From contig CP036272.1 of NCBI GenBank assembly GCA_007745635.1, positions 4,416,050 through 4,480,049 of the forward strand: a stretch of DNA of 64,000 nt, read 5' to 3'. This DNA comes from Stieleria bergensis (GTDB lineage: Bacteria; Planctomycetota; Planctomycetia; Pirellulales; Pirellulaceae). Positions within the stretch are counted from its first letter, which is position 1, and the number at the start of each line of letters is the position of its first letter. Position numbers and translations under genes: made by a program. Shown here in pieces: positions 1 to 64,000 of the stretch. The notes under the pieces were generated by a model, which made no database searches, had not been told where the DNA came from, and worked only from the letters and a program-made list of their open reading frames with translations.

Positions 1-2223
1 CGCTTCAAGATCGGCTGCTTCACCAGAGCACTGATAAACCACCAACCGCTGATCAGAAAAGCGAGCATACAAGGTCCAATCGGCAGGAAATCGCTGCAAT
101 GCCTCCTGCATACTGGATTGCCAAACCTCCCTCAGTTGGCTGGCCTGGTGCCTGCGCTGCGGATTGGACGCACTGGAAAGCAACCCACTGGAGGCCGCAA
201 AGGCCTTGGTCAGCCAAGGTTCGGTGGACCAAGCATCCGCTTCGGTGGCCAACTGAGAAACCTTGATCGCGCTGGAATAGTCCCCCCGGCTGGTATCGGC
301 CGTGGCCACATCCAAGAGCCGCTTGGCTTTTTCTACCGGGCCCAGCGCAACGGAGTGAAAGACCAACAACACCACAAGCCCCGCAACGAGCGAGCTAACA
401 GAAACCAGCGTCATGCGTCGCTGTGCATCGCCTGAGTCTAGCTGTTTGGTGGCGCCAGATTCTTGCCTAGCGTTCTTGCCAACCGGAACCAGCATCGCCA
501 CCAACAACCAGATTGGCAACACAACACCCGGCACGGTCCAGCCCCCAGAAAACGCCAGATGCAAGAGTGACAACTTCAACAACGCCACCATCAATCGGGT
601 TTGCGCCTGTTGATCCAAGACCTGCGAAAACAGACGAACGGACAGCCAAAAGAAGCTCAACAGCGCTAGACCAGCGATCAGGCAATAGGCCGCCAATTCG
701 CCATTGTTGATCGCCAACTGAAACAGTCCGACCACGCCAAGCGTGACAAGGCTACCGATCCAGATCGCTCGCGCCGCCAATCGAGAAAAGGGCGCCGCGT
801 CGCCAAGTGATTCAGCCACCACGTCACGGTCCCCCGACGTCTTGCGAAACCAGTAGCCCAATCCGCATAGCGACAGCAAGATTCCACCGGCGATCCAGCC
901 ACCGGACGCGAGTGTTTCAAAAATAAAGTTATGTGGGTCGGCGATCGATTCGCTGGCGATCGGTAACCGAAACTGAGGATACATGGCTTGGAACGACCCC
1001 GGGCCGGCGCCAAACCAAGGGTGCTGCAACAACATCCCAAGGGTGGCAATCCAGTAGTGGAATCGAAATCGAATCGACGCGGGAGCGGTCTCGATCCATT
1101 CCGAATCCCCAAAGACCAATACGCCCAAGCCAATCGCCGCTACAAGCACCGCACCGCCGAGCAACATGGATCGATTGCGGGACAGAAACGCGATTTTGAT
1201 GCGATCGGACCAGAGCCAAAAGATCCCGAACAAACAAGACAACATTCCGGAGCGACTTTTGGTCGCCATCAATGCGGCTCCACAAAGCAATGCGACCGCA
1301 ACAAGCAACAACACTGGTCCGTTAAACGGGACACGTCCAGAGTCTTCGGCATCGCTCTGCTCTCGCCGCGCAAAAAGGCTTCTTAAAAAGGCCAATGAAA
1401 CCACAACGCCCCAAGGAAGCAGCGCGGCGGCGGAATTCGCAAGCACAAAATTTCCGCCGGGGCCACCATCAAGCAAACGGTTCGCGTACAGCATCCGCTC
1501 GGCAGAATTCGGCTCAAAATCCTGTCCAGCACGCCGCAGAAACGCTTCCTGATCGGCAAGAAACTCCGCTCGCAATGCGGGTAACGAAACAAACGCCTCG
1601 TACAAAATCGTCAGACCTAGGACGACCGCCAGCACGGTGACAATCGCGATCACCGAGACTCGAATCAGGTCGCTGGTTAGCAAACGACGGCCGCTGACCA
1701 CTAGCGTTGCTCCTGCCAACCAAAGCCAAGCTTCGTTGGTCGCCATGCGCAAATTGCCCGGCGGAGAGCAGGCAAACGCGCCCAGCATCATCCACAAGCC
1801 CAAGGCTAACAGCAAGGCGTCAAAGACCACTCCCGCTCGGTGACCAGGAAAGCCTTTCCCAGCCCCGCCGACTTCCCCAGCGCCATCATGCCAGGCTTGG
1901 GAGGCAAGGGTAAACGTTGCCAGGACGATCATGATCGCCACGGCCCACAGCGCATCGCCACGTTCTACCAACACGCTGTCGCTGGGAAAACAGGCGACAA
2001 ACGCCAAGGCAACGCCTAGCAGTGCATAACTGGCCACTCGCAGCATGATCACCCATCGGGGCAACCCCTCGATCGCACTGCCACCGAACACTTGCCCACT
2101 GAGACCTCGGGCATCACCGGTGGCGTGGCCTTCGTTTAAAGAGCCGGCCGCGGATTCTGCTGACGGGTTGTCAGATCCGGAAGGACGCTTGCGTTTTTTC
2201 ACTTGTCGTTTTGCTTCGCCCAT
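1..2223 (-). CDS. O-antigen ligase / polymerase family membrane protein (C-terminus cut by window edge)
   Basis: Reading the minus strand from the ATG at 2221-2223 gives 741 uninterrupted codons that run off the left edge, so the end of the protein is missing. A Lys/Arg-rich N-terminus is followed by many hydrophobic segments. Around residues 425-440 the protein carries 'ADPHNFIFETLASGG', which looks like the HN motif of the Wzy/WaaL O-antigen ligase family (PF04932). Such proteins polymerise or transfer lipid-linked glycans on the outer face of the inner membrane. The last visible part is soluble and Ala-rich. The start overlaps the stop of the upstream WecA-like gene by 25 bases, which fits a shared glycan-assembly operon. 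The family call is fairly sure; ligase versus polymerase cannot be told. Confidence 0.8.
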   Translation of the reverse strand, partial: MGEAKRQVKKRKRPSGSDNPSAESAAGSLNEGHATGDARGLSGQVFGGSAIEGLPRWVIMLRVASYALLGVALAFVACFPSDSVLVERGDALWAVAIMIVLATFTLASQAWHDGAGEVGGAGKGFPGHRAGVVFDALLLALGLWMMLGAFACSPPGNLRMATNEAWLWLAGATLVVSGRRLLTSDLIRVSVIAIVTVLAVVLGLTILYEAFVSLPALRAEFLADQEAFLRRAGQDFEPNSAERMLYANRLLDGGPGGNFVLANSAAALLPWGVVVSLAFLRSLFARREQSDAEDSGRVPFNGPVLLLVAVALLCGAALMATKSRSGMLSCLFGIFWLWSDRIKIAFLSRNRSMLLGGAVLVAAIGLGVLVFGDSEWIETAPASIRFRFHYWIATLGMLLQHPWFGAGPGSFQAMYPQFRLPIASESIADPHNFIFETLASGGWIAGGILLSLCGLGYWFRKTSGDRDVVAESLGDAAPFSRLAARAIWIGSLVTLGVVGLFQLAINNGELAAYCLIAGLALLSFFWLSVRLFSQVLDQQAQTRLMVALLKLSLLHLAFSGGWTVPGVVLPIWLLVAMLVPVGKNARQESGATKQLDSGDAQRRMTLVSVSSLVAGLVVLLVFHSVALGPVEKAKRLLDVATADTSRGDYSSAIKVSQLATEADAWSTEPWLTKAFAASSGLLSSASNPQRRHQASQLREVWQSSMQEALQRFPADWTLYARFSDQRLVVYQCSGEAADLEA

Positions 2224-3329
2224 CCAGTCGACTCCAAAATGACGACCAACAGCAACATACAGGCAACAATCCCCAGCACCGCAAAGGCCTGCAGCACCGT
2301 CACGTGAACCAACACCAGCGTCGCCAATCCACAGGTCATCGTCACCAAATAGATTGTTAGCACAGCCTGTGTGCGTGAGAGCCCTAAATCGACCAAGCGA
2401 TGCGAAAAGTGACTGCGGTCGCCTTTGAAGGGACTGCGTCCCTCGCGAATCCGAATCCATAACACCGTCGACATATCGTACAGCGGAATGGCCATCACGC
2501 ATAACGGCGCTAAAACGGCGTGCGGACGAGGATCACTGGCAAACGTCGCCATCAGCATCGCCGTCGCGATGATGTAACCGATAAAGTAACTGCCACCATC
2601 GCCCATGAAGATTTTGGCCGGTGGATGGTTGTGCCAAAGAAATCCTAGCAACGCCCCACACAGAGCCAGCAATAGCCCGCCAACAAATAACTGCGGTTGG
2701 CCTCCGCCGGCAACTGGAGTCGTCAACATAACCGCTGCCATCGCACCAGCAATGATCATGGCAATGCCACCGCTAAGACCGTCCATGTTGTCCAGCATAT
2801 TGAACGAATTGATGACCGCAACGATCCAAACCACGGACAGCAAATCCGTTAGCCAAGCAGCGCCAATGAAGGCCGTCAAACGCACATCAAACACATAGAC
2901 AGTCACTGCCGCCAGCAGAAACTCGATCCCTAGCCGGACACTCACCGGTGCCCCACGACGATCATCCCAGATCCCCAAGACAAACAAACCACTGGCGCAT
3001 CCTAAGACGCCCCAGAGGTCTCCAAGCCGGCTGTGGATGCCAGGCAGATGACGGCGCAGCGACTCTGGCAACAGCTCAGGCAACCAGGGCATGGCATCAG
3101 AAAACAAGACAAACAGTGTCCCGGCAACCATCGGAATCATCATGCCAAGATAGATTCCGATGCCTCCGCCTAGCGGAGTCACCTTGGTGTGAGTGCTATG
3201 GCCGCCAGGGTTTGCCATCAATCCCAAACGCTGTGCCCAACGCCGCACGGGATACAAACTGATCAAGCTGATAATCAGCGGTGGCAGCACCGCCAACAGA
3301 ATCAGCCAAAGAACCAGTTTGTCGCTCAA
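2199..3329 (-). CDS. Undecaprenyl-phosphate glycosyl-1-phosphate transferase (WecA/TagO/MraY family)
   Basis: A 376-residue polytopic membrane enzyme expected to move a sugar-1-phosphate (often GlcNAc-1-P) from UDP-sugar to undecaprenyl phosphate, the first step of a cell-surface glycan. Seen motifs are 'WDDRRG' (121-126), 'NMLDNMDG' (177-184), 'FMGDGGS' (241-247) and 'HFSHRL' (307-312), the usual catalytic aspartates and the C-terminal cytosolic His loop of WecA/TagO rather than MraY. The start codon is TTG at 3329, a few bases after the accC stop, so it is probably co-translated with accC. The O-antigen ligase gene follows with a 25-base overlap. The exact sugar substrate is not readable from the sequence. 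Confidence 0.9.
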   Translation of the reverse strand: MSDKLVLWLILLAVLPPLIISLISLYPVRRWAQRLGLMANPGGHSTHTKVTPLGGGIGIYLGMMIPMVAGTLFVLFSDAMPWLPELLPESLRRHLPGIHSRLGDLWGVLGCASGLFVLGIWDDRRGAPVSVRLGIEFLLAAVTVYVFDVRLTAFIGAAWLTDLLSVVWIVAVINSFNMLDNMDGLSGGIAMIIAGAMAAVMLTTPVAGGGQPQLFVGGLLLALCGALLGFLWHNHPPAKIFMGDGGSYFIGYIIATAMLMATFASDPRPHAVLAPLCVMAIPLYDMSTVLWIRIREGRSPFKGDRSHFSHRLVDLGLSRTQAVLTIYLVTMTCGLATLVLVHVTVLQAFAVLGIVACMLLLVVILESTGWAKQNDK

Positions 3330-3333
3330 GGGA

Positions 3334-4680
3334 TTATTTGCCGGTGAATTCGCGTTCTACAAATTTCGTGTCGTGCTTACCTTCAACGAAGGTTGGATGC
3401 TGAAGCACCACATCGTGGAACGGAGCGGTGGTGGAAATCCCGTCCGTCACAATCTCCGCCAAGGCTCTACGCATGGTGATGATCGCTTGTTCGCGATCCA
3501 CACAATGGACGATCAGCTTACCGATCATCGAATCGTAATGTGGCGGAACACTGTAACCACCATAGACGTGAGAATCAAAACGGACGCCTAGTCCACCCGG
3601 CGCATAGAACTTTTTGATCAAGCCGGGGTTCGGCATGAAGTTCTTATCCGGATTTTCCGCATTGATCCGGCACTCCATGGCATGTCCGATGACCTTCAAG
3701 TCGTCCTGTTTGAACGACAGCTTTTCGCCCGAAGCGACGCGAATCTGTTCTTTGATCAAATCCACGCCGGTAATCATCTCGGTCACCGGATGCTCGACCT
3801 GAATCCGCGCGTTGACTTCGATAAAGAAAAAGTCGTCGTTCTGATCGACGATAAACTCCACCGTCGCGGCATTGCTGTAATCTGCACCTCGGATCATGCG
3901 TACCGCGGCTTCACAAATGGCTTTGCGTTTGTCAGCGGGCAAGTTCGGGCTGGGCGCCTCTTCGATCAATTTCTGGTGTCGACGCTGGACACTGCAATCA
4001 CGCTCAAAAAGGTGACAGACGTTGCCATGATGATCGGCAATCACCTGAACTTCCACGTGACGTGGCGAGGTGATGTAACGTTCCAGATAAACGCCACCGT
4101 TGCCAAACGCGGCTTGTGCTTCATTGCGAGCTTGGGAAAGTGCATTCTCCAGGTCATCGGCGGTTTCGGCCACTCGCATGCCTTTGCCACCGCCACCGGC
4201 TGTGGCCTTGATCAAAACGGGAAAGCCGATTTCTTTGGCGGTTTCAATCGCCGCAGCGTCGTCTTCAATCAAGCCATCACTACCGGGAACCACAGGCACT
4301 TCGTTGGCGATTGCCATGGAGCGCGCGGTGTTTTTATCGCCCAGTTTCTCCATTGCGGTGGGACTGGGGCCGATGAATTCAAACCCGCTGCTGCGGCAGA
4401 CTTCATTGAAGTGAGCGTTCTCAGCCAAGAAGCCATAGCCGGGGTGAATCGCATCGACGTCACCGACTTCGGCGGCTGCAATGATCTGATCAATTTTCAG
4501 ATAGCTGTCGGCACTTTTGGGGCCGCCAACGCAGTACGCTTCATCAGCCAACTGAACGTGCATACTGTCGGCATCGGCGGTGCTGTAAACAGCTACCGAC
4601 TGAATGCCCAACTCACGACAAGCGCGAATGATACGAACGGCAATCTCGCCACGGTTGGCAATTAAGATTTTTTGAAACAC
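3334..4680 (-). CDS. accC: Acetyl-CoA carboxylase, biotin carboxylase subunit
   Basis: AccC carries out the ATP-dependent carboxylation of biotin on BCCP, the first half-reaction of malonyl-CoA synthesis. The protein shows the N-terminal '[20 protein letters not shown]' block, the ATP-grasp glycine loop 'GGGGKGMR' near residue 160 and the '[14 protein letters not shown]' active-site segment near 290, all in the usual order and length (about 448 residues). The reading frame extends to a TTG at 4692, but a GTG at 4680 gives the family's usual beginning (M-F-x-K-I-L-I-A), so I chose that one. The gene lies downstream of accB with a 330-base spacer and immediately upstream of the WecA-like gene. 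Confidence 0.95.
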
Positions 4681-5011
4681 GTTGTAATCCAATAGAGGTG
4701 TTGGTGTTGTTCACACCCAAGATTGTGCTACCGAATGTGCCCACATCACTTCAGCACGCCCGCCTCAGCAGGCGACACGGACAGTGATCGCTCGCTGGCA
4801 GCGTGGCAACACGAACCGTTTGACTGAAGGTCCTGCAAAAAAACATGTGCGAACCCAGTGGCTACATCCATCACGCACTGACGACAGTCCATCAGCGAGC
4901 GTTGGTTGCCTGGCAACACTCAATTCGCGTCAATCGGCAAGTCACTCAGCAAGGCAGCCGGCAGCAAGAGCCGCATTGCCTGCAATCAGTCCCGCTGTGC
5001 GAACGGCGACG
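4681..5011. other. Intergenic spacer between accB and accC
   Basis: About 330 bases with no convincing gene. accB and accC are usually separated by only a few bases, so the spacer may carry a separate accC promoter. No clear hairpin or operator was recognised in it. Confidence 0.4.
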
Positions 5012-5494
5012 TTAGTTGGGTTTGACCCGAAACATTGGCTTGCCAAAATCCACCGCCTCTTGATCGGAGACCAGGACTTCGACAATCGTGCCGCTGCACT
5101 CAGCCGGAATCTCGTTAAACACCTTCATCGCTTCGACAATACAGACAATGGTGTCTGCGGAGATTTTTGTCCCCACTTGCACAAAGGGATCTGATTCGGG
5201 GTTCGCTTTGCAATAAAACGTTCCGACCATCGGTGCGTTGATGGTAATGGTATCGTCGTCGACCGCTGGGGCAGCAGCGGCGGGCGTTGCTGCAGCCGGA
5301 GCTGCGGCGGGTGCCGCTACGGGCGCAACCGAAGCGGCCACAACGGGGGCTTGTCCGCCCCGGCCGAGCTTAATTCGGTCGTCACCTTGCTGGAGATCCA
5401 CTTCCGTCAACTCGTGCTCTTCCATCAGTTTCACGATGTCGCGGATGCGTTGAATATCGAAGACGCTTTCGCTGGTTGGTTTTCCTTTAGTCAT
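5012..5494 (-). CDS. accB: Acetyl-CoA carboxylase biotin carboxyl carrier protein
   Basis: BCCP carries the covalently bound biotin between AccC and the carboxyltransferase. This 160-residue protein has the classic layout: an N-terminal helical domain ('IRDIVKLMEEHELTEVDL'), a flexible Ala/Pro linker, and a C-terminal biotinyl domain with 'INAPMVGTFY' and the biotinylation motif 'VEAMKVFNEI', in which the lysine receives biotin. The ATG at 5494 fits the family. It lies 39 bases downstream of the M24 peptidase gene; a peptidase (or efp) before accBC is a common bacterial arrangement. Confidence 0.96.
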   Translation of the reverse strand: MTKGKPTSESVFDIQRIRDIVKLMEEHELTEVDLQQGDDRIKLGRGGQAPVVAASVAPVAAPAAAPAAATPAAAAPAVDDDTITINAPMVGTFYCKANPESDPFVQVGTKISADTIVCIVEAMKVFNEIPAECSGTIVEVLVSDQEAVDFGKPMFRVKPN

Positions 5495-5533
5495 ACCGTG
5501 CTCATCACAGGAAAAAATCGGACAGGCGTCGTT

Positions 5534-6616
5534 TTACAGGATTACGGCGCAATCATCGAGGCCCTTTGGCATGGTTGAGAGCACCTGATAGCCGGATTCC
5601 GTCACAAGAACATCGTCTTCGATGCGAATCCCAAAATCGCCCTCAAAATACACACCCGGCTCGATGGTGATCACCTGGCCCACTTGGAGTATATCTTCAC
5701 TGACCACGGACAAACGAGGGGATTCATGAATTTGCAGCCCCACGCCGTGGCCAAGTCCGTGCACAAAGTAGTCCCCCAGCCCCGCCTGTTGAAGGACCTT
5801 TCGGGCAGCAGCATCAATATCGCTGCACTTTGCGCCTGGCCGAATCGCTTCAATCGCCGCCATCTGAGCATCCAAAACCGCTTGATACGCGTGATTGAAC
5901 CGCTCGGGAGGCTTGCCAAAATGAAAACAACGCGTCAAGTCGCTGGCATAGCCTTGATACTTTGTGCCCCAGTCGACCAGCAAGCAAGCGTGGTCGCCCA
6001 AACGGATATCGCCAACGCTGTAATGCGGTTTGGCGCCGCCAGGTCCGGCGCCAATGATCGGGTCAAAACTAAACCCCGAAGCCCCCAAGTGTCGAATCGT
6101 CGCCTCCAGTTCCAACGCCATCTCGGCTTCGGTCCAATCGGGGACCAGTTTGGCAAGCACCGATTGCAGTGCACGCTGATTGATATCGACAGCTCGGCGG
6201 AGAATTTCGATTTCGTGTTCGTCTTTGATCGAACGCTGATAAAGCACAATGCCTTCGGAGGGAATCCAGTTGGTCTTGGGCAACGCCTTCTTCAATCCGT
6301 CCAGAGCCGCCACGGTCATGGTGTCGGCTTCGAAAGCCAGATCGGTGACTGCGGACTGCAGCACGTCGACAAAAAAATCGGTTTGGCTCTGCAGTGGTGA
6401 CTTGATGGCCACGTTCAACCCAGGGCATTCGTCGGCGAGCTGCTCCTTGTACCGGCCATCGCTCAGCATGGTCGCCCCGTTGGCGGTCACCAATAGCGAC
6501 GAACTATCACCGGTGAACCCCGTCAAGTAGGTGACATTGGTTTCATCGGTGATCCAAATGCCTTCGGCGCTCAGTTCGGGCAGCTTTTCAGCAAGCCTGG
6601 TGATGCGTGGATTCAT
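5534..6616 (-). CDS. M24 family metallopeptidase (Xaa-Pro aminopeptidase-like)
   Basis: A cytoplasmic 'pita-bread' peptidase that removes N-terminal residues next to proline or trims dipeptides. All five expected metal ligands are visible: Asp215 ('LVDWGT'), Asp226 ('YASDLTR'), His290 ('GLGHGVG'), Glu319 ('TIEPGVY') and Glu333 ('IRIEDDV'). Residues 1-130 form the usual creatinase-like N-terminal domain. The 360-residue length matches PepQ/YpdF-type enzymes. It heads the accB-accC-wecA group on the minus strand. Xaa-Pro aminopeptidase and prolidase cannot be separated by eye. Confidence 0.92.
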   Translation of the reverse strand: MNPRITRLAEKLPELSAEGIWITDETNVTYLTGFTGDSSSLLVTANGATMLSDGRYKEQLADECPGLNVAIKSPLQSQTDFFVDVLQSAVTDLAFEADTMTVAALDGLKKALPKTNWIPSEGIVLYQRSIKDEHEIEILRRAVDINQRALQSVLAKLVPDWTEAEMALELEATIRHLGASGFSFDPIIGAGPGGAKPHYSVGDIRLGDHACLLVDWGTKYQGYASDLTRCFHFGKPPERFNHAYQAVLDAQMAAIEAIRPGAKCSDIDAAARKVLQQAGLGDYFVHGLGHGVGLQIHESPRLSVVSEDILQVGQVITIEPGVYFEGDFGIRIEDDVLVTESGYQVLSTMPKGLDDCAVIL

Positions 6617-6650
6617 CGCTGTTTTCCTTAACCTTCAATGGAAATCGGAC

Positions 6651-7589
6651 TTAGTTGTGCGGGTGCTTGTGGGGATCACGATCCAAGTGCTGCTGATTGA
6701 CATGCAAGTGCAGACCGGGACGAGCCTCTAACAACTGGTCCCAACCCTGCTGAGTGATCTCGCTGCCGTCAATGTACAGCGACTGCAAGTTTGGCAACGT
6801 CATGATCACCTTGAGGCCTGCGTCATCGATCGGAACATCAATCAGATGCAGACTTGTCAACGTTTTCAGTTCGGCCAAGCTCTGCGCCGCGGTCGAATCT
6901 AAGCGATCACCGCCCAAGCGAAGGCTCCGCAGTGTAGTGTTTTTTGCCAGCGCCCGCAGGCCCCCTGCGGTCACCTGACTTTGCGGTAAATTCAGCACAC
7001 GAAGCTTGGCCAATTTGGCGATCTCGACGAGCCCCAGGTCTCCGATCGGACTCTGCCGCAAACGAAGATGCGACAAGTTTGGCAGATCGACGATCGCCTT
7101 CAGACCTTGATCACTGAGCTGCCCTTCATCGATCAATAAATTCTCCAGCCACGCGTCCTGAGCATTCAGTTCGGCCAGCTGCTGATCGGTCATCGGCGCG
7201 TCGGTCTGAATCGAATCGCTGGCCCAGCGGTCTGTGCCGGCCTGCGGACTCTGATTTGTTGAACTGAATTCTGCTCGGCCCGCAGCTAACTGCTCAGCAA
7301 ACGTGCCCCCGGACACGGGGAGTAGTCCGGCGACCTCAGAAGGTGGCAAGGCCAGATCATCCAGGCCCACATCGCCGCTGTCCGTTGCCCGCTCGCCCTG
7401 CGGATCAGGCTCGCCCCGCGAACCAGGCTCACTCTGCGGATCGGAAGGTTGAGTGCAACCAGACATCGTCACCCACAGCGCGATGACCGACAGCCACACG
7501 CAAGGCGACCAGCGGTGCCAGTGACTTTGCAAACCGCTCGGCCCTGCCTTCGCTGCCTTCGCTGCCACCGGATTTGTTCGATTTCGCAT
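6651..7589 (-). CDS. Leucine-rich-repeat lipoprotein
   Basis: A secreted or outer-membrane-anchored protein of about 312 residues. A hydrophobic signal ending in 'MSGCTQ' forms a lipobox-like cysteine. A disordered Ser/Asp/Glu/Gly-rich segment follows, then about six leucine-rich repeats of the cysteine-free 'LPNLSHLRLRQSPIGDLGL' kind, similar to RNI/LRR_6 repeats frequent in planctomycetes. The C-terminus is His-rich ('HKHPHN'). The frame extends to 7625, but the ATG at 7589 places the basic residues directly before the signal helix. The LRR domain should bind proteins; the partner is unknown. It is about 34 bases upstream of the M24 peptidase gene and may be the first gene of that unit. Confidence 0.8.
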   Translation of the reverse strand: MRNRTNPVAAKAAKAGPSGLQSHWHRWSPCVWLSVIALWVTMSGCTQPSDPQSEPGSRGEPDPQGERATDSGDVGLDDLALPPSEVAGLLPVSGGTFAEQLAAGRAEFSSTNQSPQAGTDRWASDSIQTDAPMTDQQLAELNAQDAWLENLLIDEGQLSDQGLKAIVDLPNLSHLRLRQSPIGDLGLVEIAKLAKLRVLNLPQSQVTAGGLRALAKNTTLRSLRLGGDRLDSTAAQSLAELKTLTSLHLIDVPIDDAGLKVIMTLPNLQSLYIDGSEITQQGWDQLLEARPGLHLHVNQQHLDRDPHKHPHN

Positions 7590-7774
7590 CAGAGTTGATT
7601 CCCGATCAGGATTCATAAAACACACAAGCTAATCATGCTCGACGTGGTTTGGGAAAACAAGGGCTCAAAGGCGTCCTGATGCTGGCCAGTCCGCATTCGA
7701 TAAGCTACATTTGTTGAGGTTGATCGCTCTCTGGAAACACCATCTTCTTTGCACCGTAACGCGACTGTTTTTCG
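7590..7774. promoter_or_regulatory. Divergent promoter region between LRR lipoprotein and dac-cmoAB unit
   Basis: About 185 bases separate two divergently transcribed units, so promoters for both must lie here or inside the flanking genes. I could not assign -35/-10 boxes with confidence. Confidence 0.5.
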
Positions 7775-8725
7775 ATGCCAAACTTACGCCTGACAAAGCA
7801 TAACACCTCGATCTTACGGTCGGGGATCAAGCTTGCCGAGGCGACTTCTTCAGATGCCATCGTTTTGCTGCTCTCTGGTGCGACGGACTGGCAACGACTG
7901 GCAGAGCTGATTAAGGAAGCCGCCTTTGAAAAACCATTTGTGGTCGCTTTAGATCTGGTCGAAGACCTTGATGGTGCGGCAGAAGCAGGCCTGCACCCGA
8001 TCGCACTGAAAAAGGAAAAAGCCCCCTTACTGGAACGCTTGCAACACGCCCTTTTGGAAGCCGCTGCCGACGAGTTCATCAAAACCAATGATGAGATCGT
8101 GGCGATCTACGGTGGTTTCGCTCAAGGTCGTTTGGATTCCGTCAGCCACTTAAAGCTCGACGAACGCATGCGACGCCTCTCTGCAAGAGACTTGCAGTCG
8201 CTCGAAAGCAGCGTGCCCCTGAAAACCTTGAAAGCGATCGTTGACCTAGCGGTCCAAATCGGTGTCGAAGGCCGCGAAGGCAAACCGGTCGGCGCGTTGT
8301 TCGTCGTCGGTGACTCCCGGAGCGTTCTCAAGCATGCCAGCGACAGCGGCGTCGACCCGTTTCGTGGCTACAACCGCAAGTCCCGCAATGTGCTGGACGC
8401 CAAAGTGCAAGAGGACGCCAAAGAGCTCGCACAGCTCGATGGTGCCTTCATCATTTCAGCCGATGGCTCGATCGAACGGTCGCGGCAAATGCTTGAAGTC
8501 CTGCACGAAGACTTAAACATGTCCAAGGGCCTTGGCGCTCGTCACTGGGCCGCCGCGGCAATCACTCGACGCACAAACGCGATCGCAATTGTGGTCAGCC
8601 AGTCCACCGGCACCGTCCGACTTTATCAGGACGGTTTCCTGAAGATGCAAATTGAACCGATGGACAAGGGCATCAAATGGCAAGAAATCTCCTTCAAGCC
8701 TCCCAGCGTTAGTAGCGAAAGCTAA
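7775..8725 (+). CDS. Diadenylate cyclase domain protein (DacZ/DisA-like)
   Basis: Probable synthase of the second messenger c-di-AMP. Residues about 1-140 form an alpha/beta domain that recalls the pyruvate-kinase-like N-terminus of archaeal DacZ. Residues 150-290 match the DisA_N/DAC domain: 'EGREGKPVGALFVVGD', 'LDGAFIISADG' with the DGA motif at 222-224, and 'GARHWAAAAIT' where the catalytic RHR motif would be. The third residue of that motif is Trp258 instead of Arg. There is no HhH DNA-binding domain as in DisA and no membrane helix as in CdaA. Its stop shares one base (TAATG) with the cmoA start, so translation is likely coupled. Fold assignment is firm; activity is uncertain because of the altered motif. 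Confidence 0.82.
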   Translation: MPNLRLTKHNTSILRSGIKLAEATSSDAIVLLLSGATDWQRLAELIKEAAFEKPFVVALDLVEDLDGAAEAGLHPIALKKEKAPLLERLQHALLEAAADEFIKTNDEIVAIYGGFAQGRLDSVSHLKLDERMRRLSARDLQSLESSVPLKTLKAIVDLAVQIGVEGREGKPVGALFVVGDSRSVLKHASDSGVDPFRGYNRKSRNVLDAKVQEDAKELAQLDGAFIISADGSIERSRQMLEVLHEDLNMSKGLGARHWAAAAITRRTNAIAIVVSQSTGTVRLYQDGFLKMQIEPMDKGIKWQEISFKPPSVSSES

Positions 8726-9462
8726 TGAGTCGGGACAACATCTTTGCATTGCGACATGATAAAGTCGGGCAGTTTCGCTTCGACGATGAAGTCGCGCAGG
8801 TTTTCCCGGACATGATCTCACGCTCCGTTCCCGGATACGCGTCGATCCTGTCGGTCATCGAACAACTCGCCGCCCGCTATGTCACCGCAGGCAGCAATGT
8901 TTACGACCTTGGCTGCTCCTTGGGTGCGGCGACCTTTCTGATGCGTCAACAGGCTCCCCGGGACGCGGTGATCCATGCCGTCGACAACTCGGCCGCCATG
9001 ATGACCCGGCTGCAACAACGACTGAGCGAAGAGCCTGCAGAGCAGCGCTGCCCAGTCCAGTTGCATCAGTGCGACATTCGCGATCTGCCGATGCAGAACG
9101 CCTCACTGATCGTCTTGAATTTCACGCTCCAGTTCATCCCCGAACAAGATCGCAGCCAGCTCTTGAAAGCCTGCTACCAAGCGATGCAGCCTGGCGCAGC
9201 GCTGGTGCTTAGCGAAAAGGTTTGCTATCAGGACCCCGCGCAACAACATCACCTCACCGAATTGCACTTGGACTTCAAGCGTGCCTGCGGCTACAGCGAA
9301 ATGGAAATTTCCCAAAAGCGAACCTCGCTAGAAAACACCTTGATCCCAGAATCGATTGAGACCCATTGCGGACGACTGCGCGACGTCGGCTTCGCATCAG
9401 CGTTCCCCTGGTTCCAGTGCTTCAATTTTGTCTCCATGTTGGCGCTGAAGCCAGATGAGTAA
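8725..9462 (+). CDS. cmoA: Carboxy-S-adenosyl-L-methionine synthase
   Basis: CmoA converts SAM and prephenate to carboxy-SAM, the donor used by CmoB to make cmo5U at position 34 of tRNAs. The 245-residue protein follows the family along its whole length: 'FRFDDEVAQVFPDMI' near the start, the SAM-binding 'VYDLGCSLGAATFLM', 'CDIRDLPMQNAS', 'LNFTLQFIPEQDR', and the 'SEKVCYQD' and 'KRACGYSEMEISQKR' blocks. It overlaps the upstream cyclase by one base and the downstream cmoB by eight bases. CmoA is best known from gammaproteobacteria, so its presence here may reflect an old transfer; that is inference. Confidence 0.95.
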   Translation: MSRDNIFALRHDKVGQFRFDDEVAQVFPDMISRSVPGYASILSVIEQLAARYVTAGSNVYDLGCSLGAATFLMRQQAPRDAVIHAVDNSAAMMTRLQQRLSEEPAEQRCPVQLHQCDIRDLPMQNASLIVLNFTLQFIPEQDRSQLLKACYQAMQPGAALVLSEKVCYQDPAQQHHLTELHLDFKRACGYSEMEISQKRTSLENTLIPESIETHCGRLRDVGFASAFPWFQCFNFVSMLALKPDE

Positions 9463-10513
9463 CCGCAACATTCAACATCTTGGCTCTGGCTCTGAAGAGT
9501 CCCCCAAAGAAGCCTGGATCGATCGCAGCGACCTGTTTCGCTACTTAGAAACCCAAGGGCAAGACAAGCTGGCCGAGGCCATCCGCCAAGCGTCTGCTCG
9601 CCGTTTGCAAGTCGGCAATCGGCGCGAGCTACAGATGTGGTCTGACGCCATCAAGCAATTACCAGCTCCCGAGACGGCAACGCTTGAATTTCAGACCGAC
9701 GTTGCTGTGAAACCCCTGACCCTGAATGCAGACGACGGCATCGACGCGACTGAGACGCTGCACAAGTCGCTCATGCAGTTCCATCCCTGGCGAAAGGGGC
9801 CACTGCATTTCTTTGGCCTGCACATTGACACCGAATGGAGATCGGACTGGAAATGGGAACGCATCAACGAATGCGTGAACTTCACCGGTAAAACCGTCCT
9901 GGATGTTGGCTGTGGCAACGGATACTATGGCTGGCGAATGCTCGGTGCGGGCGCATCGTTCGTGCTTGGCCTCGACCCGATCTTGCGCTACCTGATGCAG
10001 TTCGAAGTCTTTCACCGCTACGCCGCTAAACCAACGAACGAGCCGGTGTATGTGCCGAGTCATCACGTTGTGCCGATGATCGACACCGAACTGCCCGAGC
10101 GCTGCCCGTTTTTTGATATCGTTGTCTCGGCCGGAGTGCTCTACCACCGGACCAGCCCCATCGATCACTTAAGATCCCTGCACGGCATGCTCAAGCCCGG
10201 CGGCCAGGTCGTCCTGGAGACCTTGATCATTGACGGGACCGAAGACGAAGTGCTTGTGCCCGAAGATCGCTACGCGCGAATGCGAAACGTCTGGTTCTTA
10301 CCCAGCATCAAAATGCTGGAACGATGGCTACGCCGAACAGGCTACCAAAACATTACCGTTGCCGACGTCAACGACACCTCCACACAAGAACAACGCAGCA
10401 CGCCGTGGATGACCTTCCAGTCTCTTGCGGACTTCCTCGATCCCAACGACCCGGCCATGACAATCGAAGGCTACTCAGCACCCAGGCGAGCCTTGCTGAT
10501 TGCGACGAAGTAG
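9455..10513 (+). CDS. cmoB: tRNA U34 carboxymethyltransferase
   Basis: CmoB transfers the carboxymethyl group from carboxy-SAM to 5-hydroxyuridine 34, widening wobble decoding. The 352-residue protein has the family N-terminal helical region, then 'RKGPLHFFGLHIDTEWRSDW' near residue 113, the SAM motif 'VLDVGCGNGYYGWRM', 'ASFVLGLDP', and 'SAGVLYHRTSPIDHL'. It is about 30 residues longer than the E. coli protein, mostly at the N-terminus. The ATG at 9455 overlaps the end of cmoA. The hydroxylation step before CmoB needs other genes not in this window. Confidence 0.95.
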   Translation: MSNRNIQHLGSGSEESPKEAWIDRSDLFRYLETQGQDKLAEAIRQASARRLQVGNRRELQMWSDAIKQLPAPETATLEFQTDVAVKPLTLNADDGIDATETLHKSLMQFHPWRKGPLHFFGLHIDTEWRSDWKWERINECVNFTGKTVLDVGCGNGYYGWRMLGAGASFVLGLDPILRYLMQFEVFHRYAAKPTNEPVYVPSHHVVPMIDTELPERCPFFDIVVSAGVLYHRTSPIDHLRSLHGMLKPGGQVVLETLIIDGTEDEVLVPEDRYARMRNVWFLPSIKMLERWLRRTGYQNITVADVNDTSTQEQRSTPWMTFQSLADFLDPNDPAMTIEGYSAPRRALLIATK

Positions 10514-10565
10514 ACGTCAACACAAGAGGCCTGCGTTTCTGATCGATCTGTCACCGCCCCGTGTG

Positions 10566-11039
10566 TTACTGATCACCGGCGTCAACACGGCCTTCGTTTT
10601 GGATTTCGACCTCCAGGCCCATCTCGCCAATCACCTTGGCACATGCCTCCACAGCAGCCTCGGGAACCTCTGGCCCAGCGGTCAACTCGATTGTCTGAAG
10701 CTTCATCTGCCCTGCCGAACTCAATTCCGCATCGGCATCCTGGGCAATCCTGAACCACTGCGCCAAGCCTTCTGCATTCACTTCTCCCGCCCCGAGGTAA
10801 ACCAGCACCTCTTCACCAGCAACCTCCAGCACCGTCACCTTATCAACGATCCTGATCGCCGCTTTCATCACGCCATTGTTGATGCTCAGCGCATTGCCAG
10901 AGCCGCCACTCACTGATTGACTTGACGCAGGCGCCGGTCCAACGCGACGGCCTCCTGGCGCTGTGGATGAATGATCGCTGCAGCCCAACGAGGCACCACA
11001 CAGCCAAGCGGCAAGGACAACAAGAGATCTTCGCTGCAT
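10566..11039 (-). CDS. Hypothetical lipoprotein
   Basis: A protein of about 157 residues that I do not recognise. The N-terminus 'MQRRSLVVLAAWLCGASLGC' is a lipoprotein signal with a lipobox cysteine. A Ser/Gly/Pro-rich linker follows, and then a compact domain of about 100 residues with alternating beta strands ('AIRIVDKVTVLEVAGEEVLV') and two helices. No catalytic motif is visible. The ATG at 11039 is better than one at 11051 because the basic residues then sit next to the hydrophobic core. It converges with cmoB and lies downstream of yebC, with no evidence that it is functionally tied to either. Confidence 0.6.
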   Translation of the reverse strand: MQRRSLVVLAAWLCGASLGCSDHSSTAPGGRRVGPAPASSQSVSGGSGNALSINNGVMKAAIRIVDKVTVLEVAGEEVLVYLGAGEVNAEGLAQWFRIAQDADAELSSAGQMKLQTIELTAGPEVPEAAVEACAKVIGEMGLEVEIQNEGRVDAGDQ

Positions 11040-11373
11040 GACATGGAACAAAATGGTTCACCCTTCCGGAGTTGAAGCACATGAAGCGATCCAACCGTGC
11101 AGGTGACTTGATCGAAAACAAGTTTTCAACGATTCACGTCACCTCACATGACGCGATTGGACGCTGCGTAAGAAAACAGTGTATCAAAACGGGCCCGTCG
11201 CTGGCGGCAGCAGAGAAACGCGTCAAACGGACGTGCAAAGTCACGGGGCCCAAAATGGGCCCGCAGTTGATTGCAAGCCCGTTAATTGCAAGCCAGAGAT
11301 TCGCAAGTCAGCTGAAACAGCATTCAGCTGACGAGAAGCAAAGCAGCCAGAAGCAAAGCAGCGGCGACTGGCG
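11040..11373. other. Intergenic region between lipoprotein gene and yebC
   Basis: About 330 bases. A plus-strand open frame of 101 codons lies here, but its sequence is biased by short repeats such as 'attgcaagcc' and 'gaagcaaagcagc' and shows no domain, so I do not call it a gene. The lipoprotein promoter is probably inside. Confidence 0.4.
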
Positions 11374-12117
11374 TTAATCGCCAAGCAGCTCATCAGTGAT
11401 GTTCAGATTGGTGCTGACGGTTTGGATGTCATCATGATCATCCAACTGTTCCAGCAGTCGCAATACTTTCTTGCCCGTGTCTGAGTCGACATCAACGGTG
11501 GTTTGCGGCACCTGGGAGACTTGTTTCATCTCGGCTGCCAGTTCTGCAGCGGTCAGTGCATCGTCCAAGCCATCGTAGTTTTCCGGCGGACAAGTCACTT
11601 GCAGCTTGCCATCGTCGGTGGCTTCGATATCCTCGGCACCATTTTCCAACACCACCTCGGTCAACTGTTCTTCGTCGATCGATTCGGCGTCGAAAACGAA
11701 CAGCCCTTTGCGATCAAACAGATAGCTGACACAACCGGTCTTGCCCAGTTCGCCGCCGAGTTTGCTGAAAATGGAGCGTAATTCCGGAGCGGTGCGATTT
11801 CGGTTGTCGGTCAAGGCTTCGCACATGACGGCAACGCCACCTGGACCATAGCCTTCATAGACCACCTCTTCGACTCGATCGCCGCCCAGTTCGCCGGTTC
11901 CACGCTTAATCGCACGCGAGATATTGTCCTTCGGCATACTGATGGCTTTGGCGTCATCGATCGCCTTACGCAACCGAAAATTCGACGACGGATCTCCACC
12001 ACCGCCTTGTGCGGCAATGATGATCGCTTTACTTAGTTTGCTCCAAAGCTTTCCTCGTGCCGCATCCACGCGTCCTTTGCGGTGCTGGATGTTGGCCCAT
12101 TTGGAATGTCCTGCCAT
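11374..12117 (-). CDS. YebC/PmpR family regulatory / translation factor
   Basis: A 247-residue member of the YebC/TACO1 family (PF01709). It begins with the near-invariant 'MAGHSKWANIQHRKG', followed by 'RLRKAIDDAKAISMPKDNI', 'YEGYGPGGVAVMCEALTDN' and the 'GCVSYLFDRKGLF' block. Members have been described as transcriptional regulators and, more recently, as factors that relieve ribosome stalling at proline runs; which applies here cannot be read from the sequence. It lies downstream of the H1-tailed gene with a 116-base spacer, in the same direction as the rbfA-infB-nusA group. Confidence 0.95.
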   Translation of the reverse strand: MAGHSKWANIQHRKGRVDAARGKLWSKLSKAIIIAAQGGGGDPSSNFRLRKAIDDAKAISMPKDNISRAIKRGTGELGGDRVEEVVYEGYGPGGVAVMCEALTDNRNRTAPELRSIFSKLGGELGKTGCVSYLFDRKGLFVFDAESIDEEQLTEVVLENGAEDIEATDDGKLQVTCPPENYDGLDDALTAAELAAEMKQVSQVPQTTVDVDSDTGKKVLRLLEQLDDHDDIQTVSTNLNITDELLGD

Positions 12118-12233
12118 AGCTGAAAATCAAAACAGTGGGGAGTGATTGTTTAGGGATCCGTGACCATGATCGCCAAAGCTGAGTCGCCGGGAGATTGCAG
12201 CAGATGAACCGGTGCCGCAGCCAACCGCGTCAA

Positions 12234-13502
12234 CTAGCGAGGCTTTCGCTTAGAAGCCTTCGCGGCCTTTTTGCTACTGGATTTTGCCGACGATGACTTA
12301 GCGCTTTTCTTGGCAGCCTTCTTAGTGGTCGACTTCTTGGTGGTCGACTTCTTGGTGGTCGACTTCTTGGTGGTCGACGAGGAAGACTTTTTAGCAGCCG
12401 CTTTCTTCGTTGCTTTCTTGGTACTGGACTTAGCGGCTGAACTCGCCTTGGTCGTTTTCTTTGCGGCAGCTTTTTTGGTGGGCGCCGACTTGCTGACGCT
12501 GGCCTTCTCTGAAGCCTTCTTCACGGCCGCCTTCGTGGCAACAGACTTCTTCTTGGCGGGCTCGGCCTCGGTTGCTTTTGCTGCCGGTTGGGGTTTTCTG
12601 GCCGCCTTCTTGCTCGAAGCGGTTTTACTCACCGATGCCTTCGCCTTGGACTTGCTGACCGATGCCTTGGCCTTGCTTTCCTTTTTGACCTCGGGCGTTT
12701 CGACGGCTTCTTGAACCGCTTCAACTTGCTCCGTTTCACTCTGTGCGGTTTCGGCTTCTTCAGCCTTTTGCTCTTGGCGGCGACGACGTTTCACACGCCG
12801 CATCGCATCCTTCTTACTTTTCTCCCACTCGTCAAACGCGGTGGATGCACCTTTCGTCACCGCATCAAGCAATCCACGCGCCGTCTTACTGGAATGGTCC
12901 AGTATGAGGTCCACGCCCGCTTGATGCAGCAGTGCGCCGAACTCGGTCCCTTTGTTTTTGGGAATGGCGCGTTCCAGGCCTGGCACCTTTCCTGATGCAG
13001 CCTCGTCTTGTGATGCAATTCCGACGGACAACATCACAACCATTGCCGCATAATCGATCGGGATCGAGTGTCCCCCCAAACCATGCTGCGATGTGTAGGC
13101 GAGCACAAACGGAGTGAACGCGGGCATGGCTTCGAACTTGCCGACCGCGACTCCCAGGTTTTCCTTTTTTAGAAAATCCAGATCGAAGCTATAGAATTCT
13201 TCAAAGACAGCCTGCAAGGTTTCTTTCAAGCGACGAGCGGCCTTTCCTGGATCGGGCAAACCGGAAAGCACCTGAGCCAAGTCAGGCAGATTGGTCACCC
13301 GGACCTCATTCCAATCCGTAAACTCTTGCTCACACTTCGCCAAACCCTCATCGGCCAGATCATAGGGCGCATCCTGCAGCAAGCAGGCATACAAGATGTG
13401 CTCCAACAGAGGACGCGAAGGCTGGGAGGGAGGCACCGAGTACTTTTTCTTCAACTCGGTGTGCAGCTTGGTGATCAGTTTGGCTCGTGCGCTTGCTGCC
13501 AT
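12234..13502 (-). CDS. Endonuclease-III-like (HhH-GPD-like) protein with histone-H1-like Lys/Ala/Ser/Thr tail
   Basis: The 422-residue protein has two parts. Residues about 1-225 read like a degenerate HhH-GPD DNA glycosylase: 'LLEHILYACLLQDAPYDLA' resembles the start of the EndoIII core, and 'MPAFTPFVLAY...GGHSIPIDYAA' (126-152) aligns with the helix-hairpin-helix plus catalytic Asp segment. Asp150 fits the conserved Asp, but the catalytic Lys position appears to be Phe, and the C-terminal 4Fe-4S cysteines are absent. Residues about 230-422 are a very basic, low-complexity tail rich in KKA, KKS and KKSTT, resembling bacterial histone H1-like proteins. A 15-base DNA repeat encodes part of it. 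The gene sits just after rbfA. A DNA-binding or compacting role is inferred; the fold match is by eye. Confidence 0.7.
   Translation of the reverse strand: MAASARAKLITKLHTELKKKYSVPPSQPSRPLLEHILYACLLQDAPYDLADEGLAKCEQEFTDWNEVRVTNLPDLAQVLSGLPDPGKAARRLKETLQAVFEEFYSFDLDFLKKENLGVAVGKFEAMPAFTPFVLAYTSQHGLGGHSIPIDYAAMVVMLSVGIASQDEAASGKVPGLERAIPKNKGTEFGALLHQAGVDLILDHSSKTARGLLDAVTKGASTAFDEWEKSKKDAMRRVKRRRRQEQKAEEAETAQSETEQVEAVQEAVETPEVKKESKAKASVSKSKAKASVSKTASSKKAARKPQPAAKATEAEPAKKKSVATKAAVKKASEKASVSKSAPTKKAAAKKTTKASSAAKSSTKKATKKAAAKKSSSSTTKKSTTKKSTTKKSTTKKAAKKSAKSSSAKSSSKKAAKASKRKPR
12325..12378. repeat. 15-bp tandem repeat inside the H1-like tail
   Basis: The unit 'gtggtcgacttcttg' is repeated 3.6 times and encodes KKSTT on the minus strand. 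The near-perfect DNA identity suggests recent expansion by slippage. Confidence 0.9.
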
Positions 13503-13637
13503 CGTTGTTTAAGTCTATAGCTGAGTGTTAGTTACAGTTTTCACAGAACAGCCCGGCGAGGTCGTTCTGCGACAAGCGAAACAGGTTGATTGTTTGGTCT
13601 TCTCTAACGGGGCATCCCGCGCTGATGCGGCTTCGAC

Positions 13638-14063
13638 TTATGCGTCTTCATTCGGCTGCGTGTCATCATCATTGGCTGCAGGCGATGGATCCGTTGGCTC
13701 AAAGGCGTCTTCCGGATCTTTTTCCCGACGGATCTTGCCAAGCAGTTCACCGACGACCATCGCGTTTTCCATGCCGCGATTGAGTTCAAAACGCAACTTG
13801 GGAGTGTACCGAGTATCGATACGCCGCGCGATCTTGGATTGCAGGAAGCCGGCGCTGTTTTGCAGCCCGTGCAGTGTCAACTGTTTCTGAGCTTCTTCGC
13901 CCATGACACTGACAGACACCACCGCCTCACGCATATCGGGCGTGACTTCGACACCGATCACGGTCACGTCTTTGACGCGCGGATCACGAATTTCCGTCAA
14001 GATTGCCGAGGCGACGACTTCTCGAATCGCTTCTGCGGCTTTTAGTGTTCTGCGACTTGGCAC
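13638..14063 (-). CDS. rbfA: Ribosome-binding factor A
   Basis: RbfA assists late maturation of the 30S subunit near the 5' helix of 16S rRNA. The 141-residue protein starts at a GTG with 'SRRTLKAAEAIREVVASAIL' and contains 'EIRDPRVKDVTVIGVEVTPD', 'QLTLHGLQNSAGFLQSKIA' and 'RRIDTRYTPKLRFELN', the standard KH-like fold blocks. The last 30 residues are an acidic Asp/Glu/Pro tail. It is downstream of infB, the classic nusA-infB-rbfA order, but with a 365-base gap. Confidence 0.95.
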   Translation of the reverse strand: MPSRRTLKAAEAIREVVASAILTEIRDPRVKDVTVIGVEVTPDMREAVVSVSVMGEEAQKQLTLHGLQNSAGFLQSKIARRIDTRYTPKLRFELNRGMENAMVVGELLGKIRREKDPEDAFEPTDPSPAANDDDTQPNEDA

Positions 14064-14428
14064 TCACCTGTCCTGGGCAAGAAGAATAACATGAATGGTA
14101 ATGATTGTTTACGAGGGCATCGACGTTGCCTACAACCGACCGCATCGAAAACGAAACGGCCGTGCTGCCATCGGCCAGAGCCGGTGTTTGCCTTGGCGAA
14201 ACCACCGAAATCCGTCGGCACAATGCGCGGTTCATCCTTCAACAGATAAACCCCGCTTGCCCTTCCTTCCTGAGATTCACCACGGGCACCCCATCGCCCG
14301 TTGCTTTCAGCACTGTTTCTTTTCTTCAGTGCGGATTAGCCAGCATTGCCAACTGGAACCGGTTGCCCGGATCCGTTGGCGGCGTCAGCCAACACTGGCT
14401 GGCTCACGCCGCGAAATTGATCGCTGGA
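14064..14428. other. Intergenic region between infB and rbfA
   Basis: About 365 bases. Many bacteria have a DUF503 (ylxP) gene here. The short minus-strand frames do not resemble it, so I see no gene. An internal promoter for rbfA may be present. Confidence 0.4.
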
Positions 14429-17400
14429 TCAATCGAGCTTCCGAGCGAATTCTTCGATTCGGTAAGCTTCCAGGACGTCGTCTTGCTTAATGTCGTTGAA
14501 GCCCTGCAAGCGAATACCGCACTCCATCCCTCGCGGAACTTCCTTGACGTCTTCTTTGATACGCCGCAAGCTATCCAGTCCATAATCACCAATGGTACGA
14601 CCGTCGCGGTGGACTCGAATTCGGCAACCACGGTGAATGGCCCCCTGCAAGACGTAACAACCGGCAATGGCACCGACTCGACTGATCGAGAAGACCTGTT
14701 TCACCAGAGCACGTCCAAGTTCGACCACTCGTTCTTCGGGTTTCAAACGGCCTTCCAACATCGCTTTGATGTCGTCGGTCAGCTTGTAGATCACGTCGTA
14801 ACGTCGAATCTCAACCCCACGGGTATCAGCGGCTGACCTGGCCTGTTCATCAGGGATCACATTGAAGCCCAAGATGACTGCGTTTGAAGCATCGGCCAGA
14901 GTCACATCGGCGAGAGTGATTCCACCGACGCTACGCTGCAGCACTTTGATATCGAATTCTGGATGATCCAGCTTGCTGAGCTCTTTGTCGATCGCTTCCA
15001 AGGAACCCTTCACATCCGCTCGGATGATCAGATTCAACTTGACGCGTTCTTCGGCTTGTCCCAAACGACCATCCTGCAGCAATGACTGGAAGTCGTTGAA
15101 GGAAACCTTGGTCGTGGTCCCGGAAAGCGATTCACGACTGCTGGCGTCGGCACGCGTCGCGGCGATTTCTCGAGCGTCCGCAATGTCGTCCAGCACATGG
15201 AATCGGTCACCAGCCCCCGGAGGCGCCTCCAAGCCCATCACGCTCACTGGCGTACTTGGACCGGCTTCTTCCATCGGCTCACCAGTCAGCGTATTGTTCA
15301 TCGCACGCACACGACCGTAGGTCGGACCGCAGACGACAACATCGCCAACACGCATGGTTCCGTTTTGCACGATCAGCTTGGCGACCACACCGCGGTCCCC
15401 TTGCTGTTCGGATTCCAAGCAAACGCCCAACGCCGAGCGACTGGGATTCGCTTGATATTCGTTCAGTTCAGCGATGGTCAGCAATGTTTCCAGCAGTTCA
15501 TCCATGCCGGTGCCCTTGGTGGCACTGGTTCGAACCACTTCGACATCACCGCCCCATTCACTAGGCGTCAATTGATGTTCGGTCAACTGAGTCAGCGCTC
15601 GGTTGGGATCCACGCCTTCCAAGTCAATCTTGTTCAAGGCGACGACAATCGGCACTTCAGCAGCTTTCGCGTGACTAATGGCTTCTTCGGTCTGCGGCAT
15701 GATTCCATCATCTGCGGCGACGACCAAAACAGCGATGTCGGTGACATTGGCACCACGGGCACGCATTTCGGTAAACGCTTCGTGACCCGGCGTGTCAACA
15801 AAGGTGACACTCCGTCCATCTTTTTCGATTTCGTAGGCTCGAATGTGCTGGGTAATCCCGCCCGCTTCGCCACTGACGACATTGATGCCGATCAAGTAGT
15901 CCAACAAGCTTGTTTTCCCGTGGTCAACGTGGCCCAAGAAGGTCACCACTGGAGGTCGACTGACCAAGGAATCCGGATCATCAGCCTGATCTTCGATCTC
16001 GTTGATCAACTCGTCTTCCAGAGTCTCGGCCGCCTTCAACTGCAACTCAAGGTTCAACTCGGTGGCGATCAATTCAGCGGTTTCGAAGTCCATCTCCGCG
16101 TTGATGTTCCCCATGATCCCTAAGGTCATCATGGCCTTGAGAACCTGAGCCACACCGATACTGGCCGCTTCAGAGAAGCTTCGCACCGTACAAGGCAATT
16201 CAATCTGAACGGGCTCTTTTCGAGGCGCCGCGGTATTGGTGCCTTTGTGTTGCAACGTTCGACGATGACCATACCGATTCCCATCATCACGACCGAAGGA
16301 GGACATGTCTCTGCCACGGCGACGCTTGCCACGATCGGCTCGGGCGCTGGCCATGCCGGCCAAACCCTTCTTGCGCGGCCGATCTTCTTCTTCGGTGGCT
16401 CCGCCACGCTTCCCTTTGTCAGTGAAGCCCGAAAGACCACCGCGTTTGCCAGCAGAAGCTGCTCGCTTTGTTTCATCTGTGGTGTCAGCAGCAAGTTTCT
16501 CCAGCGGAGCCTTCATGCCTTGCTTGTGCCCGGCAATCAATTCCCGGCTCAGCTTGATCTCAGGCTTCTGAGCCTGTTGCTGATCCTTTTGCTTTTGCTG
16601 CGGTTCAGCAGGAGCATCAGGAAGCGATGCCAAGTTGACTGAAATCCGTGGCTCGCGACGCTTGGATTTGCCTTCAGGCTTTTTGCCTTCTGACGGCGTC
16701 TGCGATCCACTGCGACCATCTAGCGAACGAATGCGCCGACCATCGCCACCACCGCGAACAGCAGTCGGTGTGCTGCCCATTCCACGAGCAGACAACGGAC
16801 CGGGTTGAGAGGGAGGCAAGGGTTTACTTGGCTCACTCGCAGCCTTGACCTCTTTGGCTTTTACATCCGCAGCAGGCTTGGGTTTGCGTACTGGAGCCGC
16901 CTTGGCCGCCGGACTGCTTTCCGTCTTAGGCCTGGCTCCACCCTTGAGCCGTCCGGCGAGTCCGCCAGCGGCACGCGTTGTCGGTGGCAACCTGACATCG
17001 GGAGATTGTGCAGGAACCGGATCGGCCGCTGCTGGAGTTTGCTCAACCGGTGGCAGTGCGGGAGTGCGAAGACGGGGTGCCGGCTTGGTTTCGGGTTCGA
17101 CAGTTGCGCTCTTGGCAACCGGCTGGGCTGGCTCAGCTGGCTTGGCTGGTTCAACTGCCTTGGCAGGTTCAGCAGCCTTGGCAGGTTCAGCAGCCTTGGC
17201 AGGTTCAGCTGGCTTGGCTGCTCCAACAGCGGCCACTTTGCCGCGAGCGGAGAGATCCACCGGACGCCGCTCAGCGCGAACGGTATCACGGACGGCGCCC
17301 ACAGGCGCAGCTTCCGTCTTTTTGGCGGCGGGTGCTTTGGCTTTCTCAGAAGCCTTGGCCCCACTCAGATGATCGCGCACACGTTGCACCTCCTCATCGG

Positions 17401-17512
17401 AAAGGCTGGCCAATGCCGACCCTTTCCCGGTGATGCCTACTTTCTTAACGAGATCAACCAGCTCTTTACTATCGAGATTCAGTTCTTTTGCGAGCGCGTA
17501 AATGCGTGCCAC
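14429..17512 (-). CDS. infB: Translation initiation factor IF-2
   Basis: IF-2 is the GTPase that brings fMet-tRNA to the 30S subunit and promotes subunit joining. The 1027-residue protein starts at a GTG with the IF2_N motif '[19 protein letters not shown]'. A long disordered region of about 450 residues follows, rich in Ala/Pro/Lys and containing 'AEPAKA' repeats. The G domain begins near residue 530 with '[12 protein letters not shown]', then 'DTPGHEAF' and 'NKIDL'. Domains II-IV follow in normal order. The linker is longer than in E. coli. It lies between nusA and rbfA. Confidence 0.97.
17160..17213. repeat. 18-bp tandem repeat in the IF-2 linker
   Basis: Three copies of 'ttggcaggttcagcagcc', the last slightly diverged, encode the AEPAKA hexapeptide repeat on the minus strand. 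Confidence 0.85.
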
Positions 17513-18126
17513 TTGGTACAGGTCCTGTCAAATTGTCTGAAACTTGCCGATTACATTACCGGGTCCAACGCCCTGAATGTCTTACCGGGATTCATTCACC
17601 GGCTCTCTTGGCAGCACTGCGTTATTAGTTCTTATCTAGAGTGCCAAGCCGCAAGTTTCGATTGTTCTTTAAAATGTCACATAAAAGCTCCTCCATCGAC
17701 CGAGGGTGCTCACGAAGCAACCCAAGGGGAAGGTCGAGATGGTAGTTTGGTCCGCAAAGGATAGCGAAAAGTCGGCCACTCGCAGAGGTCCGACTAGACT
17801 CGAATAGCCGATTTCAACCGACTTTTCAAGGAATCTTGTCATTTCAATGGCACCAAATGGCCATTCCGGCGAGGGAATCCAGCCAAGCGATGTGAAAACC
17901 GGCGATTTCCACGCATAACCAAACTCACCACCGGCGACGCTCAAATTCGCTCAGCGGACACGCCGAACCACGCAACCGCCCAAGCATGCCCTCAGCCCGG
18001 CACGCTGATACCGGCCTGACGATCGTCAACCGGCATGGCAATCAAACGAACAACCCCCGCCACATCTCCCACCGACTGTGAATGCTGGAAGCTGACTGCC
18101 AACAACGCGAAAACCAAACGCACCCA
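17513..18126. other. Long spacer between nusA and infB
   Basis: About 614 bases between two genes that are usually close together or separated by ylxR. A 91-codon minus-strand frame (17669-17944) is present but shows no YlxR motif or recognisable domain. The stretch probably holds an infB promoter and leader. Confidence 0.5.
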
Positions 18127-19584
18127 CTAGTCTTGGCGAACGGGCTGATCGCCTTCAGCCGACGGCTCTTCAGCAACTGGCTCAGCGGGAACTTCCGCTT
18201 CAGCAGCAGGTTCTTCAGCAGCAGGTTCTTCAGCAGCAGGTTCTTCAGCAGCAGGTTCTTCAGCAGCAGGTTCTTCAGCAGCAGGTTCTTCAGCAGCAGG
18301 TTCTTCAGCAGCAGGTTCTTCAGCAGCAGGAGCCTCAGCAGCAGGTTGCTGTGCGGCGACGACCTCTGCTGCGGCTTGCTGCCCTTTCTCTAAACGCTCA
18401 CGCTCTTTTCGAGCCTGACGCTCTTCGGCAGCAGCCACTTCAGCTTCTTCGGCTTTCTCTTCGGCCATTTCAACAATGCGATCGACCTGCGCTTCGCTCA
18501 GCCCACTGATTTCAACAAACTGGTCCGGCTCGATCACCGACAGGTCGTCATAAGAGAGGTAACCTTGCTCGACCAAGACCTGTGAGATCTCCGGAGTCAT
18601 GTCATCAAGCTGGCTAAACGCCCCAACGGCTCGTTCGATCTGCTCTTCCAGCTCGCCACCGGTCATGATTTCGATGTCCCAGCCACAGAGTTTACTGGCC
18701 AAGCGAACGTTCTGGCCACGCCGGCCGATCGCCAGGGACAACTGGTCTTCCTGGACCAACACAATGGCCCGACCAATCATGTCACAAAGCAAGACCTGTT
18801 CGACTTCAGCAGGCTGCAACGCATTGGGGATCAGGATTTCGGGGTCGTCGTTATAACGCACCACGTCAATGTGCTCGCCGGCCAGCTCTTCACGGACCGC
18901 CTTGATTCGGCTGCCACGATAGCCGACGCAGACGGCAATGGGATCGATTTGCGAGTCGACGCTACTGACGGCGACTTTACTGCGATAACCTGGCTCGCGA
19001 CTGATTGAATTGACGCTAATGACACCTTCGCTTAGCTCAGGAATCTCTTGTTCGAAGAGGCGTTGGACGAGCTGAGTTCGGGTTCGGCTCAAGACCACGC
19101 GGACTCGATTGCCCGCGCTGCGGACTTCGAAAACAACGGCACGAACGCGTTCGCCGGCATGCAGGGTTTCACCTGGGATCTGCTCGCTGCGCGGCAGGAT
19201 CGCTTCCACGTTTCCTAGATTGACCGTGGCCACTCCGCCTTCAACGCGGCCGATAATGCCTGCGACGGTATCACCGATTTGCTCGTGGTATTCGTTGATC
19301 AGCGAGTCACGTTCCGCTTCACGCACCTTCTGAATGATGACTTGCTTGGCAGTCTGGGCGCCGATTCGACCGATCTGGTCGTCTCCCAATTCATCGCCAT
19401 CCAAGATCGCTCCCACACGGCCATTGCTGCGATCCACCGAAACAGTGATGTCGGCCTCTTCGCCGTACTGTCGCCGTGCCGCAGTCTGCAGAGCCGCCTC
19501 AATTGCAGCAAACACCAACTCTTTGTCGATGTTTTTTTCCATGTGCAAGGAGTCGACGTAGCGCAGGATGTCTTGTGGGTTCAT
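18127..19584 (-). CDS. nusA: Transcription termination/antitermination factor NusA
   Basis: NusA binds RNA polymerase and controls pausing, termination and antitermination. From the ATG at 19584 ('MNPQDILRYVDSLHMEKNID') it has 485 residues: N-terminal RNAP-binding domain, S1 domain ('GRVEGGVATVNLGNVEAILP'), and KH domains ('SREPGYRSKVAVSS', 'GRRGQNVRLASKL'). A helical Glu-rich stretch leads to a C-terminal tail made of AAEEP repeats. The open frame continues upstream to 19725 but that part is not NusA-like. There is a hairpin with a T-run just upstream of the start. Confidence 0.95.
   Translation of the reverse strand: MNPQDILRYVDSLHMEKNIDKELVFAAIEAALQTAARRQYGEEADITVSVDRSNGRVGAILDGDELGDDQIGRIGAQTAKQVIIQKVREAERDSLINEYHEQIGDTVAGIIGRVEGGVATVNLGNVEAILPRSEQIPGETLHAGERVRAVVFEVRSAGNRVRVVLSRTRTQLVQRLFEQEIPELSEGVISVNSISREPGYRSKVAVSSVDSQIDPIAVCVGYRGSRIKAVREELAGEHIDVVRYNDDPEILIPNALQPAEVEQVLLCDMIGRAIVLVQEDQLSLAIGRRGQNVRLASKLCGWDIEIMTGGELEEQIERAVGAFSQLDDMTPEISQVLVEQGYLSYDDLSVIEPDQFVEISGLSEAQVDRIVEMAEEKAEEAEVAAAEERQARKERERLEKGQQAAAEVVAAQQPAAEAPAAEEPAAEEPAAEEPAAEEPAAEEPAAEEPAAEEPAAEEPAAEAEVPAEPVAEEPSAEGDQPVRQD
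18211..18330. repeat. Eight tandem copies of a 15-bp repeat in nusA
   Basis: Eight identical units 'ttcttcagcagcagg' encode eight AAEEP pentapeptides at the NusA C-terminus. Identity at the DNA level points to slippage-driven expansion and likely length variation between strains. Confidence 0.95.
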
Positions 19585-19685
19585 GGCAAACCAATCAGCA
19601 AAGGAATAGTAAAAATCAACACCAGCACCGTGGCCGGACACCAGCAGAACCTTCGATTGACGGAAAATCGAGCCACCGACGGGGC

Positions 19686-19719
19686 AAAAAATATACCCGG
19701 ACCCATCGCAGGACCGGGT
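19686..19719 (-). promoter_or_regulatory. Terminator-like hairpin in the nusA leader (possible attenuator)
   Basis: On the minus strand the arms ACCCGG and CCGGGT (19714-19719 and 19695-19700), helped by inner CC/GG pairs, are followed by ATATTTTTTG. No minus-strand gene lies upstream before the divergent helicase, so the structure would sit in the nusA leader, about 100 bases before the ATG. NusA autoregulation through its leader is known in other bacteria; the role here is inferred. Confidence 0.45.
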
Positions 19720-19725
19720 AATCAA

Positions 19726-20137
19726 GCTTACCAGTGCTGTTGCGAGTAAAGGCTACCGACAAGCCGTCGGAGTGTCAACCAAGAGGCCCCCAGATCAGAC
19801 TGATCTGACCCGGACTAGCAAAGCGGGCGAAGCAAGGCGATTTGCATAACCATTACGACCGGCCCTGGAAGGCGAAATCAAATGAACTTCCCCGCAATGC
19901 CAGCCAACGAGGCCCAGATCCGCCAGCAAACTCATGCTCGCCAAACTCCGCTCACCCAACTCCACACCGAAAGCAGCCTCCACCATCTGACTGGCCACCA
20001 TCAGGTGCTCTGCGGTGCTGCCGCTTGCCCTCGTTTGCAGCCCCCTTCGACACAGCCCAAACGCGAATCACTGAAATGGTCGGCCAAGCCTCGATTCCTG
20101 CGTTCTTGTCGCCACGGCAATCCGCTACAACTTGAGC
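19726..20137. promoter_or_regulatory. Divergent intergenic region nusA / helicase
   Basis: About 410 bases separate the two divergent genes. Short open frames here show no domain. Promoters for both directions are expected; I could not place them exactly. Confidence 0.45.
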
Positions 20138-22687
20138 ATGAATACAGACGAATCCTCACCAACCATCGCTGGCAAAGTTGCCCCCAACATCGATCGCGAC
20201 ACCTTAGCGGAAGAGTACTTTGGCTTGCTGCCCTATGCTCCATACCCGGTGCAAGAAGAGGCCATGCTGGCTTACTTCGCTGGGCAACCCGGCCTGGCAG
20301 ATCAAGGGGTCCTGATCTGTGCACCAACCGGCACCGGTAAAACCATGATCGCCGAGTCAGCGGTCTACGAAGCCCTGCGAACGGGCAAGCGGATGTACTA
20401 CACCACTCCGCTGATCGCATTGACGGACCAGAAACTGGACGAACTGCAACAGAGCGCGGTGCGCTGGGGATTCCCCGCCGAGAGCGTTGGCTTGGTGACT
20501 GGAAATCGGCGCGTCAATGGCGACGCACCTGTCTTGGTCGTCGTTGCAGAGATCCTGCTGAACCGTCTGCTGAACCCGGACAGCTTTCACTTTGATGATG
20601 TGACCAGCGTCGTGATGGATGAGTTTCACTCGTTCAATGACCCCGAACGCGGAGTCGTCTGGGAACTCACCCTGGCGATGCTTCCCAAACATGTTCGCAT
20701 GCTATTGCTAAGCGCCACGGTCGGCAATGCGGTGGAGTTCACCAGCTGGTTGTCTCGCGCACATGATCGCCGGGTGCAATTGGTCCGCGGCACAGAACGC
20801 AAGGTGCCCCTGCAGTACGAATGGGTCGACGATCAAGTCCTCAATGATTTCGCCGAATCCATCGCAGCGGGTGACGAAAACGTTCGCCGCACACCTTCGC
20901 TGGTGTTTTGCTTCAGCCGTTCACAATGCTGGACGGTCGCGGAAATGCTGAAAGGCAAAAAGCTAATCGACAAACAGCACCAACAAGAACTCGCGGCCTA
21001 CTTAGATCAAGTCGATCTGTCCGCAGGGGCAGGGCCAAAATTGAAACAGATTCTGATGCGTGGAGTCGGTGTTCACCACGCGGGAGTCATGCCGCGCTAC
21101 CGCCGCTTGGTCGAAGACCTGTTCCAACGAAAACTGCTGGCCATGTGCGTCTGCACCGAAACGTTAGCCGCCGGCATCAACTTACCCGCACGCAGCGTGG
21201 TCCTGCCCAACTTGATGAAAGGCCCTCGCGACAAGAAAAAATTGGTCGAGGTGGCTTCGGCTCAGCAGATCTTTGGACGCGCTGGTCGACCGCAATACGA
21301 TACCCAAGGATTTGTGTACGCACTGGCTCACGAAGACGACGTCAAACTGAATAAATGGCGCGAGAAATATGACTCCATCCCAGAGGACACCAAGGACCCT
21401 GGCCTGCTGAAAGCCAAAAAGCAACTCAAGAAGAAAATGCCCAAACGCCGCAGCGGTGAAACCTATTGGACCGAACAGCAGTTTGTTCAGCTTCAAGAAG
21501 CACCGGCGGCCAACCTCGCCAGCAAAGGAAACCTGCCGTGGCGATTGATGGCTTACATGTTGGAAAAATCCCCCCAAGTCCAACCACTGCGTGACTTGGT
21601 CGGCAAACGCCTGCTGACTCCCATCAAAATCGAACAGGCTCAGCGAGACCTCAACCGAATGCTGGTGACGCTGTGGCACGCGGATTACATTCGACTCGAT
21701 CCACCACCGACTCTCGCCAAAGCGGGCGCCGCACCACCAAGCAACAGCAACAAAAAAGGCGGCTCAGCACCGGCAAGCGAACCCGCTCCCGCCACCGGCG
21801 GCCTGTTTGGACACCTGCTCGATTCGATGCAAACCAACGAATCCGATCCGCCTGCCCCAAACGAGTCCGATGCCGAACCAGACGAAGCCCCAAGCGAGTC
21901 TGACAGCGAAACGCGACCAGCGGTCAAAGCCTATGAACTGGACAACTATCGGCCCGTCACCGCAACACCCACCGAACAACTCGATCGCTTGGTTTACCTC
22001 CGCAGCATTAATCCGCTCTACGGCGCCTTCATGGCTGACCAGCTCTCCAACGCCGATGACAACGAACGCATCGCGACGCTGGAATCTGTTCTTGAAGTCC
22101 CCGGCACTGTCGCTCGATTTGCCCGCGTCCCCAATTTAGAGATCATGCCGGCGGGCAAGTTGGCCACCGAGGAACTGGATCCCAAACTTTTGCAATGGGG
22201 CCTGGCCACCGCTGAAGAACTTGGCGCAAAATCGCAAGACGATGAGGACGACGTCCAAGACCGAGGCTTTGGACGAGTGATGTTCGACGAACCTCGCGTC
22301 TGGCCACTAACGATTGGAGAAAAAATTCATCGCCTGTTCCAATTCCATCACCCCTCGGTCGAAGGCGTCCGCATTCGACCCGTCTGGATCGTCGGTGAAT
22401 TGCTACAGTACGACGGCGACTTCAATCGCTATGTGACAACCAAGAAACTGCAAAAGGATGAAGGCATCCTTTTGCGACACTGTTTACGAATGATCTTGTT
22501 CCTGGATGAAATGGCCAACGTACCACCGGCAAACACCACGGTCGAAACCTGGGAAAACTGGTTGGATGACCTAGCCGAAGTGCTGACCAAATCCTGCGAA
22601 CAAGCGGACCCAGAAACCACCGAAGAAATCCTCGCTGGCAACCAACATCTGGAAGATGATCTGACCAAACCCGGACGACGCAACTAA
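20138..22687 (+). CDS. Ski2-like DEAD/DEAH-box helicase
   Basis: A large superfamily 2 helicase of 849 residues. Visible motifs are Walker A 'APTGTGKT' near residue 65, 'DEFHSF' (motif II, DExH type), 'LLSATVGN' (III), 'GVGVHHAGVMPRYR' (IV-like), 'AAGINLPARSVVLP' (V) and 'QIFGRAGRPQYD' (VI). The last two are typical of Ski2/Mtr4/Hel308-type enzymes. A low-complexity Ser/Pro/Asn/Glu linker around residues 525-600 separates the motor from a C-terminal domain with no recognised motif. RNA and DNA substrates both remain possible. I chose the ATG at 20138; a TTG two codons earlier is also open. Confidence 0.88.
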   Translation: MNTDESSPTIAGKVAPNIDRDTLAEEYFGLLPYAPYPVQEEAMLAYFAGQPGLADQGVLICAPTGTGKTMIAESAVYEALRTGKRMYYTTPLIALTDQKLDELQQSAVRWGFPAESVGLVTGNRRVNGDAPVLVVVAEILLNRLLNPDSFHFDDVTSVVMDEFHSFNDPERGVVWELTLAMLPKHVRMLLLSATVGNAVEFTSWLSRAHDRRVQLVRGTERKVPLQYEWVDDQVLNDFAESIAAGDENVRRTPSLVFCFSRSQCWTVAEMLKGKKLIDKQHQQELAAYLDQVDLSAGAGPKLKQILMRGVGVHHAGVMPRYRRLVEDLFQRKLLAMCVCTETLAAGINLPARSVVLPNLMKGPRDKKKLVEVASAQQIFGRAGRPQYDTQGFVYALAHEDDVKLNKWREKYDSIPEDTKDPGLLKAKKQLKKKMPKRRSGETYWTEQQFVQLQEAPAANLASKGNLPWRLMAYMLEKSPQVQPLRDLVGKRLLTPIKIEQAQRDLNRMLVTLWHADYIRLDPPPTLAKAGAAPPSNSNKKGGSAPASEPAPATGGLFGHLLDSMQTNESDPPAPNESDAEPDEAPSESDSETRPAVKAYELDNYRPVTATPTEQLDRLVYLRSINPLYGAFMADQLSNADDNERIATLESVLEVPGTVARFARVPNLEIMPAGKLATEELDPKLLQWGLATAEELGAKSQDDEDDVQDRGFGRVMFDEPRVWPLTIGEKIHRLFQFHHPSVEGVRIRPVWIVGELLQYDGDFNRYVTTKKLQKDEGILLRHCLRMILFLDEMANVPPANTTVETWENWLDDLAEVLTKSCEQADPETTEEILAGNQHLEDDLTKPGRRN

Positions 22688-22730
22688 GCGGTAAAGGGAA
22701 TCGCAGCCCCAGCACCGTTGCAAAAACTCG

Positions 22731-22752
22731 ACTCTCCCGCAAGCGGGAGAGT
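22731..22752. terminator. Bidirectional terminator hairpin between helicase and copA
   Basis: The perfect inverted repeat 'actctcccgc-aa-gcgggagagt' lies between two convergent genes. On the minus strand it is followed by a short T-run (22722-22726), so it can end copA transcription. The same hairpin occurs near 56690. Confidence 0.75.
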
Positions 22753-22786
22753 GCAGTCAACGAATGGTCGGCCGGTTTGCGTGGAC

Positions 22787-25087
22787 TCACCGCAACACGC
22801 GGCGCAAACGCATCGCGTTGGCAACGATCACCAAATCCGATGCGACCATCGCAAACGCCGCCGAGATCGGGTGCAACTCTCTTAACCAGATCGGCGCCTG
22901 CGACACTCCCGCCAGCACGCCTGCCGCGATCGGGATCAGCAGCAAGTTATACGCGAAGGCCCAAAAGAGATTCTGCTTGATATTTCGAATCGTCGCCTTC
23001 GATAACTCAATCGCTCGCTGCACCCCAGTTAAGTCCCCAGCCAATAGCGTGACCTCCGCCGCATCGACCGCAACATCTGTCCCCGTTCCAATGGCGATCC
23101 CCACGTCGGCGACCGCCAAGGCAGGCGCATCGTTAACGCCATCTCCGACAAAGGCCACCGAACCGAAACGCTGTGATAACTCCTGAACGATGCGGGTCTT
23201 GTCCTCTGGCAACAGACTCGCATGGCAGGTCGCAATTCCAACTTGATCACCCACGCTGCGGGCAGTGATGGGTTGGTCTCCGGTCAGCATCTGCACTTCC
23301 ATGCCAGCTTGTTTGAGTGCAGCAATCGCCTCGGCCGCATTTGACTTGACGCGATCACTGACGGCAATCAGCCCCTGCAACTCACCTGCGACGGAAATCC
23401 AGACAACGGTCTTCGCCTCGGACTCCAGACGCTCGGCCGACTGATCCAATGCCCTGGCCACCTCGTCCGCCTGGCAAACAAAGGCTTTTCGTCCCAAGCG
23501 GACCTGGACTCCATCGACTAGCCCTGCCACACCGAGTCCTGGCGAGTTAACAAACTGCTCGGGCGCTGGACCGATGGTTAGCGCATGGTTCTCGGTGGCA
23601 TCCCTGCAGATCGCCTGGGCAATCGGATGCGTGCTGGCCTGTTGTAAGGTTGCCGCCAACCTCAAGAGACTTTGCTGGTCTGCCTGCGACACCGCAACAA
23701 CGTCCGTCACGCTGGGATTGCCCTCGGTGATTGTGCCTGTTTTGTCAAACACCACGCAACCGACCTTGCCCGCTTGCTCGATTGCACGACTACTGCGAAA
23801 CAAAATCCCCAGTTGTGCGCCACGTCCCATCGCCACGGTCACAGCCAACGGAGTCGCCAGCCCCATGGCGCATGGACAGGCAATGATCAACACCGCCACC
23901 AGTCGTAGCATGCCTTGAACCGGGTCACCGACAAAGATCGTCCAGCAGGCAAACGCCAGCAAAGCAACCGTAGCGACGACGGGAACGAACACACCGGAGA
24001 TCTGATCGGCAAGTCGCTGAATCGGTGCCTTGGTCGCTTGGGCCTCGGTGACTTGTCGAATCACTTGCGCCAAGACAGCGTCTTTCCCGACGCCCGTGGT
24101 GCGCACGGTCAGCATGCCATCATGATTGATGGTCCCGCCAACGACTCGATCTCGCTCCTGTTTGAACACCGGCATGCTCTCGCCGGTCAGCATGCTTTCA
24201 TCGACCGATGATTGCCCACTGAACACCACCCCATCAACGGGGACCTGTTCGCCCGGTCGAACCACCACAAGATCATTGACCGCTACCTCGCTGATCGGTA
24301 CATCAGCGGTTTCCAATCCTTTGATCAGGCGTGCCGTTTTGGGCTGCATCCTCATCAAGGCTTTCATTGCGCCTTGGGTCCGTTCGGTGGCCAGACTCTC
24401 AATCCAGTGCCCGACTTGCACCAACGTGATGATTGTCGCCGAGGTCTCGAAATAGACGTGATGGCCCAGCGCTGTCGAACCGCGCAACAGCGCAATCAGC
24501 ACCACGACGCTATATCCAAACGCGACGCTGGTGCTCATCGCGACCAGCACGTCCATGTTGGCCAGGCGATTGACCAGGGCACGGTAGGCACCTCGATAAA
24601 ACGCTTGGCCAACATAAAACTGAACGGGAGCAGCCAGGGCCAACATCAAAACGTTGACCCAATTGGCGTTTGCCCACGGGCCCCAGAGTCCAAAATCACG
24701 CCCCATGCTTAATACAAACAGCGGCACTGTCAGGGCGACACCAAGCATCATGATGCGAAACTCTTTGGCAGCCTGCGGCGAAACTGACGTCGCACTGCCA
24801 GCGTCTTGATCATCGTCGGCGGTAGGATCGCGAATCTCGAATCCCAGCCCCGTGATCAGCTGGGAAACCGTGTCTACACTGGTCTTGTCGGCATCGTATT
24901 GAACCGTGACCGACTTGCCGGCCAAGTTGACGACGGGATCGCAAACACCATCGACGCGTTGCAGTTTTTGCTCGATCGATCGTGCGCAACCGGCACAGGT
25001 CATCCCATCGACGGGTAACGTGACTTTAGATAAATCAGCCGTGGTGTTTTCAGAACTGGCTACCACTTGATCGCCCACTTGAGTCAT
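22787..25087 (-). CDS. copA: Copper-translocating P1B-type ATPase (CopA-like)
   Basis: An inner-membrane ATPase of 766 residues that exports Cu(I). It has one N-terminal heavy-metal-associated domain with Cys31 and Cys34 ('[10 protein letters not shown]'), eight predicted membrane segments, the membrane 'CPC' metal site ('[13 protein letters not shown]'), the phosphorylation motif 'DKTGTITEG', the 'HPIAQAI' motif and '[10 protein letters not shown]'. It is the last gene of the cbb3 cluster, 11 bases after ccoS. In this context it may supply copper to oxidase assembly or export excess copper. CopA2-type enzymes dedicated to oxidase assembly are known; which type this is cannot be decided here. 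Confidence 0.9.
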
Positions 25088-25098
25088 GAACTTGATTC

Positions 25099-25290
25099 CT
25101 ACAACTTCGCTTCGTGCGCGTCTGCATCGCTCTCGGCGGCCTGCTGAACGGGCTCATCATCGATCAACATCCGCACACTGGGCGAATCCAGATCGTCGTA
25201 CTGGCCATCTTTGATACAGTACAAACAAGCAATCAAACCACCAGCGCCCAGCAGGATCGCGATGGGCAACGCAATGTACAGCACGCTCAT
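25099..25290 (-). CDS. ccoS: cbb3-type cytochrome oxidase assembly protein CcoS
   Basis: A 63-residue single-span membrane protein: '[20 protein letters not shown]' is the transmembrane helix, followed by '[18 protein letters not shown]', which matches the family signature (GQFDDLE-type). CcoS is needed for cofactor insertion into cbb3 oxidases. The ATG at 25290 overlaps the ccoI stop as ATGA; an upstream extension to 25317 would lie inside ccoI. The acidic tail is longer than usual. Confidence 0.92.
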
Positions 25291-27986
25291 CTGGTTTCCT
25301 TCCCAAACGTAGGCCAAATCAACGACAACGATAAGACCGACACCGAACTGATCGGCATCAGGACAGCAGCCACAAGCGGCGTGATCATTCCCGACATCGC
25401 CAAGCCTGCAGCGATCATGTTATAGCTCAAGGAAACCGCAAACGTTGTCGCAATCAACCGGTTTGCCGACTTGGAAGCCTGAATCAGCTCAGGCACACAG
25501 TGAAGTCGCGAGGAGGCAACAAACACCGGCGCTGACTGCAAACTCACTTCGGCGCCACCACGCACGGCAATGCCAACATCTGCCGCCGCCAGCGCTGCTG
25601 CGTCGTTCGCTCCGTCACCAATCATGACCGTTGTCCCACGCACGATCGCGGGATCCAAGTCCGCGGGGTTCAACCGGCTGTCTGAATCATCGCGCGACTC
25701 ATCGGATGGGGAAGACGCCGAGGTCACCACGGCCAATTTTTCTTCTGGAGTCATCGCACCGAATGCCATACTCTTCGGCACACCGGCTTGATTTGCAATC
25801 AGCTGAACAGTGGACGGATGATCCCCGGACAGAATCCCAACCTGCCACCCCAATGCTCGCAACGATTCAACGGTCTGTGAGGCGTCACGTTTCAATCGGT
25901 CCGCAACACCAAAGACCGCCACGATCTGACCGTCGACGGCCAACAAGATCGGAGTCGCCCCATCGTCAACGCAACGTTCAACGGCACGCTGCATCGAAAC
26001 ATCAATGGGATGGGCATGAGCCGAGACAAACGGCTGGTTACCGATCTTGGCATCCCAACAACGAATGGAGTCGCCCGCTTCGTCGATTTGCTGCACTTCG
26101 CCGGACACACCGCCCACGGCCAGCGCAACATTCTGGCAAACGTAGGAATCGACCGCTTGCGACTCCGACCGCGTCGCCGCCGCCTGTTGCGCGGCCTGAA
26201 TGATCGCATCGGCAATCGGGTGACAGCAAGACCGCTCCAGTGCTGTGGCGATGAACAATGCTTCCTCAGGGCCGGCGATCTGTTTGGCTTTTGGGCGCCC
26301 TTCGGTGAGTGTCCCCGTTTTGTCAAACCACACCACGCCAGGTCGCGACAATTGCTGCAACACGCCGCCGTCACGAATTAGCACTTTGCGTTTCGCTGCT
26401 CGCCCCAAGGTAATCGCGATCGCCAACGGGGTCGCCAACGCAAGCGCACAGGGACAAGCAACGATCAACAAACTGGTCGCATTGGCGGTGGCTTGATCTA
26501 GCCCCGATCGCAACCAATACGCAAACGTCACGACGGCCAATGAGGTGACAGCGACAACGAAGACTCCGCCAATCCGATCGGCAAGCTGAACAATCGGCGT
26601 CCGCTTGCCGAGCGCCCGTTCAACGGTTTGCATCACTTGCCCGATCCGGCTTTCCATGCCAACGGCGGACACTTGCACGTCGATGGGGCTGGTCAAATTC
26701 ACTGTCCCCGCAGTGACTTCATCACCGGCGCCAACAGCGACGGGAACGCTTTCCCCGGTCAGCAAAGAACGATCCACCATGGACTGGCCGGCCAGGACAC
26801 TGCCGTCAACAGGAATGCTTTCCCCAACCAAGACGCGGACGGCTTGACCTGTTTGCAACGAATCGACGGTCACCATTCGCCCATCGCCGGAGGCTTGCGC
26901 TGGATCACTGGGCTCGCTGGCGGCGTTGAAGTCACCGGGCTGCTGCGATTCAATGCGTCGAGCATGCTGGGGCGTGATGCGCAACAAGAGTTCGATCGCA
27001 TTGGCAGCCCGATGCTGCTGGCGGAACTGGACCCAACGACCAATCAGCAACAAAAACACCAGCATGGAAAGTGAATCGAAATAGACTTCGCCCACACCAA
27101 CAAAGGCGTTGTAACCACCCACGACGCTGCCGACCAGCAACCCCAGTGCGACGGGCAAATCCATATGTGGCGTTCGCGTTCGCAGCGAAGCCAGGGCGCC
27201 AACGAAAAAGACGCGGCCCGGTCCCAGCACAGACGCCAATCCTAAACCCGTCCCAAACAGACGCAGCAGGCTGCGATGATCCGCTGCCACCCACGAGGCA
27301 TCGCCCGCGTACAAGGCAATCGCAATCCACATTGCGTTGGCGGCAAGAAACCCTGCGACTGCGATCCGCATCAACAGCCGACGATTCTCGGCGGCAAAGG
27401 CGTCAACGGGTTGATCCGTCAACGGAAACGCCGTGTAACCAAGTTGCCCAATCAAGTCGGCAATCTGGCTTAGCTTGATCTGCTGGGGCGCAAAAATTAT
27501 CTCAATGGTATGACGGCTCATGTTGACGCGAGCACTGGTCCAGCCAGCGGTTCGCTTGGCAATGTTCTCGATCAACCAAACGCAGGCCGCACAATGTAAT
27601 CCAGAGAGCGACAATGAAGTCTTCAATTGTCCCTGGCCGAATTCCACTGGCTTGGATCGCCCCAGGAACAAATCGTCATCGAACACCTCATATCGATTGC
27701 GAGACGACAGTGATGCGAGCGACAGATTCTCGGATGAACCACTGGCTTGATCTCGCAACGAATAAAACTGATCCAATCCCCAGCCGTGAATCAATTGATA
27801 CGCTTGCCTGCATCCGCCACAACAAAACACTTGCTTCGGATTGCAGCCCCCATCACAAGGCGTTGGCAAACCGCAATGCACACAGGGCAACTCACGCGCA
27901 GTGGATCGCTCCTTCCCGCTGGAGGGGTCCAATTCCGCCTGGTCGGCAGTCGAGGCCAGATCAGGCCTAGAAGCAGGAGCGTTCAT
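25287..27986 (-). CDS. ccoI: Copper P-type ATPase for cbb3 oxidase assembly (CcoI/FixI)
   Basis: About 899 residues from the ATG at 27986. The N-terminus has a cysteine-rich cluster ('CVHCGLPTPCDGGC', 'FCCGGCRQAY') typical of the ATPase catalytic-associated binding domain found in FixI-like pumps. Then come an HMA-like domain ('SGLHCAACVWLIENI'), membrane 'CPC' ('ACPCALALATP'), 'DKTGTLTEG', 'CCHPIAD' and 'GDGANDAAAL'. CcoI-type ATPases deliver copper towards the CcoN centre. The open frame extends to 28214, but that would overlap the upstream safE-like gene. A short tandem repeat lies just before the start. Confidence 0.92.
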   Translation of the reverse strand: MNAPASRPDLASTADQAELDPSSGKERSTARELPCVHCGLPTPCDGGCNPKQVFCCGGCRQAYQLIHGWGLDQFYSLRDQASGSSENLSLASLSSRNRYEVFDDDLFLGRSKPVEFGQGQLKTSLSLSGLHCAACVWLIENIAKRTAGWTSARVNMSRHTIEIIFAPQQIKLSQIADLIGQLGYTAFPLTDQPVDAFAAENRRLLMRIAVAGFLAANAMWIAIALYAGDASWVAADHRSLLRLFGTGLGLASVLGPGRVFFVGALASLRTRTPHMDLPVALGLLVGSVVGGYNAFVGVGEVYFDSLSMLVFLLLIGRWVQFRQQHRAANAIELLLRITPQHARRIESQQPGDFNAASEPSDPAQASGDGRMVTVDSLQTGQAVRVLVGESIPVDGSVLAGQSMVDRSLLTGESVPVAVGAGDEVTAGTVNLTSPIDVQVSAVGMESRIGQVMQTVERALGKRTPIVQLADRIGGVFVVAVTSLAVVTFAYWLRSGLDQATANATSLLIVACPCALALATPLAIAITLGRAAKRKVLIRDGGVLQQLSRPGVVWFDKTGTLTEGRPKAKQIAGPEEALFIATALERSCCHPIADAIIQAAQQAAATRSESQAVDSYVCQNVALAVGGVSGEVQQIDEAGDSIRCWDAKIGNQPFVSAHAHPIDVSMQRAVERCVDDGATPILLAVDGQIVAVFGVADRLKRDASQTVESLRALGWQVGILSGDHPSTVQLIANQAGVPKSMAFGAMTPEEKLAVVTSASSPSDESRDDSDSRLNPADLDPAIVRGTTVMIGDGANDAAALAAADVGIAVRGGAEVSLQSAPVFVASSRLHCVPELIQASKSANRLIATTFAVSLSYNMIAAGLAMSGMITPLVAAVLMPISSVSVLSLSLIWPTFGKETR

Positions 27987-28007
27987 CGAACGGGAAGACC
28001 ACCGGCG

Positions 28008-28043
28008 GGATGACGAACAACGGATGACGAACAAGGGATGACG
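28008..28043. repeat. 14-bp tandem repeat upstream of ccoI
   Basis: Two full copies and a partial third of 'ggatgacgaacaa' with period 14 fill the spacer between the safE-like stop and the ccoI ATG. Purpose unknown. Confidence 0.75.
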
Positions 28044-28074
28044 CGAACGAGTTCCGCAATCAAGACGAGAAACG

Positions 28075-28887
28075 TTAGGTGTCGACTTCACAACAAGGCA
28101 GTTTTTGATCGCCCACTTGATTGAGCTGCTGGAACACGTCACCGTTGCCCCGAAGCGTCTCAAACTGATCGAATCCCGCGAATCCACGCCCACTTGCCGT
28201 AAAGCAACCGGCAAGGATCAGCAACAGTGACGCGACCACCGGCGTGGCGGTCTTGAACTTTCTGGCCATCACACCTGCTCCGGCAACCAGCGAGACCAAT
28301 GCCGGGACACTGCCCAGCCAAAACGCTGACATCACCACCGCGCCAAGCACCGGCTGAGCGGTTCCAGCGGCGATCAAAGCAAACGCGTACAACCAGCCGC
28401 ACGGCAGCAAGGTCGTCAACAAACCGACCACGGTCGCCCGCACGGGAATCGGTAACCGAAACACAAACGGACGAATCCGCAGCAATTGCCGAGTCATCCA
28501 CGATGGCTGGGGCGCCTCATCGAATGACGCCTCGGGTTGCTTGTTGGCTGACTGCCAGCGTTGATTGACCAGCGAGCCCAGCTTGACGCAACCAATCAAG
28601 ATCATCATGCCACCAACGATCCGCGCGGCGGCTAGCTGAATGCCCAAGGTGTCGCCGCCAAAGTCAATCGCCTGGCCCACCCAGCCCGCGGCAAGTCCCG
28701 CCATGGCGTACGTGGTCAACCGGCCCAAATGGTACAAGTTGGTTGAAAAGAGCAGCGTCGAACGGCTGGTGTTCTCACCGGCACCGGCAGCCCACAGCGC
28801 CAGCGGACCACACATTCCCACACAGTGCATGCTGCCAATCAGACTGGCAGTGAAGACGGCGGTGGCCAAAACGGCAATCGTTTCCAT
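28075..28887 (-). CDS. SafE/UreH-like membrane protein of the cbb3 cluster
   Basis: A polytopic membrane protein of about 270 residues in the sulfite exporter TauE/SafE or UreH-like family (PF13386). The typical motif 'GSMHCVGMCGPLAL' with two cysteines lies in the first helix, 'LYHLGRLTTYAMAG' follows, and 'LLPCGWLYAFALIAAG' marks the second half repeat. Members next to cco genes are involved in copper or cytochrome maturation. The ATG at 28887 gives a 13-base gap from ccoH; the frame is open up to 28920. The C-terminal residues contain a cysteine pair ('LPCCEVDT'). Confidence 0.85.
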   Translation of the reverse strand: METIAVLATAVFTASLIGSMHCVGMCGPLALWAAGAGENTSRSTLLFSTNLYHLGRLTTYAMAGLAAGWVGQAIDFGGDTLGIQLAAARIVGGMMILIGCVKLGSLVNQRWQSANKQPEASFDEAPQPSWMTRQLLRIRPFVFRLPIPVRATVVGLLTTLLPCGWLYAFALIAAGTAQPVLGAVVMSAFWLGSVPALVSLVAGAGVMARKFKTATPVVASLLLILAGCFTASGRGFAGFDQFETLRGNGDVFQQLNQVGDQKLPCCEVDT

Positions 28888-28900
28888 GTCCGTCCCCTCA

Positions 28901-29437
28901 TCAGTCCACGGTAAAGTCAATGGACTCAGTCATCGGTTGGCCAGCGCCATCGACATTGAGTTCCAATTTCCAACTTCCCGGACGAGCCACAGGCAACAAG
29001 GCCAAATAGCGACCCTCACCGGAGGCCACGAACGGGGACTCAATGATGTCGTCAGCAGCAGCCAAATGATACAGTTTCCCCGCAACAGCCAACGAATCGA
29101 TCCCTTTCTGCTGGGCATCAACGACGGAGACCAGCAAGGCTCGCTTGCCACTTCCATCGACCACATCCGATGCCTCCAAGTCCACCGACCAGCCTAATCG
29201 ATCCGACGCTGTCCGCGACTGCTTGGTCTGATCCCATTGCAGTCCAGCCTGGTAATAGTTTGGCATCACCGCACCACCAGGATCGCCAATCGACATCGTG
29301 ATCACAGCCGTCATGATGGACGCTTGGATGGCGAACAAGAACAAGACCAAACCAATGTAGAATCGTTTGGCTTTGCGTTCCACCTTCGCGTCCGCATCCG
29401 TCTTTCGTAAATCCGACGCTACCGAACTCTGAGACAT
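28901..29437 (-). CDS. ccoH: FixH/CcoH-like oxidase assembly protein
   Basis: A 178-residue protein with one membrane helix near residues 25-50 ('FYIGLVLFLFAIQASIMTAV') and a periplasmic beta-rich domain with 'PNYYQAGLQWDQTK', the FixH-family signature. CcoH interacts with cbb3 assembly intermediates. Its ATG shares one base with the ccoG stop (TGATG), which suggests translational coupling; a GTG one codon earlier is also possible. Confidence 0.88.
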   Translation of the reverse strand: MSQSSVASDLRKTDADAKVERKAKRFYIGLVLFLFAIQASIMTAVITMSIGDPGGAVMPNYYQAGLQWDQTKQSRTASDRLGWSVDLEASDVVDGSGKRALLVSVVDAQQKGIDSLAVAGKLYHLAAADDIIESPFVASGEGRYLALLPVARPGSWKLELNVDGAGQPMTESIDFTVD

Positions 29438-30846
29438 CACCCTGGCCCCCGCAATGTGTACTCAAGTCGCCGTTGCTGATCCTGTTGATCTTCAACCGTC
29501 ATGTAAGTGCGTTGCCGTCCGCCATTGCGAGTGAACCCCATGGGAAAGGTAACATGAATGGGCACCAAAACAGAATCGCCAGGTTCCAAAGTCATCATGC
29601 TCGGATCGATCACCTCAATCTCCACGGGCGTTTTCTCCGCTGGATTGACGGTGTACGTTTGCTGTTCATCGGTACGGTTGACCAACCGCAATTTAAATTC
29701 GTTGGAAACGGTACCATCATCAAACTTGGTGAACGGTGCACCGGCTTTGGCCGGCAAAATCCTGGCATCAAATCCACTGCGACTTGAAATGGCGAACACC
29801 AACCCAGTGAACAATACCAACAGCACCAGTGGATAAATCACCGTTCGGAACCGCAACAGGTTTCGAGCCTTGCCAGCGATGGACTCTTGTGAGCCATAGC
29901 GAATCAGCCCGGTGGGCTTGCCAACTTTAGTCATCACATCGTCACAGGCATCGATGCACTGAGTGCAGTTGATGCACTCCATCTGCAATCCCTGGCGAAT
30001 ATCAATTCCGGTCGGACAAACCACCACACACTGATTGCAATCCACGCAATCGCCTGCCACATCGCCTTCGTGCCGTTTCCCTTTCTGACGCGGTTCTCCG
30101 CGTTCAGGATCGTAGGCGACAATCAGCGACTGCTGGTCCAACATGACCGATTGAAAACGTCCATAAGGACAGGCAATCGTGCACAGTTGTTCGCGAAAGA
30201 ACATGAAGTCGAACAGCATTAATCCGACGGTCGCCGACATCACCATGAAGGAAACGGGATGCTCAACCGGCGAGCGACGCATCCACACGGCCAGTTGTTC
30301 CACGCCAACAAAGTACGCCAAGAACGTGTGAGCAAGGAAGCCACACAACAGCAAGTACACCGCGAAGCGACCAAAGAACAACAATCCGCTGACGGCACGC
30401 TTGGGCTTACCGCCCTTCCCTGCTGTCCCTTGAAACAGCCGATCAATCGGCCGGAACAGAAACTCCATGTACACGGTTTGGGGACAGGCCCATCCACACC
30501 AAACACGACCTGCCAGCGTAGTGATCAACATGATCGAAAAGATCACACACAGGATCAACAGCCCCAGCAAGAGCGTATCGGTGGGCAAAAACGTCTGCCC
30601 CAGGACAGTGAACTTTTTGGCTCCGATGTCTAATAGAACCGCAGGCTTTCCGCCGATCTTGATGTGTGGCAACAAGACAAAGATGACCATCAACAAATAG
30701 GCCACCACTCGCCGGCGTTTCCACCAAGCGCCGGTTGACAATTTAGGTGACAGCCAACGTCGACTGCCATCTTGCTCCATGGTGCTAAGCACATGCACAG
30801 GAGCTTCTAACAGAGCATCGTTGTCGAGAACAGTCTTTCCGGCCAT
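29437..30846 (-). CDS. ccoG: Cytochrome c oxidase accessory protein CcoG (FixG/RdxA)
   Basis: A 469-residue membrane protein with two ferredoxin-type clusters, 'DCVDCNQCVVVCPTGID' and 'CINCTQCIDACDDV', plus five or so membrane helices and the 'GRVWCGWACPQTVYMEF' motif. CcoG is a cupric reductase needed for cbb3 assembly. The C-terminal part is an immunoglobulin-like periplasmic domain. The frame is open to 30873, but the ATG at 30846 gives the natural beginning and a 50-base gap from ccoP. Confidence 0.94.
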   Translation of the reverse strand: MAGKTVLDNDALLEAPVHVLSTMEQDGSRRWLSPKLSTGAWWKRRRVVAYLLMVIFVLLPHIKIGGKPAVLLDIGAKKFTVLGQTFLPTDTLLLGLLILCVIFSIMLITTLAGRVWCGWACPQTVYMEFLFRPIDRLFQGTAGKGGKPKRAVSGLLFFGRFAVYLLLCGFLAHTFLAYFVGVEQLAVWMRRSPVEHPVSFMVMSATVGLMLFDFMFFREQLCTIACPYGRFQSVMLDQQSLIVAYDPERGEPRQKGKRHEGDVAGDCVDCNQCVVVCPTGIDIRQGLQMECINCTQCIDACDDVMTKVGKPTGLIRYGSQESIAGKARNLLRFRTVIYPLVLLVLFTGLVFAISSRSGFDARILPAKAGAPFTKFDDGTVSNEFKLRLVNRTDEQQTYTVNPAEKTPVEIEVIDPSMMTLEPGDSVLVPIHVTFPMGFTRNGGRQRTYMTVEDQQDQQRRLEYTLRGPG

Positions 30847-30896
30847 CTCACTCACCTCACTGCACAGCCGCAAGAATTGCGACGGTTTGATTGCAG

Positions 30897-31526
30897 CTAA
30901 GCGCCCTCCGCAGGTTCAGCTTCGCCAGAGTCCTCGGTCGCATCCTCGGTCACTGCGTCACTTGGCGGTTCCGGCCAAGCTGGAATCTCTTGACCTTCGG
31001 CGGGCTTGCCACCTTCGATGTTGGTGCCGCGCAGAGAAGCCACATAAACCGAGACCAAGACAATCTCGTTCATCTGCAGGCGATGTCCCCAAGCGGGCAT
31101 GGCACCGTTGTTGGCACCCTTCTCGATGACTTTCGCGATGTCCGGCAGTGTGCGAATGTGCTTGAAGGCTTCGTCGGTCAGGTTGGGGCCGACTTTGCCT
31201 TCGCCCTTTGCACCGTGACAGCTGGTGCAGTGAGTGGCAAAAACACTTTTACCGAACTTGACCCAGTTTTCCTTTTGCAAGTAGGTCGCCAGAGTGACTT
31301 CATCCGGTTGCAGATCGCCAATCTCTTGGAACTTCAATCGGCTGTTCTCTGCCATCGCACCCTCGAACTGGGACGCGACGGTGCGCTGCCCCGTCTGATA
31401 GTACATCCAGTAAAACGGGCAGATCACAATGGTGGCCACGAACAACCATTTCCACCAACCCGGTAAGGGGTTGTCATATTCTTCGATGCCGTCGTAGGCG
31501 TGGTCAGTTTTTGGGGTTTCACTCAT
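30897..31526 (-). CDS. ccoP: cbb3-type cytochrome c oxidase subunit III, monohaem (CcoP)
   Basis: A 209-residue membrane-anchored cytochrome. It opens with 'YDGIEEYDNPLPGWWKWLF', the conserved CcoP N-terminus with its membrane helix, and then has one haem c site, 'CTSCHGAKGEGKVGPNL', with a Met ligand probably in 'GAMPAWGHRL'. Usual CcoP proteins are about 300 residues long and have two haem c domains, so one is missing. The ATG overlaps the ccoQ stop by four bases (ATGA). The last 40 residues are acidic low complexity. Confidence 0.92.
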   Translation of the reverse strand: MSETPKTDHAYDGIEEYDNPLPGWWKWLFVATIVICPFYWMYYQTGQRTVASQFEGAMAENSRLKFQEIGDLQPDEVTLATYLQKENWVKFGKSVFATHCTSCHGAKGEGKVGPNLTDEAFKHIRTLPDIAKVIEKGANNGAMPAWGHRLQMNEIVLVSVYVASLRGTNIEGGKPAEGQEIPAWPEPPSDAVTEDATEDSGEAEPAEGA

Positions 31527-31699
31527 GATCGTGGGTCCTCCACATCGTCGCTAAGAGGAATAGACGCAAAGCGTTCGGAAGCGCCTTTACTTAACCGCAT
31601 AGCGCCAAACATGATGAACAAAAAAGTGCAAACAAAAAACAAGAGAGCCAGCTCAGCACAGGCCGAGTAGTTCAGGAAAGAAACAACTTCTTTTAACAT
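31523..31699 (-). CDS. ccoQ: cbb3-type oxidase small subunit CcoQ
   Basis: A 58-residue single-helix protein that I translated directly from the minus strand: 'MLKEVVSFLNYSACAELALL' begins it, then 'FFVCTFLFIMFGAMRLSKGA' completes the membrane span, and the acidic end is 'SDDVEDPRS'. Size, position between CcoO and CcoP, and the single helix with a polar tail match CcoQ (FixQ), which stabilises the complex. The start overlaps the ccoNO stop as TAATG and the stop overlaps the ccoP start as ATGA. Confidence 0.85.
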   Translation of the reverse strand: MLKEVVSFLNYSACAELALLFFVCTFLFIMFGAMRLSKGASERFASIPLSDDVEDPRS

Positions 31700-34035
31700 T
31701 ACTCAGCTCCCTCCATGGTTTCAGCACCTTCTGCTGCAGGTTCTTCAGTCGCAGGATCGGTTTCAGGCTCTGGTGTTTTAAACGCGTCGACTCCCAATCG
31801 CTGGACATACGCAATCAACGCAATCACTTTTTTGTCCATTTGATCCGGTGGCCCACCTTGGGACACGATGTCGGCAACGATCTGCTCGGCCTGACGGTAC
31901 GCGACGTCTCCCGTGTTGGTGAGCGCCTCTTCGCTGTATTCTGCACCCAACACGTGAGCGGCTTGGACGTGCTTGACGATTTCTTCATAAGGAATCTCGT
32001 CGTGAAGCAAATGCTTGTAGTTTGGCATCACCGATCCCTCGACCTGGCCGGCCGGATCTTCGAAGTGATCCCAGTGCCACTTACTGCTCTGACGCCCACC
32101 TTCGCGAGCCAAGTCAGGCCCGATACGCCGACTGCCCCATTGGAACGGACGATCGTAAATGAACTCGCCAGCTTTGCTGTATTCACCATACCGCAACACT
32201 TCGGCGACCATCGGACGAACCATCTGCGAGTGACAGTTAAAGCAACCTTCCGAGACATAAATGTGTCGCCCATACAGCTCTAGCGGCGTGTAAGGCTTGA
32301 CCGTGGCAATGGTCGGCACGTTGGATCGGATCAAGAAAGTGGGAACCAGTTCGAACAGCGTGGCAACCACGACGGCGACCGTCACCAGGACGGTGAATTT
32401 GACCGGCAAGCGTTCCCACCTGCGGTGCCACCCCATCCGGGCCCAAATGTCAATTTTCTTCCCAAGGTCCAACATCGGCACATCAGCCAACTTGCCTTGC
32501 GAGGTGTCAGTGGACTCCTCAGCCGACGGCTGATAATCATTGGTCAACCTCGGAGCGGTGTGTACCGGCACCTCATACTTGCTGGGACGAGCCATCCAAG
32601 TCATCAGCGTATTGGCACACAACATCACCACACCAGCGACATACAGCGTTCCGCCGATGACGCGTCCCCACCACAGCCATTGAATTTCCTGAATGGTTTC
32701 AACGAAGATGGGATTGGACAGGTTGCCGGTTTCGTCCAGCCCTCGCCACATCATGCCTTGCATCAAGCCAGCCATGTAAATCGGAATGATGTACAGCAGA
32801 ATGCCCGCCGTTCCAATCCAGAAGTGCAGATTGACCAGCCTGTCACTCCACATTTTGGTTTGATAAATCCGTGGCAGCAGCCAGTACAGCATGCCAAATG
32901 CCATGAAGCCGTTCCAGCCTAAGGCGCCCGAGTGAACGTGAGCAATGGTCCAGTCGGTGTAGTGACTCAGTGCATTGACGGACTTGATCGAAAGCATTGG
33001 CCCCTCGAACGTTGCCATGCCGTAAAACGTGATGCCGACAACAAAGAATTTAAGCACTGGATCGGAGGCCACTTTGTGCCACGCACCTCGCAGTGTCAAC
33101 AAACCGTTGATCATCCCACCCCAACTGGGCATCCAAAGCATCAAACTGAACAGCATGCCCAGCGTGCTGGCCCATTCCGGCAATGAGGTGTAGTGCAAGT
33201 GGTGCGGGCCAGCCCAAATGTAAATGAAGACCAACGACCAAAAGTGAATGATGCTCAGCCGATAACTGAAGACCGGGCGCTCAGCGGCTTTGGGCAGATA
33301 GTAGTACATCAGCCCCAAGAACGGCGTGGTCAAAAAGAACGCCACCGCGTTGTGACCATACCACCACTGCATGAAGGCGTCCTGGACACCCGCGTAAACG
33401 CTGTAACTCTTAAACCAGCCAACAGGTACGACCAAGTTATTAAAGACATGCAAAAGGGCGACCGTGATGATCGTCGCGATGTAGAACCACAGTGCGACAT
33501 ACATGTGTCGCTCCCGACGATTCAACAACGTCATCAAGAAGTTGCCACCAAAGATAAACAGCCAAACAACCGCGATCAAAATATCGATCGGCCACTCCAG
33601 CTCGGCATACTCCTTGCCTTGCGTGATCCCAAACGGCAAGCTCGCCGCAGCCAAAACAATCACCAGTTGCCAGCCCCAGAAATGCAACCGGCTTAGCAAA
33701 TCACTCCACATTCGAGCTTTGCACAACCGCTGGGTGCTGTAATAAATCGCCGCGAAAATCGCGTTACCCGCGAAAGCGAAAATCGCAGCGTTGGTATGCA
33801 ACGGTCTGAGCCGAGCAAAGGACAACCAAGGCCGACCATCGGTCAACTCAGGCATCACCAATAAGACCGCAACAATTAACCCAGCCAGCGTTCCCACCAA
33901 ACCCCAGACCACCGTCGCGGTGACAAACATGCGAACAATCGAATCATCGTAGCTAAACGATTCGACCTCGGGACTCGGTGCAGGAGAATAGGGTTGGCTT
34001 GACGATTGTGATTTGTCAGCAAGCTGCATATCCAT
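31699..34035 (-). CDS. ccoNO: Fused cbb3 oxidase catalytic subunit I and cytochrome c subunit II (CcoNO)
   Basis: A 778-residue fusion. Residues about 30-480 are CcoN, with twelve or more membrane helices and the histidines for haem b, haem b3 and CuB ('WWYGHNAVAFFLTTPFLG', 'HYTDWTIAHVHSGALGWNG'). After a short linker, residues about 540-778 are CcoO, a membrane-anchored monohaem cytochrome c with 'GCFNCHSQMVRPM'. The complex reduces oxygen at low concentration and pumps protons. Fused CcoNO is known from several phyla. It is the first gene of the cluster, and the ATG at 34035 is followed by a second in-frame ATG two codons later. Confidence 0.96.
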   Translation of the reverse strand: MDMQLADKSQSSSQPYSPAPSPEVESFSYDDSIVRMFVTATVVWGLVGTLAGLIVAVLLVMPELTDGRPWLSFARLRPLHTNAAIFAFAGNAIFAAIYYSTQRLCKARMWSDLLSRLHFWGWQLVIVLAAASLPFGITQGKEYAELEWPIDILIAVVWLFIFGGNFLMTLLNRRERHMYVALWFYIATIITVALLHVFNNLVVPVGWFKSYSVYAGVQDAFMQWWYGHNAVAFFLTTPFLGLMYYYLPKAAERPVFSYRLSIIHFWSLVFIYIWAGPHHLHYTSLPEWASTLGMLFSLMLWMPSWGGMINGLLTLRGAWHKVASDPVLKFFVVGITFYGMATFEGPMLSIKSVNALSHYTDWTIAHVHSGALGWNGFMAFGMLYWLLPRIYQTKMWSDRLVNLHFWIGTAGILLYIIPIYMAGLMQGMMWRGLDETGNLSNPIFVETIQEIQWLWWGRVIGGTLYVAGVVMLCANTLMTWMARPSKYEVPVHTAPRLTNDYQPSAEESTDTSQGKLADVPMLDLGKKIDIWARMGWHRRWERLPVKFTVLVTVAVVVATLFELVPTFLIRSNVPTIATVKPYTPLELYGRHIYVSEGCFNCHSQMVRPMVAEVLRYGEYSKAGEFIYDRPFQWGSRRIGPDLAREGGRQSSKWHWDHFEDPAGQVEGSVMPNYKHLLHDEIPYEEIVKHVQAAHVLGAEYSEEALTNTGDVAYRQAEQIVADIVSQGGPPDQMDKKVIALIAYVQRLGVDAFKTPEPETDPATEEPAAEGAETMEGAE

Positions 34036-34628
34036 CAGCGGCTATTTCTATTTGAACGAGTATCAAACGTGAGAACGGGTCACGGATCCCGATCCACATA
34101 TCTCTACAAATTTAGTACCAAATTAGTATCGCGTACCAGCACAGCTACCGTCGATCGCGTCGAAACGAGGCAAAGTATTCATTTCCGTGACGCTTTGCCG
34201 CAGGTGAAATTGCCAAACTTGCGCATTGTCACATGCCGTTTTCGCACAGCCAGATGTGCCAACTGGCGCGCAGCAAAGCATCCATCAGCCCCCGCGACCA
34301 AAACGAAGACCAGTGCATGATGGGTTTCCCTTTTTGAGCACCTGGCTGTCAAAAGCTCAAGCGACGCCCGCTGAAAATCAATGCTGCAACAAGCACGCCA
34401 GCAAAAGAGCGTGATTTGCCATGCCAATGCACGCGCTAACCCGCCCGTTCAGGTAGCCATCGCCTTCAACACATTGCTCCGAAACCAAAACGAACAGCCC
34501 TCTTCTTCGAATCGCCCCCGTTTGAGCATTGATATGGCACCCCGATTGCTCTTCAGGGACTGACAACTGGCTGAGCCTCACCGCATGGCCGGAAAACACC
34601 TGTCTCGCATGCCTTCCGGGTGACCGCA
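34036..34628. promoter_or_regulatory. Upstream region of the cbb3 operon
   Basis: About 590 bases between divergent genes. I see no convincing gene; the 82-codon minus frame at 34179-34427 has no domain. An AT-rich direct repeat (34108-34130) lies about 75 bases before the ccoNO start and is the best operator candidate. No exact FNR box was found. Confidence 0.5.
34108..34130. promoter_or_regulatory. AT-rich tandem repeat before ccoNO (possible operator)
   Basis: 'aaatttagtacc' is directly followed by 'aaattagtatc', two near-copies of a 12-base motif in a GC-rich background. On the coding strand of ccoNO this reads as two TACTAA-containing repeats. Regulator unknown. Confidence 0.4.
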
Positions 34629-35276
34629 ATGCCGTTAGAAACCACTCCGCTACGCTTGACGCCGCAGCCGCTCACGGCGTGTGAGGAAAGCAGCTTGCAG
34701 GCCGCCTTTTTCATCTCAGCCGAACCCTGGCTCGTCCAATCAATCCAGCGATCGCACACCGATCAGGTGCTCGAACGGGAAATCCTGATCTCAATGGGCT
34801 TGCAAACGCCGCCGGACAGCGATTCGCGACGTAGTCCATTGCCCTCATTGACCTTGGGGGCTTACTTGTACACGCCCTTGGTGTTCGTCGCTTGGGCGAA
34901 CCCCGCTTGGTACAGCGTGCTGGGCAGCAACGAGAAGCGTCAGGCGATGATTGGCTCTCTGCTAATGCAAGCGGTTGCTGGAAACCCTCTGGCGTTTCAA
35001 CTGATTCAGCACTGGACAGTCAGCCGCCCTCCCAGAACGCTATGGCAAAATTGGGTGCGCTGTGCCACGAACCAACCTGACCGCGAGCCCTCCGCAATGA
35101 CACCGGGAATCAATCGCGAAATGACACCAAGCATCCACCGAGTGATCCTGGAGCAATGCGAACAATTGGCTCAGTCGACCACCAACCTTTCGATCAACAA
35201 AACGCAACTCAAATCACAGCAACGCATGTTGCGGACGATCGCAGAAACATTGAACTCAGATCACACCCTCAATTAA
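34629..35276 (+). CDS. Hypothetical protein
   Basis: A 215-residue protein with no domain that I recognise. It is mixed helical, with Trp-rich stretches ('VFVAWANPAWYSVLG', 'QLIQHWTVSRPPRTLWQNW') and a polar C-terminal helix that may be a coiled coil. No signal peptide or membrane helix is evident. A base composition and codon pattern like its neighbours support it as a real gene. I prefer the ATG at 34629 over one three codons upstream. It is divergent from the cbb3 operon and could be a regulator or an orphan; nothing in the sequence decides this. Confidence 0.55.
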   Translation: MPLETTPLRLTPQPLTACEESSLQAAFFISAEPWLVQSIQRSHTDQVLEREILISMGLQTPPDSDSRRSPLPSLTLGAYLYTPLVFVAWANPAWYSVLGSNEKRQAMIGSLLMQAVAGNPLAFQLIQHWTVSRPPRTLWQNWVRCATNQPDREPSAMTPGINREMTPSIHRVILEQCEQLAQSTTNLSINKTQLKSQQRMLRTIAETLNSDHTLN

Positions 35277-35296
35277 GCAGTTGATTTCAACCGTCT

Positions 35297-35336
35297 GCAT
35301 GTCCCTTGCCCACCCTGCACGTCCCTTGCCCACCCC
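35297..35336. repeat. 20-bp direct repeat upstream of the monohaem cytochrome gene
   Basis: Two adjacent near-identical 20-base units ('gcatgtcccttgcccaccct' and the next copy) lie between the hypothetical gene and the cytochrome gene. Confidence 0.8.
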
Positions 35337-35403
35337 GGACCTCACTTACGAAACGCATTCAGCGGAACACCCGTCCCCGTTACCTACCATCACGAGAAAA
35401 TAG

Positions 35404-35913
35404 ATGTTAAAAACTGGCTTCATTGCAGTGATCGGCATGACACTGTTGATTGCATTGCTGCAACCGACCCACTTGTTGTTCAACCACCAGGACTCCAACG
35501 CCGTCGGCCAACAACCCGACAGCGGAACGGAACTGAACCCCAAGCACGTGCCGCCGCTAATGAGACAGAAGTTGGACCGAGCAAAATCGATTCTGGAAGG
35601 CCTGACACTTGAGAATTACGACAAAATTGCCAGTAGCGCACGGCAGCTTCGCTTGTTGAGCACGGAAACCGGTTGGAACGTCGTGCAGACCGAACAATAT
35701 CGCATCTATAGCGAACAGTTTCGCCGCGATTGCTCGTCCCTTGAACAAGCCGCCAAGGCAAAAGACGTCAACCGCGCCGCGCTGGCTTATGTTGGTTTGA
35801 CCGTGCACTGCGTGCAATGTCACAGCTACATCCGTGAAAACAAGATCAAACTGACCGACGGCTCGCTGCCCAAACTTCCCAACCACAAGCGTGCCCTGGT
35901 GGCGCATCCGTAA
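35404..35913 (+). CDS. Small exported monohaem cytochrome c
   Basis: A 169-residue protein with an N-terminal signal or anchor helix ('GFIAVIGMTLLIALL') and one haem-binding motif near the C-terminus ('VHCVQCHSYIRE'). The helices before a C-terminal CxxCH recall the cytochrome c' four-helix fold, in which haem sits in the last helix. It could carry electrons or bind nitric oxide, as cytochrome c' does. It lies between the two oxidase clusters, but on the opposite strand to both. Confidence 0.8.
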   Translation: MLKTGFIAVIGMTLLIALLQPTHLLFNHQDSNAVGQQPDSGTELNPKHVPPLMRQKLDRAKSILEGLTLENYDKIASSARQLRLLSTETGWNVVQTEQYRIYSEQFRRDCSSLEQAAKAKDVNRAALAYVGLTVHCVQCHSYIRENKIKLTDGSLPKLPNHKRALVAHP

Positions 35914-36058
35914 CGACCAACCACCAATGGGCTTCCACCGGAAAAGGTTCTAAACCAGCCGCGCGGCTAACTCTGCGCGGCTGCCTTGCCTTGCTCGTGT
36001 GCTCTGACGACGGGAACGAAATGCGGCAAGAACTCAATCAGCCGCCCCGCTTGGTGTC

Positions 36059-37558
36059 CTAAAGCGGAAACTCTGGCAGCTCATCATACAGCGGCAGATA
36101 GCGATAGTAGACTTCTAATGTCAACGTCGCCATGCAGGTGGTGTACAGACGACCACCGACATCGCCATAACGATCACCGGGAAAGTGCCAGCTCCCGGCT
36201 TCATGGCCCCGTTTTGCTTGCGTCTTCACCAAGTAATCACGCATCTGCTGATTCCACTGTGGCCACAGCTCATTGCGTGTATGGAAAATCAATAGCGTGG
36301 CATAGTAGTCATGATAGATGTTCTTCTGCGTCGGCCCGGCTTCAGCAATCTCATAAACGGCCCGGTCAAATAAAGTCTGGCCAGGTCCGTGCCCCAGAAA
36401 GGTCAAGATGGTTAGCGCGACCGCCGTGGTGGTCTTTTGAGCTTCCGGAGTACGATAACCGAAGTGATACCCCGGTTGCTCACGAACAGTCATCAAGAAA
36501 TCGACCACGCGCCGAAACAACGTTGTCGGCAACGAGAATCCCAACTTTTTGGCACCCACCATGGACATGACTTGCCAGCCGGTGATTGTCGTGTCCCCCT
36601 TCACACCAGGAATGTAGCCCCAAGAACCGCCTTCGTGTTGCGCTGCACTGGTGAACTGAACGCCGCGATTGACAAACTGCATCATTGCGGGATCCACTTG
36701 GCCGTCCTGCCTACTCATCACCATGGCCTCTGTCAGCGCTAACATGGCGATGCCGTGGCCGTACATGCTGCCGCGCTGTAGATCGATTCCAAAGTCGGAC
36801 TCACGGCCAATCTGCCGCAGGTAGTAAATCCCCTTCTGAACATTCTGCTGGTAGGGCCCCTTCAGATCGTTGTAGCCCGCACCAAGAAAGCACAACAGCG
36901 CCAGCCCGGTCGCCGCGGTCGAAGGCGTCGGGGTCTCCGCGCCAATGGGCCGCCCATGACGACATCGACCGGAACAGGGATCTTGACGCAAATCAAATGA
37001 CCACGAACCATCGGAGCGCTGGTGAGCCGCCAGCCACTGCAGGGCTGCTTCAACGGCCGCCTCACTTTCAGGCGTCGCACCAAAATGATCGCCTTGGGCA
37101 ATTCGGCCTTCCGGTGTTCGCGCTGAGTAACCGCCTCCAGATGCACTGCGCATTGGGACCATCGCGTTACTGCTAACGCTGCCAGAGGCAAGCATAGCCT
37201 TTAAGGCTTCTAACTCGCGATCCACCGTCTGCTTGACTGGCGAATCCAGACTGGCAATCACTGACCTGGCGGTCACATCCGGAATCTTCACCGGCGTTAG
37301 CTCGCTGACATCGTTCCGTTGATCCTTCTGCTGCTCAGGCTGGAGAAGATTGACCGACAAGTCGACTTCATTGCCATCGTTCTGGCCGAGTTCGGCCTGG
37401 ATACTAAAACCCCGCTCCGTCCCGCTAAACGAGATGCTCAGCCAAGCCAATAGGATAACCACCAACAGGTGAACGATCACGCTGGCCATCCAACCGATGA
37501 TCCGCCGATTCCCAGACTCCCCGCCAAGAGCACCACCGGCAACCCGTTCGTCGTCCAT
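36059..37558 (-). CDS. Membrane-anchored prenyltransferase/squalene-cyclase repeat protein
   Basis: A protein of about 499 residues with one membrane helix near the N-terminus ('GWMASVIVHLLVVILLAWL'), a linker with a predicted helix, and then an alpha/alpha-barrel region with repeats such as 'ALQWLAAHQRSDGSWSFD' and 'YYLRQIGRESDFGIDLQRG', the pattern of terpene cyclase or prenyltransferase repeats. The acidic DxDD motif of squalene-hopene cyclases is not visible, so a cyclase activity is doubtful; such proteins are common in planctomycetes with unknown function. The ATG at 37558 is my choice, but the frame is open to a GTG at 37789 (also GTG at 37705), so up to 77 residues may be added. Confidence 0.75.
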   Translation of the reverse strand: MDDERVAGGALGGESGNRRIIGWMASVIVHLLVVILLAWLSISFSGTERGFSIQAELGQNDGNEVDLSVNLLQPEQQKDQRNDVSELTPVKIPDVTARSVIASLDSPVKQTVDRELEALKAMLASGSVSSNAMVPMRSASGGGYSARTPEGRIAQGDHFGATPESEAAVEAALQWLAAHQRSDGSWSFDLRQDPCSGRCRHGRPIGAETPTPSTAATGLALLCFLGAGYNDLKGPYQQNVQKGIYYLRQIGRESDFGIDLQRGSMYGHGIAMLALTEAMVMSRQDGQVDPAMMQFVNRGVQFTSAAQHEGGSWGYIPGVKGDTTITGWQVMSMVGAKKLGFSLPTTLFRRVVDFLMTVREQPGYHFGYRTPEAQKTTTAVALTILTFLGHGPGQTLFDRAVYEIAEAGPTQKNIYHDYYATLLIFHTRNELWPQWNQQMRDYLVKTQAKRGHEAGSWHFPGDRYGDVGGRLYTTCMATLTLEVYYRYLPLYDELPEFPL

Positions 37559-37917
37559 TTCCGCGATGGTTGGGATCGGGGGCTGATGAACAACCCGCTT
37601 CGCGTTGCGATCCAATTCAGAACCAGACGCCGTCTGTCGCGCAGGATTCTCGCCATGCTCAGGTGGCAAGCCAGAGTGACCGGTTGAATCGATTTTGCGT
37701 TTCACGTCAAACCGGCGGGCAGAACGGAATTTCGGGAAGAAAGCGACTGTAGGACACAAGCGGTGATGAAAGACGCAACGCCACCTCACCGCAGTCCAAC
37801 TATAGCTTTCGCGTAGCGCCCTTTATCGTCACCGAAAATCCTCTCGCTACAACCAAACCTCATGCCGATCGTTCAGAAGTTGCAGAGGTGTCACGCAAGC
37901 ATCTGTGGAGCAAGCAC

Positions 37918-37949
37918 AAAAAAATGCACCCTCCATCGAAGGTGCATTT
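37918..37949 (-). terminator. Intrinsic terminator of the ACIII-aa3 operon
   Basis: On the minus strand the arms AAATGCACC and GGTGCATTT (9-bp stem, 10-base loop) are followed by a run of seven T. It lies about 27 bases after the coxD stop and ends the long operon. Confidence 0.88.
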
Positions 37950-37975
37950 CAGTGATTCAGTTGTATGACGGCCTA

Positions 37976-38347
37976 CTACGATTCCACTTTTGGATTCGGG
38001 CCAGCCACAATGTCGTTGGTCACGGGAATACTATCCTGTGAGGTTGCTCGACTGTCGTAGAGGGTCGTCACGATAAACAGGGCGACGAACACAAACGAAC
38101 CTACGAACATCAAAATGTTGAAGGGCTTGTCCCACGCCAAGTGCATGAAGATCCCCATCACCAAGCAAGCCTTGATGGTGGCAATGAACATCACCACAAC
38201 TATGTCAAAACTGCCCAAGTCAAAACTTGCTTGAGCGACCGTGACCACGGTCAATGCGGTCAAAGCTAAAAACACTCCGAACAGCAACGACAGTGGTAAC
38301 GGGTGTGCGAAGTCGTAGCCTTCTTTAGATCCTTCGTGTGCGGACAT
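37976..38347 (-). CDS. coxD: Cytochrome c oxidase subunit IV (small membrane subunit)
   Basis: A 123-residue protein with three membrane helices ('LLFGVFLALTALTVVTVAQ', 'IVVVMFIATIKACLVMGIFM', 'ILMFVGSFVFVALFIVTTLY'), matching the prokaryotic subunit IV family (COX4_pro, CyoD/CtaF-like). The motif 'KACLVMGIFMHL' is typical. It completes the aa3-type oxidase and is the last gene of the operon, followed by an intrinsic terminator. Confidence 0.88.
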   Translation of the reverse strand: MSAHEGSKEGYDFAHPLPLSLLFGVFLALTALTVVTVAQASFDLGSFDIVVVMFIATIKACLVMGIFMHLAWDKPFNILMFVGSFVFVALFIVTTLYDSRATSQDSIPVTNDIVAGPNPKVES

Positions 38348-38415
38348 GGCTCTATCGTTTCAAATGCGTGGTGGAAAGTCGGTCGAATGGGCACGGGTCA
38401 GGCAGTCGCCCAAAC

Positions 38416-39723
38416 CTAGCGGATCAAGTACATCAGCGGGAACAAATAGATCCAAATCAAGTCGACCAAGTGCCAGTACAGACCGACGTAGTCAACAGGG
38501 CCATAGTAGTTGCGGTTAAAGTCTTTTCGTAGCGAACGAACCAGCAGCCAAACCAACACGCCGATCCCAGCCAAAATGTGAATCGCGTGAACGCCGGTCA
38601 TGCAATAGTAAATGCTAAAGAAAACACCTGCACGACTGCGTCGCATCACGTCTTCTTCGCTTCCCGCAATGGTGTTGGATGTGTCATCGGTTTGATGGTA
38701 GGTAATTGCTCCCGATGCGTTCATGTCTTGACGCTCAAGAGCGTTCAACTCGTCGCGAACCGCGGAGTTTGCTTCAACGCTGGCTAACTTACGCTGAATC
38801 TCCAAGTCACGACTGGTATCGACCATGGTACCAGACTTGGGAACAACGGAACCCAACTCGATCACGGGCTCCTCAGTCTCTTCCTCTGCCGGTGCGGCCT
38901 CGTGAGCCTCTTCCGTGTGCTCGCCTTCGTCGGCACCTGCAGCTTCAGCCTCGCCCTCTGCGTGGGAGTCGCCTTCTGCGTGGGGGTCACCTTCTGCGTG
39001 CTCTGCAGCGTCAGCGTGGCCATCAGCGGAAGCATGCACAGCATGATCTTCAACTTTAGGTTCGAGCACGGTCCCCAAATAAACACCGCCAAAGAAGCTC
39101 AAGCAAACGAAGAACAGAGGCTTCGCACACTGGAATTGAAACTTTGCCTTTGTCGCCCATGAGAACACCATCCAAAGAAATACACCAATGGTGATCACGA
39201 TGAACGGCATGCAGATGTAGAGCAACCAATTGGGTCCAGGTGGATGGGGATTGTTTTCGTCATAGGAAAACAATCCTGCTGGCAGCAAACCCATTGCCCA
39301 CTTGTGTGAATACTCAACCGCCTTCACGCCCAGGAACACCATCGCACAACAGAGCGTGGTAGCGATCAAAGCGGCGGTCTTTTTGTGCTCTTCCAACTGG
39401 CTCGCTCGAACGGCCCAAGCCATGGTGAACGAGCTAAACAGCAGCACGCCAGTGTTGATCGCCCCGAGCTTTGTGTTCAAGAACTGGCTACAGCCCTCAA
39501 ACACCTCTGGACGCCAAGCACGAAAGATCGCATAGGCGCAGAACATGCCGCTAAAGAACAACACTTCGGTGACAAGGAACAGCCACATCCCCAACTTACC
39601 ACTATCGAACTGCTGTTCGGGAGTGTCAAAGTGGTGCGCCAAGTAGTCCGGATGATCATGGTCATGACCATGTGCATCACCGGCGTGTTGGTCAGCGGAA
39701 TGGCCTGCTTCTGAGGTTGCCAT
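38416..39723 (-). CDS. coxC: Cytochrome c oxidase subunit III with His-rich N-terminus and large acidic loop
   Basis: About 435 residues from the ATG at 39723, against about 200-290 for usual subunit III. The N-terminus is His-rich ('HSADQHAGDAHGHDHDH'). The family core is present: 'KLGMWLFLVTEVLFFSGMF' at the start and 'HAIHILAGIGVLVWLL' and 'YWHLVDLIWIYLFPLMYL' near the end. Between them sits an insertion of about 120 residues, rich in His, Glu, Asp and Ala (about residues 215-335), partly encoded by an 18-base DNA repeat. The upstream frame to 39843 would overlap no gene but lacks family similarity. Confidence 0.92.
   Translation of the reverse strand: MATSEAGHSADQHAGDAHGHDHDHPDYLAHHFDTPEQQFDSGKLGMWLFLVTEVLFFSGMFCAYAIFRAWRPEVFEGCSQFLNTKLGAINTGVLLFSSFTMAWAVRASQLEEHKKTAALIATTLCCAMVFLGVKAVEYSHKWAMGLLPAGLFSYDENNPHPPGPNWLLYICMPFIVITIGVFLWMVFSWATKAKFQFQCAKPLFFVCLSFFGGVYLGTVLEPKVEDHAVHASADGHADAAEHAEGDPHAEGDSHAEGEAEAAGADEGEHTEEAHEAAPAEEETEEPVIELGSVVPKSGTMVDTSRDLEIQRKLASVEANSAVRDELNALERQDMNASGAITYHQTDDTSNTIAGSEEDVMRRSRAGVFFSIYYCMTGVHAIHILAGIGVLVWLLVRSLRKDFNRNYYGPVDYVGLYWHLVDLIWIYLFPLMYLIR
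38951..39002. repeat. 18-bp imperfect tandem repeat in the coxC insertion
   Basis: About three copies of a unit like 'tcgccttctgcgtggggg' encode the repeated 'HAEGDP/S' pattern on the minus strand. Confidence 0.8.
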
Positions 39724-39858
39724 GGATGGAATCGATTTTGCGAAGGTAAAGTTGGAGGCAGACCAGAGCGGGTCATTCCGAGCCCTGATCCACCGATGTT
39801 TCTGTCTTGAAAGTGTCATGAGCCAACTAACCAACTGGCTCACGACTTCTAATTTGCC

Positions 39859-41616
39859 TTACTCGCCAGCGTGTGCTGGCTGCTCTTCGGGAGCGAGTTT
39901 TCGTTCTGGTTCCACTCGAACATAACGTTCTGAAACGCTGTCCCAAACAATGTCGGTGAAGTCATATGGATCGTCAACAGCAGGAGCTCGCTGGAAGTTG
40001 TAGAACGGCGGCGGAGAGGTACAAGCCCACTCAAGAGTCGCACCGCCCCACATGTTGGCCGGTGCCCGTTCCTTGCTGAACAATGATTTCAAAAGCACGA
40101 ACAAGGCAACGAACAAGCCCAATCCCAGGATCAAGGATCCAATGCTACTGGCCACGTGCAATGTCTGGAATTCTGGATCGTACGTTGCATAACGACGGGG
40201 CATCCCGCGGCTGCCGAGAATGAACTGAGGCAAAAAGGTCACCAAGAAGCCAATGAACACCAAAGCTGCCGAAGCGATGCCACCTTTCTCGCTGTACATC
40301 TTTCCGAACATCTTCGGCCACCAGTGGAACACACCCCCTAGGAATGCCACCAAGGTTCCACCGACCATGACAAAGTGAAAGTGAGCGACGACGAAGTAAC
40401 TGTCGTGCAGGTGCTGGTCGGTTGCCAAAGTACCCAAGTGCAAACCTGTCAAGCCACCGATGGTGAACAAGAAGATAAACACGATGGCGTAAACCATCGG
40501 AGTCGTCAGACTGATCGACCCTTTGTACATGGTCGCCAACCAGTTGAAAACCTTAATCGCCGATGGCACCGAAACACTAAAGGTCAATGCACTAAAGATA
40601 ATCGTGGTCACCGGGCTCATCCCTGAGGTGAACATATGGTGCCCCCAAACCAGGAAACCCAGCAGCGCGATCGCGATCGAAGAATATGCGACAAAGCGAT
40701 AGCCGAAAATTCGCTTGTGGCTGTGCACGCTAATCAACTCACTGATCACGCCAAATGCTGGCAGAATCATGATGTACACAGCGGGGTGACTGTAGAACCA
40801 AAAGAAGTGCTGGAAGGTGACCGGGTCACCGTTGTATTGGGGATCAAAAATCCCGATGTGCATCGTCCGTTCGGCAATCAACAGCAACAGAGTGATGCCC
40901 AAAACGGGAGTCGCCAACACCTGGATGATGCTGGTCGCATAGGTTGCCCAAAGGAACAATGGCATTCGGAACCAAGTCATCCCTGGCGGCCGCATCGTGT
41001 TGATCGTAACGATGAAGTTCAAACCCGTGAAGATCGAACTGAAGCCCAAAATAAAGGCTCCAGAGGTGGCCAGAATCACCGACGTATTACTGGTCGTACT
41101 GTACGGAGTGTAGAACGTCCAACCCGTATCCAACCCGCTAGCCAGCAGGGCTGAGATAAAAAAGAACGCACCAAACATCCACAGGTAGAAACTACTTAGG
41201 TTCAAGCGTGGAAAAGCGACATCCTTCGCCCCCAGCATGATCGGCACCAAGAAATTACCAAGAGCCGCGGGCACACTCGGGATGATGAACAGGAAGACCA
41301 TGATCGCCCCGTGCAACGTGAACACCTGATTGTACACGTCGTTAGTCGGCTTGTCACCTGTGATCGCTTTGACCGCACCGGTCTCCAGGAACCAGCCATC
41401 CGGGGACATTAGGTGCAAGCGAATGCCGATCGCCAGCAAACCAGCCACCAAGAAGGCGACCGAAACGCCGACCAAATACATCACGCCGATGCGTTTGTGG
41501 TCCAGGGTGAAAATCCAAGACAACAAACCTTTCGAATTGGTCAGGTAGTTCTCTTCTGGCGTTGGATAACCTGGATCGTCAATCTCAGAGCCGGAAGAAA
41601 TTTTTCCTGCAGACAT
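39859..41616 (-). CDS. coxA: Cytochrome c oxidase subunit I (aa3-type)
   Basis: The 585-residue catalytic subunit of a haem-copper oxidase. It carries the low-spin haem ligands ('[17 protein letters not shown]'), the CuB/Tyr crosslink segment '[15 protein letters not shown]', '[10 protein letters not shown]', and the haem a3 ligand region '[16 protein letters not shown]'. Twelve membrane helices fit. The short C-terminal extension is polar. It follows coxB in the operon with a 128-base gap and precedes coxC. Oxygen reduction is coupled to proton pumping. Confidence 0.97.
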
Positions 41617-41744
41617 CGTTTACCTCAAGTGTAACTTCGTGGCTGACAAAGGGATCACCTTTATCTGAAGTCGAAATACAGTCTTAATCTATTTCTGTTG
41701 GACAGACGCCTACAATCGATCGCCTGCCTCGCTAGTTGTTTCGC

Positions 41745-42923
41745 TTATTCGCTAGCTGAAGTTACATCAGCTTCCGTCCCCGTCTCCGCCACGGCAGCAC
41801 CTGAATCAGCCTCTTCGGCTTCTTGCTTAGCAGCATTGGGGTTAAGTGACTTGATGAACTGAGCCAAGCAGTAAATGTCATCCGTCGAGAGCATGCCCTT
41901 GTAGCTCGGCATGTTCACCCCGGCGTATCCCTTGACGATTTTCGCCTTGGGATCCTCAATCGATTCTTTGATGTAGCCGTAATCCATTGTCACTGAGGAT
42001 CCATCGGTCAATTCACGCGACGTTCCAAAGGAACCGGCGTACGATGGACCAGCCAATTTGACTCCTGGTTCAAGTGAGTGGCAGCTCTTACAACCACGTG
42101 ACTCGTACAGCTTTCGGCCGTAGGTCACGGGATCAACACCGGGCTGACGCTTTCCTTTTTCCTCGACCCATGCTTCCAACTCTTCGCGAGTCTCGTGGAC
42201 GACGACGACGGTCTGCATCATTGAGTGATCTTTCCCGCAATACTCGGTGCAATAAAGATCATAAAAGGCATAGCCATCCTCGGTGTAACCTTCCTTCTCG
42301 TAACTCCAGCTCTCACTGGCGTCTTTGTAGACCTGTTTCCGAGCGGCAAGCTCTTCATCGCTCAGCTTCTCACTGGCCTTCGTTGCTCGGAACCACATGT
42401 AGTTAAAACGACCTGGCACGACGTCTTTCTTCACGCGGAAAGCGGGAATGAACAGACTGTGAATCACGGTGTCAGCTGTCATCACCAACTTGGTTGGCTC
42501 GTCTTTGACAACATGCAATTCAGAGTTCTGTGTGGTCCCGCCGTAGTTGAACGACCAGTTCCAACGAGTGGCTTTCACACCGATCTCGTAAGCACCTTCT
42601 GGAATGGTTCGCTGCTCCATGAATCCACGAGCACCGAAGTAGAACATCGCGATCAGCAGGAACGAAGGACCAACAGACCAGATCAACTCCAACTTGGTGT
42701 TGTGATCCACTTGGCTTTCAGCCTGTTCACCTTTCGCCTTTTTGTACTTCGACGCAAAACCGAACAACGCGATGGTGATCGGAATGAAAAACAACACACA
42801 AACAATCGTGATCGCGTAGAACACGGTGTCAGACTGTTGCGAGAACGTCGAAGCGGACTCTGGGAAAAACAATCCGCTGGCTTCATCAGCAAGCAAGTTC
42901 GGAACGGAAAACATGGTTGTCAT
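41745..42923 (-). CDS. coxB: Cytochrome c oxidase subunit II with fused cytochrome c domain
   Basis: A 392-residue subunit. Two N-terminal membrane helices ('AITIVCVLFFIPITIALFG', 'PSFLLIAMFYFGARGFM') precede the CuA domain, whose ligands are in 'YCTEYCGKDHSMM' and 'HSLFIPAFRVKKD'. A cytochrome c domain follows with 'GCKSCHSLEPGVKLAGP' and a probable Met ligand near 'NMPSYKGML'. This caa3-like fusion accepts electrons directly. It lies after the SCO-like copper chaperone gene, which fits CuA assembly. A Glu/Ala-rich tail ends it. Confidence 0.96.
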   Translation of the reverse strand: MTTMFSVPNLLADEASGLFFPESASTFSQQSDTVFYAITIVCVLFFIPITIALFGFASKYKKAKGEQAESQVDHNTKLELIWSVGPSFLLIAMFYFGARGFMEQRTIPEGAYEIGVKATRWNWSFNYGGTTQNSELHVVKDEPTKLVMTADTVIHSLFIPAFRVKKDVVPGRFNYMWFRATKASEKLSDEELAARKQVYKDASESWSYEKEGYTEDGYAFYDLYCTEYCGKDHSMMQTVVVVHETREELEAWVEEKGKRQPGVDPVTYGRKLYESRGCKSCHSLEPGVKLAGPSYAGSFGTSRELTDGSSVTMDYGYIKESIEDPKAKIVKGYAGVNMPSYKGMLSTDDIYCLAQFIKSLNPNAAKQEAEEADSGAAVAETGTEADVTSASE

Positions 42924-43045
42924 GTCGTTTTTTAAAGCAGTTAATTGGCGCGGCTAAGCCGCATTCATGTTCGGTAGTTGATTCGCGAAACGCATCCCGC
43001 AAATCCAATGGGTCATGTCGACCAGAAGCTCTGGCCAGCTGCAGC

Positions 43046-43960
43046 TCAGCGGTCTCCGGAAGCTAGCAGCGAGTTCTGTTTTTGCGGGCCAGATTCCGAC
43101 GTCGCCGTCTTGGATCTGCCACGGGTTCCTAACCAGTACGGCGTCAACACCATCAACATCAAGCACAGGAACCCCAATCCACCAATCCGCATGATTCGCC
43201 AAGCGACCGGGGTGTATGAATTGGAAGTTGAATCGTAGCTGTAGCACCACAGGATAAATTGGTCGACAACATTCCCAACGGTGCCCTCACCCGCTTCGAC
43301 CAACGCGAGCTTCAACTGGTCTGCTGGAAAATCCAACGACAAGGAATACCGCGTGATAACACCGTCAGGTGAGACGAATGCCAGCATAGCCGGATGGTTG
43401 TATTGTTTAATGACCGGATCGTACTTGTACTGAAAACCCAACGCATCGGCCATTTTGGTGATCACGGGCTGCTCGGCCGTTGCGAAAGTCCAACCGGACG
43501 CTGCACCAGGCTGGTTACGGACAGCATCCACGTAACGCTCCTTGGTGCTCGCACTGCGCTCGATCGTTTCTTTCGGATCAATGCTGAGTGTCAGCATCTT
43601 GAAGTCTTGACCGATCTTGAGTTCCAAATCATTCAGCGCCAACACCAGACGATTCAACTGTGTGCTGCAAAGCACGGGACAGTCGCTGTAGTTCAATGTG
43701 ATGATGGTGGGAGTCTTGCCATCAAACAGCTGGCCGGACAAAAACAATTGCCCGTCCGAATCAATCATCTCGAGGTTGCCGGGAATTTCATCCCCTAAGT
43801 TCTGTTTGACATCGACACCCTGACGCTCCGGTGGCAACGAACCGTCAATCACTCGCTCGCCAAGCCGCGTCTGGTTCTGCCCCTCGGCGAGAGAACCGCC
43901 CACGACACTGATCGCGCACATCATGGCGATCGTCAACAGCGACTGAATCGCTGGCGACAT
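43046..43960 (-). CDS. SCO1/SenC-family copper chaperone
   Basis: About 304 residues from the ATG at 43960. A signal or anchor helix starts the protein. The thioredoxin-like SCO domain has 'LNYSDCPVLCSTQLN' with the CxxxC copper site, and a His in 'QYNHPAMLAFVSPDG' that can be the third ligand. A C-terminal membrane helix ('MRIGGLGFLCLMLMVLTPYW') is an extra, seen in SenC-like proteins associated with ACIII clusters. It delivers copper to CuA of CoxB. The ATG at 43987 is also open. Confidence 0.9.
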   Translation of the reverse strand: MSPAIQSLLTIAMMCAISVVGGSLAEGQNQTRLGERVIDGSLPPERQGVDVKQNLGDEIPGNLEMIDSDGQLFLSGQLFDGKTPTIITLNYSDCPVLCSTQLNRLVLALNDLELKIGQDFKMLTLSIDPKETIERSASTKERYVDAVRNQPGAASGWTFATAEQPVITKMADALGFQYKYDPVIKQYNHPAMLAFVSPDGVITRYSLSLDFPADQLKLALVEAGEGTVGNVVDQFILWCYSYDSTSNSYTPVAWRIMRIGGLGFLCLMLMVLTPYWLGTRGRSKTATSESGPQKQNSLLASGDR

Positions 43961-44037
43961 TCGGCTAGGTTGGTAACAAAGGTGCATGGTTTTCTATTCG
44001 TTGGACTCTGTCGGAGACTTCGGCGTCACTCGGTGAC

Positions 44038-44640
44038 TTATTCGCCAGCAGTTTCCGGTGGATCGACGGCGGGGGCTTTAGTATCGGGTGTCTCTTCGGT
44101 TGCCCCTGGAGTGTCCTCGGCTGGCTTTTCAGTTTCAACCGGTGCGGTTTCTGGTTCAACGGCGGTGAGCTTTTCGGCTTCCGCAGGGGCGGGCGTTTCC
44201 ACCTCTGGCTTCTCTGCAGGAACTGGCTTCTCTGCAGGAACTGGCTTCTCTGGTGCTGGCTTAACAGGAACCGGTTCAACAGGTGTTGGCTTAACAGGTA
44301 CCGGTGCAGAAGGTTCAGCAGGCATGTCTTCAGCCACGGGATCGCTGGACTCACCGGCTGGCGCCGCTGCCTGCTGGATCACGAGCTTCATCGCTGATTC
44401 AATTGGGATCGCAACGGTCGCCGATTTGGTGGCACCGTATCCTTCCAGCGTCTCACTCTGTTTGGCCAGAATCGTGTTCTGACGATCGTAGGAGCTGTTC
44501 GCTTGCCAGGTTGTCTTGTTCAAATCAAGCAGCAGGTAGTACACATAAAACACAGCAAGGATTGTCACCACCGTCACGGCGACGGAGCCGATCCCGATGA
44601 CAAAAATTTGCTTGTTGTCTAAGTCGTCGTATTTAGCCAT
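44038..44640 (-). CDS. Uncharacterised membrane-anchored protein between ACIII and oxidase genes
   Basis: A 200-residue protein with one N-terminal membrane helix ('FVIGIGSVAVTVVTILAVFY'), a region of about 70 residues containing 'TWQANSSYDRQNTILAKQSE' and 'ATKSATVAIPIESAMKLV', and a periplasmic tail rich in Pro, Glu, Val and Lys with repeats such as 'PVPAEKPVPAEKP'. No haem or metal motif is visible. The position, between actF and the SCO/cox genes in one operon, suggests an accessory or linker subunit for the respiratory complex; that is inference. I do not recognise a family. Confidence 0.7.
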   Translation of the reverse strand: MAKYDDLDNKQIFVIGIGSVAVTVVTILAVFYVYYLLLDLNKTTWQANSSYDRQNTILAKQSETLEGYGATKSATVAIPIESAMKLVIQQAAAPAGESSDPVAEDMPAEPSAPVPVKPTPVEPVPVKPAPEKPVPAEKPVPAEKPEVETPAPAEAEKLTAVEPETAPVETEKPAEDTPGATEETPDTKAPAVDPPETAGE

Positions 44641-44735
44641 GGCTTTATCGTGAAACGAATTCAGCGTTGTTTGAAAGGACTATGTGTTTCGGGCAGTCGG
44701 TTGACCGACCGCGTGATGAACTAGTTTGATGGACT

Positions 44736-46010
44736 CTAAAAGTTTTCGAACGCGATCGACTCTCGCAATCTTGGGTCGCGAACTGCCACCACATGGCTGG
44801 AGGCTGCCATTCGCAACACCAATCCCAGCACAAGCCCTAACAATCCAACCGCACAAAGAACACAAGCGATCACACCCAAGGCGCCACCAACGTGGGCGTG
44901 GTGTCCAACCCGTGCTTCGGGCATCACGACCCAGAACAGATCAACGAAGTGCATGATCAAGATGTAAACGGCCCAGAGAGCCATCACAGCTGGCATCCGT
45001 CGCACGGTTCTGGCCATGGTGCCAAAAAACGGCAACAACCAGTGCAGCAGCACCAACGCGATTGAAATCCCGGCAAAACTACCCAGCTGTCGGGTATAGA
45101 ACCATTCAGCTTCCTCGGGGATCGCCCCGTACCAGATCAGCAGGTACTGGCTAAACCCGATGTAGGTCCAAAACACAATGAACCCAAACATGTATTTTCC
45201 AAGGTCGTGATAATGCTCGACCGTGATCTCATCTTTCGCCGCACCACAACGTTGCAACAGAAACGCCGACACGCAGATGAAGCAATGTGCGGCCAGGATT
45301 GAACCTGCGAAGAAGTAAACACCGAACATGGTCGAGAACCACATCGGAGCCAGCGACATTCCCCAGTCGAACGCAGCGAATGAAACCGACAGAGCGAACA
45401 ACATCACAGCTGGACCGGACCATAACTGCATGCGATCGGTGGCAGCACGCTCACCGGTTTCGTCCTGCAGGACACTGCCACGCCAAAAGTAAAGCGAGAG
45501 GCTGCACCAAATCGTGAAGTAAACGACGGCACGAATGGCAAAGAAAGTGGGGTTCAAAAACAACTTTTTGTTCTCCCAAGCTCTCTCGGGCACAAACTCA
45601 GCGATGTAGTCCGGGTTGGTCCATGCAAAGAGAGCGTTTTCCTGGAAGGCAGCAAACAGGATGGGAAGGAACAACACCGCCATGGGCCAAATCATGATCA
45701 TCATCAATTCAGCGATCCGCCGAACGACAACGCTCCACCCGGCTCGCACCAAGTGCTGGATCAGCACGAAGAACAAACAGCCCAGGCAAATTGAAAGCGT
45801 GTACAGGTAGGCTGTCAAATAAGCAGAAAACCCGAATCGCGGCATGCTAACGTCTTCGTTCGATTGAACGCTGAATGCCAGGAAAAGGCCAACCAACAGC
45901 AAGGCCAATCCACCACCTAGCAAAGGCAGTTGGAATTTGCCCAAGCAAGCTGGAAGCTTGTAAGCCGGGTCATCGGCGGGTTTCAATTTTGTTGCAGCGT
46001 GTTCTGACAT
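44736..46010 (-). CDS. actF: Alternative complex III, membrane subunit ActF
   Basis: A 424-residue polytopic protein with about ten membrane helices. Sequence features such as 'PEEAEWFYTRQLGSFAG', 'FIVFWTYIGFSQYLLIWYG' and 'ILIMHFVDLFWVVMPEAR' are characteristic of ActF, a relative of the NrfD-type quinone-binding subunit ActC. It works with ActC in quinol oxidation and possibly proton translocation. The gene lies downstream of the actD-E fusion. No haem-binding motif is present, as expected. Confidence 0.9.
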   Translation of the reverse strand: MSEHAATKLKPADDPAYKLPACLGKFQLPLLGGGLALLLVGLFLAFSVQSNEDVSMPRFGFSAYLTAYLYTLSICLGCLFFVLIQHLVRAGWSVVVRRIAELMMIMIWPMAVLFLPILFAAFQENALFAWTNPDYIAEFVPERAWENKKLFLNPTFFAIRAVVYFTIWCSLSLYFWRGSVLQDETGERAATDRMQLWSGPAVMLFALSVSFAAFDWGMSLAPMWFSTMFGVYFFAGSILAAHCFICVSAFLLQRCGAAKDEITVEHYHDLGKYMFGFIVFWTYIGFSQYLLIWYGAIPEEAEWFYTRQLGSFAGISIALVLLHWLLPFFGTMARTVRRMPAVMALWAVYILIMHFVDLFWVVMPEARVGHHAHVGGALGVIACVLCAVGLLGLVLGLVLRMAASSHVVAVRDPRLRESIAFENF

Positions 46011-46103
46011 GATCCAAATGGTCTAACGTGTGCTGACGTTACGCCAAGGCGTAGGTTGTATCGGGGAAACAGTGCCGGGGGCCGGAGCCCGCCGAAACCG
46101 GTA

Positions 46104-47522
46104 TTAGTTTTGCTCTTTCTCTCGCTCTGCAGCGGCCTTTGCCGCCGCTTCTTCCTGCCGCTTCAAATTCTCTTTGGCCGCTTCAACGGCAGCTTTGACC
46201 TCCGCTTGCTTTTCAGCAGGGACGACGTCCAACGGTGCGTTCTGACTCAGCTGCAGTGCGCGAACATAAGCCACGATCGCCCAGCGGTCTTGGACCTCAA
46301 TTTGGCTGGCGTAACCGGCCATCTTGCGAACCCCATTGGTGATCGTTGAGAACAACTTGCCATCAGGGTAGGTTTCGCTGTACAGCGCGGTGTCGTGAAG
46401 GTTGCTCGGTGGAACCCAAGTATCAAACTGCTTCTCAGTCGCTCGCTGATTGACCAGGCCATTGCCCAGTCCGCTCATGCCGTGGCACACGCTGCAGTAA
46501 ATGCCGAACTGCTGCTTACCACGCGCCAACAAAGCTTCGTCAACGGTCACTGGAATGTGATCCAACCAGGGCGTGTCATCCACAGGTTCAGCAGGCGGTG
46601 TGGTCGTGCCGGCGGCTTCATCCTGATAGGCCGCCACCAATTGGGCTGCGGCACCGGGATCGACAGCCGTCAATGCATCGAAGTCAATGCCGGTCAACGC
46701 TTCCATGGAACCACTGAGCTGACCGCGGGCAACGGTGCCCGGAACGTCAGGACGCATCGCGCGGTTATCACCGAACAAACTGGTTGTTTGCTGGGCATCA
46801 CGTGCCGGTGAAAAATCCATATCGGGGAAGATATGAAAACGTGGCTTGCTGCTGTTGGTCACACGCATCGTCAACACGCATAGTAGCGGGATGATGGACG
46901 CCGCGACGGACAAAGCCCACACGCTGTAGATGAACTTGGGAACCTGTTTTGGCGATTCGTCTTCAACCACTTTGTTGATGTAGTCGCTGCCGGTTTCGCC
47001 AAGCAGAGCTCGCACGCCTTCTTCATCGTACCGTTCGTCCGATGAATCGATGTACAGGAAAAACCGATCGTCGGTGGCGCGATCGAATCGGGGGTCGGTG
47101 AACACCGGGTTGCTGAACTTTGGCAATCCATTCAACGCCCACATACCGAAGAACGCTCCGAACGCGGCAAACAGAATGGTCAGCTCAAAGGCCACTGGGA
47201 TGAACGCGGGCAACGACAGAAATGGCTTACCTGAGATGATGTATTGATAATCAATACTGTTCATCCAGATCTGCATGACCAAGGCCGTCATCGTTCCGGT
47301 GATCCCTGCGACCAGGCAGATCCACGGCAAGATCGTCGGCTTGATGCCGAGAGCTTTATCGATCCCGTGGACAGGAAACGGTGTGAACGCATCGGTCTTG
47401 ATGTAACCAGCATCACGCACTCGACGACACGCTGCAAGCAGTGAATCGACCGTCGTAAATTCGGCCACCATCCCGTGGTCTGTCGCTTCTACTTTGCTTT
47501 CCGACATAGTTTTCTGATCCAT
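46104..47522 (-). CDS. Alternative complex III ActD-ActE fusion
   Basis: A 472-residue fusion of two ACIII subunits. Residues about 15-240 are ActD (DUF3341): 'GMVAEFTTVDSLLAACRRV', 'PFPVHGIDKALG' and two membrane helices. Residues about 320-440 are ActE-like, a monohaem cytochrome c with 'FGIYCSVCHGMSGLGNGLV' and the later 'VRKMAGYASQIEVQDRW'. The middle also has a helix near 215-235 that may anchor the cytochrome. The C-terminal tail is Glu/Ala/Lys-rich and helical. In many bacteria ActD and ActE are separate genes. It follows actC with a short gap. Confidence 0.92.
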   Translation of the reverse strand: MDQKTMSESKVEATDHGMVAEFTTVDSLLAACRRVRDAGYIKTDAFTPFPVHGIDKALGIKPTILPWICLVAGITGTMTALVMQIWMNSIDYQYIISGKPFLSLPAFIPVAFELTILFAAFGAFFGMWALNGLPKFSNPVFTDPRFDRATDDRFFLYIDSSDERYDEEGVRALLGETGSDYINKVVEDESPKQVPKFIYSVWALSVAASIIPLLCVLTMRVTNSSKPRFHIFPDMDFSPARDAQQTTSLFGDNRAMRPDVPGTVARGQLSGSMEALTGIDFDALTAVDPGAAAQLVAAYQDEAAGTTTPPAEPVDDTPWLDHIPVTVDEALLARGKQQFGIYCSVCHGMSGLGNGLVNQRATEKQFDTWVPPSNLHDTALYSETYPDGKLFSTITNGVRKMAGYASQIEVQDRWAIVAYVRALQLSQNAPLDVVPAEKQAEVKAAVEAAKENLKRQEEAAAKAAAEREKEQN

Positions 47523-47618
47523 CGAAACAGATCGCTAAGGCATAAATGAGATTCGTTAATGTGCCACGTTTCAAAGCCGTGGCAGCTCAGTTCCGTCAGT
47601 GTGTAGGCCGCGAGTGAC

Positions 47619-49040
47619 CTAGTGCTCTTCGCCGTCCTCTCCATGGCCATGAGCCATGTGGTGTTCCTTGGCCAGCGTTGCTTTGACTTCTGCCATGTTG
47701 ATGACAGGCAGCGTTCGGCAGAACAGCAAGAACAAGGTGAAGAACAAACCAAATGATCCAATCAGCATGCCCCAGTCCACCCAAGTCGGGGTGAAGTAGG
47801 CCCAGGCACTCGGCAGGTAATCACGTGCCAAACTGGTCACGACAATCACAAATCGTTCGAACCACATCCCGATGTTGACAAAGATCGAGACAACAAAAAT
47901 GATCCACGGCGTCGTCCGGCACTTCTTGAACCAGAACAACTGCGGACTGATCACGTTGCAGCTAATCATGATCCAGTACGCCCAGGCGTACGGCCCAAAG
48001 GCTCGGTTGACGAAGGCAAAGATTTCGGCATCCACTTGGCCATACCAAGCGATAAAGAATTCCGTCCCGTACGCTAGACCGACAATCGAGCCGGTGGCCA
48101 GGATGATCTTGCACATATTGTCTAAGTGCCGAAGCGTGATCAACTTTTCTAGGTTGAGCATCTTGCGGGCCGGAACCATCAGCGTCAGCACCATCGCGAA
48201 ACCGCTGAAGATCGCCCCCGCAACAAAGTACGGCGGGAAAATGGTTGTGTGCCAACCGGGAACCTGGGAGACCGCGAAGTCAAACGAAACGATCGTGTGT
48301 ACCGACAGGACCAACGGAGCCGCCAAGGCAGCCAAGATCGCGTAAGCCTTCTCGTATCGCATCCAGTGTCGCGATGAACCGGACCAGCCAAGCGCCAAGA
48401 CGCCATACACCGCTCGACGCAGCGGGTTCTTTGATCGATCGCGGAAGGTTGCCAAGTCGGGCACCATCCCCATGTACCAGAACAACAACGAGACCGTGCC
48501 GTAGGTTGAAACGGCAAACACGTCCCACAACAGAGGGCTGCGGAATTGTGGCCACATCCAAAGATTCAAACTGGGATAAGGTGCCAGCCAAAACGCCAGC
48601 CAAGCTCGTCCCACGTGAATCCCGGGGAAGGTCCCCGCACAGGCAACCGCGAAAATCGTCATCGCTTCCGCTGCCCGGTTAATACTGGTTCGCCACTCTT
48701 GCCGGAACAAATACAGAATCGCACTAATCAGCGTTCCAGCGTGACCGATCCCGACCCAGAACACGAAGTTGACAATCGGCCACCCCCAGAACACTGGAGA
48801 GCGGTTACCCCAAACCCCAACACCGGTGTAGATCAAGTACAGGATCAACAAGCCTAAGACTTGTAACAACGCGAAGGCAACCAAGAAGCTGCCAACCCAA
48901 GTCTTGCTCGGTGGACGCTCGGCCACTTGGCAGACCGCCTCGGTGATGTCGTTATACGTCGTTTCTCCCAACACCAATGGTGCGCGTTCGCCTGGGCGTT
49001 CGACGGTGTTATCCAATCCGTTTGGAATGGCGAGTGACAT
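47619..49040 (-). CDS. actC: Alternative complex III, quinone-binding membrane subunit ActC
   Basis: A 473-residue NrfD/PsrC-like protein with about ten membrane helices. It has '[20 protein letters not shown]', '[19 protein letters not shown]', '[14 protein letters not shown]' and '[12 protein letters not shown]'-type segments of the family. ActC is expected to bind menaquinol and may pump protons. The C-terminus is His- and Glu-rich ('[14 protein letters not shown]'). It lies 90 bases downstream of actB. Confidence 0.94.
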
Positions 49041-49130
49041 GTTCTGTGATCGGTTCGAGGAAAATCGTCTAAGAATTCGTTTGCTTCAATGTGCTCGCGG
49101 CCGCTGATTGGGCCATGAGCCATCTCTGGC

Positions 49131-52100
49131 TTAGTGTTTTGCGGTCTCGGCTTCGCTGTGCTTCTCGGCTTCGCTGTGCTTCTCGGCTTCGCTGTGCTTC
49201 TCGCCTTCGCTGTGCTTCTCGCCTTCGTGCGACTCGTCACCATGACCGTGGTGCGGAGCTTTCATGTTCTCCAGGTCATCACGCTGAGCAGCGGTATAAA
49301 GCGAGGGGTGCGGGTTGGTCACCCGAGCCAAGTACTCGGTGCGTGGCTTAATGTTCAGCTGTTTCAGAATGCCATAAGAACGTGGGTCCTGACGCTTGGC
49401 ATGGACGACCGATTCGGGATCATCAATGTTCCCAAAGTCAATCGCCTTGGTGCTACAAGCGGCTTGGCAAGCGGTGATGACGCCACCGTCTTTGACGATG
49501 CCCGTCCCGGCCTTACGAGCTTCGATCTTGCCCTTTTCAACACGCTGGATGCAATAGGTGCACTTTTCCATGACACCACGACCACGCGGAGTCACGTCGG
49601 GGTTGAGCACCAAGGCTTGCAACTTACGGTTGGCACTTTCGATGTTGCCCGGATAGGCGTTCACACCATATCCAACACCGATGTCTTCGTTGTAGTTGAA
49701 GTAGTTGAAACGACGCACTTTCACAGGGCAGTTGTTACCACAGTAACGCGTTCCGATACAACGGTTGTAAGCCATCGCATTGATGCCCTCTTCCGTGTGA
49801 ACGGTTGCGGCAACAGGACAAACCTGTTCGCAAGGAGCCGTTTCGCAGTGCAAGCAAGCCATCGGCTGATGCACAACCGAGGCATCTTCTTCGTTCCCCT
49901 GGAAGTAGCGATCGATTCGCAACCAATGCATTTCGCGGCTATTACGAACTTGCTCTGGACCCACGATCGGAACGTTATTTTCACTCTGACAAGCGATCAC
50001 ACAGGCATTGCAACCGGTGCACTTGGACAGGTCAATCGCCATGCCCCACTGGGGGATGAAGTTGCGTTCTTCATCATGGCGAATGTCTTGAATGGGCTGG
50101 TTCTGCAGCGAATTGTCACGTGCAAAGGTTGGCACATGCACTTCCTTTGGCTCCGCATGAGCAAAGCCATTGATCTTGTCATAAAGACCAACGGTCCCTT
50201 CACGAACCAAGGTGAAACTACGCTTCTCTGTTTCCGTTTTGCCAAGCTCATCGATCGCCCAGTGATCCTGGGTGGTGGCAAAGTCATACTCGCTAAAGTT
50301 TGGCCGTGCTTGGACCTCAGTCGCAACGAGCATCGCATCGCTGGTGCGGATCGGGGACACATCGATTCCAGCAATCTCGACACCTTCGTCGACATAGCCA
50401 CCGACCTTACCGGCTCGTGTGCGACCGTAACCGATCTGAGTCACGACGACACCCGGAGCGATGCCGGGAATCTCGAATACGGGCAATTCAACCTTGCCTT
50501 CTCCGCGACGCAGCGTAACGTACAAACCGTGCTTGACGCCCAACTGCTTGGCAGTGCCAGGGCTCATCACAGCCGAGTTGCCCCAGGTTTGCTTGGTGAT
50601 GGCTTGTGGCATCTCTTGCAACCAGCCGTTATTGGCAAACCGTCCGTCGTACAAACCGTCTGCAACGGTGAAAACGACTTCGTAGTTGTCGCCATCGATT
50701 CCATCAGCCTTGACGGGAGTTGGCATTGCGGCATCCAGCGTGAACTTGCTGGTGTCAACCGAAGCCTCAATCAGGCTGGTTTGAATCTCGTCGCTATAAC
50801 CATTGTGCAAGAACTCTCGCCACTGGCGTTCACTGAGCGCTGAACCGGCGGCTTGGCTGGCGATTCGATCGGCGGTGAAGCGAACCATCTTCAATGGATC
50901 TGCGACATCTTCTTCAAGCAACAACGCGATGACTTCGGCAGCACTGCGACCGCCCATCAGCGGCAAAATCTGCGGCTGACAAACGCCGTAATAGCCTTCG
51001 CCATTGATGCTGTCGCCCCAAGACTCCAGGGGATGCGACTGCGGCAACGACCAGCGGCACTTCAAAGCCGTCTCATCGTCGTACTCACCGAGATAAAAGC
51101 TATTTTCAACGTTGCTTAACGCAGCTTCCAGTTCAATGTCGCCAGGTGCCGTCACAGCGGGGTTGTCGCCCAAGATCAGCAAGGAATCGACTTCGCCGCC
51201 ATTGATTTGATCAACCAGCGTTTTCAAGCCAACGGTTTCCAAGTCACCATCGACGGCGGGAACGAACTTCTGCAGCGTCCCCAATGAGCCCAACATCGAG
51301 TTCAATGCGATGCCGGCCGCGACTGCCTCTGGCCCCATTGATTCGCCAACAATGACAACCGCCTTGTCTTCAACCCGAACAATGTCGTGTGCCAAGACAT
51401 CTGCAAATCGCGCCATGCGGTCAGCAGGCGTCAACGTGTCACTGTCGAAAGGAGTTGGCGGCGGATCGTTGGAATGATCATGTTGCTTGCCAGCCTTCAA
51501 CTCTTTGACAAGCTTTGCAACATGGTTCAGCAAGCCAGCCATGTCACTCGGACGCACTGGCAAGCGAGTGTCAGCCATCGTCCCCGTTGTGCTGTAAGCA
51601 GCCTCTGCGACATACAATCGGCTCATCGAACCGCTGGACACGTCGCGATGCTCAGCGAAGGATTTCGCGGCAAGCAACGACCCGGGATCATTGCCCAGGA
51701 AGTCGGCGCCGATCGAGAAAATCACTTCGGCCTTGCTCAGATCCAATGTCTGCGTGGCTTCGGCACCAAAGACCGACTTCGTTGCCGCACGCATCACGCC
51801 CGCTCCGACACTATCGTATCGGCACAGCGTGGCAGCCGGCAAAACTTCCTTCAATCGCTTCAACAATCGCACGTTGGTTGGCGATGAAGTCGACGAGGTC
51901 AAAACAGCAAAGCCCTTGCCGCCGTTCGCCTTCGCGGACTGAACGGCTTCTCGACCAGCGGTCAAGGCAGCGTCCCAACTGGTGCCCTGGCGACGCTGGC
52001 CAGCAACCCGCTCAAGCACCTGACCACCCTGCCCGCGTGAGCGGTCGGGATCAAACAGGCTTAGAATCGACGCTTGAATGTAGGGATTCGTTCCGGCACT

Positions 52101-52481
52101 CGATGGGTGCATCGGGTTTGTTTCGACATGCTGAGGGCGGCCATCGAAACAGCGAATCAGCAAGTTATGGACCGAGCCTGCCAATTCAAAATTGGTCGCC
52201 CGCTCGTAAAACTCACCAGGCTCACGACCTTCGGGACGAATCACGAATGGCGCGATCACTTCTTCTGGATAACGACAACCGGCAACGCCAGCCATGGTCA
52301 GTGAAGCACCCATGATCTGCATCCAACGACGGCGCGAAACACCCTCGGGATATTCGGATGCAGCCACCGGAAATTCCCGGTGCAAGTGCTTTTCCTTAAA
52401 CTCTTCGCTGCCCTGCAGTTCGGCAATGCTGCGCCAGTAAGTTGGTGCTGGATCGCTGGCGGCTGATTCGTTCTGGGTCAT
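49131..52481 (-). CDS. actB: Alternative complex III, Mo-oxidoreductase-like iron-sulfur subunit ActB
   Basis: About 1116 residues from the ATG at 52481 (the frame is open to a TTG at 52553, with another ATG at 52511). A Tat-like or lipoprotein segment 'SRRRWMQIMGASLTMAGVAG' starts it. Residues about 60-740 are a molybdopterin-oxidoreductase-like domain, known to lack cofactor in ACIII. The C-terminal third is a ferredoxin-like domain with clusters 'CTGCNACVIACQSENNVP', 'CLHCETAPCEQVCPVAA', 'CIGTRYCGNNCPVKVRR' and 'CTYCIQRVEKGKIE'. Both parts are fused, as in most ACIII. It ends in a His/Glu-rich repetitive tail. Confidence 0.95.
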   Translation of the reverse strand: MTQNESAASDPAPTYWRSIAELQGSEEFKEKHLHREFPVAASEYPEGVSRRRWMQIMGASLTMAGVAGCRYPEEVIAPFVIRPEGREPGEFYERATNFELAGSVHNLLIRCFDGRPQHVETNPMHPSSAGTNPYIQASILSLFDPDRSRGQGGQVLERVAGQRRQGTSWDAALTAGREAVQSAKANGGKGFAVLTSSTSSPTNVRLLKRLKEVLPAATLCRYDSVGAGVMRAATKSVFGAEATQTLDLSKAEVIFSIGADFLGNDPGSLLAAKSFAEHRDVSSGSMSRLYVAEAAYSTTGTMADTRLPVRPSDMAGLLNHVAKLVKELKAGKQHDHSNDPPPTPFDSDTLTPADRMARFADVLAHDIVRVEDKAVVIVGESMGPEAVAAGIALNSMLGSLGTLQKFVPAVDGDLETVGLKTLVDQINGGEVDSLLILGDNPAVTAPGDIELEAALSNVENSFYLGEYDDETALKCRWSLPQSHPLESWGDSINGEGYYGVCQPQILPLMGGRSAAEVIALLLEEDVADPLKMVRFTADRIASQAAGSALSERQWREFLHNGYSDEIQTSLIEASVDTSKFTLDAAMPTPVKADGIDGDNYEVVFTVADGLYDGRFANNGWLQEMPQAITKQTWGNSAVMSPGTAKQLGVKHGLYVTLRRGEGKVELPVFEIPGIAPGVVVTQIGYGRTRAGKVGGYVDEGVEIAGIDVSPIRTSDAMLVATEVQARPNFSEYDFATTQDHWAIDELGKTETEKRSFTLVREGTVGLYDKINGFAHAEPKEVHVPTFARDNSLQNQPIQDIRHDEERNFIPQWGMAIDLSKCTGCNACVIACQSENNVPIVGPEQVRNSREMHWLRIDRYFQGNEEDASVVHQPMACLHCETAPCEQVCPVAATVHTEEGINAMAYNRCIGTRYCGNNCPVKVRRFNYFNYNEDIGVGYGVNAYPGNIESANRKLQALVLNPDVTPRGRGVMEKCTYCIQRVEKGKIEARKAGTGIVKDGGVITACQAACSTKAIDFGNIDDPESVVHAKRQDPRSYGILKQLNIKPRTEYLARVTNPHPSLYTAAQRDDLENMKAPHHGHGDESHEGEKHSEGEKHSEAEKHSEAEKHSEAETAKH
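49145..49216. repeat. 18-bp tandem repeat encoding the ActB His/Glu tail
   Basis: Four copies of 'tctcggcttcgctgtgct' (the fourth slightly changed) encode the 'KHSEAE' hexapeptide on the minus strand. Confidence 0.9.
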
Positions 52482-52599
52482 ATTCTTCGGTCGAAAAACG
52501 GTTTTCAGCATTGGAACCCACTTCGCGGCTGAACTCAGTGATTCAGCGTTCAAAGCAGATCGTTGTGTGTATGGTCTCTAACGCGTATCGGTCAGCGAA

Positions 52600-53298
52600 T
52601 TAACGGTGACAGACAGCACAGTTTCGTTTGGGATCAATGTGCTGCTCTCTGCGAACGTCTGCAGCAAACGCTTCCTGATCCCACTCTGGCGATGGCTCCC
52701 AATCAAGCTTGGTCACAAATTCCTTCGGACGCAGATGCGGGTTGGGGTTTTGGTGGCACTCGATGCACCAAGCCATTGAAAGCTGCTTGGCCTGGTAAAC
52801 CTCTTCCATCTGATCGATCCGCCCGTGGCAACTAACGCAACTGACGCCGGAATTGACGTGTGCGGCGTGGTTGAAGTACACGAACTCTGGAAGGTTATGC
52901 ACTCGTTTCCACTGCATGCTCTTGCCTTCGAACCAACTGGCGTGGATGGGAGTCAGCTTTCGGCTGTCAGCGTGAACCGCAGCACGAGGAGTCGGGCCGC
53001 CTTCCTTCTCGCGCGGGCTGTGGCAGTTGATACAGGTCGCCGTTGGCGGTACCGCTGCGTGAGCTGCGTCAAAGACGGTATTGTGGCAGTAGCGACAATC
53101 CATCTTGAGCTGGCCCGCGTGAATCGCGTGACTAAACGGAACGGGCTGTTCAGGCTGGTACCCAACGTTCAGCGTTTCGGGATCAGTTACCAAACCGCCA
53201 AAAATCAACGCGACGAGACCACCACCACCCAAGGCCGCTCCAAGGACGGTCAAAAATGGGTTGGTCCAGCGAGGAAACAAAAATCGTTGCATGATCAT
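52600..53298 (-). CDS. actA: Alternative complex III, pentahaem cytochrome c subunit ActA
   Basis: A 232-residue protein with an N-terminal membrane anchor ('FLTVLGAALGGGGLVALIFG') and five haem c motifs: CRYCH, CINCH, CVSCH, CIECH and CAVCH. Five haems is the classic ActA count. It passes electrons from the quinol site towards the monohaem subunits and the oxidase. First gene of the operon; an ATG two codons downstream is also possible as start. Confidence 0.96.
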   Translation of the reverse strand: MIMQRFLFPRWTNPFLTVLGAALGGGGLVALIFGGLVTDPETLNVGYQPEQPVPFSHAIHAGQLKMDCRYCHNTVFDAAHAAVPPTATCINCHSPREKEGGPTPRAAVHADSRKLTPIHASWFEGKSMQWKRVHNLPEFVYFNHAAHVNSGVSCVSCHGRIDQMEEVYQAKQLSMAWCIECHQNPNPHLRPKEFVTKLDWEPSPEWDQEAFAADVRREQHIDPKRNCAVCHR

Positions 53299-53491
53299 CG
53301 ACCGGCTCTAGACCGGACGTCTGAATTTCTGGGAAAGGTGCAGGGACGATATAACGGGAAATTATCGGGCGCTTGGGTGCCAATTGGCAAGCCCACCATT
53401 GAAGTGAGCGACATTCTGTCGCGAGTATTCTCCTTCATCAGGATGCAACAGATCGTCGCACCCCCATAAACAGCCAGCGTTTTGGTAAACA
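53299..53491. promoter_or_regulatory. Upstream region of the ACIII-aa3 operon
   Basis: A 193-base gap between folK and actA, in the same direction. It contains a perfect 12-base palindrome TGCCAATTGGCA (53378-53389), about 80 bases upstream of the actA start, which may be a regulator site. No promoter box was assigned with confidence. Confidence 0.5.
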
Positions 53492-54631
53492 TTACCACCA
53501 GCGACCATCTTCGGTCACAGGGTGCACCGGACAATGCATCGCCTGCAACACAGAAGCCAATTCGGAAACCGCCCAGTCACTTTCGGCCCCTTCAAGATGG
53601 TACTCCGGCCAGCTCCAACCACCGACCCACATGCGGTGCGGAGCAGGCCATAACCCCGCAACGGACGGCCTTTCCAGCCGTACGACCAAACGCGGCAACC
53701 CACTCAAACGCTCTATCGCTGGCCGCGATCCTCCGCACAGTGTTTCCAATGACGAACCACTGGCAGCCTGAGCGCTTTGTCCAGTCTGCGAGGCCTGCGC
53801 AAAGTCTACGGCGCCCGTCGCACCGCCTGATGAAGGTTGCCCCCAAGGCACACCATCGCAAACCCAAGGCGTCTCCTGATCTGGCAAGAAAACAGCGTCT
53901 TCTTCCGCCGCCGGCTGCGACAATCCGTCTGCTTTTAATGCACCGCACTCACCGGCCGGACCACACTCGCCAGAAACAAGCCGCCGCCAACCACTTTCAG
54001 CGCTGCGAATCTGCACGCCATGCTCTTCGCTCAAGCGATGGCACAACATGCTTCGAAACGCCTGATCCGCGCCGACCAACGCCAGCGATGGAGTGTCAGC
54101 GGACAAGTGCTGAGACATTTCCGCCAACGTCCAGCCAAACCGCGGGTCACGAAGATCCGCCGCGACATCACACGCCGGACGCAATACAAACTGCCGAGCT
54201 GGATACCGGGGGTGAGGGACCACCAAGTGACTTGCAGCGCCGACCAAGCTGCCGTGCAAGACCACATCCAGATCAATCGAGCGTGCATCCCAACGAAGCC
54301 TACGCTGCCTTCCCAGCTCCTGCTCGACGCGCTGCAACACGCTCAGCACGTCACGCGCCGAGGCATGAGTTGCAAAGACTCCGACGGCATTCAAAAAGGG
54401 CTCCTGCCCACCGGGGCCACCAATCGGAGGCGTCTGAAAGAGCCGACTTGTTCGCAAATCGCGATGCAACACCACTTCATCTGCCGCCAGACGTGCTGCC
54501 GCCTCGGCGATCAATTCCTGACGATCGCCCAAGTTACTGCCAAAACTGACCACGCATTGCGAGACCTGAATGTGCTGTGGAGCGGACTGGCCCGGCAACG
54601 GCCGCGGAACGGGTGAGGACGTGTTTTCCAT
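53492..54631 (-). CDS. folK: 7,8-dihydro-6-hydroxymethylpterin pyrophosphokinase with C-terminal extension
   Basis: HPPK transfers pyrophosphate from ATP to hydroxymethyl-dihydropterin in folate synthesis. Residues about 25-175 carry the family motifs 'VVSFGSNLGDRQ', 'FQTPPIGGPGGQEPFLNAV' and 'RRLRWDARSIDLDVVLHG' plus 'LVVPHPRYPARQFVLRP'. The remaining 190 or so residues, up to 379, are not part of normal HPPK (about 160 residues) and match nothing I recognise; they are rich in Trp, Pro and Gly near the end. The ATG at 54631 fits. Confidence 0.92.
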   Translation of the reverse strand: MENTSSPVPRPLPGQSAPQHIQVSQCVVSFGSNLGDRQELIAEAAARLAADEVVLHRDLRTSRLFQTPPIGGPGGQEPFLNAVGVFATHASARDVLSVLQRVEQELGRQRRLRWDARSIDLDVVLHGSLVGAASHLVVPHPRYPARQFVLRPACDVAADLRDPRFGWTLAEMSQHLSADTPSLALVGADQAFRSMLCHRLSEEHGVQIRSAESGWRRLVSGECGPAGECGALKADGLSQPAAEEDAVFLPDQETPWVCDGVPWGQPSSGGATGAVDFAQASQTGQSAQAASGSSLETLCGGSRPAIERLSGLPRLVVRLERPSVAGLWPAPHRMWVGGWSWPEYHLEGAESDWAVSELASVLQAMHCPVHPVTEDGRWW

Positions 54632-54777
54632 TCCAGAATCTTAACCACATCCATCCAGCCTGACATGAGCTAATGCGGCATGGCCGGCCGGGGAGGGTTT
54701 CGTTGTGGCGGCCTGCGGTTGGCGTTGCCAACCACTTCAGTCACGGTAGGAACGGCCGTTTCCGGCCGCCCCCCGCA

Positions 54778-54811
54778 CAGATCCGTACTTGAGTGTTGTC
54801 TCATACGGCTC
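54778..54811 (-). ncRNA. Group II intron domain V
   Basis: Read on the minus strand, the segment starts GAGCCGTATGAG and ends GTACGGATCTG, 34 nt in total. The CCGTA/TACGG pairs and the two-base bulge fit domain V. The apical loop is ACAACA rather than a GNRA loop, and the position of the usual G-U wobble reads G-A, so catalysis should be checked. The maturase stop codon (TGA) lies inside the element. Confidence 0.7.
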
Positions 54812-56390
54812 CTGCCTTGATTCGGGCGCGAAATCGTTGATCTGGATACGGGTGGCGTACCTTGGCGTGAGGGAGGTAGGTCAGCAGCAACCGTTTCATG
54901 CGAGGCCAAGGCCAGCGATGCCGTTGGCTGCGACGACAAAGCGTACGCAACCATAGTCGGCTAACCTCGTCTCGAAATCGACGTAGGCGGCTCACATTGC
55001 CTGGGACGGCATAGTAGGCCAGCCAGCCGCGGACCACACTACCCAGCCACCGACCTTGTTGGCCGACTGACTGGTGTCGCCGACGACGAAGCTCCGCCTT
55101 GATTGCCGAGAGGGTACGAGCCATCCGGCTCGCGATCGTCTCGCGGCGAATCATGAACCATCCCGTCTTTGGGCTGGTATCACAGCGGTGCGTGAAACCG
55201 AGAAAATCGAACGTCTCCGGTCGACCGTCTCCTCGCTCAGATCGACGCTCGATCGCATAACGACCAAACTCGAGCAAGCGAGTCTTTTCGGGATGAAGCT
55301 CAAGGCCGAACTTCCCGAAACGTTCCCGGAGTGCTTCCAGGCACATTTCAGCATCAGCTTTGCTCTCAAACCCAATCACAAAATCGTCGACGTACCGAAC
55401 CACAACGACGTCCTTGCGGCCGCGCTGTCTTCGCCAGTGGTCAATCCACAAGTCCAACACATAGTGAAGATAGATGTTCGCAAGCAGCGGCGAGATCACC
55501 GCTCCTTGCGGAGTCCCCACCGTCGTCTTGGACCACTCACCGTCTTCGCTGACACCGGCTCGAAGCCATTTTCCGATCAGACGGAGAATCCGTTTGTCGC
55601 TAATGCGATGCTCGATGAACTTCATGAGCCATTGGTGGTCCACGTTGTCAAAGAAGCCTTTCACATCGGCGTCCAGAATCCAGTTCACCTTTTTGCTGCT
55701 CACGCCGACACACAACGCATCGAGTGCATCGTGAGCGCCGCGACCAGGACGGCCACCATAACTGAATCCGAGAAAATCCTGTTCGTAGATGCACTGCATG
55801 ACCCACCCGGTTGCCTTTTGGACAATCTTGTCCTCCAGGGCCGTGATGCCGATCGGACGTTGCCGGCCATCGGCTTTGGGAATGTAGATTCTCTTGGAGG
55901 GCTTCGCTCGGTAGGCACCCCGGTGAATACGACCGTGTAGAGCCTCAATCGAGGCTTCTCGGTCTTGCTCGTACTGCTGCCAAGTCACCTCGTCGATGCC
56001 CGCTGCGGCAGATTTCTTCAAATCATCGAAGGCCTCGTGCAGCAGGGGAACGTTGATGTGATGCAACAGGTTCTCGAACTTCAACGCAGGACAGTCCCGC
56101 GCTGTTTCGCGCACACCCAGCAGCCCGCGAGAACGACGCTTGGTCCGACTCGAAGTTCGGGGTCGATCGTGCTGCGAGGTGCTCATCTTGGCTGAGTCCC
56201 TTTCCTCGACAGACTCCGCGGCCGGTTCAGTTCCGGCGTTGTTCGCCTGTGTCGGCAGTACTATGGACTCATCCGACTTCCGATCAGCGTTCATGGCAGC
56301 CTTTCCCGCTGGACGGTTCGCTGCCCGCACTGGATACTTGCCAGTGGCCGATCGGATCTCCCGGTTCTCGCGATTGAGATTTCCACGCAT
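54801..56390 (-). CDS. ltrA: Group II intron reverse transcriptase/maturase
   Basis: A 529-residue intron-encoded protein. It has the RT fingers-palm blocks ('AGIDEVTWQQYEQDREA', 'KRIYIPKADGRQRPIG', 'GFSYGGRPGRGAHDAL', 'LDADVKGFFDNVDH', 'GTPQGAVISPLLANIYL') and the catalytic 'RYVDDFVIG', where the usual YADD reads YVDD. A maturase X domain follows ('FDFLGFTHRC', 'GWLAYYAVPGNVSRL'). No HNH endonuclease domain is present, as in several bacterial classes. About 90 N-terminal residues are basic and polar without motifs, and internal Met starts are possible. No frameshift is seen. Confidence 0.94.
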   Translation of the reverse strand: MRGNLNRENREIRSATGKYPVRAANRPAGKAAMNADRKSDESIVLPTQANNAGTEPAAESVEERDSAKMSTSQHDRPRTSSRTKRRSRGLLGVRETARDCPALKFENLLHHINVPLLHEAFDDLKKSAAAGIDEVTWQQYEQDREASIEALHGRIHRGAYRAKPSKRIYIPKADGRQRPIGITALEDKIVQKATGWVMQCIYEQDFLGFSYGGRPGRGAHDALDALCVGVSSKKVNWILDADVKGFFDNVDHQWLMKFIEHRISDKRILRLIGKWLRAGVSEDGEWSKTTVGTPQGAVISPLLANIYLHYVLDLWIDHWRRQRGRKDVVVVRYVDDFVIGFESKADAEMCLEALRERFGKFGLELHPEKTRLLEFGRYAIERRSERGDGRPETFDFLGFTHRCDTSPKTGWFMIRRETIASRMARTLSAIKAELRRRRHQSVGQQGRWLGSVVRGWLAYYAVPGNVSRLRRFRDEVSRLWLRTLCRRSQRHRWPWPRMKRLLLTYLPHAKVRHPYPDQRFRARIKAGAV

Positions 56391-56680
56391 GCGCAGGTTC
56401 TCGTGACTCCGCCGTGTCCGATGGGTTCTCGCCTAATGACGAACCCATCGGTGTTGCCTTCCCCATAGAGGGACCAGGTCGGCACACGGAAGTTCAGATT
56501 TCGGAGCTCAATAGCTGGCCTGCGTTTCCCCCCTTGTCGGACGCTCAGCACAGATCGGTTACCCTCTCTGCACCTCCGATGGAGGCCATAGCAGTTGGCT
56601 AGACTTTCTACGTAGGACACTTTCATTCCCTATCTCAATCCGGTTTTATCCCGGCACTCCCCTCACCTCGCTGACGCTCG

Positions 56681-56702
56681 ATTCTCCCGCAAGCGGGAGA
56701 GT
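56681..56702. repeat. Hairpin repeat (second copy of the element at 22731)
   Basis: The core 'attctcccgcaagcgggagagt' is nearly the same as that at 22731-22752, and flanking bases (ctcga before, caacgaat after) also match, giving a dispersed repeat of about 36 bases with only a few mismatches. It forms a stable hairpin. Confidence 0.8.
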
Positions 56703-56821
56703 GAAGGCAACGAATTTGCCTTCAGCCGTCATCGCGTTGCCACGGCTTTTTGGTGCGTGCAAGCAGGGCACGCTACTGTCTTGGCGCTCGCCAGGGGTTC
56801 GGTGACTGGGACCAGCGGATG

Positions 56822-56864
56822 AAAAAAAAACCGGGCCTGGGATTCAATCGAATCCCAGACCCGG
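56822..56864 (-). terminator. Intrinsic terminator of the metalloprotease gene
   Basis: On the minus strand a long hairpin (arms about CCGGGTCTGGGATTC and GAATCCCAGGCCCGG) is followed by a run of nine T. It lies about 40 bases after the metalloprotease stop. Confidence 0.92.
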
Positions 56865-56903
56865 CGAATGCAGGATCGGTCCAACGCGAATGGCCGTCGA
56901 CGG

Positions 56904-59888
56904 CTACTCGGTTTCTTTTCCTAAACGCAGAATCATTGGCGCTCCACCACCACCGGATCCACCGTAGGTGTACTGCGCCTTGAGCGCTTGCTCGATGCGA
57001 ACAGACGATTCACGCAGGTGAGCTCGACTGTAGGGATCCATCTTGCCTTCGCTCTTCGTCAACCGGTTGTCGATCTGCGACTTCAAATCCACCAACTGCA
57101 TGCGTGCCAAATCCTTGACGGGCTTGGTCGCTGCACTGCCACTGCTCTTTGCCAGCACCAGATCCACCAAGCGATCGATGTGCTCGTGCTGCAAGTTACG
57201 GCGAAGCGAGGAAATCATGGGCTTGCGAACACTGCAGTTCTCGGGGCAATCCTTGCTGATTTCCCCCCAAGCAGCCTTGGTCACGGTTTTCAGAACTTCG
57301 GGCAGCGTCAACACATCGCTATCGGCAGACGTCCGCAGTTCGTTGTCGTAAACGCGTCCCAAAGTGGTTGGATTCAAGATCATGGTCATAGCACTGGCCT
57401 GGATGCCAAGCACACGCTCATGCACGGGCCAAGTCGCATCTCCAGAGGAACCGTGAACCGACAAGCGGTCCATCCACTTTTCGCTGGTCATGCGTTCGAG
57501 CAATTCAGGCGTCAAACCGAAGGCTTCGTCATTAAACGTCTGCTCGATCACGAATGCCAACGCGTTGCGTTGCTGTTCGGCTGGCACGACGGTGACCGGA
57601 GCGCGATTTTCGGGATCGCCTTTCTTGTCACGATTTACGAACGCACCGCCAATCCAGTTGGCCATCATGCTGGTCGAACGCGTTTGCATCGACAGCGTCA
57701 ATTCGTAACCACGACGAGCCTTCGCCCACGAATCACCGTCTTTGACAAACTTGTCCAAGATTCGACCGCGATACAGTTTGATCAAACGAACCTGCTCTTG
57801 GCAGTAATCCAATGGATCCTTGCTGAAGTCGTAGCGACGAGCCAGCGGATCGGGCCCGGAGGTGTCTTCGTCGGTGGCGAACTGCAAGTCTGGCTCAACA
57901 CAGCGTTTGAGAATCTCGGGCAACTTCTTGTCGTCCATGGTGTAGCCGTATTCGATCGCCCAGTAATCGTAGGGACCGATGTCGATCATGCCGTAATCAC
58001 CTTGGACATCGCCACTTTCGAAGCGGAAGTTGATCGGGGTGTAGTCCATCACCGAGGCGGTGAAGGTCTTTTCGCCTTTCAATTCCTTGCTGTTGATTTC
58101 GTCCAGCGTGTAACGACCTGACGCTTTGAAGTTGTGACGCAATCCCAGTGTGTGGCCGACTTCGTGAGCGACCAAATCGGCAAGCAACGGACCGACGAAC
58201 CAGTCGGGCATGCCGTCGAGCATGTCAAACAGTTCTGCCGCAGTCTTGTCTTCAGCAGTCTTTTCCTTGTCGTCTTTCTCTTCTTCCTTGTCGTCGTCAG
58301 CTTCCTCATCGTCGCTGTCTTTCTCTTCATCAGCTTCCTTGTCGTCGCCCTTCTCATCGGCGTCTTTTTCTTCGTCGTCGCCGTCCTTCTTGTCCTCTTC
58401 CTCTTCCTCGTCGTCGTCATCCAACAACAGAGCTTTGTTCGCCATCGGAACCAAGGCAAAGTCCATGCGAGCGAGCGCCAGGTCCAGGCTGCGTGCATTA
58501 GGAGCCATGCACATGCCATTCTTCTGACTCAGGTGACCGATCAGGCCATCGAATTCGTCATCACCGATCAGAGTCGGATCGGCGTTGGCCAAACCGTAAC
58601 CGGCGTAGGGCTGTGCGGAAAGACGAGCAATTTCACGCTGAATTTCGGGGCGTCGCGAAGGCGATGCCAAACGCAAACGCGGATCCCAATTCGGACGCGT
58701 CGCCAACCAATTGAGCGTTTCGGGCGAGAAGCCTTCCATTGCCAACTTGGGCATCAAGTCATCGTATTGAAAATTGAAGTGACGGATCCAGCCGTCAGTC
58801 AGAATGATGTCTGCATCAAGGATTTCACCGGTCATGGGGTGCACGCGACTAGGACCAATCGCGGTACCGATGTCATTGTTCAGCCAACGAATGAAGTTGT
58901 AACGAACATCCTCGGGATCCTTTTCCATATGGATGCCGCTCTGAGCGTCTTGGTATTCGATCACGATCGCATCAACGATGCCGACCTTCTCGTACGCTTT
59001 ATTCCAGTAGTCCACGCCCGCTTTGATCCAACGACGGTAACGCACCGGCGCGGTGTGTTCCACATAGAACCGGATCGGGGTCTTGGGTGGGCTTAACTTC
59101 AGTTTTGGATCGCGTTTCTGCAAGTTCCAGCGATTGATATAGCGAACGGTGGTTCCTTCATCGGTGTACTTTGCCAGATCCGAGAACGCGGTGGTGAAGT
59201 AACCAACACGCTGATCAGCAACACGTGGCTTAAAACCGTTGGTCGGTGGAGGAACTTCGCTGAACGAGTAGTGCAGCGTCTGCAGCTTGCGCCCGGTGCC
59301 GACAACCTCCATCGCGATTTCAACATTGCCTTTGAAATTCTTGACCTTTTTGATCTTGGTCAGGCGAGTGTTGGAAATCCGGATCGCCGATCCAAAGAAC
59401 GTTGAAGCGTTGTTGACCAGCAGACTATCCATATCGATGACCGGTCCACCGCCGGGGCCTTTCGCCACGATGGGAATGTCCAACAGCACTTGATCGGTAA
59501 ACAATCGACTCACAGAAGCCTTGGCTTCGGGATCACCGTTAGCACGAATCGACAAGTTCGGTGCAATCAGAGCCAAACGCTCATTGTAGGGGCGGAACTT
59601 GACCACCAGATCGCCCGATTGCAGCCCCGCATAGGTGTCACCGCTGGCGACGGTCAACGCGATAAAGTACTGCTTATTGGCGAAATCTTTGGGCAACTCA
59701 GCCAACAACTGGCTGTCTTTAGTGCGTTGCCACAATCCAAAGAACCCCTTGGTGGCTTGCTGATCACTGACAGGAACCGCCTTGTAATCCTTGGAAACGG
59801 CGTCAAATGAAGGCAACTCGGCGACGCCGGTTCTTGCCCCTGCCATCGTGGCAACAACAAGGCCGAAAGTGAGAAGAACTTTTTTCAT
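56904..59888 (-). CDS. Exported zinc-dependent metalloprotease with acidic insertion
   Basis: A 994-residue protein with an N-terminal signal peptide ('KKVLLTFGLVVATMAGA'). Residues about 60-290 match the DUF5117/DUF5118-type N-terminal part of bacterial zinc metalloproteases, and the catalytic motif 'HEVGHTLGLRHNF' lies near residue 588, with Met-turn-like 'ASVMDYTP' about 40 residues later, a metzincin pattern. Just before the active site lies an unusual insertion of about 65 residues made almost only of Asp, Glu and Lys. The substrate is unknown. It is a single gene ended by a strong terminator. Confidence 0.9.
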   Translation of the reverse strand: MKKVLLTFGLVVATMAGARTGVAELPSFDAVSKDYKAVPVSDQQATKGFFGLWQRTKDSQLLAELPKDFANKQYFIALTVASGDTYAGLQSGDLVVKFRPYNERLALIAPNLSIRANGDPEAKASVSRLFTDQVLLDIPIVAKGPGGGPVIDMDSLLVNNASTFFGSAIRISNTRLTKIKKVKNFKGNVEIAMEVVGTGRKLQTLHYSFSEVPPPTNGFKPRVADQRVGYFTTAFSDLAKYTDEGTTVRYINRWNLQKRDPKLKLSPPKTPIRFYVEHTAPVRYRRWIKAGVDYWNKAYEKVGIVDAIVIEYQDAQSGIHMEKDPEDVRYNFIRWLNNDIGTAIGPSRVHPMTGEILDADIILTDGWIRHFNFQYDDLMPKLAMEGFSPETLNWLATRPNWDPRLRLASPSRRPEIQREIARLSAQPYAGYGLANADPTLIGDDEFDGLIGHLSQKNGMCMAPNARSLDLALARMDFALVPMANKALLLDDDDEEEEEDKKDGDDEEKDADEKGDDKEADEEKDSDDEEADDDKEEEKDDKEKTAEDKTAAELFDMLDGMPDWFVGPLLADLVAHEVGHTLGLRHNFKASGRYTLDEINSKELKGEKTFTASVMDYTPINFRFESGDVQGDYGMIDIGPYDYWAIEYGYTMDDKKLPEILKRCVEPDLQFATDEDTSGPDPLARRYDFSKDPLDYCQEQVRLIKLYRGRILDKFVKDGDSWAKARRGYELTLSMQTRSTSMMANWIGGAFVNRDKKGDPENRAPVTVVPAEQQRNALAFVIEQTFNDEAFGLTPELLERMTSEKWMDRLSVHGSSGDATWPVHERVLGIQASAMTMILNPTTLGRVYDNELRTSADSDVLTLPEVLKTVTKAAWGEISKDCPENCSVRKPMISSLRRNLQHEHIDRLVDLVLAKSSGSAATKPVKDLARMQLVDLKSQIDNRLTKSEGKMDPYSRAHLRESSVRIEQALKAQYTYGGSGGGGAPMILRLGKETE

Positions 59889-60454
59889 TCCTAGAGACTC
59901 AGACGTGTACGGATGAAGAATCTTGCAAAACTTAAGTCAAAAATAAAACCGGAAATGGCCCGGAAATGGTTTCTGGCGCCTCCACGTACAGAACCCTCCC
60001 AAGAGGGCCCTCATCGCTGGCCGCACCAACAATCAATTGTATTGAATGTTTTCCCGAATTGTTTACCCAATCCCATGATTTCCCCTCAGTTATGTAATTC
60101 AACCCCCGCCTGTTAAACTTCCTCGGGTTTTGCTGTCCATGGTGTGGGTTGCAACCTTGGTGATGAACCCCGCAGACCGCTGCTGGCGCGTTCGATCGTC
60201 TCGCCAAAATCCACACGCAGAGAATGTCTCAGCAGGATTGACGGCGCAGCGGGTTGAGCCAACAATCCACGTTGACGAGTTGGTGATGAGAAACGCGGTG
60301 TCACTCCATGACTTGAGTGCCCTCAATAACGTCCATTCAAACGCGTGCCTTCGATTGCGAGCCCCCCAACTGGAGCAGCCAGTTGCAGCCCCTCAATGGC
60401 ACGACCAATTCCCCTGGTTCCTGTTACCGCCGCCCTAATACTGAAAGGCTCCCG
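59889..60454. promoter_or_regulatory. Divergent region between metalloprotease and glyA
   Basis: About 566 bases without a convincing gene; open frames here overlap the glyA upstream region in the same reading frame but lack family similarity. No glycine riboswitch or other known leader was recognised. It should contain promoters for both genes. Confidence 0.45.
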
Positions 60455-61717
60455 ATGAATCCGCTCAGGCAACAAGATCCCGATATTTGGAACGCCATCG
60501 AACTTGAAGCAGAACGTCAGCGCGACGGTCTGGAACTGATCGCCAGCGAAAATTACACCAGCTACGCCGTCATGCAGGCTGCAGGAAGCGTTCTGACAAA
60601 CAAGTATGCCGAGGGCTATCCCGGTCGCCGTTACTACGGCGGCTGCGAGCACGTTGACGTTGTCGAGCAATTGGCAATCGATCGCGCCAAGCAACTCTTC
60701 GGTGCCGAGTTCGCCAATGTGCAACCTCACAGTGGTTCGCAAGCCAACACGGCCGTGTACTTGTCCTGCTTGGATCACGGCGACACCGTGATGGGACTGG
60801 ACCTGGCCCAGGGTGGACACCTGACACACGGGATGCGTCTGAACATCAGCGGGATCCTGTACAACTTCGTTTCCTACGGCGTCGATCGCGAAACACATCG
60901 CCTGGACTTCGATCAGATCGCCTCGCTGGCTCGCGAGCACAAACCAAAATTGATCGTTGCCGGAGCAAGCGCCTACCCACGCGAAATTCCTCACGACAAG
61001 TTTGCTGAGATCGCCAACGAAGTCGGCGCGAAACTGATGGTCGACATGGCTCACTACGCGGGCCTGGTCGCTGCCAAGATTCACAACAGCCCTGTCCCGG
61101 TTGCTGATTACGTGACCACCACGACCCACAAAACATTGCGTGGTCCTCGTGGCGGCCTGATTCTAAGCAAAGAGGAACACGGCAAACTGATCAATCGCAA
61201 TGTCTTCCCCGGGACTCAAGGTGGCCCCCTGATGCACGTCATCGCTGGCAAAGCCGTCTGCTTTGGCGAAGGCTTGCAAGACGACTACCTTCAGTACTCT
61301 CAGTCGGTCGTTGACAACGCCAAAGCGCTGGCAGAAACACTGATGGGCACCGGCCTGCAACTGGTCAGCGGTGGCACCGACAACCACTTGATGCTGGTTG
61401 ACGTCACTTCACTGGGACTGGGCGGCAAGCGCGCCGAGGCTGTCCTGGATGAATGTGGTATCACCGTCAACATGAACATGATCCCCTTTGACGAACGCAA
61501 ACCGATGGATCCTTCGGGGATTCGGATCGGCACCCCCGCGTTGACAACTCGCGGCATGGGCACCGACGAAATGCAACGGGTGGGCAACTGGATCCACAAA
61601 GCACTGTCAAACGCTGATGACGCGTCTCTGCACCAGCAGATTCGAGCGGAAATCAAAGAGATGACCAACGGCTTCCCCGTCCCGGCTGATCGTCACGCGG
61701 TCGCTGAGGCGGTCTAG
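60455..61717 (+). CDS. glyA: Serine hydroxymethyltransferase
   Basis: PLP enzyme that interconverts serine and glycine and feeds one-carbon units to tetrahydrofolate. From the ATG at 60455 ('[20 protein letters not shown]') it has 420 residues. Motifs: '[20 protein letters not shown]', '[20 protein letters not shown]', '[14 protein letters not shown]', and the PLP lysine in '[13 protein letters not shown]'. The frame is open 46 codons upstream, but that part is not conserved; a GAAAGG stretch lies about ten bases before the ATG. Confidence 0.97.
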
Positions 61718-62051
61718 TTAGCAGCCTTGCTGTCTCGTCACGCAGCGGTGCAGGGCCGCGCAAAAGCACCCTGCACTGCCAGCAACCCTCACGCCGGACT
61801 CCTGATCTGGCGCCGGCAAGCTGGCAGGCCCGCAGCATCAAACCGCCAGCTATTTCAGGAGCCCGAGAGCTCAAGAGTTGGAACCGCCGAGGCGATCTGG
61901 CCTGAACAACTGGACTGCTGGCACACACTGCACGGCGTCCGCTGAACAACGTGTGCAGCATAACGTCTGTCACTTTGCGGGCAGATTCGTTATCTTTCTT
62001 AGTCGTCAGTTGCCTCTCTCAGCGCATCGTTCTTCCTCTCGTATCAATACC
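61718..62051. other. Intergenic region after glyA, with possible terminator hairpin
   Basis: About 334 bases. A stem-loop with arms GTGCAGGG and CCCTGCAC (61748-61776) lies 30 bases after glyA but lacks a T-run, so its role as terminator is weak. No gene is visible. Confidence 0.4.
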
Positions 62052-62513
62052 ATGTCAAACGCCCCCCAAGAAGTCTCCGGACATCGCATCCTGATCGCCG
62101 ATGACAACATCGCCAACCGCGAATTGCTGGAAGCGTTCCTATCTGGGTTTGACTGCGAAATCGAAACCTCCGTCGATGGCCAGGACACGCTGGACAAGAT
62201 CGCTTCGTTCAAGCCCGACCTGGTGCTGCTTGATGTGATGATGCCCAAGCTAAGCGGCTTTGAAGTCTGCGAGCAAATCAAGGGCGACCCGGCAACCTCA
62301 TCAGTCATGGTCTTGATGGTCACAGCGCTCAATGAGCTGGGTGACGTCGAACGCGCCGTTGAAGCTGGCACCGATGACTTCCTTAGCAAACCAGTTCAGA
62401 AAATGGCCTTAGTCAAGCGTGTCGAAATCATGCTCAAGCTAAAAGGGGTCAACGACGAACTGGAGCGTCTGCAACAATACATCCAAGCGATGGAAGACAG
62501 CAAACGCGCCTAG
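62052..62513 (+). CDS. Single-domain response regulator (CheY-like receiver)
   Basis: A 153-residue receiver protein. 'RILIADDNIANRELLEAFL' has the acidic pocket, 'PDLVLLDVMMPKLSGFEVC' the phosphoryl-accepting Asp, 'VLMVTALNE' the Thr position and 'DDFLSKPVQKMALVKRV' the conserved Lys. After the receiver only a short helical tail of about 25 residues follows, with no output domain. It resembles the first receiver of PleD-like proteins. No cognate kinase is nearby. The frame is open upstream from 61878, but the ATG at 62052 gives the natural receiver start. Confidence 0.9.
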   Translation: MSNAPQEVSGHRILIADDNIANRELLEAFLSGFDCEIETSVDGQDTLDKIASFKPDLVLLDVMMPKLSGFEVCEQIKGDPATSSVMVLMVTALNELGDVERAVEAGTDDFLSKPVQKMALVKRVEIMLKLKGVNDELERLQQYIQAMEDSKRA

Positions 62514-62844
62514 CTTGGTCTTCGCCGGTGATTCGATCTACCAAGAATCACCAGCCATACACTCCCGACTTGCCAGCAACCGGCAACTTCTCTGCCCAGA
62601 TGGGCCCACGATGACAGAGCAACCGACAGCAGACAACTGACCTGCTGCCACCCGCTTGCGCTGACTATAGAAACACGGCCCAGAGAAACACGGCCGACCG
62701 GAGCGCAGCCGACCGGTGCCTCCGCACGCGTCCCTTTTGCGACATCCCGTTCTTTCGGGTGAAAGCCTGCGCTGCCAACGCCAGCGTCGGTGATTTGGAT
62801 TAAGATACGCTCGTCCCACCCCTTCATTCCTTTGGTGAAAGTCT
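62514..62844. other. Intergenic region before the ThuA-like gene
   Basis: About 330 bases with short GC-rich direct repeats ('gccgaccgg' occurs twice). No gene was found; the promoter of the downstream gene is expected near the end. Confidence 0.4.
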
Positions 62845-63828
62845 ATGAACCGCAAAACCTTCCTCACCGCGTTTGTCTGCGCGCTCGCCGTTGTCACCAC
62901 CGTCTCTGCCAGCACGGCATCAGCAGCTGAAAAGCTCAAGGCATTGATCATTGATGGACAAAACAACCACTCCGCATGGCCACAGACGACGGCCATGATG
63001 AAGAAGTACTTGACCGACACGGGCAAATTTGATGTCGACATCGCTCGGACCAAATTCACTTGGAACGGCCGGGACTTGCTGAAGAAGTATCCTGCGGGTG
63101 ATGGCGTGGCGCGTGAAGACCTGAAATCTTCCAAATCCGACCCGGGCTTCAAACCTGACTTCAGCCAATACGACGTGGTGGTTAGCAACTTTGGGCACGG
63201 CGCGGCGGCGTGGCCAGAGGCGACCCAGAAAGCGCTACACGAATTTGTTAGCGGTGGTGGCGGCTTTGTCGTGATCCATGCCGCCGACAACTCCTTTGGC
63301 GACTGGAACGAATACAACCAGATGATTGGCTTGGGTGGCTGGGGCGGTCGCAATGAAGCCGCTGGCCCGTATGTGTTTTACAACAACGATGGCAAGCTTG
63401 TGCGTGATGAGAGCAAGGGACGTGGCGGTGCTCACGGACCTCAACACGAGTTTCAGATCGTGGTTCGCGAGCCTGAGCACCCCATTGTCAAAGGTCTGCC
63501 AATGGGCTGGATGCACACCAAAGACGAACTGTACCAAGAACTTCGCGGACCGGCATCCAACATGAATGTGCTGGCAACCGCTTACGCAGACCCCAAGTTC
63601 CGTGGCACCGATCGTCACGAACCGATGCTGATGACGATTGATTACGGCAAAGGACGCGTGTACCACACTCCGATGGGACATGCCGCTGAAGCGGTCGCCT
63701 GCGTTGGATTCATCACCACGTTCATCCGTGGCACGGAGTGGGCAGCGACGGGGCAGGTCACGCTAACCGATGTGCCTAGCGACTTCCCTAGCAGCAGCAA
63801 AAGCAGCAGCCGTCAGTTCGACAACTGA
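62845..63828 (+). CDS. Secreted ThuA-domain protein
   Basis: A 327-residue protein with a signal peptide ('KTFLTAFVCALAVVTTVSAS'). The ThuA (trehalose utilisation, class I glutamine amidotransferase-like) fold is seen in 'LKALIIDGQNNHSAWPQTT', 'YDVVVSNFGHGAAAWPEAT', 'FVSGGGGFVVIHAADNSF' and 'MDYGKGRVYHTPMGH'-type segments ('TIDYGKGRVYHTPMGH' here). Planctomycetes have many such proteins, thought to act on sugars, but the reaction is unknown. A Ser-rich tail ends the protein. Its last bases overlap the convergent gene at the right edge by 16 bases. Confidence 0.88.
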   Translation: MNRKTFLTAFVCALAVVTTVSASTASAAEKLKALIIDGQNNHSAWPQTTAMMKKYLTDTGKFDVDIARTKFTWNGRDLLKKYPAGDGVAREDLKSSKSDPGFKPDFSQYDVVVSNFGHGAAAWPEATQKALHEFVSGGGGFVVIHAADNSFGDWNEYNQMIGLGGWGGRNEAAGPYVFYNNDGKLVRDESKGRGGAHGPQHEFQIVVREPEHPIVKGLPMGWMHTKDELYQELRGPASNMNVLATAYADPKFRGTDRHEPMLMTIDYGKGRVYHTPMGHAAEAVACVGFITTFIRGTEWAATGQVTLTDVPSDFPSSSKSSSRQFDN

Positions 63829-64000
63829 TCCAAGTCGATCCCGTTCTGCAAAACGGTCTTCCCCATGGCTAACGCCCGCTCCTGGCGGGCAGGAATCTCT
63901 AAGACGGCTTCGGTCGTCGCGGCGGCAACCGAGACGGCACAGGCAACAAAGGTGCCACAGACACCTGCGGGCGCCGGCGCAGCTGGCATCCCTTGGGGCG
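63813..64000 (-). CDS. 3' end of an unidentified gene (N-terminus beyond window)
   Basis: Reading the minus strand from the right edge gives 62 codons without interruption, including the stop TGA at 63813-63815. The visible end is Ala/Pro-rich, then 'TTEAVLEIPARQERALAMGK' and 'TVLQNGIDLDQLSN'. The composition looks coding, but I do not recognise the family from this piece. It converges with the ThuA-like gene and overlaps it by 16 bases. Confidence 0.55.
   Translation of the reverse strand, partial: PQGMPAAPAPAGVCGTFVACAVSVAAATTEAVLEIPARQERALAMGKTVLQNGIDLDQLSN

Follow-up and report, generated by a model that had tools for sequence, protein, structure and literature searches.

The window, a stretch of 64,000 nucleotides of the Stieleria bergensis genome, encodes a 422-residue protein (open reading frame 12234–13502, minus strand) which is well supported as a derivative of endonuclease III (EndoIII) without conserved catalytic residues. 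Judged from its sequence, the protein is likely to be non-enzymatic, and it belongs to a large planctomycete family of apparently dead repair enzymes, many of them with similar basic tails. The explanation that we favour, at a little under an even chance, is that of an old planctomycete family of pseudo-glycosylases, relatives of EndoIII that would no longer cut DNA and would have been kept for binding or docking, with the DNA of the nucleoid slightly favoured as the target. This explanation is supported by the EndoIII fold, the variable catalytic sites, a nearly invariant DWNExR motif, a recurrent basic tail and a place in the genome beside rbfA or yebC. As the fold, the motif and (in many) the basic tail recur in homologues, the observation is not one of chance.

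An EndoIII fold with altered catalytic sites

Residues 1–212 (12867–13502; this and all features below lie on the minus strand) form a degenerate endonuclease III (HhH-GPD) fold, as the AlphaFold model, Foldseek and profiles matching both EndoIII-1 and E. coli Nth show, and a long charged helix in the same model (residues 219–265; 12708–12848) joins this fold to the tail. The model was predicted with a pLDDT of about 90 for residues 1–230. Foldseek comparison of the model with the PDB gave 433 matches at E up to 10, 13 of these at E up to 0.001, and all of the best 50 of the 433 were HhH-GPD proteins; among these listed matches the top one was Deinococcus EndoIII-1 (E 5.4e-7) and bacterial EndoIII entries reached 0.54 to 0.66 in TM-score normalised to the target. 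When searched singly by sequence, the window protein was recognised weakly, with the PDB EndoIII-1 found at E 0.015 and the NCBIfam model NF053634 (DR2438-type glycosylase) matching residues 1–223 at E 1.7e-5 with 24.5 bits, against a curated cut-off of 400 bits, which places it outside the DR2438-type family. Pfam gave zero matches up to E 1, PF00730 (HhH-GPD) included. With Pfam and PADLOC yielding no match and NCBIfam only this sub-threshold match of EndoIII-1 type, none of the families searched describes the protein.

Two profiles were used, A2 from 15 rows of close relatives and A5 from 79 rows of broader relatives. Profile A2 matched EndoIII-1 in the PDB at E 1.4e-4, and fell short of significance when aligned with E. 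coli Nth alone (hhalign probability 1.0, E 0.054); profile A5 matched Deinococcus EndoIII-1 at E 3.8e-28 over profile positions 4–209, and E. coli Nth with an hhalign probability of 98.1. NF053634 matched 61 of the 79 family members at E up to 0.01 and PF00730 matched 2 of them. The all-helical EndoIII fold of the HhH-GPD superfamily, which the first-pass annotation had read by eye in the N-terminal half, was borne out by both Foldseek and the A5 profile, and the structural likeness that it had proposed as a check was found. The best match in both sequence and structure is endonuclease III-1 of Deinococcus radiodurans (PDB 4unf, 8a5f), which we take to be DR2438, the protein of NF053634. Deinococcus EndoIII-1 possesses both catalytic residues, Lys and Asp, and, over the aligned stretch, the cluster cysteines, whereas of these the window protein has only the Asp; unlike EndoIII-1, it carries a basic tail and the residues NExR.

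When A5 was aligned with E. coli Nth, Lys120 of the E. coli enzyme stood opposite Phe132 (13107–13109) and Asp138 opposite Asp150 (13053–13055). A 106-row alignment of planctomycete homologues agreed at both sites, as did the A2 alignment for Phe132, so that the window protein has Phe in place of the catalytic Lys of an endonuclease III and an Asp in the expected place, both as first annotated. The remnant of the helix-hairpin-helix (residues 126–137; 13092–13127) reads MPAFTPFVLAYT, aligned with LPGVGRKTANVV in E. coli Nth; here PAFTPF replaces the G-h-G hairpin with both Gly lost, and Asp150 of the GPD loop is retained. The 106 homologues, which include near-identical proteins (e.g. L001–L003), comprise 16 loci from a contig scan, 30 more taken directly from a search of the phylum (the window's own included) and 60 taken by region.

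Across this set the catalytic Lys was present in 1 of 106 proteins, the Asp in 57 and both together in none (0/106), the sole Lys-bearing homologue (L076) having Ser at the Asp position. The Lys site was occupied by F in 41 homologues, A in 14, Y and W in 9 each, H and G in 6 each and L in 5, and more rarely by S (4), Q, E and D (3 each) or K, M and T (1 each). The Asp site held D in 57, T in 13, S in 9, N and E in 7 each, H in 4 and P in 3, with A in 2 and Q, F, I and L in 1 each. It is this lack of a constant residue at either site that argues against catalysis. Most close relatives of the window protein retain the Asp; in one homologue (L019), whose genome falls into the same family group, f1, as that of the window, Asn is found there. 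T, S and N, the commonest replacements of the Asp, are also able to cap helices, so that this position may have a structural and not a catalytic role. A catalytic Lys at an adjacent position, raised in the first-pass annotation as the sign of an active glycosylase, was looked for and rejected, as a K within aligned positions 130–135 occurred in 12 of 106 rows with no fixed place.

No Cys of the window protein lies opposite any of the four cluster cysteines in the A5 alignment with E. coli Nth, two of the four falling in a gap, and the four-Cys iron-sulfur pattern of an endonuclease III is absent from it, in agreement with what had been read by eye. The pattern C-x(5-9)-C-x2-C-x(4-6)-C was kept in 34 of the 106 homologues. 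An HhH-GPD protein without the cluster, the clusterless MutYX (PDB 8uuc), was among the Foldseek matches listed; it differs in being of MutY rather than EndoIII-1 type, and its structure is that of a complex with an analogue of an abasic site opposite 8-oxoG.

A conserved motif and a basic tail

The most conserved motif of the family in the 106-row alignment is DWNEVRVT (residues 63–70; 13293–13316). The highest weighted frequencies were those of Arg68 (1.00), Asn65 (0.99), Glu66 (0.92), Leu96 (0.92) and Asp63 (0.91), with the acidic position 74 also conserved. Arg68 was present in 106 of 106 homologues, and 102 of 106 fitted a loosely written DWNExR-type motif. EndoIII-1 shares the DW with which this region begins, and the window protein has the NExR part in addition; no DWNExR-like motif stands at the aligned place in the Nth of the same genome. 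As the catalytic sites vary and DWNExR is nearly invariant, constraint appears to have moved to a new site, and we read the motif as a new contact surface, a purely structural role being the alternative.

The residues Arg61 and Tyr100 of EndoIII-1, mutated in PDB 8a5f and 8a5c, presumably contact DNA. Asp or Asn was found at the position aligned with Arg61 in 54 of 106 homologues, with a register uncertain by one position, and Asp or Glu at that aligned with Tyr100 in 45 of 106, where Tyr itself was found in 6; the second hairpin Gly was kept in 10. Counted up to residue 205, the core carries a net charge of −6 in the window protein, with a family median of −2 (range −12 to +16); the corresponding values in the same genome are +5 for Nth and +6 for the MutY core. 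Members with the cluster had a median core charge of +3 and those without it −4, which suggests that the cluster-bearing members are less altered. With a core that is net acidic and with eroded DNA-contact positions, binding to nucleic acid would probably rest on the tail.

The tail (residues 266–422; 12237–12707) is a disordered stretch of Lys, Ala, Ser and Thr with an H1-like composition that ends in KRKPR; pLDDT was mostly below 50 for residues 270–414 of the AlphaFold model. Residues 226–422 consist of 27% K, 21% A, 17% S and 10% T, and a 15-bp tandem repeat (12318–12378; 4.1 copies, 97% match) encodes STTKK units within the tail, so that the H1-like tail made partly of DNA repeats, as first annotated, was confirmed on both counts. 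The long, basic, Lys/Ala-rich and disordered tail is of the H1-like or HupB type. In close relatives its length and order vary and its richness in Lys stays, with a C-terminal KPR or KPK in 18 of 21 proteins (L001–L016 and L018–L022). A basic tail (at least 25 residues, net charge at least +8) was present in 75 of 105 homologues, and in the other 30 of 105 the tail was missing, short or not basic; by a stricter rule (at least 30 residues, at least 20% Lys) 66 of 106 had a tail. The part after the core reaches 335 residues across the homologues. As 30 of 105 do without a clearly basic tail, the core function of the family cannot depend on it.

Basic tails were found in 58 of 71 homologues without the cluster and in 17 of 34 with it (Fisher p 0.0012, a statistic that ignores descent). 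A tree of 79 domains, from which the cluster region was left out, gave at least 9 changes of the cluster and at least 15 of the tail, with 20 of its 76 inner branches starred; the descent-corrected independent-pairs test of cluster against tail had too few pairs and no power. Neither cluster cysteines nor tail are present in L049, L052, L084, L104 and L127–L129, which keep a DWNExR-like motif with M for N in L104 and E for D in L127–L129.

Tails of this type are known from other bacterial proteins. Mycobacterial HupB likewise combines a folded N-terminal domain with a long H1-like Lys/Ala tail, and the tail is needed for its association with the nucleoid (PMC5676037). Its N-terminal domain is HU, whereas that of the window protein has the EndoIII fold; lacking an HU domain, the window protein is not a HupB, though it has a folded domain and an H1-like tail. 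Chlamydial Hc2 and bacterial H1-like proteins share the Lys-rich short repeats, the Hc2 type varying in size through repeat number (PMC2848022); the window protein differs from these by its folded core, derived from EndoIII. From the composition of its tail and the precedent of HupB and Hc2, we infer that the window protein binds nucleic acid via the tail.

Gene neighbourhood and possible roles

In the window the genes run in the order infB (IF-2; 14429–17512), rbfA (13638–14063, directly upstream), the window gene and yebC (11374–12117, directly downstream), all on the minus strand, and no terminator-like site of that strand was found in the two gaps. By targeted phmmer counts, RbfA was encoded upstream on the same strand at 52 of the 106 loci, the gap having a median of 66.5 bases, and YebC downstream on the same strand at 43 of 106, some with genes between (median 13 bases to the start of the open frame, with nine loci at least 0.9 kb away). 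Both were found at 20 of 106 loci, either at 75 and neither at 31, with RbfA or YebC on the opposite strand at 0 of the 106; a homologue of IF-2 was found at 52 of 106. As the flanks extended for some 1.5 to 4 kb and were in places cut short by the end of a contig, these counts are lower bounds. The association with RbfA or YebC spans 31 of 48 family labels, which mix NCBI names with group codes, so that some families may count twice. Pfam scans of neighbours covered machine-picked open reading frames, some of them doubtful genes (68/68 upstream, 89/112 downstream), and gave ribosomal protein S16 in 5 of 68 and SRP54 in 2 of 68 upstream. In the machine-picked frames flanking L039–L107, hisG was seen downstream in 14 of 89 and xdhC upstream in 5 of 68. 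The translation of the N-terminal part of infB in the window (16861–17364) has repeats of EPAKA type.

Codon adaptation, measured against a reference set of three genes with EF-Tu among them, was 0.53 for the core, 0.578 for the whole window gene, 0.574 for rbfA, 0.592 for infB and 0.768 for EF-Tu; that of the tail (0.637) is confounded by composition. The value for the core is ordinary and gives no sign of the high abundance expected of a major nucleoid protein.

In the explanation that we favour, a relative of EndoIII would have lost its enzymatic activity, its tail would neutralise and bridge the nucleic-acid backbone without sequence specificity, as is thought for bacterial H1-like nucleoid tails, and the dead core would serve as a folded docking module via the DWNExR patch. 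For the target we lean slightly towards DNA of the planctomycete nucleoid over RNA, the nucleic-acid readings being divided almost evenly between the two. The nucleoid of Gemmata obscuriglobus is described as highly condensed, and by 2012 no histone homologue had been reported from planctomycetes (PMC3440768). Counting against this explanation are a core that is net acidic and without the DNA-contact features of EndoIII, the translation-factor neighbours, two HU-type genes already in the genome and separate from the window protein, the 30 of 105 homologues without a clearly basic tail and the ordinary codon adaptation. The first-pass annotation had gone further and proposed a repair-derived DNA-binding fold turned into a nucleoid or chromatin-like protein. 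The derivation from EndoIII stood; the fold as the DNA-binding part and the nucleoid as target are less certain, given the eroded contacts, the acidic core, the translation neighbours and a tail that is not constant in the family. A further reading would be a planctomycete chromatin protein made from a dead EndoIII: with catalysis lost, and in many lineages the cluster too, the protein would have acquired a conserved surface of a new kind and, more than once, a tail like that of a linker histone, and would now help to compact the nucleoid or link it to translation. We hold this to be less likely than not.

The steady translation-factor neighbours are the main reason to consider an alternative in which the dead EndoIII core, along with its basic tail, would be an RNA or ribosome factor and would work alongside RbfA, IF-2 and YebC in translation or in the assembly of ribosomes; we hold this to be a real though lesser possibility. 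It draws on the recurrence of RbfA, YebC or either on the same strand across families, on S16 or SRP54 upstream at other loci and on a core that has lost the DNA-contact features of EndoIII. The neighbour YebC is an RNA-binding translation factor which in Streptococcus pyogenes cross-links to 23S rRNA (PMC12234827). However, that genes lie in one operon says little about a common pathway, and the homology detected in sequence and fold points to DNA-repair proteins. The H1-like type of tail, moreover, is best known from proteins that condense DNA. A good deal less probable is retained enzymatic activity, in a monofunctional glycosylase that has Phe for Lys and whose chemistry is done by Asp150 or another residue. 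MutY and the thymine-DNA glycosylase Mig are monofunctional HhH-GPD enzymes without the Lys, and the Asp is kept in over half of the homologues (57/106) and in most close relatives. Sis-HhH-GPD of Saccharolobus islandicus, an HhH-GPD protein without the catalytic Lys and Asp, is an active alkyl-base glycosylase with Glu134 replacing the Lys and with the Asp site occupied by Ser152, its cluster cysteines taking part in activity (PMC11754123), so that losing Lys and Asp is alone no proof of inactivity. In the present family, however, the Asp site varies, the Lys site has no fixed substitute like the Glu of Sis-HhH-GPD, and both the hairpin Gly and the aligned DNA-contact positions are eroded. 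Just as improbable is that the tail is low-complexity drift, its charge the product of repeat expansion without selected function while the core does something else; the 15-bp tandem array, the variable length of the part after the core (up to 335 residues) and the 30 of 105 proteins whose tail is missing, short or not basic would fit this, but basic composition recurs in 75 of 105, and 18 of 21 close relatives retain the KPR/KPK terminus.

On the pseudo-glycosylase explanation, a repair-enzyme fold would have been retained for a task outside its ordinary chemistry. If the protein binds the nucleoid, it would offer a handle on the condensation of planctomycete DNA; if it binds the ribosome, it would be a new translation-linked factor.

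Distribution in planctomycete genomes

Profile A2 matched proteins in 194 of 294 planctomycete genomes, one per genome, and 90 of these 194 were examined, mostly among the better matches. Profile A5 matched 292 of 294 genomes of the phylum, ordinary Nth included, and for this reason the narrower A2 figure is used. Occurrence once per genome, often by rbfA or yebC, points to a basic cell function. On the breadth of the fusion, which had been put forward as a further check, the family proved widespread and the tail not constant within it. A contig scan across phyla for close relatives found 16 loci, all of them planctomycete. A signature protein of the PVC group, the small CT421.2, is common to Chlamydiae, Verrucomicrobia, Lentisphaerae and Planctomycetes. 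In the genomes of group f44, most of them 99–100% complete, A5 matches were weak (best E about 4e-18 to 2e-12), of the kind that ordinary Nth might give, and the pseudo-enzyme family may be absent from this group.

Origins outside the chromosome and other special cases were tried and rejected. In tblastn searches with residues 1–223 at E up to 0.01, no match was found in 72,556 plasmid records or in 50,697 phage records, and a role in anti-phage defence found no PADLOC match for the window protein. Stop-codon recoding was considered for flagged G019, G192 and G191 and their unflagged neighbour G236, where the stops are the ordinary ends of tailless proteins.

Among the literature searched, no paper was found combining Planctomycetes, endonuclease III and histone H1, and none of the matches listed was recognised as describing the window protein. 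In the passages covered, an essential-gene mapping of Planctopirus limnophila, a planctomycete amenable to genetics, does not mention the window gene (PMC10632474). The genome of the window has three other HhH-GPD genes, read as Nth-, MutY- and AlkA-like, so that repair chemistry is covered elsewhere. Its Nth (G000:C1:3330694-3331098, L108) keeps the Lys and the Asp, with a C-terminal cysteine spacing of CTARGCDGTVCEMC, which differs from that of E. coli Nth.
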